From contig JAHCJZ010000005.1 of the NCBI GenBank assembly GCA_026126025.1, positions 1 through 64,000 of the forward strand: DNA of 64,000 nt. The letters run 5' to 3'. The DNA is from Bauldia sp. (GTDB lineage Bacteria; Pseudomonadota; Alphaproteobacteria; Rhizobiales; Kaistiaceae). Made by a program: the position numbers and the translations under genes. This document shows positions 1-64,000 of this stretch, piece by piece. The notes beneath the pieces were generated by a model. The model searched no databases, had not been told where the DNA came from, and was given only the letters and a program-made list of their open reading frames with translations. Position 1 is the first letter of the stretch. Each line of letters begins with the position of its first letter.

Positions 1-326
1 GCTGGACCGACCGGGCCGAGCTCGCCCGCGACGCCCGGCTCGCCGTCGACGCCAGGCTCGCCCTGAGGGCCCGCGGGACCCGCAGGTCCGGCCGCGCCCG
101 GCTCGCCCTGGGGGCCAGCCGGACCGGCGGGACCGGGTTCTCCCGGTTCGCCCTGGGGACCGGCCGGTCCCTGCGCGCCGGGCGGACCGACCTCTCCCTG
201 CGGGCCGGCCGGACCGGCGGGACCCGGTTCACCCTGCGCCCCTTGCGGCCCGCGCTCACCCGGCGGCGCGTCGCACGCTGCCAGCACCAAAGACGCCGCA
301 ACCAGCACCGCCCAGCGAAGTCGCAT
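1..326 (-). CDS. Collagen-like triple-helix repeat lipoprotein (partial, C-terminus beyond the window)
   Basis: The gene reads leftward from an ATG at 326 and runs off the left edge without a stop, so only the first 108 residues are visible. The N-terminus is a lipoprotein signal peptide: MRLR, a hydrophobic stretch, then lipobox LAAC with Cys18. From about residue 23 the sequence is an unbroken run of roughly 29 Gly-X-Y triplets rich in Pro, Glu, Gln and Ala (units such as GEP, GPA, GPQ), the hallmark of bacterial collagen-like proteins. A GGAGG ribosome site lies just upstream. Family knowledge suggests a surface-anchored rod formed by trimerisation. The C-terminal domain, which would hint at its role, is not visible. 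The repetitive, high-GC DNA here is fully explained by the coding triplets. Confidence 0.85.
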
Positions 327-684
327 CGAATCCTCCCAGACCCTGAAGAAAAGCCCTTCGAGCGCGACGCTACCAAACAAGGGCAGGGGTGGCGAGAGCG
401 CCGCACGCGCAGCGAACCGCCACCGCGGCGACAACCGGTCGATCCGCATCGGAAGCGCGGTGTTCGAGGCGCATCGCCGACGCGTCGAGTGACCTCAACG
501 GCAGTCCGTGCAGGTCGCGGGCTTGTCTTTCTCGTTCGAGGTGCCCATCTTTTCGGGGTTCGACATTCTCGCTTCTGCCTTGCCGGGCCCCAATATGGTC
601 CTTCTTCAAGACATCGCCGGAGTTCGAATCCCGTCAGCATGGTGCTGGCGGGCTATGCGCAACGCGCGTGTGAAGGAGGGCCCT
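327..684. other. Gene-free stretch between the collagen-like lipoprotein and csp; probable csp leader at the right
   Basis: No convincing coding sequence is seen in these 358 bases. The genes on either side diverge, so promoters for both must lie here, but I cannot place -35/-10 boxes confidently. The right half (about 590-684) would be the untranslated leader of the cold-shock gene. Such leaders are often long and structured, but I see no defined motif. Confidence 0.4.
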
Positions 685-894
685 ATGGCCACTGGTTCCG
701 TGAAGTTCTTCAATGCCACCAAAGGCTTCGGTTTCATCGAGGTCGAAGGCGGCGGGCCGGATGTGTTCGTGCACATTTCGGCGGTCGAGCGTGCCGGCCT
801 GCCCGGACTCGTCGAAGGTCAGAAGGTGACTTTCGACGTCGAGGCAGACCGGCGTAGCGGCAAGTCCGCCGCGACCAATCTGCAGCGCGCCTAG
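685..894 (+). CDS. Cold-shock domain protein, CspA family
   Basis: A 69-residue single cold-shock domain protein, the normal size for the family. It carries the RNA-binding signatures RNP1 (KGFGFI, residues 13-18) and RNP2 (VFVHIS, residues 27-32) on a small OB-fold. Such proteins bind single-stranded RNA or DNA in the cytoplasm, melt secondary structure, and help translation at low temperature or in stationary phase. The start at 685 is chosen because the cold-shock domain begins directly there and a strong ribosome site (GAAGGAGGG, 672-680) precedes it. The reading frame is open further upstream, but that sequence is not cold-shock-like. The gene stands alone and ends in a strong intrinsic terminator. 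Several paralogues are usual in alphaproteobacteria, so I give no gene letter. Confidence 0.96.
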
Positions 895-904
895 TCGCGC
901 CGCG

Positions 905-934
905 AAAAGGCCCGGCGCAAGCCGGGCCTTTTTC
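905..934 (+). terminator. Intrinsic terminator of csp
   Basis: A 12-base perfect stem (905-916 pairing with 921-932) is closed by a GCAA tetraloop. The stem begins with A and ends with T residues, so it is followed directly by a T tract. Confidence 0.95.
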
Positions 935-991
935 ATTCCGCCGGATCGCCGGCGGTCTCTGGGGTGACCCGTGCGGGCGTCGGCCCGGCTG

Positions 992-1147
992 CTATTTGCC
1001 CGCCGGCTTGGTCGCGCCCTTGGCGGTTCCCGGTCCGCCGGACTGGAACCCGCCTCCGTCGCGCAGGTATTTCGGGCCCGACGGCTTCTTCTCCACCGTC
1101 TTGGGCTTCTTGACCTGCTTCGACGGCCGGTTCTTTTCCTTTGCCAT
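992..1147 (-). CDS. Small basic hypothetical protein (51 aa)
   Basis: A 51-residue Lys/Pro/Gly-rich protein starting MAKEKNRPSKQ and ending TKPAGK. It has no membrane segment or signal and is predicted to be disordered. A GGAG ribosome site lies 9 bases before the ATG (1157-1160). The composition (Lys-Pro rich first half, Gly-rich second half) resembles short unannotated proteins that I recall near csp genes in Rhizobiales, but I cannot name a family. It is strongly cationic, so nucleic-acid or ribosome binding is possible; that is inference only. The next gene leftward is csp on the opposite strand, beyond its terminator. Confidence 0.6.
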   Translation of the reverse strand: MAKEKNRPSKQVKKPKTVEKKPSGPKYLRDGGGFQSGGPGTAKGATKPAGK

Positions 1148-1198
1148 TCTCGGATGCTCCTGTTGCAGCGGGTGCGGAGAGCGTCAGCGCGCAGCGGT

Positions 1199-1408
1199 TC
1201 AGCTGCGGGCGGCGGCCGTCAGCTGGCTTTCCCGGACCACCCGCTCGTGACGTTCGACTTCGCTCTTGATCCGGTACTGATTGTCGTCACCGGTGGCGGG
1301 GAGTTGCCTGACGACCAGATAGACCCCGCGTGCGGCGTCGCTGAGGGTCGGCCGCACCGTCAGCGTAACGCGTTGGCCGGGATGAAAACGATGAGCGGTT
1401 GTTGCCAA
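1199..1408 (-). CDS. Small conserved-looking hypothetical protein (about 69 aa)
   Basis: The core (FHPGQRVTLTVRP, then GVYLVVRQLPATGDDNQYRIKS, then HERVVRESQL) looks like a compact beta-rich domain. It resembles short uncharacterised alphaproteobacterial proteins that share a 'VVRxLP..D..YRIKS..E.HERVV.ESQL' pattern, recalled from memory and not searched. The start is uncertain. TTG at 1408 begins close to the conserved core, while an ATG at 1471 adds a 21-residue Ser/Ala-rich extension that looks non-native. There is no signal peptide or membrane segment. It lies 51 bases upstream of the 51-residue gene on the same strand, so the two may be co-transcribed. Function unknown. Confidence 0.6.
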   Translation of the reverse strand: MATTAHRFHPGQRVTLTVRPTLSDAARGVYLVVRQLPATGDDNQYRIKSEVERHERVVRESQLTAAARS

Positions 1409-1572
1409 GAGCCGTCCCTTTCGTGTTGAGGACGGCGCGGATGCGCAGGCCTGTGAGGCAGACGCCGGCACGGCGGCGGGCGACCGCGCTTATGTGAGGC
1501 CTTGGACGGTCGCGCACAAGTCCGAAACGTAAGCGGCCGCGCCGGCCTGGAGTTGCCGCCGTTCGACGATGC

Positions 1573-1647
1573 TGGTGCCGGCTGCAGGATTTGAACCCGC
1601 GACCAACGGTTTACAAAACCGCTGCTCTACCACTGAGCTAAGCCGGC
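1573..1647 (-). tRNA. tRNA-Thr (anticodon TGT)
   Basis: A complete cloverleaf reads leftward. The 7-base acceptor stem is perfect (GCCGGCT with AGCCGGC), followed by discriminator A and an encoded CCA (1573-1575). The anticodon loop TTTGTAA gives anticodon TGT, and the T loop is GGGTTCAAATCC. It lies just upstream of where rlmB ends. Confidence 0.97.
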
Positions 1648-1701
1648 CCGCCGCCATTCTACACGGTCGGGCGTTAGCGTGCGCCGGTCGCCATGGTCAA
1701 G

Positions 1702-2490
1702 TCAGGGCGAAAGGCTCCGTCGCGCGAGGTAGAGCGCCAGCACCGCCGCGTTGGAGACGTTGAGGCTCCGGATCGCGCCGGGGAGGTCGAGACGGGCGAC
1801 GACGTCGCAGGTGTCGCGCGTCAGCTTGCGCAGGCCCTTGCCTTCGGCGCCGAGGACGAGGGCGATCTTGTCGCCGCCGATCGCCGTCTCGAGCGTCGCG
1901 GCGCCGTCGGAATCGAGGCCGATCCGCCGGAAGCCGAGCGACCCCAGCTCGTCGAGGGCGCGGGCGAGGTTCGGGACCGTCAGCACCGGCACGATGTCGA
2001 GCGCGCCGGAGGCGGCCTTGGCGAGCACCGCCGTCTCGGCCGGTGCGTGGCGTCCGGTGACGATCACGGCATCGGCCGCGACGGCGGCCGCCGAGCGAAG
2101 CACGGCGCCGACATTGTGCGGGTCGGTCACCTGATCGAGGAGGAGCACCAGCCGCGCGTCGCGGCCGAGCTCGGCGAGCGAGGGCGAGGGCAGGGGCTCG
2201 ACCTCTACCGCAACGCCCTGATGCACCGCCTCCGCGCCGAGAAGGCGGTCGAGGTCGCGCGGGATCGCCGGCTCCGGCGCGACGGGGAACCGCGCGCCGA
2301 GCTCTTCGAGCCGGTGGCGTGCGTTCTCGGTGGCGATGATGCGCAGCACCGTCCGCCGCGGATTGGCGAGCGCGGCGGCGACCGAATGGATGCCGTAGAT
2401 GAAGAGCCTGTCGGGACGACGCTCCGCCGGCGAGCGCGGCCGGTACGGGCCGCCGCGGCGATGGCCCGGACGGGAGCGGGGACCTTTCAT
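1702..2490 (-). CDS. rlmB: 23S rRNA 2'-O-ribose methyltransferase, TrmH/SpoU family (RlmB-like)
   Basis: A 262-residue SPOUT (trefoil-knot) methyltransferase that uses S-adenosylmethionine to methylate a guanosine ribose in 23S rRNA. An Arg-rich start precedes an N-terminal substrate-binding region (GIHSVAAAL...). The three SpoU motifs follow: DPHNVGAVLRSA (motif 1, with the Asn and Arg used in catalysis), VLGAEGKGL (motif 2, cofactor binding) and SLNVSNAAVLALY (motif 3). The start at 2490 is chosen because upstream in-frame sequence is low-complexity and has no family similarity. This position, next to tRNA-Tyr and tRNA-Gly and upstream of secE, is the usual alphaproteobacterial place for the gene. 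Its promoter appears to lie almost on the start codon. Confidence 0.93.
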   Translation of the reverse strand: MKGPRSRPGHRRGGPYRPRSPAERRPDRLFIYGIHSVAAALANPRRTVLRIIATENARHRLEELGARFPVAPEPAIPRDLDRLLGAEAVHQGVAVEVEPLPSPSLAELGRDARLVLLLDQVTDPHNVGAVLRSAAAVAADAVIVTGRHAPAETAVLAKAASGALDIVPVLTVPNLARALDELGSLGFRRIGLDSDGAATLETAIGGDKIALVLGAEGKGLRKLTRDTCDVVARLDLPGAIRSLNVSNAAVLALYLARRSLSP

Positions 2491-2497
2491 GCCGCGG

Positions 2498-2526
2498 CTT
2501 ATAGGAGCGCGTCCGGACGGCGGCAA
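2498..2526 (-). promoter_or_regulatory. Probable sigma-70 promoter of rlmB, predicting a leaderless transcript
   Basis: Reading leftward: -35 TTGCCG (2526-2521), a 17-base spacer, and -10 TATAAG (2503-2498). The -10 ends only 7 bases before the rlmB ATG, so transcription would begin at or next to the start codon. Confidence 0.55.
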
Positions 2527-2543
2527 TCTCGCGGCGGCGTCCG

Positions 2544-2572
2544 TTGACAGGGGGTGACCCGGTCGCCATAAC
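2544..2572 (+). promoter_or_regulatory. Sigma-70 promoter of the tRNA-Tyr/tRNA-Gly unit
   Basis: Consensus -35 TTGACA (2544-2549), a 17-base spacer, and -10 CATAAC (2567-2572). It lies about 75 bases upstream of tRNA-Tyr and diverges from the rlmB promoter. Confidence 0.7.
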
Positions 2573-2647
2573 CAGCGCCGCGCGAGCGACCCGCCCCTTG
2601 CGGTCGAGCGTTGCGATCCCAGGTTATGCGTTCCCCGCATGATCTCC

Positions 2648-2733
2648 GGGGGAGTGTCCCGAGTGGCAAAGGGGGCGGACTGTAAATCCGCTGGCGAACG
2701 CCTTCGTAGGTTCGAGTCCTACCTCCCCCACCA
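2648..2733 (+). tRNA. tRNA-Tyr (anticodon GTA)
   Basis: An 86-base class II tRNA with a long variable arm. The acceptor stem GGGGGAG pairs with CTCCCCC, discriminator A is followed by encoded CCA, the anticodon loop CTGTAAA reads GTA, and the T loop is TTCGAGT. Confidence 0.97.
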
Positions 2734-2755
2734 TCGCATCGGGTCCCTGGCTCCG

Positions 2756-2829
2756 GCGGGTGTAGCTCAATGGTAGAGCAACAGCCTTCCAAGCTGATGA
2801 CGAGGGTTCGATTCCCTTCACCCGCTCCA
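2756..2829 (+). tRNA. tRNA-Gly (anticodon TCC)
   Basis: A 74-base tRNA. The acceptor GCGGGTG pairs with CACCCGC, discriminator T is followed by encoded CCA (2827-2829), and the anticodon loop CTTCCAA reads TCC. It marks the left border of locus A. Confidence 0.97.
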
Positions 2830-2871
2830 ATTTCCCGCCGCTCCGGCCATGTCCGGGCCGGGCTGCGGCGA

Positions 2872-3633
2872 TTGCTTCTGGCCCTGCCGCTCGCCGCACT
2901 GGCCTGCGTCCAACCCGCCCTGGCCGATCAGCGGGCTGATTTCCTCGCCGGCATCACCGTCGACTGCCCGGGCTGCGATCTGGCGGGCGTGATGCTGAAG
3001 CGCTCCGTGCTCGACGGCGCCGACCTCTCCGGCGCGAGCCTCGTCGGCGCCAACCTGCACGATGCCTCGCTGGCCGGCGCCAATCTGCGCGGCGCCGACC
3101 TCACCGAGGCCAATCTCAACAAGGCCGTCCTCCGCCAGGCCGATCTCAGCGGCGCGACGTTACGGGGGGCGCTGCTCTTTGCCGCCGATCTCAGCGGGGC
3201 GATCGCGGTCGAGGCCGACTTTGAGGGCGCGCGGATGGGTGAATCGACCTGGACCCGCGCCGACCTCGCCGGCGCCAGCATGATCGGCACCAACCTCAGG
3301 AACGCGCGGATGGGCCGCGCAAGCCTCGTCGGGGTGGACTTCCGCGGCTCGATCCTGGAGGGCGTCCACTTGGCGCTGGCCGATCTCAGCGGAGCGAACC
3401 TGTCACGGACGCTGATGGTGGCGGCGCAGCTCCGGGGCGCGATCCTGCGCGCCGCTCTCGTCCAGGGCAGCGATCTCTATGGCGCGGATCTCCACGACGC
3501 GGACCTGACCGGTGCCGACTTCCGGGGCTCGCGCCTCACCACCGCGATCCTGACCAACGCTACGCTCGACGGCGCGCGCTTCGAGGAAGCGATCATGCCG
3601 GACGGCCGGCCTTGGACGGCCGGGGGCGGCTGA
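2872..3633 (+). CDS. Exported pentapeptide-repeat protein with N-terminal CPGC motif (locus A)
   Basis: After a hydrophobic export signal (LLLALPLAALACVQPALA) the mature protein opens with DCPGCDLAG. The rest is almost all A(D/N)LxxA pentapeptide repeats, which fold as a right-handed quadrilateral beta-helix, ending IMPDGRPWTAGGG. The same CPGC opening and IMPDGR ending occur in the C-terminal half of the fusion protein at 23891-25417, so the two are paralogous. Start: there is no ATG or GTG between the end of tRNA-Gly (2829) and the signal. TTG at 2872 is given, CTG at 2863 would add a more typical LRR n-region, and in-frame ATGs at 2770 and 2800 lie inside the tRNA. It is convergent with the four-cysteine gene, 7 bases away. 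Biochemical function unknown. Confidence 0.82.
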   Translation: MLLALPLAALACVQPALADQRADFLAGITVDCPGCDLAGVMLKRSVLDGADLSGASLVGANLHDASLAGANLRGADLTEANLNKAVLRQADLSGATLRGALLFAADLSGAIAVEADFEGARMGESTWTRADLAGASMIGTNLRNARMGRASLVGVDFRGSILEGVHLALADLSGANLSRTLMVAAQLRGAILRAALVQGSDLYGADLHDADLTGADFRGSRLTTAILTNATLDGARFEEAIMPDGRPWTAGGG

Positions 3634-3640
3634 CGCCGGC

Positions 3641-4363
3641 TCAGTCGGCGGGCCGATAGGGGTCCTGATAGACCTCCAGCCGTGCCGAGCTCTCGAAAAG
3701 ACCCGTGGTGACCCTGCCGGCGACGGGATCGATGGTGCTTTCGCCGGGACGGCGATAGTAGCGCGCCACGACCCGGAGGTTCAGGCCGTCCATCGACTTG
3801 GTGCATCTCTCGTCGACGAAGGCGTCGCCGACGGGCTGTCTGGCGTCGTCGGGCGGCGTCTCGATGCATGCCCATCCCTCCAGCCCGAACCGGTTCTTGT
3901 ACTGGTAGCGATAGGTATGGGCCGCCGCGCGCTGAACATCGGACACGCGATTGTCGGTGACGATGCGAAGCCCGCGCAGGACGCCGGCGGGATCGAACAA
4001 TGCGGAAACGATCGACGGCGCCCCGAACGGCCGCGTCCCGCTCAGCCTTTCGATCCAGGCCTCGATTTCGTACGCGCGGGCGACGTATTCCTGCTCGTCA
4101 TCATATCCGAACTGGACCTCGCGAAGGCCGTCGGGCTCGGGCTGGCAGGTGAGGAAGTCGGCGAAGCTGCTCAACGGCCGCGCGGGCGGACCGCCGTTCG
4201 TTCCGCAGGCATAGTCCTGGTAGTCCAGCCGCGGAATCGACGCTGCCTCGGCCCCCAGCTCAAGGTTCCAGATATCCGGCGGACGGTTGAATTGCGCGTA
4301 AACGGGTGCCGGCGCCAGCAGAGCGCCGATGGTCAGGCCCAATACGATTGGGAGCTGGCGCAT
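3641..4363 (-). CDS. Exported four-cysteine 'CGTNGGPP' domain protein of unknown function (locus A)
   Basis: A 240-residue protein with a clear Sec signal (residues 1-23, cleavage after VYA). I do not recognise the domain. Its landmarks are CGTNGGPP (53-60), FADFLTCQP (68-76), REVQFGYDDE (81-90), SALFDPAGVLRGLRIVTDNRV (split here as SALFDPAGVLRG, 120-131, and LRIVTDNRV, 132-140), GWAC (163-166) and a C-terminal SARLEVY. Four cysteines (53, 73, 166, 187) all align with cysteines in the first half of the fusion protein at 23891-25417, suggesting two disulfides in the periplasm. It is divergent from the cytochrome c gene (99-base shared upstream region) and convergent with the pentapeptide gene. 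A role beside quinoprotein oxidation is inferred from context only. Confidence 0.85.
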   Translation of the reverse strand: MRQLPIVLGLTIGALLAPAPVYAQFNRPPDIWNLELGAEAASIPRLDYQDYACGTNGGPPARPLSSFADFLTCQPEPDGLREVQFGYDDEQEYVARAYEIEAWIERLSGTRPFGAPSIVSALFDPAGVLRGLRIVTDNRVSDVQRAAAHTYRYQYKNRFGLEGWACIETPPDDARQPVGDAFVDERCTKSMDGLNLRVVARYYRRPGESTIDPVAGRVTTGLFESSARLEVYQDPYRPAD

Positions 4364-4462
4364 GTTCAGCTACGATACCGATGCAAACCATGCCCTGCCA
4401 AGGCCGCATGCGACCATCCCGACACCGGCAGGTCTGGATAGAAAAATGCTGGGAGGAAAGGA

Positions 4463-5014
4463 ATGCTGGTTCAAGGATCGGGAAGGGGAAGACTGCTCGG
4501 TATCGTGACGGCGTGCTGCGTGCTTGTCGCGGGCATCGGCGGGCTGGAGGCAGGGACGGGCGCCGACGATGGCGGTGAAGCCCCGGCAATCAGCGACTCG
4601 CAGATCGCCTTCGGCAAGACGGTCTACCAGACGCGAGCCAGCTGCATCGTTTGTCACGGCTGGTCCGGCAATGGCGACGCCGCCGAGCGCGCCGCAGCGC
4701 CAGGCCTGTCGCTTCGCGAGACAGTGTTGACGCGCGACCAGCTGATCGAAGTGGTCAAATGCGGACGCCCCGGCACCAACATGCCGTATCACGACTCGTT
4801 CGCCTACACCGACGACCGCTGCTACGGCGTCACCGCCGCGGAGCTCGGCGACCAGATGCCGACGCGCACCATCGCCTCCACCCTGCAGCGTCGTGAGATC
4901 GAGGCGGTCGTCGACTATCTGATCGCCCGGGTCGTCGGCCGCGGTGAGATCACCCTGGCCGAATGCGAGGAATTCTGGGAGCCGGGTGCGCGGGCCTGCG
5001 CAGAGTACCAGTGA
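4463..5014 (+). CDS. Exported class I c-type cytochrome next to a PQQ dehydrogenase
   Basis: A 183-residue protein with an N-terminal signal (hydrophobic residues about 11-30) and one heme c site CIVCH (61-65). The probable sixth ligand is Met107 in GRPGTNMPYHD. Extra cysteines (100, 120, and two near the C-terminus) suggest disulfides. The pattern 'CGRPGTxMPYHD...DDRCYG...EIEAVVDYL' matches small cytochromes commonly found beside PQQ-dependent dehydrogenases. The likely job is to accept electrons from the quinoprotein at 5086-6846 in the periplasm and pass them toward an oxidase. A strong ribosome site (GGAGGAAAG, 4452-4460) supports the start. The gene converges with the dehydrogenase, separated by a hairpin. 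Locus B has no cytochrome counterpart. Confidence 0.9.
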   Translation: MLVQGSGRGRLLGIVTACCVLVAGIGGLEAGTGADDGGEAPAISDSQIAFGKTVYQTRASCIVCHGWSGNGDAAERAAAPGLSLRETVLTRDQLIEVVKCGRPGTNMPYHDSFAYTDDRCYGVTAAELGDQMPTRTIASTLQRREIEAVVDYLIARVVGRGEITLAECEEFWEPGARACAEYQ

Positions 5015-5036
5015 CGCGGCTTGCGCTTCGAAATGA

Positions 5037-5065
5037 GGAAGGGGCGGCCGGTGGCCGCCCCTTCC
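5037..5065. terminator. Hairpin between the convergent cytochrome c and PQQ dehydrogenase genes
   Basis: A 13-base perfect GC-rich stem (5037-5049 with 5053-5065) has a 3-base loop. There is no good T tract on either side, so termination strength is uncertain, but the position suggests a bidirectional terminator. Confidence 0.7.
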
Positions 5066-5085
5066 CGTTGGTCCGGGCTTCGCGC

Positions 5086-6846
5086 CTAGAGCCCGAAGAC
5101 GAACAGCATCGAGGTGGTCCGGATGTTCTGGACCTCCGGATGCCCGACCAGGTTGCCGCGGGCGATGAAGCCGACACCGGCGAGGATCGCGACATACTGA
5201 TCCCCGTTGACGGCGAAGGACATCGGCGGCGCGTTGAGCGGCGTGCCGAGATTGACGCTCCAGAGCTCCTCGAGCGTCTCGTCATTGTACGCCTTGACGC
5301 TGCCGTCGAGATAGCCGGAGAAGATCAGCCCGCCCGCGGTCGACAGGATGCCGCTGTAATTCGCGTAGGGCTCGACGATCTGGGTCGCGATCGTGCCGGT
5401 CGCCACGTCGACGGCCGTCAGGGTCGCGTTGGTCTGCGCGTTGACAGGCGTGATAGCGCCGAAGCCGGGGTCGTCCCCGACCACCCAGTCGCCGGGATTG
5501 AACGGGATCTGATCGATGCGCGAGCAGTTTTCCGTGCCGACGATGTAGTAGAGACCGGTCGCCGGATTGTAGGCGGACGGGAAGTAGTTGTTGCCGCCGC
5601 CGATCGTCGGGCAGGCCTCGACGACCGGGTTGTCGTGCGTCGGCGCGACGCCGGCATAGGGCTGGAAGTCCGCGTTCTCGACGTACTCGACGGGCATGCC
5701 CGTCTTCGGATCGAGACCGGCGGTCCAGTTCAGCGCCAGAACGTACTGGACGCCGTTGACGAACTCGCCGGTGCCGGCGTCCAGCGTGTAGTAGAAGCCG
5801 TTGCGCGCCGAGTGCGCGACCACACGGCGCATCTGGCCGTCCACCTCGAGATCGATCAGCGTGTGAACGCCGACCTCGTCATAATCCCACGAGTCGTTCG
5901 GCGTGTACTGGAAATACCAGACGATCTCGCCCGTATCGCCATCAAGGCCCAGCGCGCTGTTGGTGTAGAGATTGTCGCCCGGACGATAGGACGCGTCGAA
6001 GTCCGGTGCCGGGTTGCCCGTGCCCCAGATCACGATGTTGTTGTCCGGATCATAGGAGCCCGTGACCCAGCCTGATCCACCGCCGGTCTGCCACGCGTTC
6101 CAGTCGTCCTTCCATGTCTCCGAGCCGGGCTCGCCGGGAGCCGGGATGATCCAGCGCCGCCAGGCCTGCTCGCCTGTTTCGGTGTCGTAGGCGTCGATCC
6201 AGCCCCGGATGCCCGAATCCGCGCCTGAAACGCCGATCACCAGCTTGTCCTCGAGCGCGAGCGGAGCGACGGTCAGATACTCGACGCTGTCCGGCGAGGT
6301 CGCCTGAATGTCGTAGAGCAGCTCGCCGGTTGCGGCCGCCGTCTGCAGGAGGCGGCCGTCGAATGAGACGGAGTAGACGTTGTCGCCGAACAGGGCCACG
6401 CCGCGATTGGCGCGAATGCCGGGCTCCGACGGATCGACGCCCGGGTTCATTTCCCATTGGATCAGACCTCGGTCGCCCGAGCTGACGTCGATCCGCGTCA
6501 CCACGCCCCACCCGTCGGTGATGTACATCGCCCCGTCGTCGACGAGAGGAGTCCCCTGCATCGAATTGTTGCCGGTCTCGACGCCGCTCACCGCAACCGC
6601 GTACGCAAGGCGCAGGCCGCCGACATTGTCGCGGTTGATCATGTCGAGCCCGGAATGACGATGGGCCGAGTAGTTGCCGTGGTTGGTCAGCCAGTTCTGC
6701 GGTTCTGCGTCGGCGTTCAGTAGGCGCTCATAGGTGACGTCCGCCGCTGCGGGCGTGACCATCACCGCGGCAAGGGCCGCGATAGAAACAGAGCCGAAAT
6801 ACCTCACGACCCGGCGTCTTGCGGTGCGTTGTGGTTGCATGTTCAT
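5086..6846 (-). CDS. Exported PQQ-dependent (quinoprotein) alcohol-type dehydrogenase, DYD/lanthanide-type active site (locus A)
   Basis: A 586-residue eight-bladed beta-propeller with an Arg-rich Tat/Sec-like signal (cleavage near AAA/D36). It should oxidise an alcohol or aldehyde in the periplasm with PQQ and a metal. Visible signatures: GTGNPAP (Asn278, metal ligand), SWDYD (catalytic-base Asp321 plus Asp323), RNG (Arg348), GLDPKTGMP, tryptophan-docking repeats such as DTETGEQAW and DGDTGEIVW, and the C-terminal LFVFGL. Asp323, two residues after the catalytic Asp, is the extra ligand found in lanthanide-dependent XoxF/ExaF/PedH enzymes. Two oddities: the metal ligand Glu of the family is Asp210 (GVSGAD), and the adjacent-cysteine pair before the NRGVA segment is missing. 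It is paralogous to 22095-23798. The substrate cannot be read from sequence. GGGGGAGGA precedes the ATG. Confidence 0.93.
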   Translation of the reverse strand: MNMQPQRTARRRVVRYFGSVSIAALAAVMVTPAAADVTYERLLNADAEPQNWLTNHGNYSAHRHSGLDMINRDNVGGLRLAYAVAVSGVETGNNSMQGTPLVDDGAMYITDGWGVVTRIDVSSGDRGLIQWEMNPGVDPSEPGIRANRGVALFGDNVYSVSFDGRLLQTAAATGELLYDIQATSPDSVEYLTVAPLALEDKLVIGVSGADSGIRGWIDAYDTETGEQAWRRWIIPAPGEPGSETWKDDWNAWQTGGGSGWVTGSYDPDNNIVIWGTGNPAPDFDASYRPGDNLYTNSALGLDGDTGEIVWYFQYTPNDSWDYDEVGVHTLIDLEVDGQMRRVVAHSARNGFYYTLDAGTGEFVNGVQYVLALNWTAGLDPKTGMPVEYVENADFQPYAGVAPTHDNPVVEACPTIGGGNNYFPSAYNPATGLYYIVGTENCSRIDQIPFNPGDWVVGDDPGFGAITPVNAQTNATLTAVDVATGTIATQIVEPYANYSGILSTAGGLIFSGYLDGSVKAYNDETLEELWSVNLGTPLNAPPMSFAVNGDQYVAILAGVGFIARGNLVGHPEVQNIRTTSMLFVFGL

Positions 6847-6891
6847 TCCTCCCCCATTCTTGTGTAGCGCCCATTGTTCTTCGGGCGCTTG

Positions 6892-6919
6892 ATGCTAGCC
6901 CCGGCTCGCTTGATGTCAA
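6892..6919 (-). promoter_or_regulatory. Sigma-70 promoter of the locus A PQQ dehydrogenase
   Basis: Reading leftward: -35 TTGACA (6919-6914), a 16-base spacer, and -10 TAGCAT (6897-6892), about 45 bases before the start codon. A second TTGACA lies 13 bases further upstream (6932-6927), giving a tandem repeat that could be an alternative -35 or an operator half-site. Confidence 0.6.
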
Positions 6920-7089
6920 CGAACCTTGTCAAGTGGGGCAGGGGCCTCCTCAAGCGGCACTGACTGCCCGAATTTGCGGCAGGGACGGCGCGGGAACAGT
7001 TCGCCGACGGGGCGCCATCAGGCTTCCAAGACGCCACCGTTCGTCCGGGCGCGGTGGATGGTCATGGCCGCCTGCGCTATGATGGCACT

Positions 7090-7668
7090 ATGAACGTCGC
7101 GCTGACCCATAAGGCCGAAGGGCTGGAGCGCCGCGCTTTCACCATCGCGGATGTCGAGCGGATGGTGGAAGCCGGCATCATCTCGCCCGACGAGCGGCTG
7201 GAAATCCTCGGCGGGGAGATCGTGCCGATGTCGCCAAAGGGATCCCGGCACGAGTTGATCAAAAACGCTATCAACCGCCAGTGGGGAGTGCGGTGCCCGC
7301 AGAGGTTCGGGTTCGTTCCGGAGACAGGCCTGCGGCTTTCATCGGACACCTATCTTGAGCCGGATTTCATCGTATACGAGCTGGCCGTGGGGCTGATTGC
7401 GGTGAAGGGGCCGAACGTCCTCCTTGCCGTGGAAGTGGCTGACGCTTCGCTCGGTTACGACCTCGGGCGTAAGCCCGCGATCTACGCAGAGTTCGGCGTG
7501 CACGAGCTTTGGGTGATCGACGCGGTGGCGCGGAAGGTCCATGTCTTCCGCGGCGTCGGGCCGACCGGCTATGCCGAGCGGAGCACGGTCGCGGCGTCCG
7601 ACCGCGTGGTTCCGGCCGTGGCACCCGAGGCGTTCGCCATCACGCTCGACGCGCTGCCGCCGGTCTAG
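7090..7668 (+). CDS. Uma2-family (DUF820) PD-(D/E)XK nuclease-like protein
   Basis: About 192 residues with the Uma2 fold pattern: an N-terminal LEILGGEIVPMSPKGSRHE, then EPDFIVYE (the PD of the motif), then LLAVEVADASLGYD (acidic E-V-x-D), then a terminal VHELWVIDAVARKVHVFR strand pair. The family is widespread in cyanobacteria and soil bacteria. It is annotated as restriction-endonuclease-like, but its biological role is not settled. ATG 7090 fits where family members begin; an in-frame ATG at 7054 adds 12 unrelated residues. It has no export signal, so it is unrelated in compartment to locus A. It converges with the XRE gene (16 bases). The two could be a small accessory insertion between tRNA-Gly and tRNA-Trp. 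Confidence 0.85.
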   Translation: MNVALTHKAEGLERRAFTIADVERMVEAGIISPDERLEILGGEIVPMSPKGSRHELIKNAINRQWGVRCPQRFGFVPETGLRLSSDTYLEPDFIVYELAVGLIAVKGPNVLLAVEVADASLGYDLGRKPAIYAEFGVHELWVIDAVARKVHVFRGVGPTGYAERSTVAASDRVVPAVAPEAFAITLDALPPV

Positions 7669-7684
7669 GTGGGACGCGCTGCGA

Positions 7685-8029
7685 TCAGATGAGGTCGTCG
7701 ACGGCAACACCGAGCGCCGCAGCGATCTTCGCTAAGTACTCGGTGGTTCCGGTCCGGGCTCCACCCTCGATCTGGACGATGTAGGGCTGGGACAGGCCGG
7801 CCGCGGCGGCCAGCTGCGTGGTGGACAGGCCGCGATACTCACGCAGCACGCGGACGGGGCTCTCCCAGCCGATCAGCCGGTCGGCAACCTCGGACGGGAT
7901 GAGCTCTTCAACACCGGCGGCGAGGGCCTCGCGGAAGCGGCGGACCGCATCGCGGTCCACGGCATCGTCAGCTGCATCCAGCGAGGTCGCGGACGCGCTG
8001 CGGGGCTGGGTTGGGCGCATCGACGGCAT
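7685..8029 (-). CDS. XRE-family DNA-binding protein, antitoxin-like
   Basis: A 114-residue protein. The N-terminal half is helical, with DRLIGWESPVRVLREYRGLS, a linker typical of type II antitoxins of the HigA/RelB-XRE kind. The C-terminal half is a Cro/CI helix-turn-helix (TQLAAAAGLSQPYIVQIE) followed by LAKIAAALGVAVDDL. Such proteins bind their own promoter and neutralise a partner toxin. No toxin gene is visible on the upstream side (8030-8268) or beyond, so it is either an orphan or a transcription regulator. The start could be Met1 (8029) or Met4 (8020). An AT-rich patch at about 8114-8126, unusual here, probably holds its promoter or operator. Confidence 0.82.
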   Translation of the reverse strand: MPSMRPTQPRSASATSLDAADDAVDRDAVRRFREALAAGVEELIPSEVADRLIGWESPVRVLREYRGLSTTQLAAAAGLSQPYIVQIEGGARTGTTEYLAKIAAALGVAVDDLI

Positions 8030-8268
8030 CGCGTTCTATGGAGTGATGGAACGCCGCTGCCTCATGCCCCGCTTGCGCGGTCCTTGAGCTTACGTCCGGT
8101 AACGTCGCGACAACTAGATATATTATCGCACGGTGACGATCAGCAACATGGTCATCGACGAGCGAGGCCCGTATCTGTTGGGCGCGCCCTTGCTCGCCTT
8201 GATCCGCGACCATCGGCCGGCGCGAAACCTTGACACCGCGCGCACCGGCTGACACCTGTCGCCGGGAT
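8030..8268. other. Gene-free stretch upstream of tRNA-Trp
   Basis: No supported gene. It holds an AT-rich patch (AGATATATTATC, about 8116-8127), likely the XRE promoter/operator, and a perfect TTGACA at 8230-8235 that may be the -35 box for tRNA-Trp and secE. No convincing -10 follows it. Confidence 0.4.
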
Positions 8269-8344
8269 AGGGGTGTAGCTCAGCTGGTAGAGCACCGGTC
8301 TCCAAAACCGGTGGCCGCAGGTTCGAGTCCTGCCGCCCCTGCCA
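8269..8344 (+). tRNA. tRNA-Trp (anticodon CCA)
   Basis: A 76-base tRNA. The acceptor AGGGGTG pairs with CGCCCCT, discriminator G is followed by encoded CCA (8342-8344), the anticodon loop TCTCCAAAA contains CCA, and the T loop is TTCGAGT. tRNA-Trp directly before secE is the conserved proteobacterial order. The tuf copy that often precedes it is absent here. Confidence 0.97.
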
Positions 8345-8465
8345 AACCCGGTGTGCGGACCCCAAATAGGGGGTTGTGCCGCGCGCGATCGGGCTCTATG
8401 AAGATGGCAACCGACAAGGCGCGCGCGGATCCCGTTTGCGCGCCTTCGTGGCTTTGAGCAATTGA

Positions 8466-8666
8466 ATGGCCGAAAGAACCAATCCTTTCACCTTCCTCCA
8501 GCAGGTGCGGGCGGAAGTCGCCAAGGTCGTATGGCCGACGCGGCGCGAGACCGTCATCAGCACGATCATGGTGTTCGCCTTCGCGACCATCGCGGCGATC
8601 TTCTTCCTGATCGTCGACCAGCTGCTGGGGCTCGGCGTCAATTTCCTCCTCGGTTTCGGCGACTGA
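8466..8666 (+). CDS. secE: Preprotein translocase subunit SecE
   Basis: A 66-residue single-span form of SecE, the usual short alphaproteobacterial type. An amphipathic helix (FLQQVRAEVAKVVWPTRRET, with the family's VxWP-R motif) is followed by one transmembrane helix (about residues 30-56). It clamps SecY in the inner membrane. It is followed 18 bases later by nusG, the conserved pair. Confidence 0.96.
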   Translation: MAERTNPFTFLQQVRAEVAKVVWPTRRETVISTIMVFAFATIAAIFFLIVDQLLGLGVNFLLGFGD

Positions 8667-8684
8667 CCGTAGCGGGAGGCCTGG

Positions 8685-9215
8685 TTGAACAAGCGTTGGT
8701 ACATCGTCCACGCCTATTCCAATTTCGAGCGGAAGGTCGCGGACTCCATCAGGGAACGTGCGCAGGGCGCCGGGCTGGCTGACCTGTTCGACGAGATCCT
8801 GGTGCCGACCGAGAAGGTCGTGGAAGTGCGGCGCGGCCGGAAGGTCGATGCCGAGCGGAAGTTCTTCCCGGGCTACGTCCTGGTGAAGATGGCGATGACC
8901 GATGAGGCTTATCACCTCATCAAGAACACGCCGAAAGTGACGGGTTTCCTCGGCGCCGACTCCAAGCCGGTGCCGATCACCGAGGCCGAGGCGCAGCATA
9001 TCCTCCAGCAGGTGCAGGAGGGCGTGGAGCGTCCGAAGCCGTCGATCAGCTTCGAAGTGGGAGAGCAGGTCCGCGTCGCCGACGGGCCGTTCGCCTCCTT
9101 CAACGGCCATGTCGAGGAGATCGACGAGGAGCGTGCCCGTCTCAAGGTCGCGGTGTCGATCTTCGGCCGCGCGACTCCGGTGGAGCTTGAGTACGGGCAG
9201 GTCGAGAAGCTGTAG
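8685..9215 (+). CDS. nusG: Transcription termination/antitermination factor NusG
   Basis: A 176-residue protein with the NGN domain (WYIVHAYSNFERKV at residues 4-17, then PGYVLVKM) and a C-terminal KOW domain (VRVADGPFASFNGHVEE). It binds RNA polymerase, increases processivity, and links it to Rho or to ribosomal protein S10. The start is TTG at 8685, supported by GGGAGG seven bases upstream and by the MNKRWY-type beginning of the family. It is part of the secE-nusG unit. A palindromic repeat follows in the gap before rplK. Confidence 0.96.
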   Translation: MNKRWYIVHAYSNFERKVADSIRERAQGAGLADLFDEILVPTEKVVEVRRGRKVDAERKFFPGYVLVKMAMTDEAYHLIKNTPKVTGFLGADSKPVPITEAEAQHILQQVQEGVERPKPSISFEVGEQVRVADGPFASFNGHVEEIDEERARLKVAVSIFGRATPVELEYGQVEKL

Positions 9216-9224
9216 TTGGAAGTA

Positions 9225-9318
9225 GTGAATGGTGAATGGTGAATAGTAAATGGTGGTGGTGAGTAGGTCGGACCTGTTTCTACCATTCACTATTCACTAT
9301 TCACCATTGACCATTCAC
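9225..9318. repeat. GTGAATGG heptad palindromic repeat, copy 1 (nusG-rplK gap)
   Basis: The left arm (9225 to about 9254) is built from heptad units GTGAATG/GTGAATA. The right arm (about 9282-9318) is its reverse complement with one extra unit. Together they would form a long imperfect hairpin around a GGTCGGACC centre. A related copy lies at 42111-42186. Confidence 0.85.
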
Positions 9319-9415
9319 CAAATTGGTGTGGGAGGTAAGGGCGCCGCCAACGCCCAAAGCCGCACCACGCCGGTCCCAAAACCCGCCGGGCTGACCGGCG
9401 CGCGAAAGGAAGACG

Positions 9416-9844
9416 ATGGCAAAGAAGGTTCAGGGCTACCTCAAGCTGCAGGTGCCCGCAGGCTCCGCGACCCCGTCGCCGCCGATCGGGCCGGCGCTCG
9501 GTCAGCGCGGCATCAACATCATGGAGTTCTGCAAGGCGTTCAACGCCCAGTCGCAGGACATGGAGAAGGGCTCCCCGGTCCCGGTGGTGATCACCTACTA
9601 CCAGGACAAGTCCTTCACGTTCCAGATGAAGACGCCGCCGGTGGCGCACTTCCTCAAGAAGGCGGCCAACATCCAGAAGGGCGGCACGACGCCGGGCCGC
9701 GGCTCGGCCGGCACCGTCACCCGCGCCCAGGTCAAGGACATCGCGGAAAAGAAGCTGAAGGATCTCAACGCGCAGACCGTCGACGCGGCGATGCGCATGG
9801 TCGAAGGCTCGGCCCGCTCCATGGGCCTCACGGTGGTGGACTAG
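9416..9844 (+). CDS. rplK: 50S ribosomal protein L11
   Basis: Normal length (142 aa). The N-terminal domain has the proline-rich [20 protein letters not shown] segment (the thiostrepton-site region), and the C-terminal domain has [16 protein letters not shown]-like RNA-binding sequence ending MGLTVVD. It forms the GTPase-associated stalk base with 23S rRNA and is needed for RelA activation. Three bases separate it from rplA, so the two are translated together. Confidence 0.98.
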
Positions 9845-9847
9845 GCC

Positions 9848-10549
9848 ATGGCACAGGCAGGCAAGAGACTGCGCGGCGTCCGTGAAGGCATCGACCGCAA
9901 CAAGGTTTACGCGCTCGACCAGGCGGTGAGCATGGTCAAGGAGCGGGCGACCGCGAAGTTCGACGAGACCGTCGAGGTGTCGATGAATCTCGGCGTCGAT
10001 CCCCGCCACGCCGACCAGATGGTCCGCGGCGTGTGCCAGTTGCCGAACGGCTCAGGCCGGACTGTCCGAGTGGCGGTGTTCGCCCGCGGCGACCGCGCCG
10101 ACCAGGCGAAGGCCGCCGGCGCCGACATCGTCGGCGCGGAGGACCTCGTCGAGATCGTCATGAAGGGCGAGGTCAATTTCGACCGCGCCATCGCGACGCC
10201 CGACCTGATGCCGCTGGTCGGCCGCCTCGGCAAGGTGCTCGGCCCGCGCGGCCTGATGCCGAACCCGAAGGTTGGCACCGTGACCCCGGACGTTGCAGAG
10301 GCCGTACGCGCAGCCAAGGGCGGCGCGATCGAGTTCCGCGCCGAGAAGGCGGGCATCGTCCAGGCCGGCATCGGCAAGGCGAGCTTCACCCCCGAGGCGC
10401 TGGCGCAGAACATCCGCGCCTTCGCCGATGCCGTGCAGAAGGCGCGCCCGTCCGGCGCGAAGGGCACCTTCGTGCAGAAGATTGCGATTTCCTCGACCAT
10501 GGGCCCCGGCCTCCGGATCGATCCGGCGACCGTCCTGGGCAGCGCATAG
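9848..10549 (+). CDS. rplA: 50S ribosomal protein L1
   Basis: Normal length (233 aa). It contains the L1 signature [22 protein letters not shown] in its middle. It builds the mobile L1 stalk at the ribosomal E site. In many bacteria free L1 represses the rplK-rplA mRNA. It is directly coupled to rplK. Confidence 0.98.
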
Positions 10550-10855
10550 TCGAGCACGTGCTTGCCGTCCGGGCTTCGGCCCGGCGGCGGTCCCGGACAA
10601 GGGCGGCAATGCCCGCGCCCGGGAACCTGTCCGAGACTGCAGGTGCCGGTTCGCCGGCTTAAGCCGCCACAAGCGGGTCCTGTATGAGACGGGGAGACCG
10701 ATTTCGCCGGCAAGCCGGCGGTTTCGGTTCGAACCTTGCCTGGCGGCCTCGGCCAACGGGCGGACAGGCTGGAGCGGCGTTCGTCCCGCAAGGGGAGGGC
10801 GCCAATGCAACCGGTGGTCCGTCCAGATGGCCGGAACGCCTAGTGGAGACTAGCC
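10550..10855 (+). promoter_or_regulatory. L10 leader: autoregulatory mRNA region before rplJ
   Basis: This 306-base gap carries several GC-rich hairpins and the segment CCTGTCCGAGACTGCAGGTG (about 10625-10645), which matches my memory of the alphaproteobacterial L10 leader in which an L10-(L12)4 complex binds and represses rplJL translation. A separate hairpin near 10577 (CCGGGC-TTC-GGCCCGG) may attenuate read-through from rplA. No coding sequence is supported here. Confidence 0.7.
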
Positions 10856-11374
10856 GTGGATAGAGCGGAAAAGCGCGAGTCCGTGGCCACCCTCAACGCT
10901 GCGTTTTCTGAAACCGGCGTCGTGATCGTGGCTCACTATTCCGGACTCACCGTCGCCGACATGACGACCCTTCGGGCGCGCATGCGGCAGGCGGGCGCCA
11001 GCACCAAGGTGGTGAAGAACCGTCTCGCCAAGCTGGCCCTTCGCGGTACCCCTGCGGAGCCCATCTCCGACCTTTTCTCCGGTCCGACCCTCGTCGCCTA
11101 TTCCAGCGACCCGGTCGGCACGGCCAAGGCGGCGGTGGACTACGCCAGGACGAATGAGAAGCTCATCCTCCTCGGTGGAGCGATGGGCGCGACCAAGCTC
11201 GACGCCGACGGCATCAAGGCTCTCGCCACGCTGCCTTCGCTCGACGAGCTCCGGGCGAAGCTCGTCGGCATGATCCAGACGCCGGCGACCCGCATCGCCC
11301 AGGTCATCAAGGCCCCGGCCGGCCAGATCGCCCGGGTTCTCAACGCCTATGCCACGAAGGACGAGGCAGCCTAG
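10856..11374 (+). CDS. rplJ: 50S ribosomal protein L10
   Basis: A 172-residue stalk protein. The N-terminal rRNA-binding domain contains [15 protein letters not shown] and [14 protein letters not shown]. The C-terminal helix ([12 protein letters not shown]) is where L7/L12 dimers attach. GTG at 10856 is chosen because GTGGAGA precedes it and residue 1 then falls where the family starts. It is co-transcribed with rplL. Confidence 0.97.
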
Positions 11375-11420
11375 GCCAGGCGCTCGACCAAGGTTCGAAT
11401 CGTACAAAGGAAACAAGGAA

Positions 11421-11801
<381 letters not shown>

Positions 11802-11871
11802 GGCTTGGCGAGCGAAGCACATCGGACCGGGGCGGCGCGGCCGTCCCGGTTCCAGCCAGCAAGGGCGGCGT

Positions 11872-11915
11872 GGGACCGCGGCCGGAAGGCCGGGACCCGC
11901 GGCGTTTTGCTTTTG
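11872..11915 (+). terminator. Attenuator-like hairpin between rplL and rpoB
   Basis: A GC-rich imperfect hairpin (CCGCGGCCGG and GGCCGGGACCCGCGG arms) is followed by GTTTTGCTTTTG. This is the expected place for partial termination that lowers rpoBC expression relative to the ribosomal proteins. Confidence 0.6.
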
Positions 11916-11928
11916 TCGTAGCGAGGCA

Positions 11929-11974
11929 TTGACGAGAGCGGCCCGGCACACCAGCTAAGCCATTCTCTCGTCAA
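11929..11974. promoter_or_regulatory. Perfect 10-base inverted repeat upstream of rpoB
   Basis: TTGACGAGAG (11929-11938) and its exact reverse complement CTCTCGTCAA (11965-11974) are separated by 26 bases. In RNA this is a stem-loop that could be an RNase III-type processing stem. In DNA it could be an operator. The left arm also looks like a -35 box. Confidence 0.6.
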
Positions 11975-12138
11975 AAGATGGGTGTGACGGCGCATGCGCC
12001 GTTGCGGGTGAAACGGAAACCGGACGCGAAGTCGGTGGCGCGCCGGTCTGTCGGCGTCTTCAGAACCGCTTTCCCGAGGGCGGCCCGCGTGCCGCGCGGC
12101 CCTCCGGACAGCTGTTCCCAGACTAGCAAGGAGCGAAC

Positions 12139-16275
<4,137 letters not shown>

Positions 16276-16365
16276 CCGCCGCCCCGCCGCCCGCTTGAAC
16301 CCAATGACGCACTGGTCCGGCCGGAGCGGCGCTCCACGCTCCGCCGGCCTCGCGAGGAGAAGCAG

Positions 16366-20559
<4,194 letters not shown>

Positions 20560-20585
20560 GCACGCGCCGTCAGGGCAATTGCATC

Positions 20586-20617
20586 AAGGCCGCGGTGGCA
20601 ACACCGCGGCCTTTCCC
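20586..20617 (+). terminator. Intrinsic terminator of rpoBC
   Basis: A 12-base perfect stem (20586-20597 with 20602-20613) has a GCAA tetraloop and is followed by TTTCCCTTT. It is the same design as the csp terminator. Confidence 0.93.
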
Positions 20618-20703
20618 TTTCTGGACCGCGATCAGCTCAGGCCGCGCCCCGTTTTTTCAACCTCCCCGCAAGGGGAGGGTTGAAGAGCGGTGATCCGCCG
20701 GCT

Positions 20704-21888
20704 CTACGTCCGCGGTTTGGTCGGGCGCGGGAGCACCACGCCGCCGAAGAGGATCAGCGCCCCGGCGAGGCCGACCGAGGAGAGGGCGACCGTCAGCCCG
20801 GAGGCGTCGGCGATGAAGCCGATGATCGGCGGCCAGGAGAGGAAGCCGACATAGCCGAGCGTCGCCACCGCCGCGATACCGAAGGCCGGCGTCGTCGCGA
20901 TCCGCGCGCCGCGGCTGAAGAGCACCGGCACGACATTGGCGGCGCCGACGCCGACGAGCCCGAAGCCGAGCGCGGCGACGATCGGCTCCGGCGCGGCAAG
21001 CGCGATGGCGTTGCCGATGGCGATCAGCGCGCCGCCGACGATGAGGAGCGCCCGGCCGCCGAAGCGGTTGACCAGCCAGTCGCCCGAGAGCCGCATCACC
21101 GACATGGCAAGGGCGAAGGCGGCGTAGCCCGCGCCGGCGATCGCCGGCGTCGCGTCGCGGATCTCGGTGAGGAAGAGCGCGCTCCAGTCCGCCACCGCGC
21201 CTTCCAGGCCGAAGCTCAGAAATGTGAGAAGTCCGAGAGCCAAAAGCTTTCGGTCAGGCAGCGCGAGGCGAGGGCCGGTGGCGGGCGGGCGCTCCTCGCG
21301 CAAGAGCCAGATACGCGCGAACCACGCGATCACCACCATCGCCGCGCAGACCCCCGCCGCGCCCCATCCGCGCCCGAGCCCGACCGCGACGAGGGCGGCG
21401 GCCAGCCCGGCTCCGGCAAGGCCGCCGAGGCTGTAGAAGCCGTGGAGCACCGACATGGTGGGACGGGCGAGGGCGGCTTCGACTTCGGCGGCCTGGGTGT
21501 TCATCGACACGTCGAGGACGCCCATGCCCGCCCCGAAGATGAACGCGGCGAGGAACAGAAGCTCGACGCTCGGCGAAAGGATCGTGACCGCCGCGGTGAA
21601 CGGGAAGAGGATCGACGCGATCGCCGTCAGCTGCCGCGAACCGAACCGGCCGACCGCCCAGCCGGTCGCAAGCATCGAGACGAACGCGCCGGCGGCAAGC
21701 ACGAGGAGGACGACGCCGAGCAGCGCTTCCCCCAGCTCGAGGCGCCGCGCGATGATCGGGATGTGCACCGCCCACAATCCACCGGCGAGACCGAGATTGA
21801 AGAAGGCGACGGCAATCGCGACGCGCGCCTTGAGGAGATCCGACGACGAGACGCGAGCGCTCGCGACGGTGACGGCAAGGTTGTCCAT
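20704..21888 (-). CDS. Major facilitator superfamily transporter, YbjJ-like
   Basis: A 394-residue integral membrane protein with about 12 hydrophobic spans in two halves. It has the MFS motif-A-like loop GWAVGRFGSRQL after span 2 and a matching GDWLVNRFGGRAL in the second half. DVSMNTQA after span 4 is typical of the YbjJ/fucose-permease-like subgroup. The substrate is unknown and may be a sugar or a drug. It faces left, tail-to-tail with rpoC, and diverges from the locus B dehydrogenase, sharing a 206-base upstream region with it. It is not an established part of quinoprotein systems. Confidence 0.9.
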   Translation of the reverse strand: MDNLAVTVASARVSSSDLLKARVAIAVAFFNLGLAGGLWAVHIPIIARRLELGEALLGVVLLVLAAGAFVSMLATGWAVGRFGSRQLTAIASILFPFTAAVTILSPSVELLFLAAFIFGAGMGVLDVSMNTQAAEVEAALARPTMSVLHGFYSLGGLAGAGLAAALVAVGLGRGWGAAGVCAAMVVIAWFARIWLLREERPPATGPRLALPDRKLLALGLLTFLSFGLEGAVADWSALFLTEIRDATPAIAGAGYAAFALAMSVMRLSGDWLVNRFGGRALLIVGGALIAIGNAIALAAPEPIVAALGFGLVGVGAANVVPVLFSRGARIATTPAFGIAAVATLGYVGFLSWPPIIGFIADASGLTVALSSVGLAGALILFGGVVLPRPTKPRT

Positions 21889-22094
21889 GGAGGGTCCGAG
21901 GCAGGTGGAGGGACATCATATCGCGTCTCGACGCGAACGGGTTGTCCCCCCCAATGGGAACCATTTCCTTGCACATCCTCGTTCGTTGACTTAGGCTTCG
22001 AACGCGGGTTTCGGCCCGCCATGACAAAAAGCAACACAGCAGCATCGGTAGCAGAGGACTCAACTCCGCACCGACTCTAGGGAGGAAACATCAA

Positions 22095-23798
22095 ATGCGA
22101 GTACCCGCGAAGTTGGCGGGCGTTGGAGCTATTGCGCTCCTCGCCGGCACTGCCCTTTCGACCGGTGCTTCGGCGCAGGTCACCTATGATCGTCTCCTGA
22201 ATCCGGAGCCGGAAAACTGGCTGACCCACAACCTGACCTATGACGGTCACCGTTATTCGCTGCTCGACGAGATCAATACCGGCAATGTCGGCGATCTTCG
22301 CGTGGCGTTCACCCTGCCTCTCATGCCGCATATCCACGCTGGTCTTGGCAGCGGCCAGGGAACGCCGCTCGTCGACAACGGCATCATGTACATGGTCGAC
22401 ATGTTCGGTGTCGTCTATCGCATCGACGTCTCGTCCGGCCGTCAGGCTCGGATCAATTGGATCATGGATCCGGAGACCGACCCCGAAAGCTTCGCTCTCG
22501 CGAACAACAAGGGCGTCGCCCTGTTCGGAGACACCGTCTATTCGGCCGAAGCCGACGGTCTGTTGATCGCGACCGATGCCGCCTCCGGCGAAGTGCTGTG
22601 GCAGGTCGACACCCGGATCGATCCCGACGAAGAATTCACGATGGCCCCGCTGGCGCTGGACGGCATGATCATCAACGGCCCGAGAGGCGACGCGCCGATG
22701 AGGGGCTGGCTGGATGCCCGCAGCACCGAAGACGGGTCGCAGATCTGGCATTTCTGGGCGGTTCCGGCGCCGGGCGAGCCAGGCGGCGAAACCTGGCCGG
22801 CGGACAACGACGCCTATCTGGTGAGCGGCACGTCGTTCTGGGTCACCGGCACCTACGATTCGGAATCCAACCTGCTCTTCTACGGCACGTCCAACCCCAC
22901 TCCGTTCGGCGACCCGACCCTGCGCGCCGGCGACAATCTGTACAGCCAGGCTACCGTGGCGCTGGACGCCGACACCGGCCAGCTGGCGTGGTACTTCCAG
23001 TACACGCCGCAGGACCAGTGGGATTACGACGAGAACGGCACCAATCAGGTCATCCGGACCGCCGACGGCGAGTTCCGGATCGGCCATTTCGGCCGCAACG
23101 GCTTCGCCTACATCCTGGATGGGGCGACCGGCGAGTTCATCAACGGCGTCCAATACGTCAATGAGGTGAACTGGACCGCCGGCCTCGATCCCAAGACCGG
23201 CATGCCGATCGAGTACGACCCGGCGCTGCGTGAGGGTGGCTACCAGCAATACGCCATCAACCCCTACGCCGTTGCCGAGGACGGCGCGCTCGCGGCGGCC
23301 GGCATCGTCCGCTCCGAGTTGATCTGCCCCCACATCCAGGGCGGCAACAACCACTGGCCGACCAGCTACAGCGATCGCACCGGCCTCATGTATGCCACGG
23401 CGATCGAGGGCTGCAGCCGCGGCGATCCGGCGGCCCCGATAACGGGATCGGTGATTGCTGTCGATGCCGACGGCAACATCGCCAACAAGGTCCCGATTCC
23501 GTTCGCGCCCTATGGCGGCCAGCTGACCACGGCCGGCGGCCTGCTGTTCTCGAACATGGTCAATGGCGACATCTTCGCGATGGACGACACCACGCTCGAG
23601 GTTCTGTGGAGCTTCAACGTCGGTACGGCCATCGAGGCGCCGCCGATCACCTACGCTGTTGACGGCAAGCAGTACATCGCAGTGCTGGTGGGCAACGGAC
23701 GGCTCAGCCGCGGCCATGCGGCACGCGGGGAGGATCCCAGTGGCGAGCCGCTGCTGAATCTTCAGCCGGCCTATACGATGTACTTCTTCACGCTCTAG
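22095..23798 (+). CDS. Exported PQQ-dependent (quinoprotein) alcohol-type dehydrogenase, DYD/lanthanide-type active site (locus B)
   Basis: A 567-residue paralogue of the locus A enzyme. The signal peptide (1-27, cleavage ASA/Q) is followed by an eight-bladed propeller. Signatures: GTSNPTP (Asn267, metal ligand), QWDYD (catalytic-base Asp310 and extra Asp312), RNG (Arg334), WTAGLDPKTGMPIEY, and a C-terminal YFFTL. The Asp-Tyr-Asp pattern predicts a lanthanide-binding site. As in locus A, the family's ligand Glu appears as Asp (Asp199 in RGDAPMRGW), and the adjacent Cys-Cys pair is absent (ALANNKGVA instead). GGAGGAAAC precedes the ATG. It is followed by a strong terminator and then the fusion gene. 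No cytochrome gene lies nearby, so its electron acceptor would be encoded elsewhere, possibly in locus A. Confidence 0.93.
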   Translation: MRVPAKLAGVGAIALLAGTALSTGASAQVTYDRLLNPEPENWLTHNLTYDGHRYSLLDEINTGNVGDLRVAFTLPLMPHIHAGLGSGQGTPLVDNGIMYMVDMFGVVYRIDVSSGRQARINWIMDPETDPESFALANNKGVALFGDTVYSAEADGLLIATDAASGEVLWQVDTRIDPDEEFTMAPLALDGMIINGPRGDAPMRGWLDARSTEDGSQIWHFWAVPAPGEPGGETWPADNDAYLVSGTSFWVTGTYDSESNLLFYGTSNPTPFGDPTLRAGDNLYSQATVALDADTGQLAWYFQYTPQDQWDYDENGTNQVIRTADGEFRIGHFGRNGFAYILDGATGEFINGVQYVNEVNWTAGLDPKTGMPIEYDPALREGGYQQYAINPYAVAEDGALAAAGIVRSELICPHIQGGNNHWPTSYSDRTGLMYATAIEGCSRGDPAAPITGSVIAVDADGNIANKVPIPFAPYGGQLTTAGGLLFSNMVNGDIFAMDDTTLEVLWSFNVGTAIEAPPITYAVDGKQYIAVLVGNGRLSRGHAARGEDPSGEPLLNLQPAYTMYFFTL

Positions 23799-23810
23799 GG
23801 CTGAAAGGAC

Positions 23811-23850
23811 CTGCCGGCGCGGCGATGGAGCCGCGCCGGCAGTTTTCTTT
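23811..23850 (+). terminator. Strong intrinsic terminator after the locus B PQQ dehydrogenase
   Basis: A perfect 13-base stem (23811-23823 with 23830-23842) has a 6-base loop and is followed by TTTTCTTT. It separates the dehydrogenase from the fusion gene, so the latter needs read-through or its own promoter. Confidence 0.95.
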
Positions 23851-23890
23851 CGCACCGCTTATGGGAACGGCTCCGTCGAGCGAACAGCCG

Positions 23891-25417
23891 ATGCGCTTGA
23901 ACATCCTTCCCGTCGCCGCTCTGCGGCGCCGTTTCGTCGTCTCCGCTACCGCGTTCGTCATTGCTTTCGCTCCGCTTGGCGCGAACGAGGTCCTGGCGCA
24001 GGGCCTCGTCCAGGGCCCTCCGAATATTCGCGATCTCGTGCTCGGCGCGCCGATCTCTGCCCAGCCGCAGGAATTCCAAGAGTTCGCCTGCGGCACCAAT
24101 GGCGGTCCCCCCTCGCTTCCGATCAGCGGATTCGCTGATTTCGCCCGGTGCAGGCCCGAGGCGTCAGGCTTGCGCGAAGTCCAGTTCCGTTACGACGACG
24201 AGCTGCACTATCGCGCGCTCGCCATACGCGATGAGCTTCGTGCTGAGTTCCTCCAGGGTACCCGGTTCGGCAACTTCGGGATTCTGGCTTCGGTGCTGTT
24301 CGATGATTCGGGTATTCTGAGGGGGATCCGCGCCGTGACCGACGACCGGGTCACCGACGACGACCGCCGCAGCGCGTACGGGATGGCCGAGTATGTTCGT
24401 GCGATCTACCGATCCGACGGCTGGGAGTGTTCGCAACTGCCACCAGCGGAAGGCGAGACGCCGATCGGTGACCGGCTGGTCAAGGAAGACTGTCGCAAGA
24501 TCACCGAGAACGGCGTGCTGATCACCACCGAGGCGCGCCTGCTGCAGCGGCAGGGCCAAAGCCTCATAGACCCGGCGAACGGGCAGCTGCGGCCCGGATA
24601 CTTCATCAGCACCGGCCGGATGGAGATGTACGAAGCGGACGCCGACGGCAATCCGATTTACGGCGACGTGGGCGGGACGCCGGTGACGCCGGTAACCGAG
24701 ATCCCCCCGACGCCCGCCGACCCGGTTGAGGCGTTCCTGGTGGGTGCAATGAACGATTGCCCCGGTTGCGATCTTGCCGGCGCAGACCTGAAACGGCGCA
24801 ATCTGGCGGGGGCCGACCTCAGCGGTGCCAATCTGACGGGAGCCACCCTTCACCGCGCCGTGCTTGCCGGTGCGATTCTCGATGGCGCCAACCTCCTCGG
24901 TGCCAATCTCAATGCGGCCGACCTCAAGAACGCCAGCCTCGTCGGCGCCGATCTGTCTTATTCGCTCCTCTTCCTGACCGACGCTGCAGCCGCCGACTTC
25001 TCGCAAGCCATCCTCGACTACACCGTGGTCGATCAGGCGCGGTTCACCGGCGCCACGATGATCGGGGTCCAGTGGCGGGACGCGGTGGGCACAGTCGGCA
25101 CCAACCTCGCAGGAGCCGATCTTAGCGGGGCGGACATGACCCGTGCCTACCTGCCGGACGCCGATTTCCAGCGCGCCAGGCTCGTCGGCGCCAATCTGAC
25201 CGACGTCTACTTCTTCAGCGTCAGGCTGCGCGCCGCCGATCTGACCGGCGTCACCGCGTTGCGCGCCGATTTCCTGCAGGCCGACCTCGCGGAAGCCATC
25301 TTCGTCGACGCGGACCTGACCGAAGCGCGTCTCCTGCGCGCCCGCACCACCGGCATCGACCTTTCCGGTGCCAACCTGACGGAGACGATCATGCCGGACG
25401 GGAGGGTAGGCCAATAA
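23891..25417 (+). CDS. Exported fusion: four-cysteine CGTNGGPP domain plus CPGC pentapeptide-repeat domain (locus B)
   Basis: A 508-residue protein with a signal peptide (1-37, cleavage VLA/Q). Residues about 42-250 match the separate 240-residue protein at 3641-4363: CGTNGGPP (67-74), FADFARC (81-87), LREVQFRYDDE (94-104) and all four cysteines (67, 87, 180, 201). A Pro/Thr-rich linker follows (about 258-278). From NDCPGCDLAGADLKRRNLAG onward comes a pentapeptide-repeat beta-helix matching the gene at 2872-3633, including the terminal TIMPDGR. ATG 23891 is chosen because it gives a clean signal peptide; in-frame ATGs at 23825 (inside the terminator) and 23861 are less likely. I know of no described function. 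The fusion implies that the two locus A proteins work together. Confidence 0.88.
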   Translation: MRLNILPVAALRRRFVVSATAFVIAFAPLGANEVLAQGLVQGPPNIRDLVLGAPISAQPQEFQEFACGTNGGPPSLPISGFADFARCRPEASGLREVQFRYDDELHYRALAIRDELRAEFLQGTRFGNFGILASVLFDDSGILRGIRAVTDDRVTDDDRRSAYGMAEYVRAIYRSDGWECSQLPPAEGETPIGDRLVKEDCRKITENGVLITTEARLLQRQGQSLIDPANGQLRPGYFISTGRMEMYEADADGNPIYGDVGGTPVTPVTEIPPTPADPVEAFLVGAMNDCPGCDLAGADLKRRNLAGADLSGANLTGATLHRAVLAGAILDGANLLGANLNAADLKNASLVGADLSYSLLFLTDAAAADFSQAILDYTVVDQARFTGATMIGVQWRDAVGTVGTNLAGADLSGADMTRAYLPDADFQRARLVGANLTDVYFFSVRLRAADLTGVTALRADFLQADLAEAIFVDADLTEARLLRARTTGIDLSGANLTETIMPDGRVGQ

Positions 25418-25780
25418 GGCCGACCGCCGGGCCTTGCGGTGATCGTGCGTCGCCTCCACCTATGGGCTCGCGGATTCACCGGGACTGCGACCAAACCGCC
25501 GGAAAATCGTGGTCCCGAGGGGTTGACCCGGTAGGGCCGAGTCAGTAGGGTCCGCGCGCTTTCGACAGGCCGTAGGTTTTCCAAGCTCAGGGCGGCGCCT
25601 CGCCGCGGAACGACGAAGCCTAAACGCTGGCGAAGACACGACAAACGGTCAGTGCAATCGCACGATCGCGGCTTGCCGTGATCCTCTGCCGTTTCGGAGC
25701 GCCTGCCGATGCAATCGGTTCCGGCGCTCTTTCAACGTATTCTGGGCGATGCGCGGCATCGCCCCAGCGAAGGACTGGGA
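25418..25780 (+). promoter_or_regulatory. Upstream region and candidate promoter of the rpsL-rplQ superoperon
   Basis: No coding sequence is supported in these 363 bases. A candidate sigma-70 promoter is -35 TTGACC (25523-25528), a 17-base spacer, and TAGGGT (25546-25551). This leaves a leader of about 220 bases before rpsL, long enough for regulation. The -10 match is only moderate. Confidence 0.5.
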
Positions 25781-26152
25781 ATGCCGACAGTCAACCAGCT
25801 CATCCGCAAGCCGCGGCAGGCGCCGCCCCAGCGCAACAAGGTGCCGGCGCTGCAGCAGAACCCGCAGAAGCGGGGCGTTTGCACGCGCGTCTACACCACG
25901 ACCCCGAAGAAGCCGAACTCGGCGCTGCGGAAGGTCGCCAAGGTGCGCCTGCAGAACGGCTTCGAGGTGATCGGCTACATCCCGGGCGAGGGGCACAACC
26001 TCCAGGAGCACTCGGTCGTCATGATCCGCGGCGGCCGCGTGAAGGACCTTCCGGGCGTGCGCTACCACATCATCCGCGGCGTCCTGGACACCCAGGGCGT
26101 GAAGGACCGTCGCCAGCGCCGGTCGAAATATGGAGCGAAGCGGCCGAAGTGA
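25781..26152 (+). CDS. rpsL: 30S ribosomal protein S12
   Basis: A 123-residue decoding-centre protein with [19 protein letters not shown] and [13 protein letters not shown]. Lys43, the classic streptomycin-resistance position, is wild type. ATG 25781 matches the family start [10 protein letters not shown]; upstream in-frame sequence is leader. It is the first gene of the str-S10-spc-alpha superoperon. Confidence 0.98.
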
Positions 26153-26169
26153 CCTCCGCGCAAGCGAGG

Positions 26170-26199
26170 GTCATCCCGGACTCGATCCGGGATCCAGAA
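26170..26199. repeat. Short palindromic intergenic repeat (rpsL-rpsG gap)
   Basis: GTCATCCCGGACTCGATCCG continues to GGATCCAGAA, with CCCGGA and TCCGGG arms around CTCGA. It is one half-unit of a dispersed palindromic family common in alphaproteobacteria and related to the pair at 49519-49599. Confidence 0.7.
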
Positions 26200-26230
26200 G
26201 CAAGGAACGAGCCCGCAAGGGCACCACTAG

Positions 26231-26710
<480 letters not shown>

Positions 26711-26730
26711 CCGGACCGAGACCGACCGCC

Positions 26731-28818
26731 ATGGCGCGCAAAGACAAGATCGAGGACTACCGCAATTTCGGCATCATGGCCCACATCGATGCCGGCAAGA
26801 CCACCACGACCGAGCGGATCCTCTATTACACTGGCAAGATCCATAAGATCGGCGAGGTGCATGAAGGCGCCGCGACGACCGATTACATGGAGCAGGAGCA
26901 GGAGCGCGGCATCACCATCACCTCGGCCGCGGTGACGACCTACTGGCTCCGCGACGGGCACAATTTCCGCCTCAACGTCATCGACACCCCCGGCCATGTC
27001 GACTTCACCATCGAGGTGGAGCGCTCGCTGCGCGTCCTCGACGGCGCGGTATGCGTGCTCGATTCCAACCAGGGCGTCGAGCCGCAGACCGAGACGGTGT
27101 GGCGCCAGGGCGACAAGTACAAGGTCCCGCGCATCGTCTTCTGCAACAAGATGGACAAGATCGGCGCCAGCTTCGATCTGTGTCTCAACGACATCAAGAC
27201 CCGCCTCGGCGCCCGCGCCGTGCCGATCCAGCTGCCGATCGGCGCGGAATCGACCTTCGCCGGCGTCGTCGACCTCGTGCGGATGAAGGCGGTCATCTGG
27301 GAGGAGGAATCCCTCGGCGCCAAGTTCCACGAGGCCGAGATTCCCGCCGACCTCAAGGACAAGGCCGAGGCCGCGCGCCTTGAGCTGATCGAAGCCGCCG
27401 TCGAGCTCGACGAGGCCGCGCTCGAAGCCTATCTCAACGGCGACATGCCGGACGAGGCGACCCTCAAGCGCCTCATCCGCAAGGCCGTTCTGCACTCGAC
27501 CTGGTTCCCGGTCCTCTGCGGCTCGGCGTTCAAGAACAAGGGCGTGCAGACCCTCCTCGACGCCGTCGTCGACTACCTGCCGTCGCCGGTCGACGTGCCG
27601 CCGACCCATGGCGTCCATCCCGACACCGGCGCGGAGATGACCCGCCAGTCGAGCGACGCCGAGCCGCTGTCGATGCTCGCCTTCAAGATCCTCGAGGACA
27701 AGTACGGCATCCTGACCTTCGCCCGCGTCTATTCGGGCGTCGTCACCAAGGGCATGACCGTCCTCAACTCGACCAAAGAGCGCAGCGAGCGCATCGGCCG
27801 CATGGTGCAGATGCAGGCCAATGACCGCATCGAGATCGACGAAGCCTATGCCGGCGACATCGTCGCCTTCGTCGGCCTCAAGGACACCCGCACCGGCGAC
27901 ACGCTGTGCGACCCGAACAAGCCGGTGATCCTGGAGAAGATGGAGTTCCCGGTTCCGGTCATCGAGATGGCCGTGGAAGCCGCGACCAAGGGCGAGCAGG
28001 ACAAGCTCGCGGCGGGGCTGCAGAAGCTCGCCTCCGAGGATCCGTCCTTCTCGGTCTCGACCGACGAGGAGTCGGGCCAGACCATCATCAAGGGGATGGG
28101 CGAGCTCCACCTCGACATCAAGATCGATATCCTCCGGCGCGCCCCGTACAACATCAAGGTCAATGTCGGCGCGCCGCAGGTGGCGTATCGCGAGACCATC
28201 ACGCGGCCGTCCGAGGTCGACTACACCCACAAGAAGCAGACCGGCGGCTCGGGCCAGTTCGCCCGCGTCAAGATCCAGATCGAGCCGAACGAGCCGGGCG
28301 CCGGCTTCAGCTTCGAGTCGAAGATCATCGGCGGCGCGGTGCCCAAGGAATACATCCCGGGCGTCGAGAAGGGCATCGTGAGCGTGCTCGGCAATGGCGT
28401 GATCGCCGGCTTCCCGCTGCTCGACGTCAAGGCGCAGCTGGTCGACGGCGCCTATCACGACGTCGATTCCAGCGTTCTCGCCTTCGAGATCGCCTCGCGC
28501 GCAGCGTTCCGCGAGGCGGTGCAGAAGGCCGCGCCGAAGCTCCTTGAGCCGATCATGAAGGTCGAAGTCACGTCGCCCGACGACTATGTCGGCTCGGTCA
28601 TCGGCGACCTCAATTCACGTCGCGGCCAGATTCAGGGCCAGGACATGCGCGGCAACGCCAACATCATCACGGCGTTCGTCCCGCTCGCCAACATGTTCGG
28701 CTACGTCAACACGCTGCGCTCGATGAGCCAGGGTCGCGCGTCCTACACCATGCAGTTCGATCACTACGAGCAAGTTCCCCAGGCCGTGGCCCAGGAAGTC
28801 CAGGCCAAATTCGCCTGA
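26731..28818 (+). CDS. fusA: Translation elongation factor G
   Basis: A 695-residue translocation GTPase. The P-loop is AHIDAGKT (17-24), and switch and G-motif segments follow ([21 protein letters not shown]). The middle domains and the C-terminal [20 protein letters not shown] segment complete all five domains. It moves tRNA-mRNA through the ribosome. It is followed 40 bases later by tuf. Confidence 0.99.
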
Positions 28819-28858
28819 CCTGACGGCCCCTTAGACAAAGCAGAGACTGGAGACCCCT

Positions 28859-30049
<1,191 letters not shown>

Positions 30050-30162
30050 GAACGCCGCCGCGTCGTGCCCGGGCGATCGCGTCCGGGCATCCCGCAAGAC
30101 TGAACAGAAGAAGACGACGTGGATGGCCGGCGCGACCGGCCATGGCGAACGAGAGAAACCAA

Positions 30163-30471
30163 ATGAACGGCCAGAATATCCGCATTCGGCTCAAGGCGTT
30201 CGATCACCGCGTGCTCGACACCTCGACCCGGGAGATCGTTTCCACCGCGAAACGCACCGGGGCGCGGGTCCGCGGCCCGATCCCGCTGCCGACGCGGATC
30301 GAGAAGTACACCGTCAACCGGTCGCCGCATGTCGACAAGAAGAGCCGCGAGCAGTTCGAGATGCGCACCCACAAGCGCCTTCTCGACATCGTCGATCCGA
30401 CCCCGCAGACCGTGGACGCGCTGATGAAGCTCGACCTCGCCGCGGGCGTCGACGTCGAGATCAAGCTCTAG
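30163..30471 (+). CDS. rpsJ: 30S ribosomal protein S10 (NusE)
   Basis: A 102-residue protein with [17 protein letters not shown] and the tRNA-facing loop [19 protein letters not shown]. It is both a ribosomal protein and a NusB/NusG partner in antitermination. ATG 30163 gives the exact family length; an upstream in-frame ATG (30142) adds seven unrelated residues. Confidence 0.98.
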
Positions 30472-30497
30472 GCCGGCGAGGAAGCGAGTCCAACGTC

Positions 30498-31232
30498 ATG
30501 CGCTCAGGCGTGATCACAAAGAAGGTCGGCATGACCCGCGTCTATACCGACGCGGGCGAGCAGGTGCCGGTGACCGTGCTCCAGTTGCCCGGTTGCCAGG
30601 TCGTGGCTCACCGCACCGAGGAAAAGAACGGCTACACCGCGCTGCAGCTCGGCGCTGGTCTGGCGAAGGTGAAGCGCACGCCCAAGGCGATGCGCGGCCA
30701 CTTCGCCAAGGCCGAGGTCGAGCCGAAGCGGAAGGTCGTGGAGTTCCGCGTCTCCCCCGACAACCTCATCGACGTCGGTGCCGAGATCACGGCCGACCAT
30801 TTCGTCGTCGGCCAGTTCGTCGACGTGACCGGCCAGTCGATCGGCAAGGGCTTCGCCGGCGTCATCAAGCGGCACCATTTCGGCGGCGGCCGCGCCACCC
30901 ACGGCAACTCGGTCAGCCACCGCACCCACGGTTCGACCGGCCAGCGCCAGGATCCCGGCAAGGTCTTCAAGAACAAGAAGATGGCCGGCCATCTCGGCGA
31001 CGAGCGGGTGACCACGCAGAACCTCAAGATCGTGCGCACCGACGTCGAGCGCGGCCTCATCATGGTCGAAGGCGCGGTGCCCGGCGCCAAAGGCGGCTGG
31101 GTCGAGGTGCGCGACGCGGTGAAGCGTCCGCTGCCCGACGGCGTGCCGAAGCCCGGCGCGTTCCGCAAGACCGGCGACGCGGCGGCTCCGGCCGCCGAGG
31201 CCGCCCCGGCCGAGACCAAGGAGACCGAGTGA
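30498..31232 (+). CDS. rplC: 50S ribosomal protein L3
   Basis: A 244-residue protein beginning [20 protein letters not shown], with the central loop near the peptidyl-transferase centre ([20 protein letters not shown]). The C-terminal extension (about residues 218-244) is Ala/Pro/Glu-rich and low in complexity, longer than in E. coli but usual in Rhizobiales. Its stop overlaps the rplD start (TGATG). Confidence 0.98.
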
Positions 31233-31852
31233 TGGACATCGCGGTAACGACGCTCGACGGCGCCGCCGCCGGCTCGGTCACGGTCTCGGACGACGTGTTC
31301 GGCCTCGAGCCGCGCGCCGACATCCTGCAGCGCATGGTGCGCTACCAGCTGTCGAAGCGGCAGGCCGGCACGCACAAGACCAAGACCCGCGGCGAGATCG
31401 ATCGCACCACCGCCAAGGCCTACAAGCAGAAGGGCACCGGCCGCGCCCGTCACGGCGCCAAGTCCGCGCCGCAGTTCCGCGGCGGCGGCAAGGCGTTCGG
31501 CCCGGTGGTGCGCAGCCACGCCCACGATCTGCCGAAGAAGGTCCGCGCGCTCGCGCTGAAGCACGCGCTGTCGGCCAAGGCCAAGGATTCCGACCTCATC
31601 ATCGTCGACGCCATGAGCCTCGATGCGCCGAAGACCAGCGCGCTGAAGGCGCATCTCGGCAAGCTCGGCCTCGCCAACGCGCTCTTCATCGCCGGCGATG
31701 CGGTCGATGACGGCTTCCGTCTCGCCGCGCGCAACATCCCCAACATCGACGTGCTGCCGGTGCAGGGGATCAACGTCTACGACATCCTCCGCCGGCGGAA
31801 GCTGGTGCTGTCCCGCGCGGCGGTCGACGCGCTGCAGGAGCGCCTGAAATGA
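31232..31852 (+). CDS. rplD: 50S ribosomal protein L4
   Basis: A 206-residue protein with the exit-tunnel loop segment [20 protein letters not shown] and the C-terminal [19 protein letters not shown]. In E. coli it represses the S10 operon. It starts on the last base of the rplC stop and overlaps rplW by 4 bases, indicating translational coupling. Confidence 0.98.
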
Positions 31853-32139
31853 AGCTCTCGCACTACGACATCATCCGCAGCCCGGCCATCACCGAGAAAT
31901 CGACGATGGCGTCGGAGCAGGACAAGGTGATCTTCAACGTCGCCCAGAACGCGACCAAGCCGCAGATCAAGTCCGCGGTTGAGGCGCTGTTCAACGTGAA
32001 GGTGACCGCCGTCAACACGCTGAACCGCAAGGGCAAGACCAAGCGGTTCCGCGGGATCGTCGGCCGCACCAGCGACGTCAAGAAGGCCATCGTGACGCTG
32101 GCTGCCGGCCAGTCGATCGACGTGACGATCGGTCTGTAG
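31849..32139 (+). CDS. rplW: 50S ribosomal protein L23
   Basis: A 96-residue protein at the tunnel exit, where trigger factor and SRP dock. Its core reads [19 protein letters not shown] and then [20 protein letters not shown]. It overlaps rplD by 4 bases (ATGA). Confidence 0.98.
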
Positions 32140-32155
32140 AGAAGAGCGCAAAGCC

Positions 32156-32992
32156 ATGGCACTGAAGACCTACAAGCCGATCACGCCGAGCCTTCGCCAG
32201 CTGGTGACGGTCTCCCGCGAGGGGCTCCACACCGGCAAGCCGGTGAAGGGCCTCACCGAGGGCCTGCGCGGCTCCGGCGGCCGCAACAATGCCGGCCGCA
32301 TCACCGCCCGCCGCCGCGGCGGCGGCCACAAGCGGACCTACCGGATCATCGACTTCAAGCGCCGCAAGGTCGACCTCGTCGCCACCGTCGAGCGCCTCGA
32401 ATATGATCCGAACCGCTCGGCCTTCATTGCGCTGATCCGCTACGAGGACGGCGAGCTCGCCTACATCCTGGCGCCGCAGCGCCTCGGCATCGGCGACAAG
32501 GTCGTCTCCGGCAGCCAGGTCGACGTGAAGCCGGGCAATGCGATGCCGCTCATCGCCATGCCGGTCGGCACCATCGTGCACAATGTCGAGATGAAGCCGG
32601 GGAAGGGCGGTCAGATCGCCCGCTCGGCCGGCACCTACGCGCAATATGTCGGCCGCGACCAGGGCTACGCCATCCTGAAGCTGAATTCGGGCGAGCAGCG
32701 CCTCGTCCACCAGAACTGCTTCGCGACGGTGGGCGCGGTGTCCAACCCCGACCACTCCAACGTCAACATCGGCAAGGCCGGCCGCAATCGCTGGCTCGGC
32801 AAGCGCCCGAGCGTGCGCGGCGTCGCCATGAACCCGATCGACCATCCGCATGGCGGCGGCGAAGGCCGCACCTCGGGCGGCCGCCACCCGGTGACCCCGT
32901 GGGGCAAGCCGACCAAGGGCAAGAAGACCCGCTCCAACAAGAGCACCGACAAGTTCATCGCGCGCAGCCGTCACCTGCGCAAAGGCAAGTAA
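32156..32992 (+). CDS. rplB: 50S ribosomal protein L2
   Basis: A 278-residue protein essential for peptidyl transfer and subunit joining, with [19 protein letters not shown] and the catalytically important [13 protein letters not shown] near the C-terminus. Length and position are normal. Confidence 0.99.
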
Positions 32993-33003
32993 GGGAAACG
33001 ACC

Positions 33004-33282
33004 TTGTCCCGTTCTGTTTGGAAAGGCCCGTTCGTCGACGGCTATCTCCTGCGCAAGGCGGAGAAGACGCGCGATTCCGGCCGCAACGAGGTCATCAAGA
33101 TGTGGAGCCGGCGCTCCACCATCCTCCCCCAGTTCGTGGGGCTGACCTTCGGCGTCTACAACGGCCAGAAGCACATCCCGGTCATGGTCAATGAGGACAT
33201 GGTCGGCCACAAGTTCGGCGAGTTCTCGCCGACCCGCACCTATTACGGCCACGCCGCCGACAAGAAGGCGAAGAGGAAGTAG
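33004..33282 (+). CDS. rpsS: 30S ribosomal protein S19
   Basis: A 92-residue protein beginning (M)[15 protein letters not shown], with the conserved [20 protein letters not shown]. It uses a TTG start at 33004, preceded by AAGGGAAACG; this is the exact family N-terminus. No ATG fits. Confidence 0.97.
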
Positions 33283-33284
33283 CC

Positions 33285-33665
33285 ATGGGCAAGCCGAAGA
33301 CGGAGCGGGCGCTCAAGGATACCGAGGCCAAGGCCGTGCTGCGCACCGTGCGGGTGTCGCCGCAGAAGCTGAACCTCGTGGCGCAGATGATCCGCGGCAA
33401 GAAGGCGGCGACCGCTCTGGCGGACCTCACCTTCTCGCGCAAGCGCATCGCCGTGCAGGTCAAGAAGCTCCTGGAATCGGCGATCGCCAACGCCGAGAAC
33501 AATCACGGCCTCGATGTCGATTCGCTCGTCGTGTCGCAGGCCTATGTCGGCAAGTCGATCGTCCTGAAGCGCTGGACGCCGCGCGGCCGCGGCCGCGTCG
33601 GCCGCATCCACAAGCCGTTCTCGCACATGACGATCATCGTCCGGGAAGTTGAGGAGTCCGCCTGA
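33285..33665 (+). CDS. rplV: 50S ribosomal protein L22
   Basis: A 126-residue tunnel-wall protein with [20 protein letters not shown] and the tunnel beta-hairpin [20 protein letters not shown]. Its stop overlaps the rpsC start by one base. Confidence 0.98.
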
Positions 33666-34375
33666 TGGGCCAGAAAGTTAACCCGATCGGGCTCCGGCTC
33701 GGCATCAACCGGACCTGGGATTCCCGCTGGTACGCCGGCAAGGCGGAATACGGGAAGCTCCTCGCCGAGGACATCAAGATCCGCGAGACGCTGATGCGCG
33801 AGCTGAAGCAGGCCGCGGTGTCGAAGATCGTCATCGAGCGTCCGCACAAGAAGTGCCGCGTCACCGTTCACTCGGCGCGCCCGGGCATCGTCATCGGCAA
33901 GAAGGGCGCCGACATCGAGAAGCTGCGGAAGCGCGTCGCCGCGCTGACCGCCTCCGAGGTCCACATCAACATCGTCGAGGTCCGCAAGCCGGAGACCGAC
34001 GCCTCGCTGGTGGCGGCTTCGATCGCGCAGCAGCTGGAGCGCCGCGTTGCGTTCCGCCGCGCCATGAAGCGCGCCGTGCAGTCGGCGATGCGGCTTGGCG
34101 CCGAGGGCATCCGCATCACCTGCGGCGGCCGTCTCGGCGGCGCCGAGATCGCGCGGACCGAGTGGTATCGCGAGGGCCGCGTGCCGCTCCATACGCTGCG
34201 TGCCGACATCGACTACGGCCAGGCGACCGCGAACACCGCCTACGGCACCTGCGGCGTCAAGGTCTGGATCTTCAAGGGCGAGATCCTCGAGCACGACCCG
34301 ATGGCGTCCGAGCGCCGGCAGACCGAGGGCGACCTGCAGGGCGGCCCGCGCCGCCGCGAGCCGGCCGCCGCGTAA
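33665..34375 (+). CDS. rpsC: 30S ribosomal protein S3
   Basis: A 236-residue mRNA-entry protein. It has a KH domain ([18 protein letters not shown]) and a C-terminal domain ([20 protein letters not shown]), with a basic C-terminal tail. It begins on the last base of the rplV stop codon. Confidence 0.98.
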
Positions 34376-34390
34376 GGCAAGAGAACAACC

Positions 34391-34804
34391 ATGCTGCAAC
34401 CGAAGCGCACCAATTACCGCAAGCAGTTCAAGGGCCGCATCCATGGCAACGCCAAGGGTGGGACCGACCTGAACTTCGGCGCCTTTGGCCTCAAGGCCCT
34501 GGAGCCCGAGCGGGTGACTGCGCGCCAGATCGAGGCTGCCCGCCGCGCCATCACGCGCCACATGAAGCGCGCCGGCCGCGTCTGGATCCGCATCTTCCCT
34601 GACGTTCCGGTGTCGAAGAAGCCGACCGAGGTCCGCATGGGCAAGGGCAAGGGCACGCCGGAATTCTGGGCGGCCCGGGTCAAGCCCGGCCGGGTGATGT
34701 TCGAGGTGGACGGCGTGACGATCGAGGTGGCGCGCGAGGCGCTGCGTCTCGGCGCCGCCAAGCTGCCGATCAAGACGCGCTTCGTACAGCGCATCGCCGA
34801 GTAG
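34391..34804 (+). CDS. rplP: 50S ribosomal protein L16
   Basis: A 137-residue protein near the A site, with [16 protein letters not shown] at the start and the conserved [19 protein letters not shown]. Normal length. Confidence 0.98.
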
Positions 34805-34824
34805 GCGGGAACGAGGACAAGGCG

Positions 34825-35025
34825 ATGAAGGCCGACGACCTGCGCAAGATGACGCCCGACGAGCGGACCGACGAGCTGGCGACGCTGAAGAAGGAGCAGT
34901 TCAACCTCCGCTTCCAGCGCGCGAGCGGCCAGCTCACCAACACTTCGCGGGTCCGCCAGGTTCGGCGCGACATCGCCCGACTTCAAACGCTTGCGCGCCA
35001 AGAGCGCGGCAGCGGCAAGGCTTAG
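34825..35025 (+). CDS. rpmC: 50S ribosomal protein L29
   Basis: A 66-residue two-helix protein at the tunnel exit. Its core is [20 protein letters not shown] and [15 protein letters not shown], which is diagnostic. Confidence 0.97.
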
Positions 35026-35038
35026 GGAACGACAGACA

Positions 35039-35278
35039 ATGCCGAAGCGCATCCTCCAGGGCGTGGTCGTGAGCGACAAGGGCGACAAGACCGTCGTCGT
35101 CCGCGTCGAGCGCCGTTTCACGCACCCGGTGCTCGCCAAGACCGTGCGGCGGACGAAGAAGTACAAGGCCCACGATCCGGAGAACCGGTTCAAGGTCGGC
35201 GACCAGGTCACGATCCAGGAGAGCCGTCCGATCTCGAAGGACAAATCGTGGATCGTGCTCGACCAGCAAGCCGGTTAG
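35039..35278 (+). CDS. rpsQ: 30S ribosomal protein S17
   Basis: A 79-residue OB-fold protein: [20 protein letters not shown] and then [21 protein letters not shown] 35039 is the family start; the in-frame ATG at 34991 overlaps rpmC and adds unrelated residues. Confidence 0.97.
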
Positions 35279-35335
35279 GCGCGGCGAAGACATGAGCAAG
35301 GGTTTCCGGCGAGCAGCGACGGACGGACAAGAACA

Positions 35336-35704
35336 ATGATCCAGATGCAGACCAATCTCGACGTCGCCGACAATTCCGGCGCCCGCCGCGTCATGTGCAT
35401 CAAGGTGCTCGGCGGCTCGAAGCGCAAATACGCCCATGTCGGCGACGTCATCGTCGTTTCCGTCAAGGAGGCGATCCCGCGCGGCCGCGTGAAGAAGGGC
35501 GACGTGATGAAGGCCGTGGTGGTGCGCACCGCCAAGGACATCCGCCGCCCCGACGGCAGCGTGATCCGCTTCGACCGCAACGCGGCGGTGCTGATCAACA
35601 ACCAGGCCGAGCCGATCGGCACCCGCATTTTCGGGCCGGTGCCGCGCGAGCTGCGCGCCCGCAACCACATGAAGATCATCTCGCTGGCGCCGGAGGTGCT
35701 GTAG
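35336..35704 (+). CDS. rplN: 50S ribosomal protein L14
   Basis: A 122-residue protein beginning [20 protein letters not shown], with [18 protein letters not shown] and FGPVPRELR at the C-terminal end. It forms an intersubunit bridge. Two bases separate it from rplX. Confidence 0.98.
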
Positions 35705-35706
35705 TC

Positions 35707-36033
35707 ATGGCCGCCAAGATCAGAAAAGGCGACCGCGTCGTGGTCATCTCCGGCCGCGACAAGGGCAAGGTCGGGGAAGTCCTCGGCGTCAATCCGTCCG
35801 AGGGACGCGCGACCGTGCGCGGCGTCAATCTCGGCAAGCGCCATCAGCGCCAGTCGGCGTCGCAGCAGGGCGGCATCATCACCAAGGAGATGCCGATCCA
35901 CCTGTCCAATCTCGCCGTCGCCGATCCGAAGGACGACAAGCCGACCCGCGTCGGCTTCCGCTTCGAGGGCGAGGGCGAGGACCGCAAGAAGGTGCGCTTT
36001 GCCAAGCGCTCGGGAGACATGATCAATGGCTGA
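35707..36033 (+). CDS. rplX: 50S ribosomal protein L24
   Basis: A 108-residue assembly-initiator protein with the KOW motif [20 protein letters not shown]. Its end overlaps the rplE start by 8 bases. Confidence 0.98.
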
Positions 36034-36583
36034 CGACAGCTATCAGCCGCGCCTGCGGAAGCAATACGACGAGGTCATCCGGTCGAAGCTCGTCGAGGAG
36101 TTCGGCTACAAGAACCCGATGGAAGTGCCGCGCCTGTCGAAGATCGTCCTCAATATGGGCGTCGGCGAAGCGACCGCGGACACCAAGAAGGTCCAGCTCG
36201 CGCTGGCGGATCTCGCGCTGATCGCCGGCCAGAAGCCGGCCGTGTCGCGCGCCCGCAAGTCGATCGCCACCTTCAAGGTGCGCGAGAACATGCCGCTCGG
36301 CGGCCATGTCACGCTGCGCCGCGCCCGGATGTACGAGTTCCTCGACCGCCTGGTGAACATCGCGCTGCCGCGGGTTCGCGACTTCCGCGGCCTCAACCCG
36401 AAGAGCTTCGACGGGCGCGGCAATTTCGCCATGGGGATCAAGGAGCACATCATTTTCCCCGAGATCAATTACGACGAAGTCGACCAGATCTGGGGCATGG
36501 ACGTGATCGTGTGCACCACGGCCCGGACCGATGACGAAGCGCGCGCGCTGCTGCGCGCCTTCAACTTCCCGTTCCGCCAGTAG
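36026..36583 (+). CDS. rplE: 50S ribosomal protein L5
   Basis: A 185-residue 5S rRNA-binding protein: [35 protein letters not shown] and the C-terminal [15 protein letters not shown]. It overlaps the end of rplX. Confidence 0.98.
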
Positions 36584-36601
36584 GACGGGGAAGGAGACGA
36601 G

Positions 36602-36907
36602 ATGGCAAAGAAGAGTTCAGTCGAGAAGAACGAGCGCCGGCGCCGCCTGGTGGCCCAATACGCCGCCCGGCGGAAGGCCCTCAAGGCGATCGCCCAGGAC
36701 GAGAAGCTGTCGCTGGAGGACCGCTTCCAGGCCCAGCTGAAGCTGGCCGAGCTGCCGCGCAACTCGTCGGCGACGCGCATCCGCAACCGCTGCGAGCTGA
36801 CCGGCCGTCCGCGCGCGACCTACCGCAAGCTCAAGATGTCGCGCCTTGCGATTCGCGAGCTCGGGTCGCAGGGGATGATCCCCGGCCTCGTGAAGTCGAG
36901 CTGGTAG
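36602..36907 (+). CDS. rpsN: 30S ribosomal protein S14 (zinc-independent form)
   Basis: A 101-residue long form without the CxxC pairs of the zinc type. [20 protein letters not shown] and the C-terminal [11 protein letters not shown] are diagnostic. Confidence 0.98.
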
Positions 36908-36922
36908 GGAGAGAGGCATCCG

Positions 36923-37318
36923 ATGGTGATGACCGATCCGCTGGGTGACATGCTCACCCGCATCCGCAACGCCCAGATGCGGAACAAGAGCAAGGTTTCG
37001 ACCCCGGCTTCGGGCCTGCGCCAGCACGTCCTCGACGTGCTGCAGTCCGAGGGTTATATCCGCGGCTATTCGACGGTCGACGTCGACGGCCGGTCGGAGT
37101 TCGAGATCGAGCTGAAATATTACGACGGCCAGCCGGTGATCCGGGAGATCGAGCGCATTTCGCGCCCCGGCCGCCGGGTCTACGCGTCGGTGAAGAACCT
37201 GCCGCGGGTGAAGGACGGCCTCGGCGTGTCGATTCTGTCGACGCCGAAGGGCGTGATGTCCGACGCCGAGGCGCGGGACGCGAATGTCGGGGGCGAGGTG
37301 CTCTGCCGGGTGTTCTAG
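36923..37318 (+). CDS. rpsH: 30S ribosomal protein S8
   Basis: A 131-residue protein ([16 protein letters not shown] and [20 protein letters not shown]). It binds 16S rRNA and, in E. coli, represses the spc operon at rplE. The start could be 36923 (MVMTDP) or 36929 (MTDP). Confidence 0.97.
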
Positions 37319-37351
37319 CCCGCCAGCGCTCAGGAAGAACGGACAAGTGTG

Positions 37352-37885
37352 ATGTCTCGGATTGGCAAGAAGCCGGTGGCTGTACCGAAGGGCGTGACCG
37401 CGACGGTCGACGGCCAGCGCGTCGAGGTGAAGGGACCGAAGGGCACCCTGGCCTTTACCGCCAGCGACAACGTCGCCATCGCGATGGACGACGGCATGAT
37501 CAGCGTGAAGCCGGTCGACGACACCCCGCCGGCGCGCGCCGCCTGGGGCATGGCGCGCACCCGGATCGCGAACCTCATGAAGGGCGTGAACCAGGGCTTC
37601 GAGCGCCGGCTGGAGATCACCGGCGTCGGCTATCGCGCCGCGCTCCAGGGCAAGAACCTGCAGCTCGCGCTCGGCTTCAGCCACGACGTGCTGCACCCGA
37701 TCCCGGAAGGCGTGAAGATCGAGGTCCCGAAGCCGACCGAGATCGTGATCTCCGGCATCGACGCCCAGCAGATCGGCCAGGTCGCCGCGGACATCCGCGC
37801 CTACCGTCCGCCGGAGCCCTACAAGGGCAAGGGCGTCCGATACGCCGACGAGAAGATCATCCGTAAGGAAGGCAAGAAGAAGTAG
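37352..37885 (+). CDS. rplF: 50S ribosomal protein L6
   Basis: A 177-residue two-domain protein beginning [15 protein letters not shown], ending [14 protein letters not shown]. It lies near the sarcin-ricin loop. A GTG directly before the ATG is not needed. Confidence 0.98.
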
Positions 37886-37890
37886 CCGCC

Positions 37891-38247
37891 ATGACCAAGA
37901 CCACCCGCGATCGCCGCAGCTACCGTGTCCGCCGCGCCGTCAAGGCCGCGGCTGGCGCGCGCCTTCGTCTCTCCGTGTTCCGCTCGTCGCAGCACATCTA
38001 CGCGCAGTTGATCGACGACGCCGCGGGCCGCACCGTCGCCGCCGCCTCCTCGCTGGAGAAGGCCGTGCGCGAGGGTGGCAAGACCGGCGCCGACAAGGCC
38101 GCCGCGAACGCGGTCGGCAAGCTGATCGCGGAGCGCGCGGTTGCTGCCGGCGTCAAGGACGTGGTGTTCGACCGCGGCCGCTATCTCTATCACGGCCGCG
38201 TCGCGGCGCTGGCCGACGGCGCCCGCGAGGGTGGCCTGAACTTCTGA
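37891..38247 (+). CDS. rplR: 50S ribosomal protein L18
   Basis: A 118-residue 5S rRNA-binding protein: [20 protein letters not shown] and a C-terminal [19 protein letters not shown]. The basic N-terminal tail is normal. Confidence 0.98.
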
Positions 38248-38312
38248 TTTTCACGGCCGCCGCCTTGAACCGCGGCCGCCGCCCAACGACATGAACGACT
38301 GGACCGAGGACG

Positions 38313-38894
38313 ATGGCTAGAGAGCGCGAACGCGAGCGGGGCGACAGGGGAGAGCGTGGCGGCGAGCGCGACAGCGAATTCGTCGACAAGCTCGTCCACA
38401 TCAACCGCGTGGCAAAGGTGGTCAAGGGTGGCCGCCGGTTCGGCTTTGCCGCGCTGGTGGTCGTCGGCGACCAGAAGGGCCGCGTCGGCTTCGGCCACGG
38501 CAAGGCCCGCGAGGTGCCGGAGGCGATCCGCAAGGCGACCGACGCGGCGAAGCGCGGGATGATCCGCGTGCCGCTGCGCGAAGGCCGCACCCTTCACCAC
38601 GACGTTGCGGGCCGCCACGGCGCCGGCCGCGTCCACGTTCGCGCCGCGCCTCCGGGCACCGGCATCATCGCCGGCGGTCCGATGCGCGCGGTGTTCGAGA
38701 CGCTGGGCGTGCAGGACGTGGTCGCCAAGTCGCTCGGCTCGAGCAACCCGTACAACATGGTGCGCGCGACCTTCGACGCGCTTCAGCATGAAGACAGCCC
38801 GCGCGGCGTTGCCGCCCGTCGCGGCCTCAAAGTGTCGACGCTCCAGGCCCGTCGCCGCGACGCCGGGACCGAGCCGACCGCGGCCGAAGGCTAA
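38313..38894 (+). CDS. rpsE: 30S ribosomal protein S5
   Basis: A 193-residue protein with the double-stranded RNA-binding fold ([19 protein letters not shown]) and the signature [19 protein letters not shown]. The charged Glu/Arg-rich N-terminus (residues 1-20) is longer than in E. coli, as in many alphaproteobacteria. Confidence 0.98.
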
Positions 38895-38915
38895 GGACCG
38901 GGAAGGGGACCAGTG

Positions 38916-39113
38916 ATGGCCAAGACCGAAAACGCGACCATCACGGTCGAACAGATCAAGAGCCCGGCGGGTCGCACGGCGAACCAGCGCCAGACCCTGA
39001 TCGGCATGAAGCTCAACCGCATCCGCCGCCGCTCGACGCTGCCGGACACCCCGGAAGTGCGCGGCATGATCGCGACCGTGCAGCACCTCGTCCGCGTGGT
39101 GGACGAGGCCTAG
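38916..39113 (+). CDS. rpmD: 50S ribosomal protein L30
   Basis: A 65-residue protein: [20 protein letters not shown] and [11 protein letters not shown] 38916 is preferred over the GTG just before it because the AAGGGGAC ribosome site spaces well to it. Confidence 0.97.
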
Positions 39114-39157
39114 GTGAGGACGGCCGCTGGCTCGCCGGCGGCGCGAAAGGAACGACC

Positions 39158-39613
39158 GTGAAGCTCAACGAACTCAGCGACCGTCCGGGGTCGACCAAGA
39201 ACCGCAAGCGCGTCGGACGCGGCATCGGTTCGGGCAGCGGCAAGACCGCGGGCCGCGGCGGCAAGGGCCAGACCGCGCGCACCGGCGTTGCCATCAAGGG
39301 CTTCGAGGGCGGCCAGATGCCGCTGCACCGGCGCCTGCCGAAGCGCGGCTTCCACAACATTTTCGCCAAGGATTTCAACGAGGTCGGCCTCGACAAGATC
39401 CAGGCCGCGATCGATGCTGGCAAGCTCGACGCCAAGAAGCCGGTGACGGCCGAGGCGCTGAAGGAAGCCGGCCTCATCCGCCGCGCCAAGGACGGCGTGC
39501 GCATCCTCGGCAATGGCGAGATCACGACCGCCGTGGCGTTCGAGGTTGCCGGCATGTCCAAGCCGGCCGCCGCCGCGGTCGAGAAGGCCGGCGGCTCCTT
39601 CAAGGCCGTCTAG
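39158..39613 (+). CDS. rplO: 50S ribosomal protein L15
   Basis: A 151-residue protein with the Gly/Lys/Arg-rich N-terminal half ([19 protein letters not shown]) and [18 protein letters not shown]. It starts at GTG 39158, giving MKLNELSD, the standard beginning. Confidence 0.97.
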
Positions 39614-39646
39614 AGGTCCGGGCACGGCCCGACCGCGGAGCACAGC

Positions 39647-40978
39647 ATGGCATCAGCCGCCGAACAGCTTGCAGCCAATCTGAACTTCGGCGCCTTCGCC
39701 AAGGCCGAAGCGCTCAGGAAGCGGCTGTGGTTCACGCTGGGCGCGCTGATCATCTACCGCGTCGGGACCTATGTCCCGATGCCGGGCATCGACCCGGAGG
39801 CGTTCGACCAGCTGTTCGGCAACGCCTCGGCCGGCCTCGTCGGCCTCTTCAACATGTTCTCCGGCGGCGCCGTCGAGCGCATGGCGATCTTCGCCCTCGG
39901 CATCATGCCGTACATCTCGGCGTCGATCGTGATGCAGCTCGCATCCTCGCTGATCCCCTCGCTGGAGGCGATCAAGAAGGAAGGCGAGCGCGGCCGGAAG
40001 GTCATCAACCAGTACACCCGCTACGGCACGGTCATCCTCGCCGTGCTCCAGGCCTACGCGATCGCCGTCGGCCTGGAGAGCAGCAATTCCGTCACCGAGC
40101 CGGGCTGGTTCTTCCGCATCTCCACGGTCATCACCCTGACCGGCGGCACGATGTTCCTGATGTGGCTCGGCGAGCAGATTACCGCGCGCGGCATCGGCAA
40201 CGGCATCTCGCTGATCATCTTCTCCGGCATCGTCGCCGGCTTCCCCTCGGCGATCGCCGGCACCCTCGAGCTCGGCCGCCAGGGCGCCATCGGCACCGGC
40301 ACGATCCTCTTCATCATCGTGCTGGCGGTCGCGGTCATCGCCTTCATCGTCTTCATCGAGCGCGCGCAGCGGCGGCTCCTCATCCAGTATCCGAAGCGCC
40401 AGGTCGGCAACCGGATGTTCCAGGGCGAATCCTCGCATCTGCCGCTGAAGCTGAACACCGCCGGCGTCATCCCGCCGATCTTCGCCTCGTCGCTGCTGCT
40501 CCTGCCCGCGACCATTGCCGGCTTCAGCGCGACCGAGAACGCGCCGGGCTGGATGACGACGCTGACGACGCTCCTCGGCCACGGCACGCCGCTCTACATG
40601 CTGCTCTACGCCGGGCTGATCATGTTCTTCGCGTTCTTCTACACGGCGATCGTCTTCAACCCGTCGGACACCGCCGACAATCTGAAGCGCCATGGCGGGT
40701 TCATTCCCGGCATCCGGCCCGGCCAGCGCACCGCCGACCACATCGACTATGTGCTGACCCGCATCACGCTGGTCGGCGCGATCTACCTCGTGATCGTCTG
40801 CCTGATCCCGGAATATGTGATCGCCGCGACCGGCATCCCGTTCTATCTCGGCGGCACCTCGCTCCTCATCGTCGTCAACGTGACGATGGACACCGTCTCG
40901 CAGGTCCAGGGCCACCTTCTCGCCCATCAATATGAGGGCCTGGTCAAGAAGGCGAAGCTCCGGGGCAAGCGCCGGTGA
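39647..40978 (+). CDS. secY: Protein translocase channel SecY
   Basis: A 443-residue protein with ten membrane spans that forms the inner-membrane Sec channel with SecE. The plug/TM2 region (YVPMPGID... and [15 protein letters not shown]), the cytoplasmic loop [18 protein letters not shown], and the C-terminal loop [19 protein letters not shown] are present. It overlaps adk by 4 bases (GTGA). Confidence 0.99.
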
Positions 40979-41577
40979 GGCTGGTCCTTCTCGGGCCGCC
41001 GGGAGCAGGGAAGGGCACCCAGGCGCAGCGTCTCGTGGAAACGCTGAAGATCGCCCACCTCTCCACCGGCGACATGCTGCGCGCCGCCGTGAAGGCAGGA
41101 ACGCCGGTCGGGCAGCGGGCGCAGGCCATCATGGACCGCGGCGACCTCGTCCCCGACGAGGTGGTGATCGACGTTATCGCCGACCGCATCCGCGAGCCGG
41201 ACTGCGCCAATGGCTTCGTGCTCGACGGCTTTCCGCGCACCCTGCCGCAGGCCGCCGGCCTCACCGAGCTCCTCCAGCGCGCGGGAATCACGCTCGACGG
41301 CGTGATCGAGCTCACGGTGGACGAAGCCGCGCTCCAGGAGCGCATCGCCAACCGCGCGAAGGAGACCGGCGGCGCCCGGGCCGACGACAACCCGGAGACG
41401 GTAACGAAGCGCCTCGAGGTCTATCGCGCGCAGACGGCGCCGGTCGCGGGCTATTACGAGGCGCGTGAAGAGTTGTGGCGGATTGACGGAATGCAACCGG
41501 TGGACGAAGTCACCGAGGCGATCACCGACGCCTTGGCGGAGATGCGCCAGCGGGAATTCCATCGCTCGGACGGTTGA
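40975..41577 (+). CDS. adk: Adenylate kinase
   Basis: A 200-residue enzyme for ATP + AMP = 2 ADP. The P-loop is GPPGAGKGT (7-15), the AMP-binding part is [12 protein letters not shown], and [10 protein letters not shown] is conserved. The LID is the short form without zinc cysteines, usual in alphaproteobacteria. GTG start at 40975, coupled to the secY stop. Confidence 0.98.
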
Positions 41578-41738
41578 CGGAAGCGGCTCCGGTCGTTATC
41601 TACCGCCAGCAATCCGCGATCTGCGACATCGGTGCCGGGGCCCCGGGACGGGACCAGGCGCTGGTTTTGTGTCGTTCCGGCCGGATGGCGGCCCGACAAT
41701 GGGGTAACCGGCCGACGGCCGGCTGAGGAGAGAAGAAC

Positions 41739-42107
41739 GTGGCCCGTATCGCCGGCGTCAACATTCCGACCAACAAGCGCGTCCTGATCGCGCTGCAATA
41801 CATCCACGGGATCGGCCAGGCCAAGGCCCGGGAGATCACCGCGAAGGTGAACATCCCCGCCGAGCGGCGCGTCAACGAGCTGACCGATTCGGAGGTCATC
41901 CAGATCCGCGAAGTGATCGACCGCGACTACATGGTCGAGGGCGACCTGCGGCGCGAGACAGCGATGAACATCAAGCGGCTGATGGACCTCGGCTGCTACC
42001 GCGGCCTTCGTCACCGCCGCGGCCTGCCGGTCCGCGGCCAGCGCACCCACACCAACGCCCGCACCCGCAAGGGGCCGGCCAAGGCGATCGCGGGGAAGAA
42101 GAAATAG
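41739..42107 (+). CDS. rpsM: 30S ribosomal protein S13
   Basis: A 122-residue head protein at the intersubunit bridge: [20 protein letters not shown] and [23 protein letters not shown] start at 41739 after GAGGAGAG. A palindromic repeat follows immediately, before rpsK. Confidence 0.98.
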
Positions 42108-42110
42108 GCT

Positions 42111-42186
42111 GGGGAATGGTCAATTGTGAATGGTGAATGGTCGGGGCGAACTTGGCCCATTCACTATTCACCACTCACCATTCACC
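42111..42186. repeat. GTGAATGG heptad palindromic repeat, copy 2 (rpsM-rpsK gap)
   Basis: The left arm (42111 to about 42142) and right arm (about 42157-42186) are imperfect reverse complements made of the same GTGAATG heptads as 9225-9318, around a centre rich in G and C. It would form a long hairpin in the mRNA between two ribosomal-protein genes. Confidence 0.85.
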
Positions 42187-42241
42187 GCAGGTGGAGCCGC
42201 TGGCATTACGGCGGCGTCGATATCGCAAGACAGGACATTGA

Positions 42242-42631
42242 ATGGCCAAGGAAGCAGCCCGCGTTAAGCGCCGTGAGCGGAAGAACATCGCCTCCGGCGT
42301 GGCGCATGTGAATTCGACCTTCAACAACACCATGATCACCATCACCGACGCGCAGGGGAACACCATCTCCTGGTCGTCGGCCGGGACCATGGGGTTCAAG
42401 GGGTCGCGCAAGTCGACGCCCTACGCCGCCCAGATGGCGGCCGAGGACGCCGCCCGGAAGGCCGCCGAGCACGGCATGCGGACCCTCGAAGTCGAGGTCT
42501 GCGGTCCGGGCTCCGGCCGTGAATCGGCCCTGCGGGCCCTGCAGTCGTCGGGTTTCATGGTGACGTCGATCCGCGACGTGACGCCGATCCCGCACAATGG
42601 CTGCCGGCCGCGCAAGCGCCGCCGCGTCTGA
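42242..42631 (+). CDS. rpsK: 30S ribosomal protein S11
   Basis: A 129-residue platform protein: [20 protein letters not shown] and the C-terminal [18 protein letters not shown], both diagnostic. Normal length. Confidence 0.98.
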
Positions 42632-42731
42632 GTATTCAACGACTCGCCTAGTCCGGCAGTTCGTGAGGCGCCGCCCGTCCGGCGCCGGTGCTCCGTAGGG
42701 AGCGATTGATGGACCGAAAGGACTGACCGCC

Positions 42732-43748
42732 GTGATCCGCAAGAACTGGCAAGACCTGATCAAACCCAATTCGCTCGAGACCGTCGCCGGCTTCGACCCC
42801 AAGCGGGTCGCCACCATGGTCGCCGAGCCGCTCGAGCGCGGCTTCGGCCTGACGCTCGGCAATGCGCTGCGCCGGGTGCTGCTGTCGTCGCTCCAGGGCG
42901 CGGCGGTGACCTCCGTTCAGATCGACGGCGTGCTCCACGAATTCTCGTCGATCGCGGGCGTGCGTGAGGACGTGACCGACATCGTCCTCAACATCAAGGA
43001 AATCGCCATCAAGATGGAAGGCGAGGGGCCGAAGCGCATGGTCGTGCGCAAGCAGGGCCCCGGCGTCGTCACCGCCGGCGACATCCAGACCGTCGGCGAT
43101 GTCGAGATCCTGAACCCCGATCTCGTGATCTGCACCCTCGACGAGGGCGCCGAGATCCGCATGGAGTTCACCGTCGACACCGGCAAGGGCTATGTGTCGG
43201 CCGACCACAACCGGCCCGAGGACGCCCCGATCGGCCTCATCCCGGTCGACAGCCTGTTCTCGCCGATCCGCCGCGTCTCCTACAAGGTCGAGAACACCCG
43301 CGAAGGCCAGGTGCTCGATTACGACAAGCTGACGCTGACGATCGAAACCAACGGCGCCATCCGCCCCGACGACGCGCTGGCCTACGCCGCGCGCATCCTC
43401 CAGGACCAGCTCTCGGTCTTCGTCACCTTCGAGGAGCCGGAGCGCGAGACGACCGCCGAATCGATCCCCGAGCTCGCCTTCAACCCGGCGCTTCTCAAGA
43501 AGGTCGACGAGCTGGAGCTGTCGGTCCGCTCGGCGAACTGCCTGAAGAACGACAACATCGTCTATATCGGCGACCTCATCCAGAAGACCGAGGCGGAGAT
43601 GCTCCGCACGCCGAATTTCGGCCGCAAGTCGCTCAACGAGATCAAGGAAGTCCTCGCCCAGATGGGTCTCCATCTCGGCATGGAGGTCCCGAATTGGCCG
43701 CCCGAGAACATCGAGGATCTGGCCAAGCGCTACGAGGATCATTACTAG
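42732..43748 (+). CDS. rpoA: RNA polymerase subunit alpha
   Basis: A 338-residue protein. The N-terminal assembly domain contains [21 protein letters not shown] linker leads to the C-terminal DNA/activator-binding domain ([20 protein letters not shown] and [19 protein letters not shown]). GTG start at 42732. Confidence 0.99.
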
Positions 43749-43811
43749 AAGCCGCGGCCCGCTGGGCCGCTAAGGTCGCGTCGCGGCCGCAGTCGAGTAA
43801 GGGAGGGCGCG

Positions 43812-44243
43812 ATGCGCCACGGCAAGTCGGGCCGCAAGCTCAGCAAGGTCAGCAGCCATCGCACGGCGATGTTCGCCAACATGGCGGCCTCGCTGATCCG
43901 CCATGAGCAGATCGTCACCACCCTGCCCAAGGCGAAGGAGCTGAAGCCGATCGTCGACAAGCTCGTCACGCTCGGTAAGCGCGGCGACCTCCACGCCCGC
44001 CGCCTCGCGGTCTCGCGCCTTCGCGACGAGGGCGCGGTCAAGAAGCTCTTCGAGACCATCGGCCCGCGCTACGGCTCCCGGCCGGGCGGCTACACCCGCG
44101 TCCTCAAGGCCGGCTTCCGCTATGGCGACAGCGCCCCGATGGCGGTGATCGAGCTGGTCGACCGCGACCCCGACGCCAAGGGCGCCGAGGATCGCGCCCG
44201 GCACGAGGCCGAGCGCGAGACGACCGGCGAAGAGGCGGCGTGA
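43812..44243 (+). CDS. rplQ: 50S ribosomal protein L17
   Basis: A 143-residue last gene of the superoperon: [20 protein letters not shown] and [19 protein letters not shown]. The short C-terminal extension after VELVDRD is acidic and charged. A strong terminator follows. Confidence 0.98.
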
Positions 44244-44265
44244 TCCGCAGCGCCGCGGCTTGACG

Positions 44266-44293
44266 AAAAGGGCGGCTTTGCCGCCCTTTTGCT
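44266..44293 (+). terminator. Intrinsic terminator of the rpsL-rplQ superoperon
   Basis: An 11-base perfect stem (AAAAGGGCGGC, 44266-44276, with 44280-44290) has a TTT loop and ends in TTTTGCTTT. Confidence 0.95.
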
Positions 44294-44308
44294 TTGGAGG
44301 GAGTGCGG

Positions 44309-45322
44309 ATGACGGACCGGGTTCTCGTTACCGGCGCGCGGGGCTTCATCGCCAAGCACTGCATCGCCGGGCTGCTGGAGGCCGGCTACGCCGTCGTCGG
44401 CACGATCCGCCGCCCCGAGGCGGCCGACGAGGTCCGCCGCGCCGTCGCCAGGCGCGTCGATCCGGGCGAGCGGCTCACCTTCGTCACCGCGGACCTCAAC
44501 CACGACGCCGGCTGGCCGGCGGCAGCCGCGGGCTGCCGCTACGTCCTCCACATCGCCTCGCCCTTTCCGCTCCGCCAGCCCAAGACCGAGGACGAGGTGG
44601 TGCGGCCCGCGGTCGAGGGCACGATCCGCGTCATGCGCGCGGCGACCGCCGCGATGGTCGAGCGCGTGGTGCTCACCTCCTCGGCCGTCGCGATCGCCTC
44701 CGGCTGGCCCGACAGCCGGGTCTACACCGAGCGCGACTGGTCGGACGTGTCGTCGAAATCGATCTCGTCCTACGCGAAGTCGAAGACGCTGGCCGAACGC
44801 GCCGCCTGGGACGAGGCCAAGGCCGCCGGCGCGCCGCGCCTCACCACGATCAATCCGGGCCAGGTGTTCGGCCCGCCGCTCGACGACCGCTTCGACACGT
44901 CCGGCGACATCGTCCGCCTGATGCTCCGCGGCGCGTACCCCTTCATCCTCCGCTTCGGCTTCCCGATCGCCGACGTGCGCGACGTCGCCAGGGCGCACGT
45001 CCTTGCGATGACCAATCCTGCCGCCGCCGGCCAGCGCCTCATCGTCGGCGACGGCTTCTTCTGGATGGAGGACATTGTCCGCATCCTCCGCGACCGCCTC
45101 CCGGCCCACGCCGCGAAGCTGCCGAAGCGCCGCCTGCCGGACTTCCTGGCCCGCCTCGCCGCCAATTTCGACCCCGCCCTCCGCACCGTCAAAGGCGACC
45201 TCGGCCGCCGCTGGGCCGTCTCCGGCGCCCGCACCGAAGCCATGCTCGGCTTCAGGTTCCGCTCCGGCGAGGAAGCGCTCGTCGCGATGGCCGAAGCCCT
45301 GATCGCGCAGGGACTGAGGTAG
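44309..45322 (+). CDS. Extended short-chain reductase (dihydroflavonol-reductase-like NAD(P)-dependent aldehyde/ketone reductase)
   Basis: A 337-residue Rossmann enzyme. TGARGFI (8-14) binds the cofactor, HIASPFP follows strand 4, and the catalytic set is Ser124/125, Tyr155 and Lys159 (YAKSK). NPGQVFGPPL is typical of the DFR/cinnamoyl-CoA-reductase-like subgroup. It likely reduces a carbonyl compound in the cytoplasm; the substrate is unknown. ATG 44309 follows a strong GGAGGGAG; an in-frame ATG at 44294 lies in the upstream terminator. It stands alone between the ribosomal superoperon and a palindromic repeat. Confidence 0.9.
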   Translation: MTDRVLVTGARGFIAKHCIAGLLEAGYAVVGTIRRPEAADEVRRAVARRVDPGERLTFVTADLNHDAGWPAAAAGCRYVLHIASPFPLRQPKTEDEVVRPAVEGTIRVMRAATAAMVERVVLTSSAVAIASGWPDSRVYTERDWSDVSSKSISSYAKSKTLAERAAWDEAKAAGAPRLTTINPGQVFGPPLDDRFDTSGDIVRLMLRGAYPFILRFGFPIADVRDVARAHVLAMTNPAAAGQRLIVGDGFFWMEDIVRILRDRLPAHAAKLPKRRLPDFLARLAANFDPALRTVKGDLGRRWAVSGARTEAMLGFRFRSGEEALVAMAEALIAQGLR

Positions 45323-45361
45323 CCGTCCATTTCTCGGAGGGAGGTTGGTTGCCCTCAACCC

Positions 45362-45464
45362 GACCTCATCCTGAGGCGCCCGGCGAAGCCGGGCCTCGAA
45401 GGACCCGCGGTGACCCGCCGCCGGCCCTTCGAGGCTCGCTTCGCTCGCACCTCAGGGTGAGGTC
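45362..45464. repeat. Inverted pair of dispersed palindromic repeats (SDR-rarA gap)
   Basis: The left unit starts GACCTCATCCTGAGG and runs through CCTCGAAGGACC. The right unit is its near reverse complement (GGCCCTTCGAGG to CAGGGTGAGGTC). A small inner stem lies in each half. The layout is that of a BIME-type element of the kind common in Rhizobiales. No gene is seen in 45323-45554. Confidence 0.8.
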
Positions 45465-45554
45465 CGGGAGGGGACCTTCCTCCTCCGAAGAAGGGGGGAG
45501 GTTCCGAAAGACTCGGTGCTGTGTTTTCCCGCGCCGAGGACCTATCTTCCGGCC

Positions 45555-46892
45555 ATGCCTGCCAAGCGTGAGATCGACGACACCGGCTCGCTGTTCGCGC
45601 CGGACCAGCTGCCGGACACCGCGCCGCGGCCGCTCGCCGACCGGCTGCGGCCGACGCGGCTCGCCGACGTCGTCGGGCAGGATCACCTCGTGGGGCCGGA
45701 AGGGGCGCTGACGCGCATCCTCCGCTCGGGGACGCTGGGCTCGCTGATCCTATGGGGGCCGCCCGGCACGGGCAAGACCACGGTGGCGCGGCTGCTGGCC
45801 GGCGAGACCAACCTCTATTTCGAGCAGATCTCGGCGGTCTTCTCCGGCGTCGCCGACCTCAAGAAGGTGTTCGCCGCCGCGCGCCTGCGGCGCGAGAGCG
45901 GGCAGGGGACGCTTCTCTTCGTCGACGAGATCCATCGCTTCAACCGCGCCCAGCAGGACAGCTTCCTGCCGGTGATGGAGGACGGCACGATCTCGCTCGT
46001 CGGCGCGACCACCGAGAATCCGTCCTTCGAGCTCAACGCGGCGCTTCTCTCCCGCGCCCGCGTCCTCACCTTCAGGCCGCTCGACGAGGCGGCGCTCCGC
46101 CAGCTGCTGGCGCGAGCGGAGGTCGCGGAGGGAAGGCCGCTGCCACTCTCCGACGAGGCGCGCACGCTCCTCGTCGCGCTCGCCGATCGCGACGGCCGCG
46201 CCGCGCTGACGCTGGCGGAGGAGGTCTGGCGCGCCGCCGGCCGCGGCGAGGTGTTCGAGGCCGCCGAGCTCCTCGAGGTGGTGCAGCGCCGCGCGCCGAT
46301 CTACGACAAGGGCCAGGACAGCCACTACAACCTCATCTCGGCGCTGCATAAATCGGTCCGCGGCTCGGACCCGGACGCGGCGCTCTATTACCTCGCGCGC
46401 ATGCTCGATGCCGGCGAAGACCCGCTCTATCTGCTGCGCCGGATGGTGCGGATGGCGTCGGAGGATATCGGCCTCGCCGATCCGCAGGCGCTGGTGATCG
46501 CGAATGCCGCGAAGGACGCGTTCGACTTCCTCGGCAGCCCGGAGGGCGAACTGGCGCTGGCGGAGGCCTGCGTCTATCTCGCGACCGCGCCGAAATCGAA
46601 CGCGGTCTACACCGCCTTCGGCGCCGCCACCCGCACGGCCAAGGAATCGGGTTCGCTGCTGCCGCCGAAGCACATCCTCAACGCGCCGACCCGCCTGATG
46701 AAGTCGGAGGGCTACGGCCGCGGCTACGACTACGACCATAACGCGCCGGACGCGTTCTCCGGTCAGGACTATTTTCCCGAGGAGATCGGCCGGCAGACCT
46801 TCTACGACCCGCCGGAGCGCGGCTTCGAACGCGAGATCAGGAAGCGCCTCGACTATTGGGCGAAGCTGCGCAAGGAGCGAAGCGGCGACTGA
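45555..46892 (+). CDS. rarA: Replication-associated recombination protein A (AAA+ ATPase)
   Basis: A 445-residue clamp-loader-like ATPase that acts at stalled replication forks. It begins with an SSB-contact-like N-terminus and [20 protein letters not shown]. Walker A is GPPGTGKTT (68-76), Walker [11 protein letters not shown] (120-129), and sensor-1 [10 protein letters not shown]. The C-terminal part includes [20 protein letters not shown] and [19 protein letters not shown], both diagnostic. ATG 45555 is the family start; an upstream in-frame ATG adds 13 unrelated residues. It may be co-transcribed with the small gene after it. Confidence 0.97.
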
Positions 46893-46946
46893 CGCGGTCG
46901 CCGCAACTCCTGTATACGGACAGGCCCGACCGAGGAGATGCCGCCG

Positions 46947-47129
46947 ATGCCCCCTGCCACGCCGCCGGAGAAGTACAAGCGTGCCTCAAATCGCCGGAAA
47001 GCGGCGCCGGTGAAGAAGGTGACGCTGTCGCCGGAGGCCCTCAAGGCCTACGAGGACCTCGTGCAGGAACGCGACAAGCGCGAGGAGCGCGGCCGGTTCC
47101 TTCCCGAAGAATTCCGCAGCAAGCGCTAG
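46947..47129 (+). CDS. Small charged hypothetical protein (60 aa)
   Basis: A 60-residue protein, MPPATPPEKYKRASNRRKA and then VTLSPEALKAYEDLVQERDK, ending LPEEFRSKR. The N-terminal half is basic and disordered; the second half is a probable single charged helix. ATG 46947 is best spaced from GAGGAG (46932-46937); ATG 46938 is alternative. There is no known family or motif. It sits 54 bases after rarA on the same strand. Confidence 0.6.
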   Translation: MPPATPPEKYKRASNRRKAAPVKKVTLSPEALKAYEDLVQERDKREERGRFLPEEFRSKR

Positions 47130-47206
47130 GCTTCCGCGACGCCATGGGCGCTTCGGACGCAGGCCGCGCACTACCTCTTTCGCCCGGGCCGATCTAGAAC
47201 CCCGCG

Positions 47207-47968
47207 ATGGCCGATGCGACCCTCTGGAGCGTCTTCACGGCGGGGATCATCTCGTTCGTCACGCCCTGCGTGCTGCCGCTGGTGGTGCCCTATCTGTGCT
47301 TCCTCGCCGGCGTGACGCTGGACGATCTCGGCGAATCCACCAACGCCGAGATCCGCCGCCGCGTCCTCGCCAATTCGGCGGCCTTCGTCCTCGGCTTCTC
47401 GGCGGTCTTCATCGCGCTCGGCGCGACGGCGAGCGCCATCGGCCAGAGCCTTCGCCGCCTCGACATGACGGTGAACCTCTTCGGCACCCAGGTCGGGCTG
47501 TTCTCGGTCGTGGCCGGCGTCATCATCATCGCGATGGGCCTTCATTTCCTCGGCGTCTATCGCATCGCCTTCCTCGACCGCGAAGCGCGGTTCCAGGTTC
47601 GGCAGAAGCCGACAGGCCTCCTCGGCTCGTTCGTCGTCGGCCTCGCCTTCGGCTTCGGTTGGACGCCCTGCATCGGGCCGATCCTCGGCACCGTGCTGTC
47701 GGTCGCCGGCACCGAGGAAACGGTCGGCCGCGGGGCCGTGCTCCTTGCCTTCTACTCCCTCGGCATCGGCGTGCCGTTCCTCATCGCGGCGTTCTTCGCC
47801 GGCCCGTTCATGCGGCTGATGCGGCGTTTCCGCCGCTATATGGGCACGGTGGAGAAAGTGATGGGCGGCCTCCTCGTCGCCACCGGCATCCTCTTCATCT
47901 TCGGCCAGATGACCGCGTTCTCCTTCTGGCTCCTCGAAACCTTTCCCGCGCTCGGCACCATCGGCTGA
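47207..47968 (+). CDS. ccdA: CcdA-type cytochrome c biogenesis / thiol-disulfide electron carrier
   Basis: A 253-residue membrane protein with about six spans. It moves reducing equivalents from cytoplasmic thioredoxin to periplasmic thiols for heme-c ligation. The two redox cysteines are in TPC motifs, FVTPC (Cys21) and GWTPC (Cys154), as in DsbD-beta/CcdA. It is slightly longer than minimal CcdA because of cytoplasmic loops. Functionally it could serve the cytochrome and disulfide-rich proteins of locus A, but it is a general housekeeping factor. Confidence 0.93.
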   Translation: MADATLWSVFTAGIISFVTPCVLPLVVPYLCFLAGVTLDDLGESTNAEIRRRVLANSAAFVLGFSAVFIALGATASAIGQSLRRLDMTVNLFGTQVGLFSVVAGVIIIAMGLHFLGVYRIAFLDREARFQVRQKPTGLLGSFVVGLAFGFGWTPCIGPILGTVLSVAGTEETVGRGAVLLAFYSLGIGVPFLIAAFFAGPFMRLMRRFRRYMGTVEKVMGGLLVATGILFIFGQMTAFSFWLLETFPALGTIG

Positions 47969-48051
47969 CGCCCGCCGCGCCTTGATCCGGCCCGGAGCCG
48001 GGTGCAAACGGGCCCGCGGGACGCCACATTCTCAGCGATTCGGGAACCGCC

Positions 48052-49410
48052 ATGTCCGCACGCTCGTGCCAGGTCGTGATCCTCGCCGCCGGGGAGGGGA
48101 AGCGGATGCGCTCCGCCATGCCCAAGGTGATGCATCCGGTCGCGGGCCTGCCGATGCTGGGGCATGTCCTGGCGGCGGCGCAGGCGACCGGCGCCTCGCG
48201 CGTGTCGGTGGTCCATGGCCCGGGAGCGGCTTCGGTTGCGGACTACGCGGCCAGGGCGGGGGCCGAGGTCTTCGAGCAGGCCGAGCGGCTCGGCACGGCG
48301 CATGCCGTGCTCGCTGCGCGCTCCGCGCTGACCGATCCGGCGGACGATGTGCTGGTCGTCTATGGCGACACGCCGCTCGTATCAGGCGCCACGCTCGGCC
48401 GGATGCGCGAGGCTTTGGCGAACGGCGCCGATCTCGCGGTGCTCGGTTTCACCGCCGCCGATCCGCGGGGCTATGGCCGCCTCATCGTCAGGGACGGCGC
48501 GCTCGCGGCGATCCGCGAGCAGCGGGATGCCTCAACCGAGGAACGGGCGGTAACCCTCTGCAATGGCGGCGCAATGGCCTTCCGCGGCCCCGGAATGCTG
48601 GCGCTCCTCGACCGCATCGGCAAGGCGAACGCGCAGGGCGAGTACTACCTCACCGACGCGGTGGCGCTGGCCAATACCGACGGCAAATCCGTGGTCGTGG
48701 TCGAAACCGGCGAGGACGAGGTCCGCGGCGTCAACGACCGCCTGCAGCTCGCCGTGGTGGAGGCGTTGTGGCAGCTCGCCGCGCGCCAGCGCGCCATGGC
48801 CGGCGGGGCGACGCTGGTCGCCCCCGAGACCGTCCACTTCGCCTACGACACCGTCACCGGTAGCGACGTGCTGATCGAGCAGAACGTCGTCTTCGGTCCC
48901 GGCGTCGTGCTGGAGGACGGCAGCACCGTCCGCGCCTTCAGCCACCTCGAAGGCGCGCGCATTGCGACGGGCGCGATGGTCGGCCCCTATGCCCGGCTGC
49001 GCCCCGGAGCCGAGATCGGCGCCAGGGCGCGCATCGGCAATTTCGTCGAGATCAAGAACGCCGGGATCGGGGAGGGCACCAAGGTCAACCACCTCTCCTA
49101 TGTCGGCGACGCCTCCGTCGGGCCGCATTCCAACCTCGGTGCCGGCACGATCACCTGCAATTATGACGGCATCGGCAAGCACCGGACCGAGATCGGGGCG
49201 GGGGTTTTCATTGGCTCGAACAGTGCCTTGGTGGCGCCGCTTCGCATCGGCGATGAAGCCTATATCGGCTCCGGCAGCGTCATCACCGAGGATGTCAGCC
49301 CCGGCGCGCTCGCGATCGGACGCGGCCGCCAGATCGAGAAGCCGGGCTGGGTCGCGCGGTTCCGGGCTCGCATGGCGGCGGCCCGGCAATCGACCCGGCA
49401 ATCGGATTGA
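48052..49410 (+). CDS. glmU: Bifunctional GlcN-1-P acetyltransferase / GlcNAc-1-P uridyltransferase
   Basis: A 452-residue enzyme making UDP-GlcNAc for peptidoglycan and lipid A. The N-terminal nucleotidyltransferase domain has LAAGEGKRMRSAMPKVMHPV and VVYGDTPLV. The C-terminal part is a left-handed beta-helix acetyltransferase (GARARIGNFVEIKNAGIGEG, LGAGTITCNYDG). It is followed by glmS, the enzyme two steps earlier in the pathway. Confidence 0.98.
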   Translation: MSARSCQVVILAAGEGKRMRSAMPKVMHPVAGLPMLGHVLAAAQATGASRVSVVHGPGAASVADYAARAGAEVFEQAERLGTAHAVLAARSALTDPADDVLVVYGDTPLVSGATLGRMREALANGADLAVLGFTAADPRGYGRLIVRDGALAAIREQRDASTEERAVTLCNGGAMAFRGPGMLALLDRIGKANAQGEYYLTDAVALANTDGKSVVVVETGEDEVRGVNDRLQLAVVEALWQLAARQRAMAGGATLVAPETVHFAYDTVTGSDVLIEQNVVFGPGVVLEDGSTVRAFSHLEGARIATGAMVGPYARLRPGAEIGARARIGNFVEIKNAGIGEGTKVNHLSYVGDASVGPHSNLGAGTITCNYDGIGKHRTEIGAGVFIGSNSALVAPLRIGDEAYIGSGSVITEDVSPGALAIGRGRQIEKPGWVARFRARMAAARQSTRQSD

Positions 49411-49518
49411 AACCATTCGCTCACTATCTTTCCCGTTACGGCTCGAAATCGGATTTGATTTAAGCCCGCCCGCAACGGGGCTCAGAAGTGAAACCGCACG
49501 CATTCCCGTCCCAATGCT

Positions 49519-49599
49519 CGTCACCCCGGCGAAGGCCGGGGTCGAGGGCTGCGGGCGCGGAGCAAGCGGTTCTGGATTCCGGCCTTCGCCGGAATGACG
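49519..49599. repeat. Inverted pair of dispersed palindromic repeats (glmU-glmS gap)
   Basis: The left unit CGTCACCCCGGCGAAGGCCG continues GGGTC. The right unit is its near reverse complement (GGATTCCGGCCTTCGCCGGA then ATGACG). Each half is also a small hairpin with a GCGAAGGC centre. The element is BIME-like and related to the single unit at 26170-26199. Confidence 0.8.
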
Positions 49600-49643
49600 A
49601 ATGTGCAGGGTAGGAGCGGCACCAGCCGCGGAGACCAATAAGC

Positions 49644-51470
49644 ATGTGCGGAATTGTCGGCATTCTCGGCCAGACCCCCGTCGCTCCCCAGCTGATCGAT
49701 GCGCTGCGGCGGCTCGAATATCGCGGCTATGATTCGGCGGGCGTCGCGACGCTCGAAGGCGGTCACCTGACCCGTCGCCGCGCCGAAGGAAAGCTCTCTC
49801 AGCTCGCGGCGCGCCTCGACCGGCTGCCGCTCGCGGGCAAGGCGGGCATCGGCCATACCCGCTGGGCGACCCACGGCGCGCCGACCGAGGGCAACGCGCA
49901 TCCGCACGCGACGGAACGCGTCGCCATCGTCCACAATGGCATCATCGAGAACTACCGCGAGCTCCGCCGCGAGGTGGAGGCCGAAGGGCGGCTGGTCGAG
50001 AGCGACACCGACACCGAGATCGTCGCCCAGCTCATCACCCGCCGCCTCGAGGACGGCCTGACGCCGGCCGACGCAGTGCGCGTGACCCTGCCGCGCCTCC
50101 AGGGCGCCTTCGCGCTTGCCGTGATCTTCGAGGGCTATGACGACCTCATGATCGCGGCCCGCCGCGGCAGCCCGCTCGCGATCGGCCGCGGCGACCGCGA
50201 GGTCTATCTCGGCTCCGACGCGATCGCGCTCGCCCCCTTCACGAGCTCGATCATCTATCTGGAGGACGGCGACTGGGCGGTCCTCTCCCGCGCCGAGATC
50301 ACGATCTTCGACGAGGCCGGCAACGCCGTCGAACGGCCGACGGTCCATGGCGTCGGCACCAGTCTCCTCGTCGACAAGGGCAACCATCGCCATTTCATGG
50401 CGAAGGAGATCGCCGAGCAGCCCGAGGTCGTGGGCCACACGCTGGCGCACTACCTCGATTTCGCGGCCGCCCGGGTGAATCTCCCCGACGATGCGCGGAT
50501 CGATTTCGCCGCCCTGCCGCGGCTTTCGATCACCGCCTGCGGCACGGCCTACTACGCCGCGCTCACGGCGAAGTACTGGTTCGAGCGGTTGGCGCGGCTC
50601 CCGACCGACGTCGATATCGCGTCCGAGTTCCGCTACCGCGACGTGCCGCTGACCGCGGGCGGCGCGGCGCTGGTGATCTCGCAATCCGGCGAGACCGCCG
50701 ACACGCTCGCCTCGCTGCGCTACGCCCGGCAGGCCGGGCAGACCGTCGGCGCGGTGGTCAACGTCCACCAGTCGACCATCGCCCGCGAGGCGAATTTCAT
50801 CATGCCGACGCTGGCGGGGCCGGAGATCGGCGTCGCCTCGACCAAGGCGTTCACCTGCCAGCTTGCCGTGCTGGCGTCGCTGGCGGTCGCCGCCGGCCGC
50901 GCGCGGGGCGTCCTGACCGAGGCCGACGAGGAGAAGCTCGTCACCGCGCTCGCCGAGGTGCCGCGGCTGGAGAGCGTGGCGATGAAGCTCGAAGCAGAGA
51001 TCGAGGCGCTCGCCGCCGACATCAGCGGCGCCGGCCATGTCCTTTATCTCGGCCGCGGCACGAGCTACCCGATCGCGCTGGAAGGCGCGCTCAAGCTCAA
51101 GGAAATCTCCTACATCCACGCCGAGGGCTACGCCGCCGGGGAGCTCAAGCACGGCCCGATCGCGCTGGTCGATGCCGACGTGCCGGTGGTCGTGATCGCG
51201 CCCTATGACCGGATCTTCGAAAAGACGGTCTCCAACATGCAGGAGGTCGCCGCGCGCGGCGGCCGGATCATCCTCGTCACCGACGAGAAGGGCGCCGACG
51301 CCGCCGGCGTGACCACCGCGGGAACGATTGTGATGCCGGAAATGCCGGCGACCGTGACGCCGCTGGTCTATGCCGTTCCGGTGCAGCTTCTCGCCTATCA
51401 CACCGCCGTATTCATGGGCACGGATGTCGACCAGCCGCGGAACCTGGCGAAATCGGTCACGGTCGAATAG
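49644..51470 (+). CDS. glmS: Glutamine-fructose-6-phosphate aminotransferase (isomerizing)
   Basis: A 608-residue first enzyme of amino-sugar synthesis. The N-terminal glutaminase has catalytic Cys2 (MCGIVG) and RYRGYDSAG-like RLEYRGYDSAG, GHTRWATHG and HNGIIENY. Two SIS isomerase domains follow (ITACGTAYYAAL, ISQSGETADTL, LGRGTSYPIALEGALKLKEI). It ends KSVTVE as the family requires. I see no glmS ribozyme; none is expected here. Confidence 0.98.
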   Translation: MCGIVGILGQTPVAPQLIDALRRLEYRGYDSAGVATLEGGHLTRRRAEGKLSQLAARLDRLPLAGKAGIGHTRWATHGAPTEGNAHPHATERVAIVHNGIIENYRELRREVEAEGRLVESDTDTEIVAQLITRRLEDGLTPADAVRVTLPRLQGAFALAVIFEGYDDLMIAARRGSPLAIGRGDREVYLGSDAIALAPFTSSIIYLEDGDWAVLSRAEITIFDEAGNAVERPTVHGVGTSLLVDKGNHRHFMAKEIAEQPEVVGHTLAHYLDFAAARVNLPDDARIDFAALPRLSITACGTAYYAALTAKYWFERLARLPTDVDIASEFRYRDVPLTAGGAALVISQSGETADTLASLRYARQAGQTVGAVVNVHQSTIAREANFIMPTLAGPEIGVASTKAFTCQLAVLASLAVAAGRARGVLTEADEEKLVTALAEVPRLESVAMKLEAEIEALAADISGAGHVLYLGRGTSYPIALEGALKLKEISYIHAEGYAAGELKHGPIALVDADVPVVVIAPYDRIFEKTVSNMQEVAARGGRIILVTDEKGADAAGVTTAGTIVMPEMPATVTPLVYAVPVQLLAYHTAVFMGTDVDQPRNLAKSVTVE

Positions 51471-51492
51471 CCGCGGTTTTCCCTGGCAAATG

Positions 51493-51529
51493 ACGCCTCC
51501 GCGACGCATGATCGGGCGGGGCGTTTTCT
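51493..51529 (+). terminator. Probable terminator of glmS
   Basis: An imperfect hairpin (ACGCCTCCGC arm and GGGCGGGGCGT arm) ends in TTTTCTG. Confidence 0.6.
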
Positions 51530-51581
51530 GATCGCGGTCGGCGGTCTCTCGTCCGTCCGATCCGGAGGAGGACTCGAACAT

Positions 51582-52079
51582 ATGCGTCAGACAATCGCGC
51601 GCGCCGGTGCCGCCGGCCTTGCCGTAGCCCTCGTGGCCGGCGTCTCGTTCCTTGCCTTCGCGCAGGAGGAGGAAGAGGCCTTCGTCACCGCCGACAGCGC
51701 CAATTTCATCGCCGAGCTCTCGGGCGCGAACGAATCCCCGGCCGTGGAGAGCGACGGCACCGGCACGGCCTACATCGCCTACAATGCCGACACCGGCTCG
51801 CTCATCTGGACCGTGACCTATTCCGGCCTCAGCGGACCGGTGGTGGGCGGCCATTTCCACGGCCCGGCGGGCGCAGGCGAGAATGCCGGCGTCGTGCTCA
51901 GCCTCGGCCTCTTCGAGGGCATGGCGCCCGATCCGGAGGACCTGACCAGTCCGATCAACGGCTCGGCGACCATCACCGCGGAGCAGGCGGCACAGCTCCA
52001 GGCCGGGCAGTGGTACGTCAACCTCCACACCGAGGCCAATCCGGGCGGCGAAATCCGCGGCCAGGTCGTCGCGAACTAG
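51582..52079 (+). CDS. Exported CHRD-domain protein
   Basis: A 165-residue protein with a Sec signal (1-27, cleavage AFA/Q). The mature part is one CHRD domain: FIAELSGANESPAV, TVTYSGLSGPVVGGHFHGPA (His92 and His94) and WYVNLHTEANPGGEIRGQV. CHRD domains were named from chordin. In bacteria they are secreted beta-rich domains of uncertain function; a metal or partner site around the conserved histidines is possible. GGAGGAGG precedes the ATG. It converges with the MgtC-like gene. Confidence 0.92.
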   Translation: MRQTIARAGAAGLAVALVAGVSFLAFAQEEEEAFVTADSANFIAELSGANESPAVESDGTGTAYIAYNADTGSLIWTVTYSGLSGPVVGGHFHGPAGAGENAGVVLSLGLFEGMAPDPEDLTSPINGSATITAEQAAQLQAGQWYVNLHTEANPGGEIRGQVVAN

Positions 52080-52115
52080 CGGACGGCCCTTTCCGATCCA
52101 GGCGAGTATCTTGCT

Positions 52116-52139
52116 GCGAGGCGGCGCCTGCCGCCTCGC
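52116..52139. terminator. Bidirectional hairpin between the CHRD and MgtC-like genes
   Basis: A perfect 10-base stem GCGAGGCGGC / GCCGCCTCGC with a GCCT loop lies between convergent genes. There is no T tract. Confidence 0.6.
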
Positions 52140-52160
52140 GGTCGACCGCGCCGGCCGCGA

Positions 52161-52853
52161 TCAATCCCCATTGGGCGACAGGCGAAACTCAAGCACGTCC
52201 TCAAGGGTCGCCATCCGGCGCGCGAGCGCGCCGAGATTGGTGCGGTCGCCTGTCCGCAGCGTCATCCGGTACTCGAAGACGTGCCCCTCATCGGCGAGCC
52301 GGTAGTTGAGGTTGGCGACCGAAAACCCGTGGCCGGCGAGGAGAGCAATCACGTCCGCCTCCGGCATCGTCTTCGCCTTGGGAAAGCGCAGCATGTACTG
52401 AGCGTAGATCTGGACCGGAATCCGCGCCTCGATCCAGCGGAAGGCCGACAGCGTGGCGATTGTCAGGCCGGTTCCGAGAATGGCGGGGTAGGTGAGGCCG
52501 ACGCCGTAGAGGATACCGATGGCGGCCGTCGTCCAGATCGAGGCGGCCGTCGTCAGGCCGCGGATGGTGAGGCCTTCCTTGAAGATGACGCCCGCGCCGA
52601 GGAAGCCGATACCGGTCATGATGCCCTGCGCCATGCGCGTCGGGTCGGTGCGGATGGTCTCGATCGGCACGGTGACGCCGAGCCAGTCCCACTGATAGGC
52701 GGTCACCGCCATCAACAGGGCAGACGAAACGCAGACGAGGGCATGAGTCCGGAAGCCGGCTGGCCTGCCGTGAAAACTCCTCTCCAGGCCGATCGCGGCG
52801 CCCGCGATCCAGGCGGCGAGAACATGGAGGGTCACCGTGAGGACGCTGTCCAT
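52161..52853 (-). CDS. MgtC/SapB family membrane protein
   Basis: A 230-residue protein with about five membrane spans in the first 140 residues and the family segments AAIGLERSFHGRPAGFRTHA and GIGFLGAGVIFKEG then TIRGLTTAASIWTTAAIG. A soluble C-terminal ACT-like domain follows (about 150-230). MgtC proteins help bacteria cope with low Mg2+ or intracellular life, partly by modulating the F-ATPase. This one is of the widespread chromosomal type and need not be a virulence factor. An AT-rich upstream region probably holds its promoter. Confidence 0.9.
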   Translation of the reverse strand: MDSVLTVTLHVLAAWIAGAAIGLERSFHGRPAGFRTHALVCVSSALLMAVTAYQWDWLGVTVPIETIRTDPTRMAQGIMTGIGFLGAGVIFKEGLTIRGLTTAASIWTTAAIGILYGVGLTYPAILGTGLTIATLSAFRWIEARIPVQIYAQYMLRFPKAKTMPEADVIALLAGHGFSVANLNYRLADEGHVFEYRMTLRTGDRTNLGALARRMATLEDVLEFRLSPNGD

Positions 52854-53168
52854 TTGTCGCGCTCCGGCAGGATCGCAAAAAGTCTATAACGTCCATGATT
52901 TAAATGGAATTATGACAGGTGAAAGACTTTTCGGATTGCGGCCCGATGGGCGAAACGGCGATCATCGCGCGGTCGCAATACGGGGCAAGGCGATCCGCGT
53001 CCCGCCGCAAGGCTGTGCGGATGCTTCATGCCGCGCGCCGCCGTTTTTATGGGCTTTGGCGGAATCGCGGGCCTGTGTCAGAATCCGGGCGCTGGGAGTC
53101 GGGGGGCGCCTGTCCGGCGCGGCTTGAAGGCCGCGCCGTATTGACGTGACGGGGACGAGGGTTCGGCC
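52854..53168. other. Gene-free divergent region between mgtC-like and DUF502 genes
   Basis: These 315 bases include an unusually AT-rich patch (about 52877-52915, with TATAAC and TTTAAATGG), which suits promoters for the MgtC-like gene. In-frame stretches exist but lack coding character. I recognise no riboswitch, although an mgtC leader is a reasonable place to look for Mg2+ control. Confidence 0.4.
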
Positions 53169-53939
53169 ATGTGGACCCGCCTGCGCAACTACTTCCTGAC
53201 GGGCCTCGTCATCGCGGCGCCGATCGGCGCGACCATATGGATCACCTGGTCGGTCATCGACTGGATCGACAAGCTGGCCCGTCCGCTGATCCCGGCGCAG
53301 GCCGACCCGTCGACCTATCTGCGGTTCACCGTTCCCGGCTTTGGCGTCATCTTCGCGATCATCGTCATCACGCTGATCGGCTTCCTCACCGCCAACCTCG
53401 TCGGCCGCACCATGGTCGGCGCCGGCGAGCGGTTGGTCGACCGCATGCCGCTGGTGCGGGTGATCTATCGCGGCGTCAAGCAGATCGCCGAGACGGTGTT
53501 CGCCGACCGCACCAAGAACTTCAAGATGGTCGGCCTCGTCGAATATCCGCGGAAGGGCCTCTGGGTGGTCTGCCTCGTCTCGACCGAGGCGAAGGGTCAG
53601 ATCCCGACGATCATCGCCGCCGACGGGGAGAAGGTCTACACTTGCCTCATCCCACCGTCGCCGGTCCCGACTGCGGGCATGATGCTGTTCGTGCGCGAGA
53701 GCGACCTCATCATCCTCGACATGAGCGTCGAGGACGCCATCAAGATGATCGTCTCGGTGGGTCTGGTGGTGCCGGAATTCCCGCGCGGCCCGGCGAAGCT
53801 GACGAGCCGCGAGGAGCGGCAGGCCAAGCGCCGTGCCGCAGCGGCCGCCGGCTTCAAGCTGCACGAGCCCGGCCCCGACAGCACCACGCCCGATCCCGAG
53901 GACGCGCCGGCAAAGCCGGAGGAGGTCAGCCAGCCCTGA
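53169..53939 (+). CDS. DUF502 family membrane protein
   Basis: A 256-residue protein with two N-terminal membrane spans (about 10-30 and 55-76) and a conserved soluble core: GERLVDRMPLVRVIYRGVKQ, GLVEYPRKGLWVVCLVST and VPTAGMMLFVRESDLI. The Ala/Pro/Glu-rich C-terminal tail is disordered. The family is conserved in alphaproteobacteria next to recG and glmS and has no agreed function. Its last 14 bases overlap the end of recG on the other strand. Confidence 0.95.
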   Translation: MWTRLRNYFLTGLVIAAPIGATIWITWSVIDWIDKLARPLIPAQADPSTYLRFTVPGFGVIFAIIVITLIGFLTANLVGRTMVGAGERLVDRMPLVRVIYRGVKQIAETVFADRTKNFKMVGLVEYPRKGLWVVCLVSTEAKGQIPTIIAADGEKVYTCLIPPSPVPTAGMMLFVRESDLIILDMSVEDAIKMIVSVGLVVPEFPRGPAKLTSREERQAKRRAAAAAGFKLHEPGPDSTTPDPEDAPAKPEEVSQP

Positions 53940-56070
53940 GGAGACGCACCGCCGCGTCCCGCCCGAACAGATAGAGCAGGATGCGGAGCGCTTCGCCGCG
54001 GTCGCCCTTGAGGTCGGCATTCTCCGCCACCGCGGCGCGCGCATCGCGGTGCGCCGCCTCCAGCTGCGGCTGATGCACCGCGAGATTGGCGAGCCGGTAG
54101 CCGGGCGTTCCGGCCTGGCGGGTGCCGAGAATCTCGCCTTCGCCGCGGAGCTTCAGATCCTCCTCCGCGATGCGGAAGCCGTCATCGGTCTCGCGCAGGA
54201 TCTCGATGCGCCGTTTCGCGGTAGGACCGAGCGGCGTGGCGTAGAGGAGAAGGCACGAGGCCGGCTTGTCGCCGCGCCCGATGCGCCCGCGGAGCTGGTG
54301 CAGCTGGGCGAGGCCGAAACGCTCGGCATGCTCGATCACCATGATCGTGGCGTCAGGCACGTCGACGCCGACCTCGATCACCGTCGTCGCCACCAATACG
54401 CTGATCTCGCCCGACCGGAAGCGCTCCATCTCGCGATCCTTGTCGGCCGCCTTCATCCGGCCGTGGACGAGGCCGACGGGCCGGCCGAGCACCTTTTTCA
54501 GCGCCGCTGCCCGGCTCTCGGCGTCGGTGAGCGGCGTCTCCTCGGACTCCTCGACCAGCGGACACACCCAGAACACCTTGCCGTCTTTGGCGATCGCGCT
54601 GGCGATCCGCTCGATCACCTCGTCGATCCGGTCGAGCGGGATGGCGCGGGTGTCGACCGGCCGCCGCCCGGCCGGCTTCTCGCGAAGCTGCGACACGTCC
54701 ATGTCGCCGAAGGTGGCGAGCACCAGCGAGCGCGGGATCGGCGTCGCGGTCATCACCAGCACGTCGGTCGCCCCGCCCTTGGCCGCGAGGGCGAGGCGCT
54801 GCTGGACGCCGAAACGGTGCTGCTCGTCCACCACCGCCAGCGCAAGGTCGCGAAAGACGATGCCCTCCTGGAACAGCGCATGGGTCCCGACGAGAATGTC
54901 GATGCCGCGCCGCGCCTCGATCCCGGGAAGGGCCTCGTCACCGGATTCGCCGGCCAGATCGGCCAGGATGCGCTTCCGCTCGGAGGCGCGCTCGCGGCCG
55001 GTGAGAATGGCGAGGCTGAGCCCGGCCGCCTCGGCGATCGGCCGCAGCGTTTCGGCGTGCTGGCGCGCCAAGAGCTCCGTCGGCGCCATCAGCGCGGCCT
55101 GGCTGCCGGATTCCACGGCGCGCGCCATCGCCAGCATCGCGACGACCGTCTTGCCGGAGCCGACGTCGCCCTGGAGCAGCCGCAGCATGCGCTGCGGCTT
55201 GCCGAGATCGCCGAGGATATCGGCAACCGCGGCCTCCTGGCTCCGCGTCAGGGCGAAGGGGAGGGCGGCCCGTACCCCGGCGACGATCCGCCCGTCGCCA
55301 CGCCGAACGAGGCCGGCGCCGCGGCGCATATGCGCCCGGGTGAGGGCGAGGGCGAGCTGGTCCGCCAGTATCTCGTCATAGGCGAGGCGCTGCCGCGGGA
55401 CACTGATCGGCTCGAGGTCCGCCGGCTGGTCGGGATGATGGGCGCGGCGCAGGGCTTCGCTGAAGCCGGGCCATCCGTTCTCCGCCAGCCGGACGGCTGG
55501 CGCCCATTCGGGCAGGAGGGGCAGGACGGCAAGCGCCGTGTCGGTCGCCTTGAGCAGCGTCTTCCGCGCAAGGCCCGCGGTCATCGGATAGACCGGCTCG
55601 ACCAGCGGCAGCGACCCGAGCTCGTTCTCGGCGAGGACATGGTCCGGGTGGACGATCTGTGCCCGTCCGTTGAACCACGCCACCTCACCGCTGACATAGA
55701 CCGTCTTCCCCACCGGAAGCGTCCGCTGCAGCCATTCGCGGTTGGCGTGGAAATAGACCAGCGCCAGCTCGCCGGTGTCGTCGTGGACGAACACCCGGTA
55801 GGGGATGCGGCCCTTGCCGCGCGGGCTCGGCTGATGGCGGTCGACCCGCACCTTCAGCGTGACGATGCCGCCTTCCGGCGCGCGGGCGATGCCGGGCTGG
55901 TTCCGCCGGTCGATCATCGCGGCGGGGAGGTGGAAGAGAAGGTCGACGACCCGCGGCTCGCTGCCCTCGGGCGCGCCAAGAAGGCGTCCCAGCGTCTCGG
56001 CCACCTTCGGGCCGACCCCGGCGAGGGTGGAGACGCCGGCAAAGAGTGGCGTGAGGATGGGCGGGCGCAT
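53926..56070 (-). CDS. recG: ATP-dependent DNA helicase RecG
   Basis: A 714-residue branched-DNA helicase that regresses stalled forks and removes R- and D-loops. The N-terminal wedge/OB domain (about 55-150) binds the junction. Walker A is GDVGSGKT (301-308) and the DEXH box is DEQH (415-418, in VVDEQHRFGVQQR). Motifs ATPIPRSLVLATFGDMDVS and the C-terminal QLRGRIGRGDKPASCLLLY are typical. ATG 56070 is chosen over an in-frame TTG one codon upstream. It lies tail-to-tail with the DUF502 gene. Confidence 0.97.
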   Translation of the reverse strand: MRPPILTPLFAGVSTLAGVGPKVAETLGRLLGAPEGSEPRVVDLLFHLPAAMIDRRNQPGIARAPEGGIVTLKVRVDRHQPSPRGKGRIPYRVFVHDDTGELALVYFHANREWLQRTLPVGKTVYVSGEVAWFNGRAQIVHPDHVLAENELGSLPLVEPVYPMTAGLARKTLLKATDTALAVLPLLPEWAPAVRLAENGWPGFSEALRRAHHPDQPADLEPISVPRQRLAYDEILADQLALALTRAHMRRGAGLVRRGDGRIVAGVRAALPFALTRSQEAAVADILGDLGKPQRMLRLLQGDVGSGKTVVAMLAMARAVESGSQAALMAPTELLARQHAETLRPIAEAAGLSLAILTGRERASERKRILADLAGESGDEALPGIEARRGIDILVGTHALFQEGIVFRDLALAVVDEQHRFGVQQRLALAAKGGATDVLVMTATPIPRSLVLATFGDMDVSQLREKPAGRRPVDTRAIPLDRIDEVIERIASAIAKDGKVFWVCPLVEESEETPLTDAESRAAALKKVLGRPVGLVHGRMKAADKDREMERFRSGEISVLVATTVIEVGVDVPDATIMVIEHAERFGLAQLHQLRGRIGRGDKPASCLLLYATPLGPTAKRRIEILRETDDGFRIAEEDLKLRGEGEILGTRQAGTPGYRLANLAVHQPQLEAAHRDARAAVAENADLKGDRGEALRILLYLFGRDAAVRLLRAG

Positions 56071-56109
56071 CAAACGTCGCCTCTGTGGTCGATCGCGCCA
56101 GTAAAGCGC

Positions 56110-56517
56110 TCAGCGCCCGTGAAGCCAATTCTCGACGCGAAGACCCGCGATCCGCCGGAATTCGCGCTCGTTGCCGGTCACCAGCGTGCAGTCGAGCGCC
56201 AGCGCATGGGCCGCGATCAGCATGTCGTTCGCGCCGATGGACTGGCCCCTCCGTTCGAGATCGGCGCGGAGGTCCGCGTAGAATCGATCCGCGGGAGATT
56301 CGAAGGGTATGATCGTGAGCGCGCTCAGCACCTTGGCGGCATTGAGAGCGAGATGCTTCGACGGCCGCTTGGCGAGGCCGAAGCGGATTTCTGCCGCCAC
56401 CACGATGCTGGTCGCGACCGATCCGGCGCCGATGTTCGCCACCCTTTCCGCAACGGTTCCATGGGGCCGGCGCACCAGGTTGGAGAGCGTGTCGGTGTCC
56501 AGCAGAAACCGGATCAA
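56110..56517 (-). CDS. vapC: VapC-type PIN-domain ribonuclease toxin
   Basis: A 135-residue PIN domain. Acidic metal-binding residues appear in LLDTDTLSN (Asp8), in the AAEIRFGL helix (Glu), and in SIGANDMLIAAHAL (Asp) with LVTGNEREF (Asn-Glu). VapC toxins cleave initiator tRNA or other tRNAs when free of antitoxin. It starts with TTG at 56517, overlapping the vapB stop by 4 bases, so translation is coupled. The pair lies between recG and sdhE. Confidence 0.92.
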   Translation of the reverse strand: MIRFLLDTDTLSNLVRRPHGTVAERVANIGAGSVATSIVVAAEIRFGLAKRPSKHLALNAAKVLSALTIIPFESPADRFYADLRADLERRGQSIGANDMLIAAHALALDCTLVTGNEREFRRIAGLRVENWLHGR

Positions 56518-56747
56518 ATCTCCACCGGCTCCGGCGGCGGGTCGTCGATCTCGGGGAATTCCTCCTCGACCGGTTCGAGCGTCGCCAAAAACTCGAGAAG
56601 CGACGGCTTCTGCACGGGCTCGATCACCAGCCGCAGTCCTTCCCGGCGCATGATCGCCTTGGTTCCGGGCAGCTCGAATTCCTTCGGAATCCGCACGGCC
56701 TGGTTGCGGCCGTTCCGGAAAAGCTTGACCTGACGCTCAGCTGCCAT
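56514..56747 (-). CDS. vapB: VapB-type antitoxin (AbrB/SpoVT-like)
   Basis: A 77-residue protein whose N-terminus (VKLFRNGRNQAVRIPKEFEL) is the swapped-hairpin AbrB DNA-binding fold of VapB antitoxins. The acidic, Pro/Glu-rich C-terminus would wrap the toxin. ATG 56747 is chosen as the family start, after GGAGGCGCC; the frame is open for 19 more residues upstream. It is expected to repress its own operon together with VapC. Confidence 0.92.
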   Translation of the reverse strand: MAAERQVKLFRNGRNQAVRIPKEFELPGTKAIMRREGLRLVIEPVQKPSLLEFLATLEPVEEEFPEIDDPPPEPVEI

Positions 56748-56901
56748 GGGCGCCTCCTCGCGTTGGCATAGGCCCAAGACATATGCTGACAGGAAGTGAT
56801 CCACAAGGCCGGTCGTCCGCTGACATCGCCGGGCCGCAGCGCTATATGAGCAGCCCGACGCGACGTGCCGAAATCGGCCCGGCGCCCGTTCCCTATTTGC
56901 G

Positions 56902-57188
56902 GTGGCCGGTTTGATCGATCAGCAGGAAGCCCTCGACGAACGCCGGCGCCGGGTCCGGTTCCGCGCCTGGCGGCGCGGGATGCGGGAGATGGACCTCCTG
57001 CTCGGGCCGTTTGCCGACGCCACCGCACCGGCCATGAGCGAACCGGAGCTCGCGGCGTTCGAAGCGCTCCTCGAGCTGCCCGATCCGGACCTTTATGGCT
57101 GGATCGGCGGCAGCGAGCCGGTGCCGCCCACCGTGACCAATCCGCTCCTTCCCGCCGTCATCGCCTTTCACGCCGAACGAAGCCGCCC

Positions 57189-57192
<4 letters not shown>
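56902..57192 (+). CDS. sdhE: FAD assembly factor SdhE (succinate dehydrogenase assembly factor 2)
   Basis: A 96-residue five-helix protein that helps attach FAD covalently to the succinate dehydrogenase flavoprotein. The signature RRGMREMDLLLG (with RGxxE) and ELPDPDLYGW are diagnostic. GTG start at 56902. Its stop overlaps the mfd start by 4 bases (GTGA). SdhE directly before mfd is conserved in alphaproteobacteria. Confidence 0.95.
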
Positions 57193-60707
<3,515 letters not shown>

Positions 60708-60870
60708 GACGCACGATCCGTGCTGGCTTTCGGCCCTGATCCGGACTAAGCATGCGCCGCGAGGGGCAGCCAATATGTCGCCTCAATCCGCCGCCATTCC
60801 GGACCGCGACAGCCGGTCGGGCCTGGGGCGCCGAGGCTCACCTACAACCAGTCCTGAGGGGATTCTTCGC

Positions 60871-61515
60871 ATGCTTTATGGAAGGGGAAAGCTTGACTGG
60901 CGCCTGACGGCCGCCGCCTCGGCCCTCGTTCTGATTGGCCTCGGCCCGGCGCTCGCGCAGGGTCAGGCGCAATCCGAAAGCCCCCGCTGGATCAAGGTCT
61001 GCAACCCCGATCCCGAGAGCGGCCTGGAAGGCTGCCTCGTCGTCCAGCAGATCTTCGCCGCCAATGGCAGCTTCATCGCCTCGGCGGATGTGCGCTGGCT
61101 GGTCCCCGACAATGGCGGCACGCCGACGCAGATCGTGTTCGTCGCCGCCGTCCCGGCCGGCATGCTGATCCAGCCCGGCGTGCGGATCGAGATCGACAGC
61201 AACACCGTGACCGACATCCCCTTCGAGGTGTGCTACGCCGCGCCGCTCAACCGCTGCTATGCGCGCGTCGAGATCAACGCCGAATTCGTCAACCGCCTCA
61301 AGGCCGGCAACGAGATGAGCCTTCTCGCCATCAGCTACGAGAACGGCCGCACGCTGTCCTTCCCGATGACGCTGGCGGGCTTCACCGCGGCCTATGACGG
61401 TGCGCCGACCGACCTCGGCGCTGCGGAAGCGGCTCTTGCCAATGATCGCGCGGCCGCCGACGCCGCGCGCCAGCGGCTGATCGACCTGCAGAACCAGCAG
61501 AACGCGCCGCAGTAG
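60871..61515 (+). CDS. Exported invasion-associated locus B (IalB)-like protein
   Basis: A 214-residue protein with a signal peptide (1-29, cleavage ALA/Q). The IalB pattern is visible: WIKVCNPDP, GCLVVQQI, then VPAGMLIQPGVRIEID, FEVCYAAPLNRCYARVEI and a four-cysteine set. A charged C-terminal helix follows (about 180-214). The family was named from Bartonella erythrocyte invasion, but is widespread in free-living Rhizobiales with unclear periplasmic roles. ATG 60871 follows GAGGGGA and gives a clean signal; the earlier in-frame ATG at 60775 adds 32 non-signal residues. Confidence 0.88.
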   Translation: MLYGRGKLDWRLTAAASALVLIGLGPALAQGQAQSESPRWIKVCNPDPESGLEGCLVVQQIFAANGSFIASADVRWLVPDNGGTPTQIVFVAAVPAGMLIQPGVRIEIDSNTVTDIPFEVCYAAPLNRCYARVEINAEFVNRLKAGNEMSLLAISYENGRTLSFPMTLAGFTAAYDGAPTDLGAAEAALANDRAAADAARQRLIDLQNQQNAPQ

Positions 61516-61522
61516 GTGGCCG

Positions 61523-61545
61523 GGGCGGGCCGTCGCGGCCCGCCC
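61523..61545. terminator. Bidirectional hairpin between the IalB-like gene and hspQ
   Basis: A perfect 9-base stem GGGCGGGCC / GGCCCGCCC with a 5-base loop lies between convergent genes, with no T tract. Confidence 0.6.
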
Positions 61546-61549
61546 GCCT

Positions 61550-61882
61550 TCAGTTCAGGTCGAGGTCGCGGGCGCGGAACACCGACCCGCTGCGCCCGGC
61601 GAAGAACTCCGGAATCCGCGGATGGCGCAGCGGCTCGCCCGATTCGTCGGGGAGAAGGTTCTGCTCCGACACATAGGCGATGTACTCGCTCTCCGCGTTC
61701 TCCGCGAAGAGGTGGTAGTAGGGCTGGTCCTTGGAGGGGCGGACGTCCTCGGGGATCGCCAGCCACCATTCCTCGGTGTTGTCGAACACCGGGTCGACGT
61801 CGAAGATCACGCCACGAAACGGAAAAATCCGGTGGCGGACGACCTGGCCGATCTGGAACTTTGCCGCGCGAATCCGGGACAT
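61550..61882 (-). CDS. hspQ: Heat-shock protein HspQ (YccV-like hemimethylated-DNA-binding family)
   Basis: A 110-residue small beta-barrel protein: KFQIGQVVRHRIFPFRGVIF, DVDPVFDNTEEWWLAI and QPYYHLFAENAESEYIAYVS are family-diagnostic. In enterics HspQ stimulates the Lon protease and was linked to DnaA stability. The start ATG at 61882 fits the family. Confidence 0.95.
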   Translation of the reverse strand: MSRIRAAKFQIGQVVRHRIFPFRGVIFDVDPVFDNTEEWWLAIPEDVRPSKDQPYYHLFAENAESEYIAYVSEQNLLPDESGEPLRHPRIPEFFAGRSGSVFRARDLDLN

Positions 61883-62042
61883 TCGCTATCTCCCCCGGTG
61901 ATTGCGCCCCGGGTCTGTAAATGCCAGGGCGGCTGCGGTGTCAAATCCTGCGGCGCCTTAGGGTCATGGCCTGGCCCGTTTGACCGACGCCGGCTAAGCG
62001 TTTACGCAGCGGCGCCGCCCGCAAGGGGCGCGGAAGGGGGGA

Positions 62043-63002
62043 ATGACGGAGTTCGCGCGCTTCGCCGTACCGTTCATCGGCCTCGTCCTGCTCGGCTATC
62101 TCGCCGGCCGCTGGCGGCCGATTCCCCCGTCGGGGATCCGCGTCCTGGAGCGCCTCCTGTTTCAGTTCGGCCTGCCGGCGCTGATCTTCGGCGCGCTCGC
62201 CGACACCCCGATCGGCGCGATCGGCGACGTCCCCTTCATCCTCACGGTCGCGTTCGCCAGCTACTGCGCCTTCGCCGCCGCGTTCACCGTCGCGGCGCTC
62301 CGGAACGGCGGCGACATCCCGGTCGCCACGCTGCACGGCCTGATCGGGTCGCAGGGACGCGGCGCGCTGATGGCGCCGGCGATCGTCCTTGCCGCCTTCG
62401 GTGCGGCCGCCGGCGTCCCGCTCGCCATCATCCTCGCCGTCGACATCGTCCTCCTCCAGGCGCTGGCGCCGCTGCTGGTCGCCGCGGCCGGGGAGCGCGA
62501 GCGTCCCGCGATCGTCTTCCGGCGGATCGGCCTGCGGATCGCGCTCGATCCGATCGTGATCGCAGCCGTCGCCGGCGTCCTTTATGCGGCGACCGGCCTT
62601 GGTCTGCCGGCCGGCGTCGCGGATCTCCTCGGCCTGCTGGGCGGCATCGCCCCGGCGCTGGGGCTGCTGCTGGTCGGGTTGTCGCTGTCGAACCGGCGCA
62701 CCATCGATATCCCCGAGGATTTCCTGCCGGCGCTGGCGGTGAAGCTCTTCGCCCACCCGATCATCGTCTACCTGCTGCTGGGCTGGGTAGGCGATTTCGC
62801 CGAGCCCTGGGTCTTCACGGCCGTGATGATCGCTGCGCTGCCGCCGGCGGCTCAGGCCGTGCCGGCCGCCGCGCGCAGCATCGGCAACCGCGCCGCGACG
62901 GCGGCCGATCTCGGGCTCATCGCATCCTTCGTGACGCTCGTCGCGCTCGGCGCGCTGCTCATAGCAGGGGTGGTGCCGGCCGATCCGTTCCCGTCGGCGT
63001 AG
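62043..63002 (+). CDS. AEC (auxin efflux carrier-like) family transporter
   Basis: A 319-residue membrane protein with about ten spans in two similar halves: PFIGLVLLGYLAGRW near the start, FGLPALIFGALADTP in span 2, and LLVGLSLSNRR before the second half. Bacterial AEC members export or import small organic acids such as malate; the substrate here is unknown. The GGAAGGGGGGA ribosome site supports ATG 62043. Its last 44 bases overlap the end of the flavin hydroxylase on the other strand. Confidence 0.92.
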   Translation: MTEFARFAVPFIGLVLLGYLAGRWRPIPPSGIRVLERLLFQFGLPALIFGALADTPIGAIGDVPFILTVAFASYCAFAAAFTVAALRNGGDIPVATLHGLIGSQGRGALMAPAIVLAAFGAAAGVPLAIILAVDIVLLQALAPLLVAAAGERERPAIVFRRIGLRIALDPIVIAAVAGVLYAATGLGLPAGVADLLGLLGGIAPALGLLLVGLSLSNRRTIDIPEDFLPALAVKLFAHPIIVYLLLGWVGDFAEPWVFTAVMIAALPPAAQAVPAAARSIGNRAATAADLGLIASFVTLVALGALLIAGVVPADPFPSA

Positions 63003-64000
63003 CGCTGCCCAACCCCTCACGCATCACCAGCCGCCGCAGCCACGTGATGCGGTCGAGCGCGAACAGCCCGAGGCCGCGCAGTCCCTGTGCCGGCAGAAGG
63101 CTGCTGAGGAGCGACCGGTTGAGGAGCTGCACGGCGGAGGCCCGCAGCTGCACAGCGCCGCGCCGCGCCGCGTCATAGCCGTCCGTGACCTCAGCGCCAC
63201 CGGGATCGTCCGCGGCCGTTGCCAGATCCGCCAGCGCGCGGATGTCGCCGACCGTGAGGTTGAAGCCCTGCGCCGCGATGGGCGGGACGACATGCGCCGC
63301 CTCGCCGATGAGGACGACGCGGCGGCCGCCATAGCGTTCGGCCTGCGCCGCGGCGAGCGGGAAGACCTGCGCGGCGCCTTCCAGCGTCATCGCCCCGAGG
63401 ATCGAGGAGGCCCGCGTCTCGACGGCTTCCGCCAGCGCCGGCGGCGGCAGCCCGGCCAGGCGCCGCGCTTCGTCCGGCTCGTTGACCCACACCAGCGCCG
63501 AGCGCTGTCCCAGCATCGGCACCAGCGTGAACGGCCCATGCTCGGTGTGGAACTCCGTGGAGATATCGTCATGCGGGCGCGCATGCGCGAAATCCCCGAC
63601 CAGCGCCGCCTGCGGCAGGTCGCGGCGCTCGAACCCGATCCCGGCGAAGCCGCGCGTGGCCGAGCCGCGCCCGTCGGCCGCGACGACCAGCCGCGCCGCG
63701 ACCTCCTCGCCCGAGGCAGCGACGAGGGCAACGGTATCGTCGCGGCGATAGGCGAGGCGCTCGACTGGCGCCGCGATCCGCCGGATCGGCGCCGCGGCGA
63801 CGGCGGCGTCCATCGCACCGAGGAGGGAGCGGTTGGCGATATTGTAGCCGAAGGCCTCCAGGCCGAGCTCGTCGGCGTGGAACAGGACCTCGGGCGCGCG
63901 GATCAGTCGCCGCGTGGCGTCGATGATGCGGATCGCGCGAAGCGGGGCCGCGACATCCGCCAGCGCCGGCCACAGGCCCGCTTCGCGCAGCGCCGCCACG
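62959..64000 (-). CDS. UbiH/UbiF-type FAD-dependent monooxygenase (partial, N-terminus beyond the window)
   Basis: At least 346 residues are visible. The N-terminal FAD-binding GxGxxG segment would lie past the right edge. The second FAD motif VVAADGRGSATR and the third, VLIGEAAHVVPPIAAQGFN (the GD motif), are clear. They place it among aromatic-ring hydroxylases of ubiquinone synthesis (UbiH/UbiF/UbiL/VisC). Which ring position it hydroxylates cannot be decided from the sequence. It ends inside the AEC gene region on the opposite strand, an unusually long 44-base convergent overlap. Confidence 0.88.
   Translation of the reverse strand, partial: VAALREAGLWPALADVAAPLRAIRIIDATRRLIRAPEVLFHADELGLEAFGYNIANRSLLGAMDAAVAAAPIRRIAAPVERLAYRRDDTVALVAASGEEVAARLVVAADGRGSATRGFAGIGFERRDLPQAALVGDFAHARPHDDISTEFHTEHGPFTLVPMLGQRSALVWVNEPDEARRLAGLPPPALAEAVETRASSILGAMTLEGAAQVFPLAAAQAERYGGRRVVLIGEAAHVVPPIAAQGFNLTVGDIRALADLATAADDPGGAEVTDGYDAARRGAVQLRASAVQLLNRSLLSSLLPAQGLRGLGLFALDRITWLRRLVMREGLGSATPTGTDRPAPPLL

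What the first reader, a model, noticed from the sequence alone, without database searches (positions are those of the whole stretch)
23891..25417. Rosetta-stone fusion: an unknown four-cysteine domain joined to a pentapeptide-repeat domain that are separate genes in locus A
The 508-residue protein aligns in its first half with the protein at 3641-4363 and in its second half with the protein at 2872-3633. It shares CGTNGGPP, four cysteines, CPGC and IMPDGR. Separate-versus-fused partners usually interact. Both versions sit next to a PQQ dehydrogenase, so this looks like an undescribed periplasmic or surface module tied to quinoprotein oxidation.
Basis: partly seen in the sequence, partly recalled or inferred. 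Interest (0 to 1): 0.9.

Follow-up and report, generated by a model that had tools for sequence, protein, structure and literature searches.

The report
New partner domain of alcohol-oxidising enzymes
A secreted protein domain with four conserved cysteines, for which I found no description, travels with one branch of PQQ-dependent dehydrogenases in Alphaproteobacteria, often fused to a pentapeptide-repeat domain, and looks like a dedicated helper of these enzymes.

Summary
The 508-aa protein joins an exported four-cysteine domain ("C4") to a pentapeptide-repeat (PPR) domain; locus A has them as separate genes, 46% and 43% identical. The window's C4 protein matches no Pfam, NCBIfam, PHROG or PDB sequence, and its confident predicted fold has no clear PDB match. 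The same genome holds 20 C4 copies, 18 fused to PPR, and 51 PQQ-dehydrogenase genes. In 76 loci from a scan of named genomes, 78 of 81 C4 ORFs have a PQQ dehydrogenase within 3 kb, and 76 of 81 a PPR fused or within 3 kb. C4 keeps to one dehydrogenase clade: here 36 of its 43 members lie within 15 kb of a C4, against 0 of 8 of the other clade. Part is known: Pseudomonas ped/qed clusters have a PPR protein (PedD/QedB) beside a PQQ dehydrogenase and cytochrome c. I found no description of C4 or its recurrent fusion to PPR. Most likely C4-PPR is an accessory (assembly or docking) subunit in the slot that MoxJ/XoxJ/PedG fills elsewhere. No interaction was shown.

The parts
22095..23798 (+). Locus B PQQ dehydrogenase, 567 aa, exported (signal judged by eye), no haem domain matched; lacks the vicinal Cys pair, keeps the WDYD motif
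23891..25417 (+). C4-PPR fusion protein, 508 aa, N-terminal export signal judged by eye
24017..24640 (+). C4 domain (four-cysteine domain, residues about 43-250 of the fusion)
24722..25417 (+). Pentapeptide-repeat quadrilateral beta-helix (residues about 278-508)
   Evidence: PF00805 E 1.9e-42; strand about every five residues and HetL as best fold match
2872..3633 (+). Locus A separate pentapeptide-repeat protein, 253 aa, tail to tail with the C4 gene, 7 bases between the two stops
3641..4363 (-). Locus A separate C4 protein, 240 aa, export signal judged by eye
4463..5014 (+). Locus A small c-type cytochrome (CIVCH), 183 aa
   Evidence: PF13442 E 4.2e-7; relatives lie within 5 kb of 68 of 81 external C4 ORFs
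5086..6846 (-). Locus A PQQ dehydrogenase, 586 aa

Best explanation
The finding is one copy of a periplasmic quinoprotein cassette: PQQ dehydrogenase, C4, a pentapeptide-repeat protein and, in many copies, a small cytochrome c; C4 and PPR are fused in 41 of 105 non-duplicate copies. Shown: the parts, their conserved order, co-duplication as a unit, and the near restriction of C4 to one dehydrogenase clade in this genome. Inferred: C4-PPR is a non-catalytic accessory subunit of that dehydrogenase, with C4 held by two disulfides. It helps the enzyme acquire or keep PQQ and its metal, or docks it to the cytochrome. It would thus work like MoxJ/XoxJ/PedG, of which none was found beside a C4, together with a PedD-like PPR. 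Electrons would run from substrate to PQQ to cytochrome c. In arrays with several dehydrogenases and one C4-PPR, one helper would serve several enzymes.
For: Linkage: a DH within 3 kb of 78 of 81 external C4 ORFs, PPR fused (22) or within 3 kb (54), cytochrome within 5 kb of 68. In the own genome 18 of 20 have a DH within 3 kb, against about 12% expected from a crude coverage estimate, p about 6e-15. Fixed order: nearest DH upstream on the same strand in 59 of 65 scored external cases after removing duplicates. Co-diversification within one genome, partners shuffled 5000 times: C4-DH r 0.76 (18 cassettes) and 0.64 (15), no shuffle as high; DH-cytochrome 0.92 (8) and 0.81 (9), 2 and 7 shuffles as high. 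Clade specificity: 36 of 43 against 0 of 8 DHs within 15 kb of a C4, Fisher p 1e-5. Fused/separate needs 4 changes on the C4 tree, at least 3 forced by starred branches. PqqC is present in 4 of 4 C4 genomes tested. No MoxJ-type match (TIGR03871, E<=1e-5) in the own genome, G089 or G370; in the other C4 genomes the matches lie on other contigs or over 100 kb from the C4 loci found. Precedent: PedD beside PedE/PedF, with a growth defect of a truncation reported in a review (passages).
Against: No interaction, binding or phenotype data. Co-duplication of blocks explains much of the correlation without any contact, and the DHs counted in the clade test sit in arrays, so they are not independent. 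Nine of 14 C4 genomes searched also hold a MoxJ-type match of 190 bits or more, so C4 is not a genome-level replacement. A cytochrome lies within 5 kb of only 8 of 20 C4 genes in the own genome; locus B has none. 15 of 51 dehydrogenases of this genome lie more than 15 kb from any C4, 7 of them in the C4-type clade. C4 occurs without a dehydrogenase near it in L050 (fused to PPR), L067 (truncated, fused) and L204 (no PPR either).
Confidence: 0.5

Rival explanations
1. C4-PPR is a structural or surface protein (for example matrix or envelope attachment of the dehydrogenase, as proposed for PedD and biofilm) with no part in cofactor loading or electron flow.
For: PedD is predicted extracellular and a biofilm role has been suggested in a review (passages); PPR beta-helices are often scaffolds (recalled); the window C4 has no family match and no clear fold match.
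Against: C4 tracks one dehydrogenase clade inside a single genome, and the 4 divergent C4 loci have DH and cytochrome but no PPR.
Confidence: 0.2
2. C4 is a direct redox or cofactor-site element: it binds over the PQQ site or relays electrons, compensating for the missing vicinal disulfide of these dehydrogenases.
For: Only 5 of 132 dehydrogenases keep the vicinal Cys pair, while the floor Trp and the second Asp of the D-x-D motif are kept in 130 of 132 each. The four DHs of the divergent loci all keep the pair, and the C4 genes beside four of the five exceptions branch near the base of the C4 tree (weakly supported forks), so loss of the pair seems to follow C4 in time.
Against: C4 accompanies dehydrogenases with and without the pair, so it cannot simply stand in for it; no CXXCH haem motif or known metal site was seen in C4 (read by eye).
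Confidence: 0.12
3. Hitch-hiking: cassettes duplicate as DNA blocks in a genome with a runaway PQQ-dehydrogenase expansion, and C4-PPR is a neighbour, not a partner.
For: Strong within-genome co-duplication; tandem arrays.
Against: The link holds across Devosia, Rhodobacteraceae, Rhodopila and other alphaproteobacterial records, with conserved order, conserved cysteines and recurrent fusion or fission.
Confidence: 0.08

Closest known systems
ped/qed cluster of Pseudomonas (PedD/QedB pentapeptide protein, PedE, PedF; PMC12997753 abstract, outline and passages; PMC7188995 and PMC12875217 passages)
   Same: PQQ alcohol dehydrogenase, c-type cytochrome and an exported PPR protein in one cluster
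   Different: No C4-like protein in the cluster table passage seen; PedG (solute-binding type) is present there and was not found beside C4; orthology of PedD to this PPR not tested
xox/mxa methanol dehydrogenase clusters with XoxG/XoxJ or MxaG/MxaJ (recalled, and passages)
   Same: Dehydrogenase, dedicated cytochrome and an exported accessory protein
   Different: C4 shows no sequence relation to a MoxJ-like protein (hhalign probability 0.1%)
Mog1/PsbP/DcrB-like alpha-beta sandwich proteins (grouping recalled)
   Same: Present among the weak structural matches of C4: Mog1 Z 4.7, DcrB 4.2, PsbP 4.0
   Different: Z under 6, tied with unrelated entries; 4-6% identity; not evidence of kinship

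Membership tests
Pentapeptide repeat proteins (PF00805) | Tandem pentapeptide repeats over the Pfam cut-off | tested here: met
   Fusion 142.8 bits, locus A PPR 173.1 bits, cut-off 20.2; model with a strand about every five residues, HetL the best Foldseek match
PQQ dehydrogenases (PF01011) | Pfam PQQ propeller match | tested here: met
   167.3 and 196.8 bits, cut-off 26.7
PQQ methanol/ethanol dehydrogenases (TIGR03075) | Score over the NCBIfam cut-off | tested here: not met
   358.4 and 457.8 bits against 480.05: related, outside the curated subfamily
PQQ methanol/ethanol dehydrogenases (TIGR03075) | Vicinal Cys-Cys over PQQ (hallmark recalled) | tested here: not met
   Absent in both window enzymes; present in 5 of 132 aligned relatives
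Lanthanide-type PQQ dehydrogenases | Second Asp in the D-x-D motif (hallmark recalled) | tested here: met
   WDYD in both window enzymes; Asp in 130 of 132. Metal use itself untested
MoxJ/XoxJ/PedG accessory proteins | Match to TIGR03871/TIGR03870 or profile homology | tested here: not met
   No NCBIfam match of P0003 at E<=1; hhalign of A3 against a MoxJ-like protein of the genus (L163), probability 0.1%
MoxJ/XoxJ/PedG accessory proteins | Periplasmic solute-binding fold | tested here: inconclusive
   No such chain among the 50 rows listed in each search; absence from the lists does not exclude a fold
ped/qed cluster | PPR gene next to PQQ dehydrogenase and cytochrome c | tested here: met
   Locus A of the window and external loci; locus B has no cytochrome gene of this type beside it
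ped/qed cluster | PPR orthologous to PedD | not tested
   No PedD sequence was at hand
Mog1/PsbP-like fold | Clear structural match | tested here: inconclusive
   Foldseek none at E<=1e-3; VIA Z 4.0-4.7 for Mog1, DcrB and PsbP

The most novel reading that the evidence does not exclude
C4 founds a new family of quinoprotein assembly or electron-transfer subunits that arose beside a canonical lanthanide-type PQQ dehydrogenase, took over the MoxJ role in its cassettes, recruited and repeatedly fused to a pentapeptide helix, and by acting as a shared activator let the dehydrogenases drop the vicinal disulfide and radiate to dozens of paralogues in one 3.2-Mb genome.
Probability: 0.25. Interest if true: 0.8.

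Novelty: new variant of a known kind. Interest (0 to 1): 0.55.

Why it matters
PQQ and lanthanide-dependent dehydrogenases are of wide interest, yet how they are loaded and coupled is only partly known, and the pentapeptide partner PedD has no assigned function according to a 2026 review. A dedicated domain that keeps to one dehydrogenase clade and is fused to the pentapeptide protein gives a handle on both: it predicts that the PPR acts with the enzyme, and it names a partner to test. The genome also carries an unusual load of 51 PQQ dehydrogenase genes, 15 of them with Glu in place of the catalytic Asp.

Tried and rejected
C4 as a MoxJ/XoxJ/PedG homologue: rejected by sequence. C4 as a known family: no match of P0003 in Pfam, NCBIfam, PHROGs or PDB sequences at the thresholds used, none of an A3 profile in PDB, none of four divergent members in Pfam or NCBIfam. 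Of 64 A3 members scanned in Pfam, 3 matched Cu_amine_oxidN3 (best E 0.039), 2 DUF6965 (2e-4), 1 YL1_C and 1 Secapin; ten members rescanned singly gave nothing, but I do not know whether the two DUF6965 matches were among them. I take these as chance, unproven. C4 with a known fold: Foldseek best E 0.02 at probability 0.18, none at 1e-3; VIA best Z 5.7, which may be only a common arrangement. Idea 'C4 replaces MoxJ in the genome': weakened, 9 of 14 C4 genomes hold a MoxJ-type match of 190 bits or more. Idea 'C4 replaces the vicinal disulfide': weakened, divergent loci have both. Plasmid carriage of C4: no match.

Prior description: nine paper searches with pentapeptide, PQQ, quinoprotein, Devosia, Bauldia, exaA/PA1981 and vicinal-disulfide terms gave the Pseudomonas PedD/QedB papers; no listing or passage that I saw names a C4-like partner. 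The library is partial and I read passages only. The MxaJ assembly paper (PMC12276312) is not held; I know of it only through the review passage.

Rows dropped: of 120 C4 ORFs (39, 81), 91 entered the correlation and tree tests. Left out were 15 ORFs of 13 external loci whose genomes were already counted, cassettes without a DH or PPR within 3 kb, and fragments. The dehydrogenase motif counts use 132 proteins over 450 aa. The class-wide loci partly repeat the genome-contig loci, judged by equal contig lengths, so they are not an independent sample. The genome-contig scan used a CGTNGGP-type pattern and is biased to motif-bearing members; the profile searches are not, but score at most 7 candidates per genome. 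Trees are quick ones with a simple model and many open forks.

Full report
What is there. The protein at 23891-25417 is 508 aa. Its first half matches the 3641-4363 protein (46% over 208 columns, E 7e-56) and its second half the 2872-3633 protein (43% over 240 columns, E 9e-44). All three begin with what looks like an export signal (read by eye, not tested). The second half is an ordinary pentapeptide-repeat helix by Pfam and by the predicted structure. The first half, here called C4, has no Pfam or NCBIfam match in the fusion, and the separate C4 protein has none in Pfam, NCBIfam, PHROGs or PDB sequences. The neighbouring dehydrogenases are PQQ enzymes, 46% identical to each other. Locus A also has a small cytochrome c at 4463-5014; no match to it lies beside locus B.

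A family, not a pair. The window's genome (3.2 Mb, 99.6% complete, 45 contigs) holds 20 C4 copies and 51 PQQ dehydrogenase genes. Eighteen of the 20 C4 copies are fused to a PPR, one (locus A) is separate and one lies at a contig end. Another genome of the family, G009, holds 17 C4 copies, 5 of them fused. Four of 61 genomes in the relatives search have C4; so do 8 of 385 drawn from the class and 4 of 398 from the phylum, each count including the own genome. It is patchy, and no match outside the class was seen in these samples. Named carriers include Bauldia and Devosia records, Maritimibacter alkaliphilus HTCC2654, Rhodopila globiformis and marine and lake MAGs. In the family search for PF01011, the 24 members outside the genus other than G009 have 0-3 matching stretches each; the two genus mates have 13 and 17, and 17 is the scoring cap.

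Cassette architecture. In 76 loci from named genomes there are 81 C4 ORFs: 78 have a PQQ dehydrogenase within 3 kb, 22 are fused to a PPR, 54 have a separate PPR within 3 kb, and 68 have a cytochrome of the locus A type within 5 kb. The three without dehydrogenase are L097 (a 6.7-kb contig), L149 and L153 (C4 at a contig edge). Of the five without PPR, L121, L125 and L156 end near the gene; L094 and L115, from one MAG, do not. With 15 duplicate ORFs removed the figures are 65 of 66 for the dehydrogenase, 61 of 66 for the PPR and 61 of 66 for the cytochrome. In those 66, the dehydrogenase is upstream on the same strand in 59 of 65. Of 44 separate PPR genes 30 face C4 tail to tail, 23 of them within 10 bases or overlapping, and 12 follow it on the same strand. 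In the own genome only 8 of 20 C4 genes have a cytochrome within 5 kb. In class loci found by a C4 profile, 15 of 17 have a dehydrogenase and 15 of 17 a PPR; L204 has neither.

Divergent members. Four C4 relatives (L208, L212-L214) sit beside a dehydrogenase and a cytochrome, and none has a PPR in the 15-16 kb read. Three keep all four cysteines. The L208 gene appears split over two frames, with the first three in frame. Their dehydrogenases keep the vicinal Cys pair and a Glu where the window enzymes have Asp. In the main family 5 of 132 dehydrogenases keep the Cys pair. The C4 genes beside four of them branch near the base of the C4 tree; the fifth (L059) lies near a contig end without a C4 on that stretch. 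The simplest order of events is: C4 beside a canonical enzyme first, then PPR recruited, then the Cys pair lost. This is inference from a quick tree whose basal forks are weakly supported.

Fusion history. On a tree of 91 C4 domains plus the 4 divergent ones, fused/separate needs 4 changes, at least 3 forced by starred branches, against 29 for shuffled labels. Joining or splitting of C4 and PPR therefore happened more than once. This supports a working relationship but does not prove contact.

Co-diversification and clade specificity. Within the own genome, C4-dehydrogenase distances correlate at r 0.76 and C4-PPR at 0.67 over 18 cassettes; within G009 at 0.64 and 0.80 over 15; none of 5000 shuffles reached these. 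Dehydrogenase-cytochrome gives 0.92 (8 cassettes) and 0.81 (9). Co-duplication of whole blocks produces such values by itself. More telling, the 51 dehydrogenases of this genome fall into two well-supported clades. Of the 43 in one, 36 lie within 15 kb of a C4; of the 8 in the other, none; Fisher p 1e-5, with the caution that array members are not independent. The 8-member clade lies mostly (7 of 8) in an array on contig C2; one protein there is weakly related to MoxJ (E 2.8e-8).

Structure. C4 is predicted with mean pLDDT 94 and pTM 0.88, the fusion with 88 and 0.78. Four Cys positions are invariant in 64 of 64 rows and 62 of 64 rows have exactly four Cys, as expected for two disulfides in an exported domain. 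A half-length member (L067) keeps only the first two, which hints at pairing C33-C53 and C146-C167. No PDB fold stands out; weak matches include Mog1, PsbP and DcrB among unrelated ones, all at Z under 6.

Function. Enzymes of this kind use a cytochrome and, in methanol dehydrogenase systems, a MoxJ/XoxJ/PedG-type protein that a review links to cofactor insertion into the apo-enzyme (passages). Pseudomonas adds the pentapeptide protein PedD; [quoted passage not shown] Its level falls together with PedE under lanthanum on glycerol and 2-phenylethanol. The cassettes here have dehydrogenase, PPR and often the cytochrome, but C4 where those clusters have PedG. The own genome has no MoxJ-type match at E 1e-5; 9 of 14 C4 genomes do have a strong one, but on other contigs or over 100 kb from the C4 loci found. 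I therefore read C4-PPR as an accessory subunit for assembly or docking, at about even odds. The organism can plausibly make PQQ: it has two pqqC genes, one about 1.4 kb from a C4 cassette. Substrates are unknown.

Verdict. A real, recurrent module with one domain for which I found no description, in a setting whose outline (PPR beside PQQ dehydrogenase and cytochrome) is already known from Pseudomonas. New variant of a known kind.

Noticed in passing
window 2648-8344 and 16366-26152: Both cassettes sit among housekeeping genes: locus A between tRNA-Tyr/tRNA-Gly and tRNA-Trp, locus B between rpoC and rpsL (gene names for rpoC and rpsL from the translations, by recall).
   Followed up: partly
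G000 whole genome (L043-L065): 51 PQQ dehydrogenase genes in 3.2 Mb, many in tandem arrays; 15 of 51 have Glu in place of the catalytic Asp.
   Followed up: partly
L059 and L061 (ends of G000 contigs C41 and C42): A dehydrogenase with vicinal Cys pair plus cytochrome and PPR near one contig end, and a lone C4 at another: possibly one cassette split by an assembly gap.
   Followed up: no
L046-L047 (G000 C2:40000-76000): Array of seven dehydrogenases of the other clade with other genes between them, one weakly MoxJ-like and one weakly solute-binding-like.
   Followed up: partly
window 2770-3633: The longest ORF for the PPR gene overlaps tRNA-Gly (2756-2829), so an automatic start call at 2770 would be wrong.
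   Followed up: yes
L076 (G009 C61) and L208 (G408): A dehydrogenase split in two ORFs and a C4 gene split over two frames: decayed copies or sequence errors.
   Followed up: no
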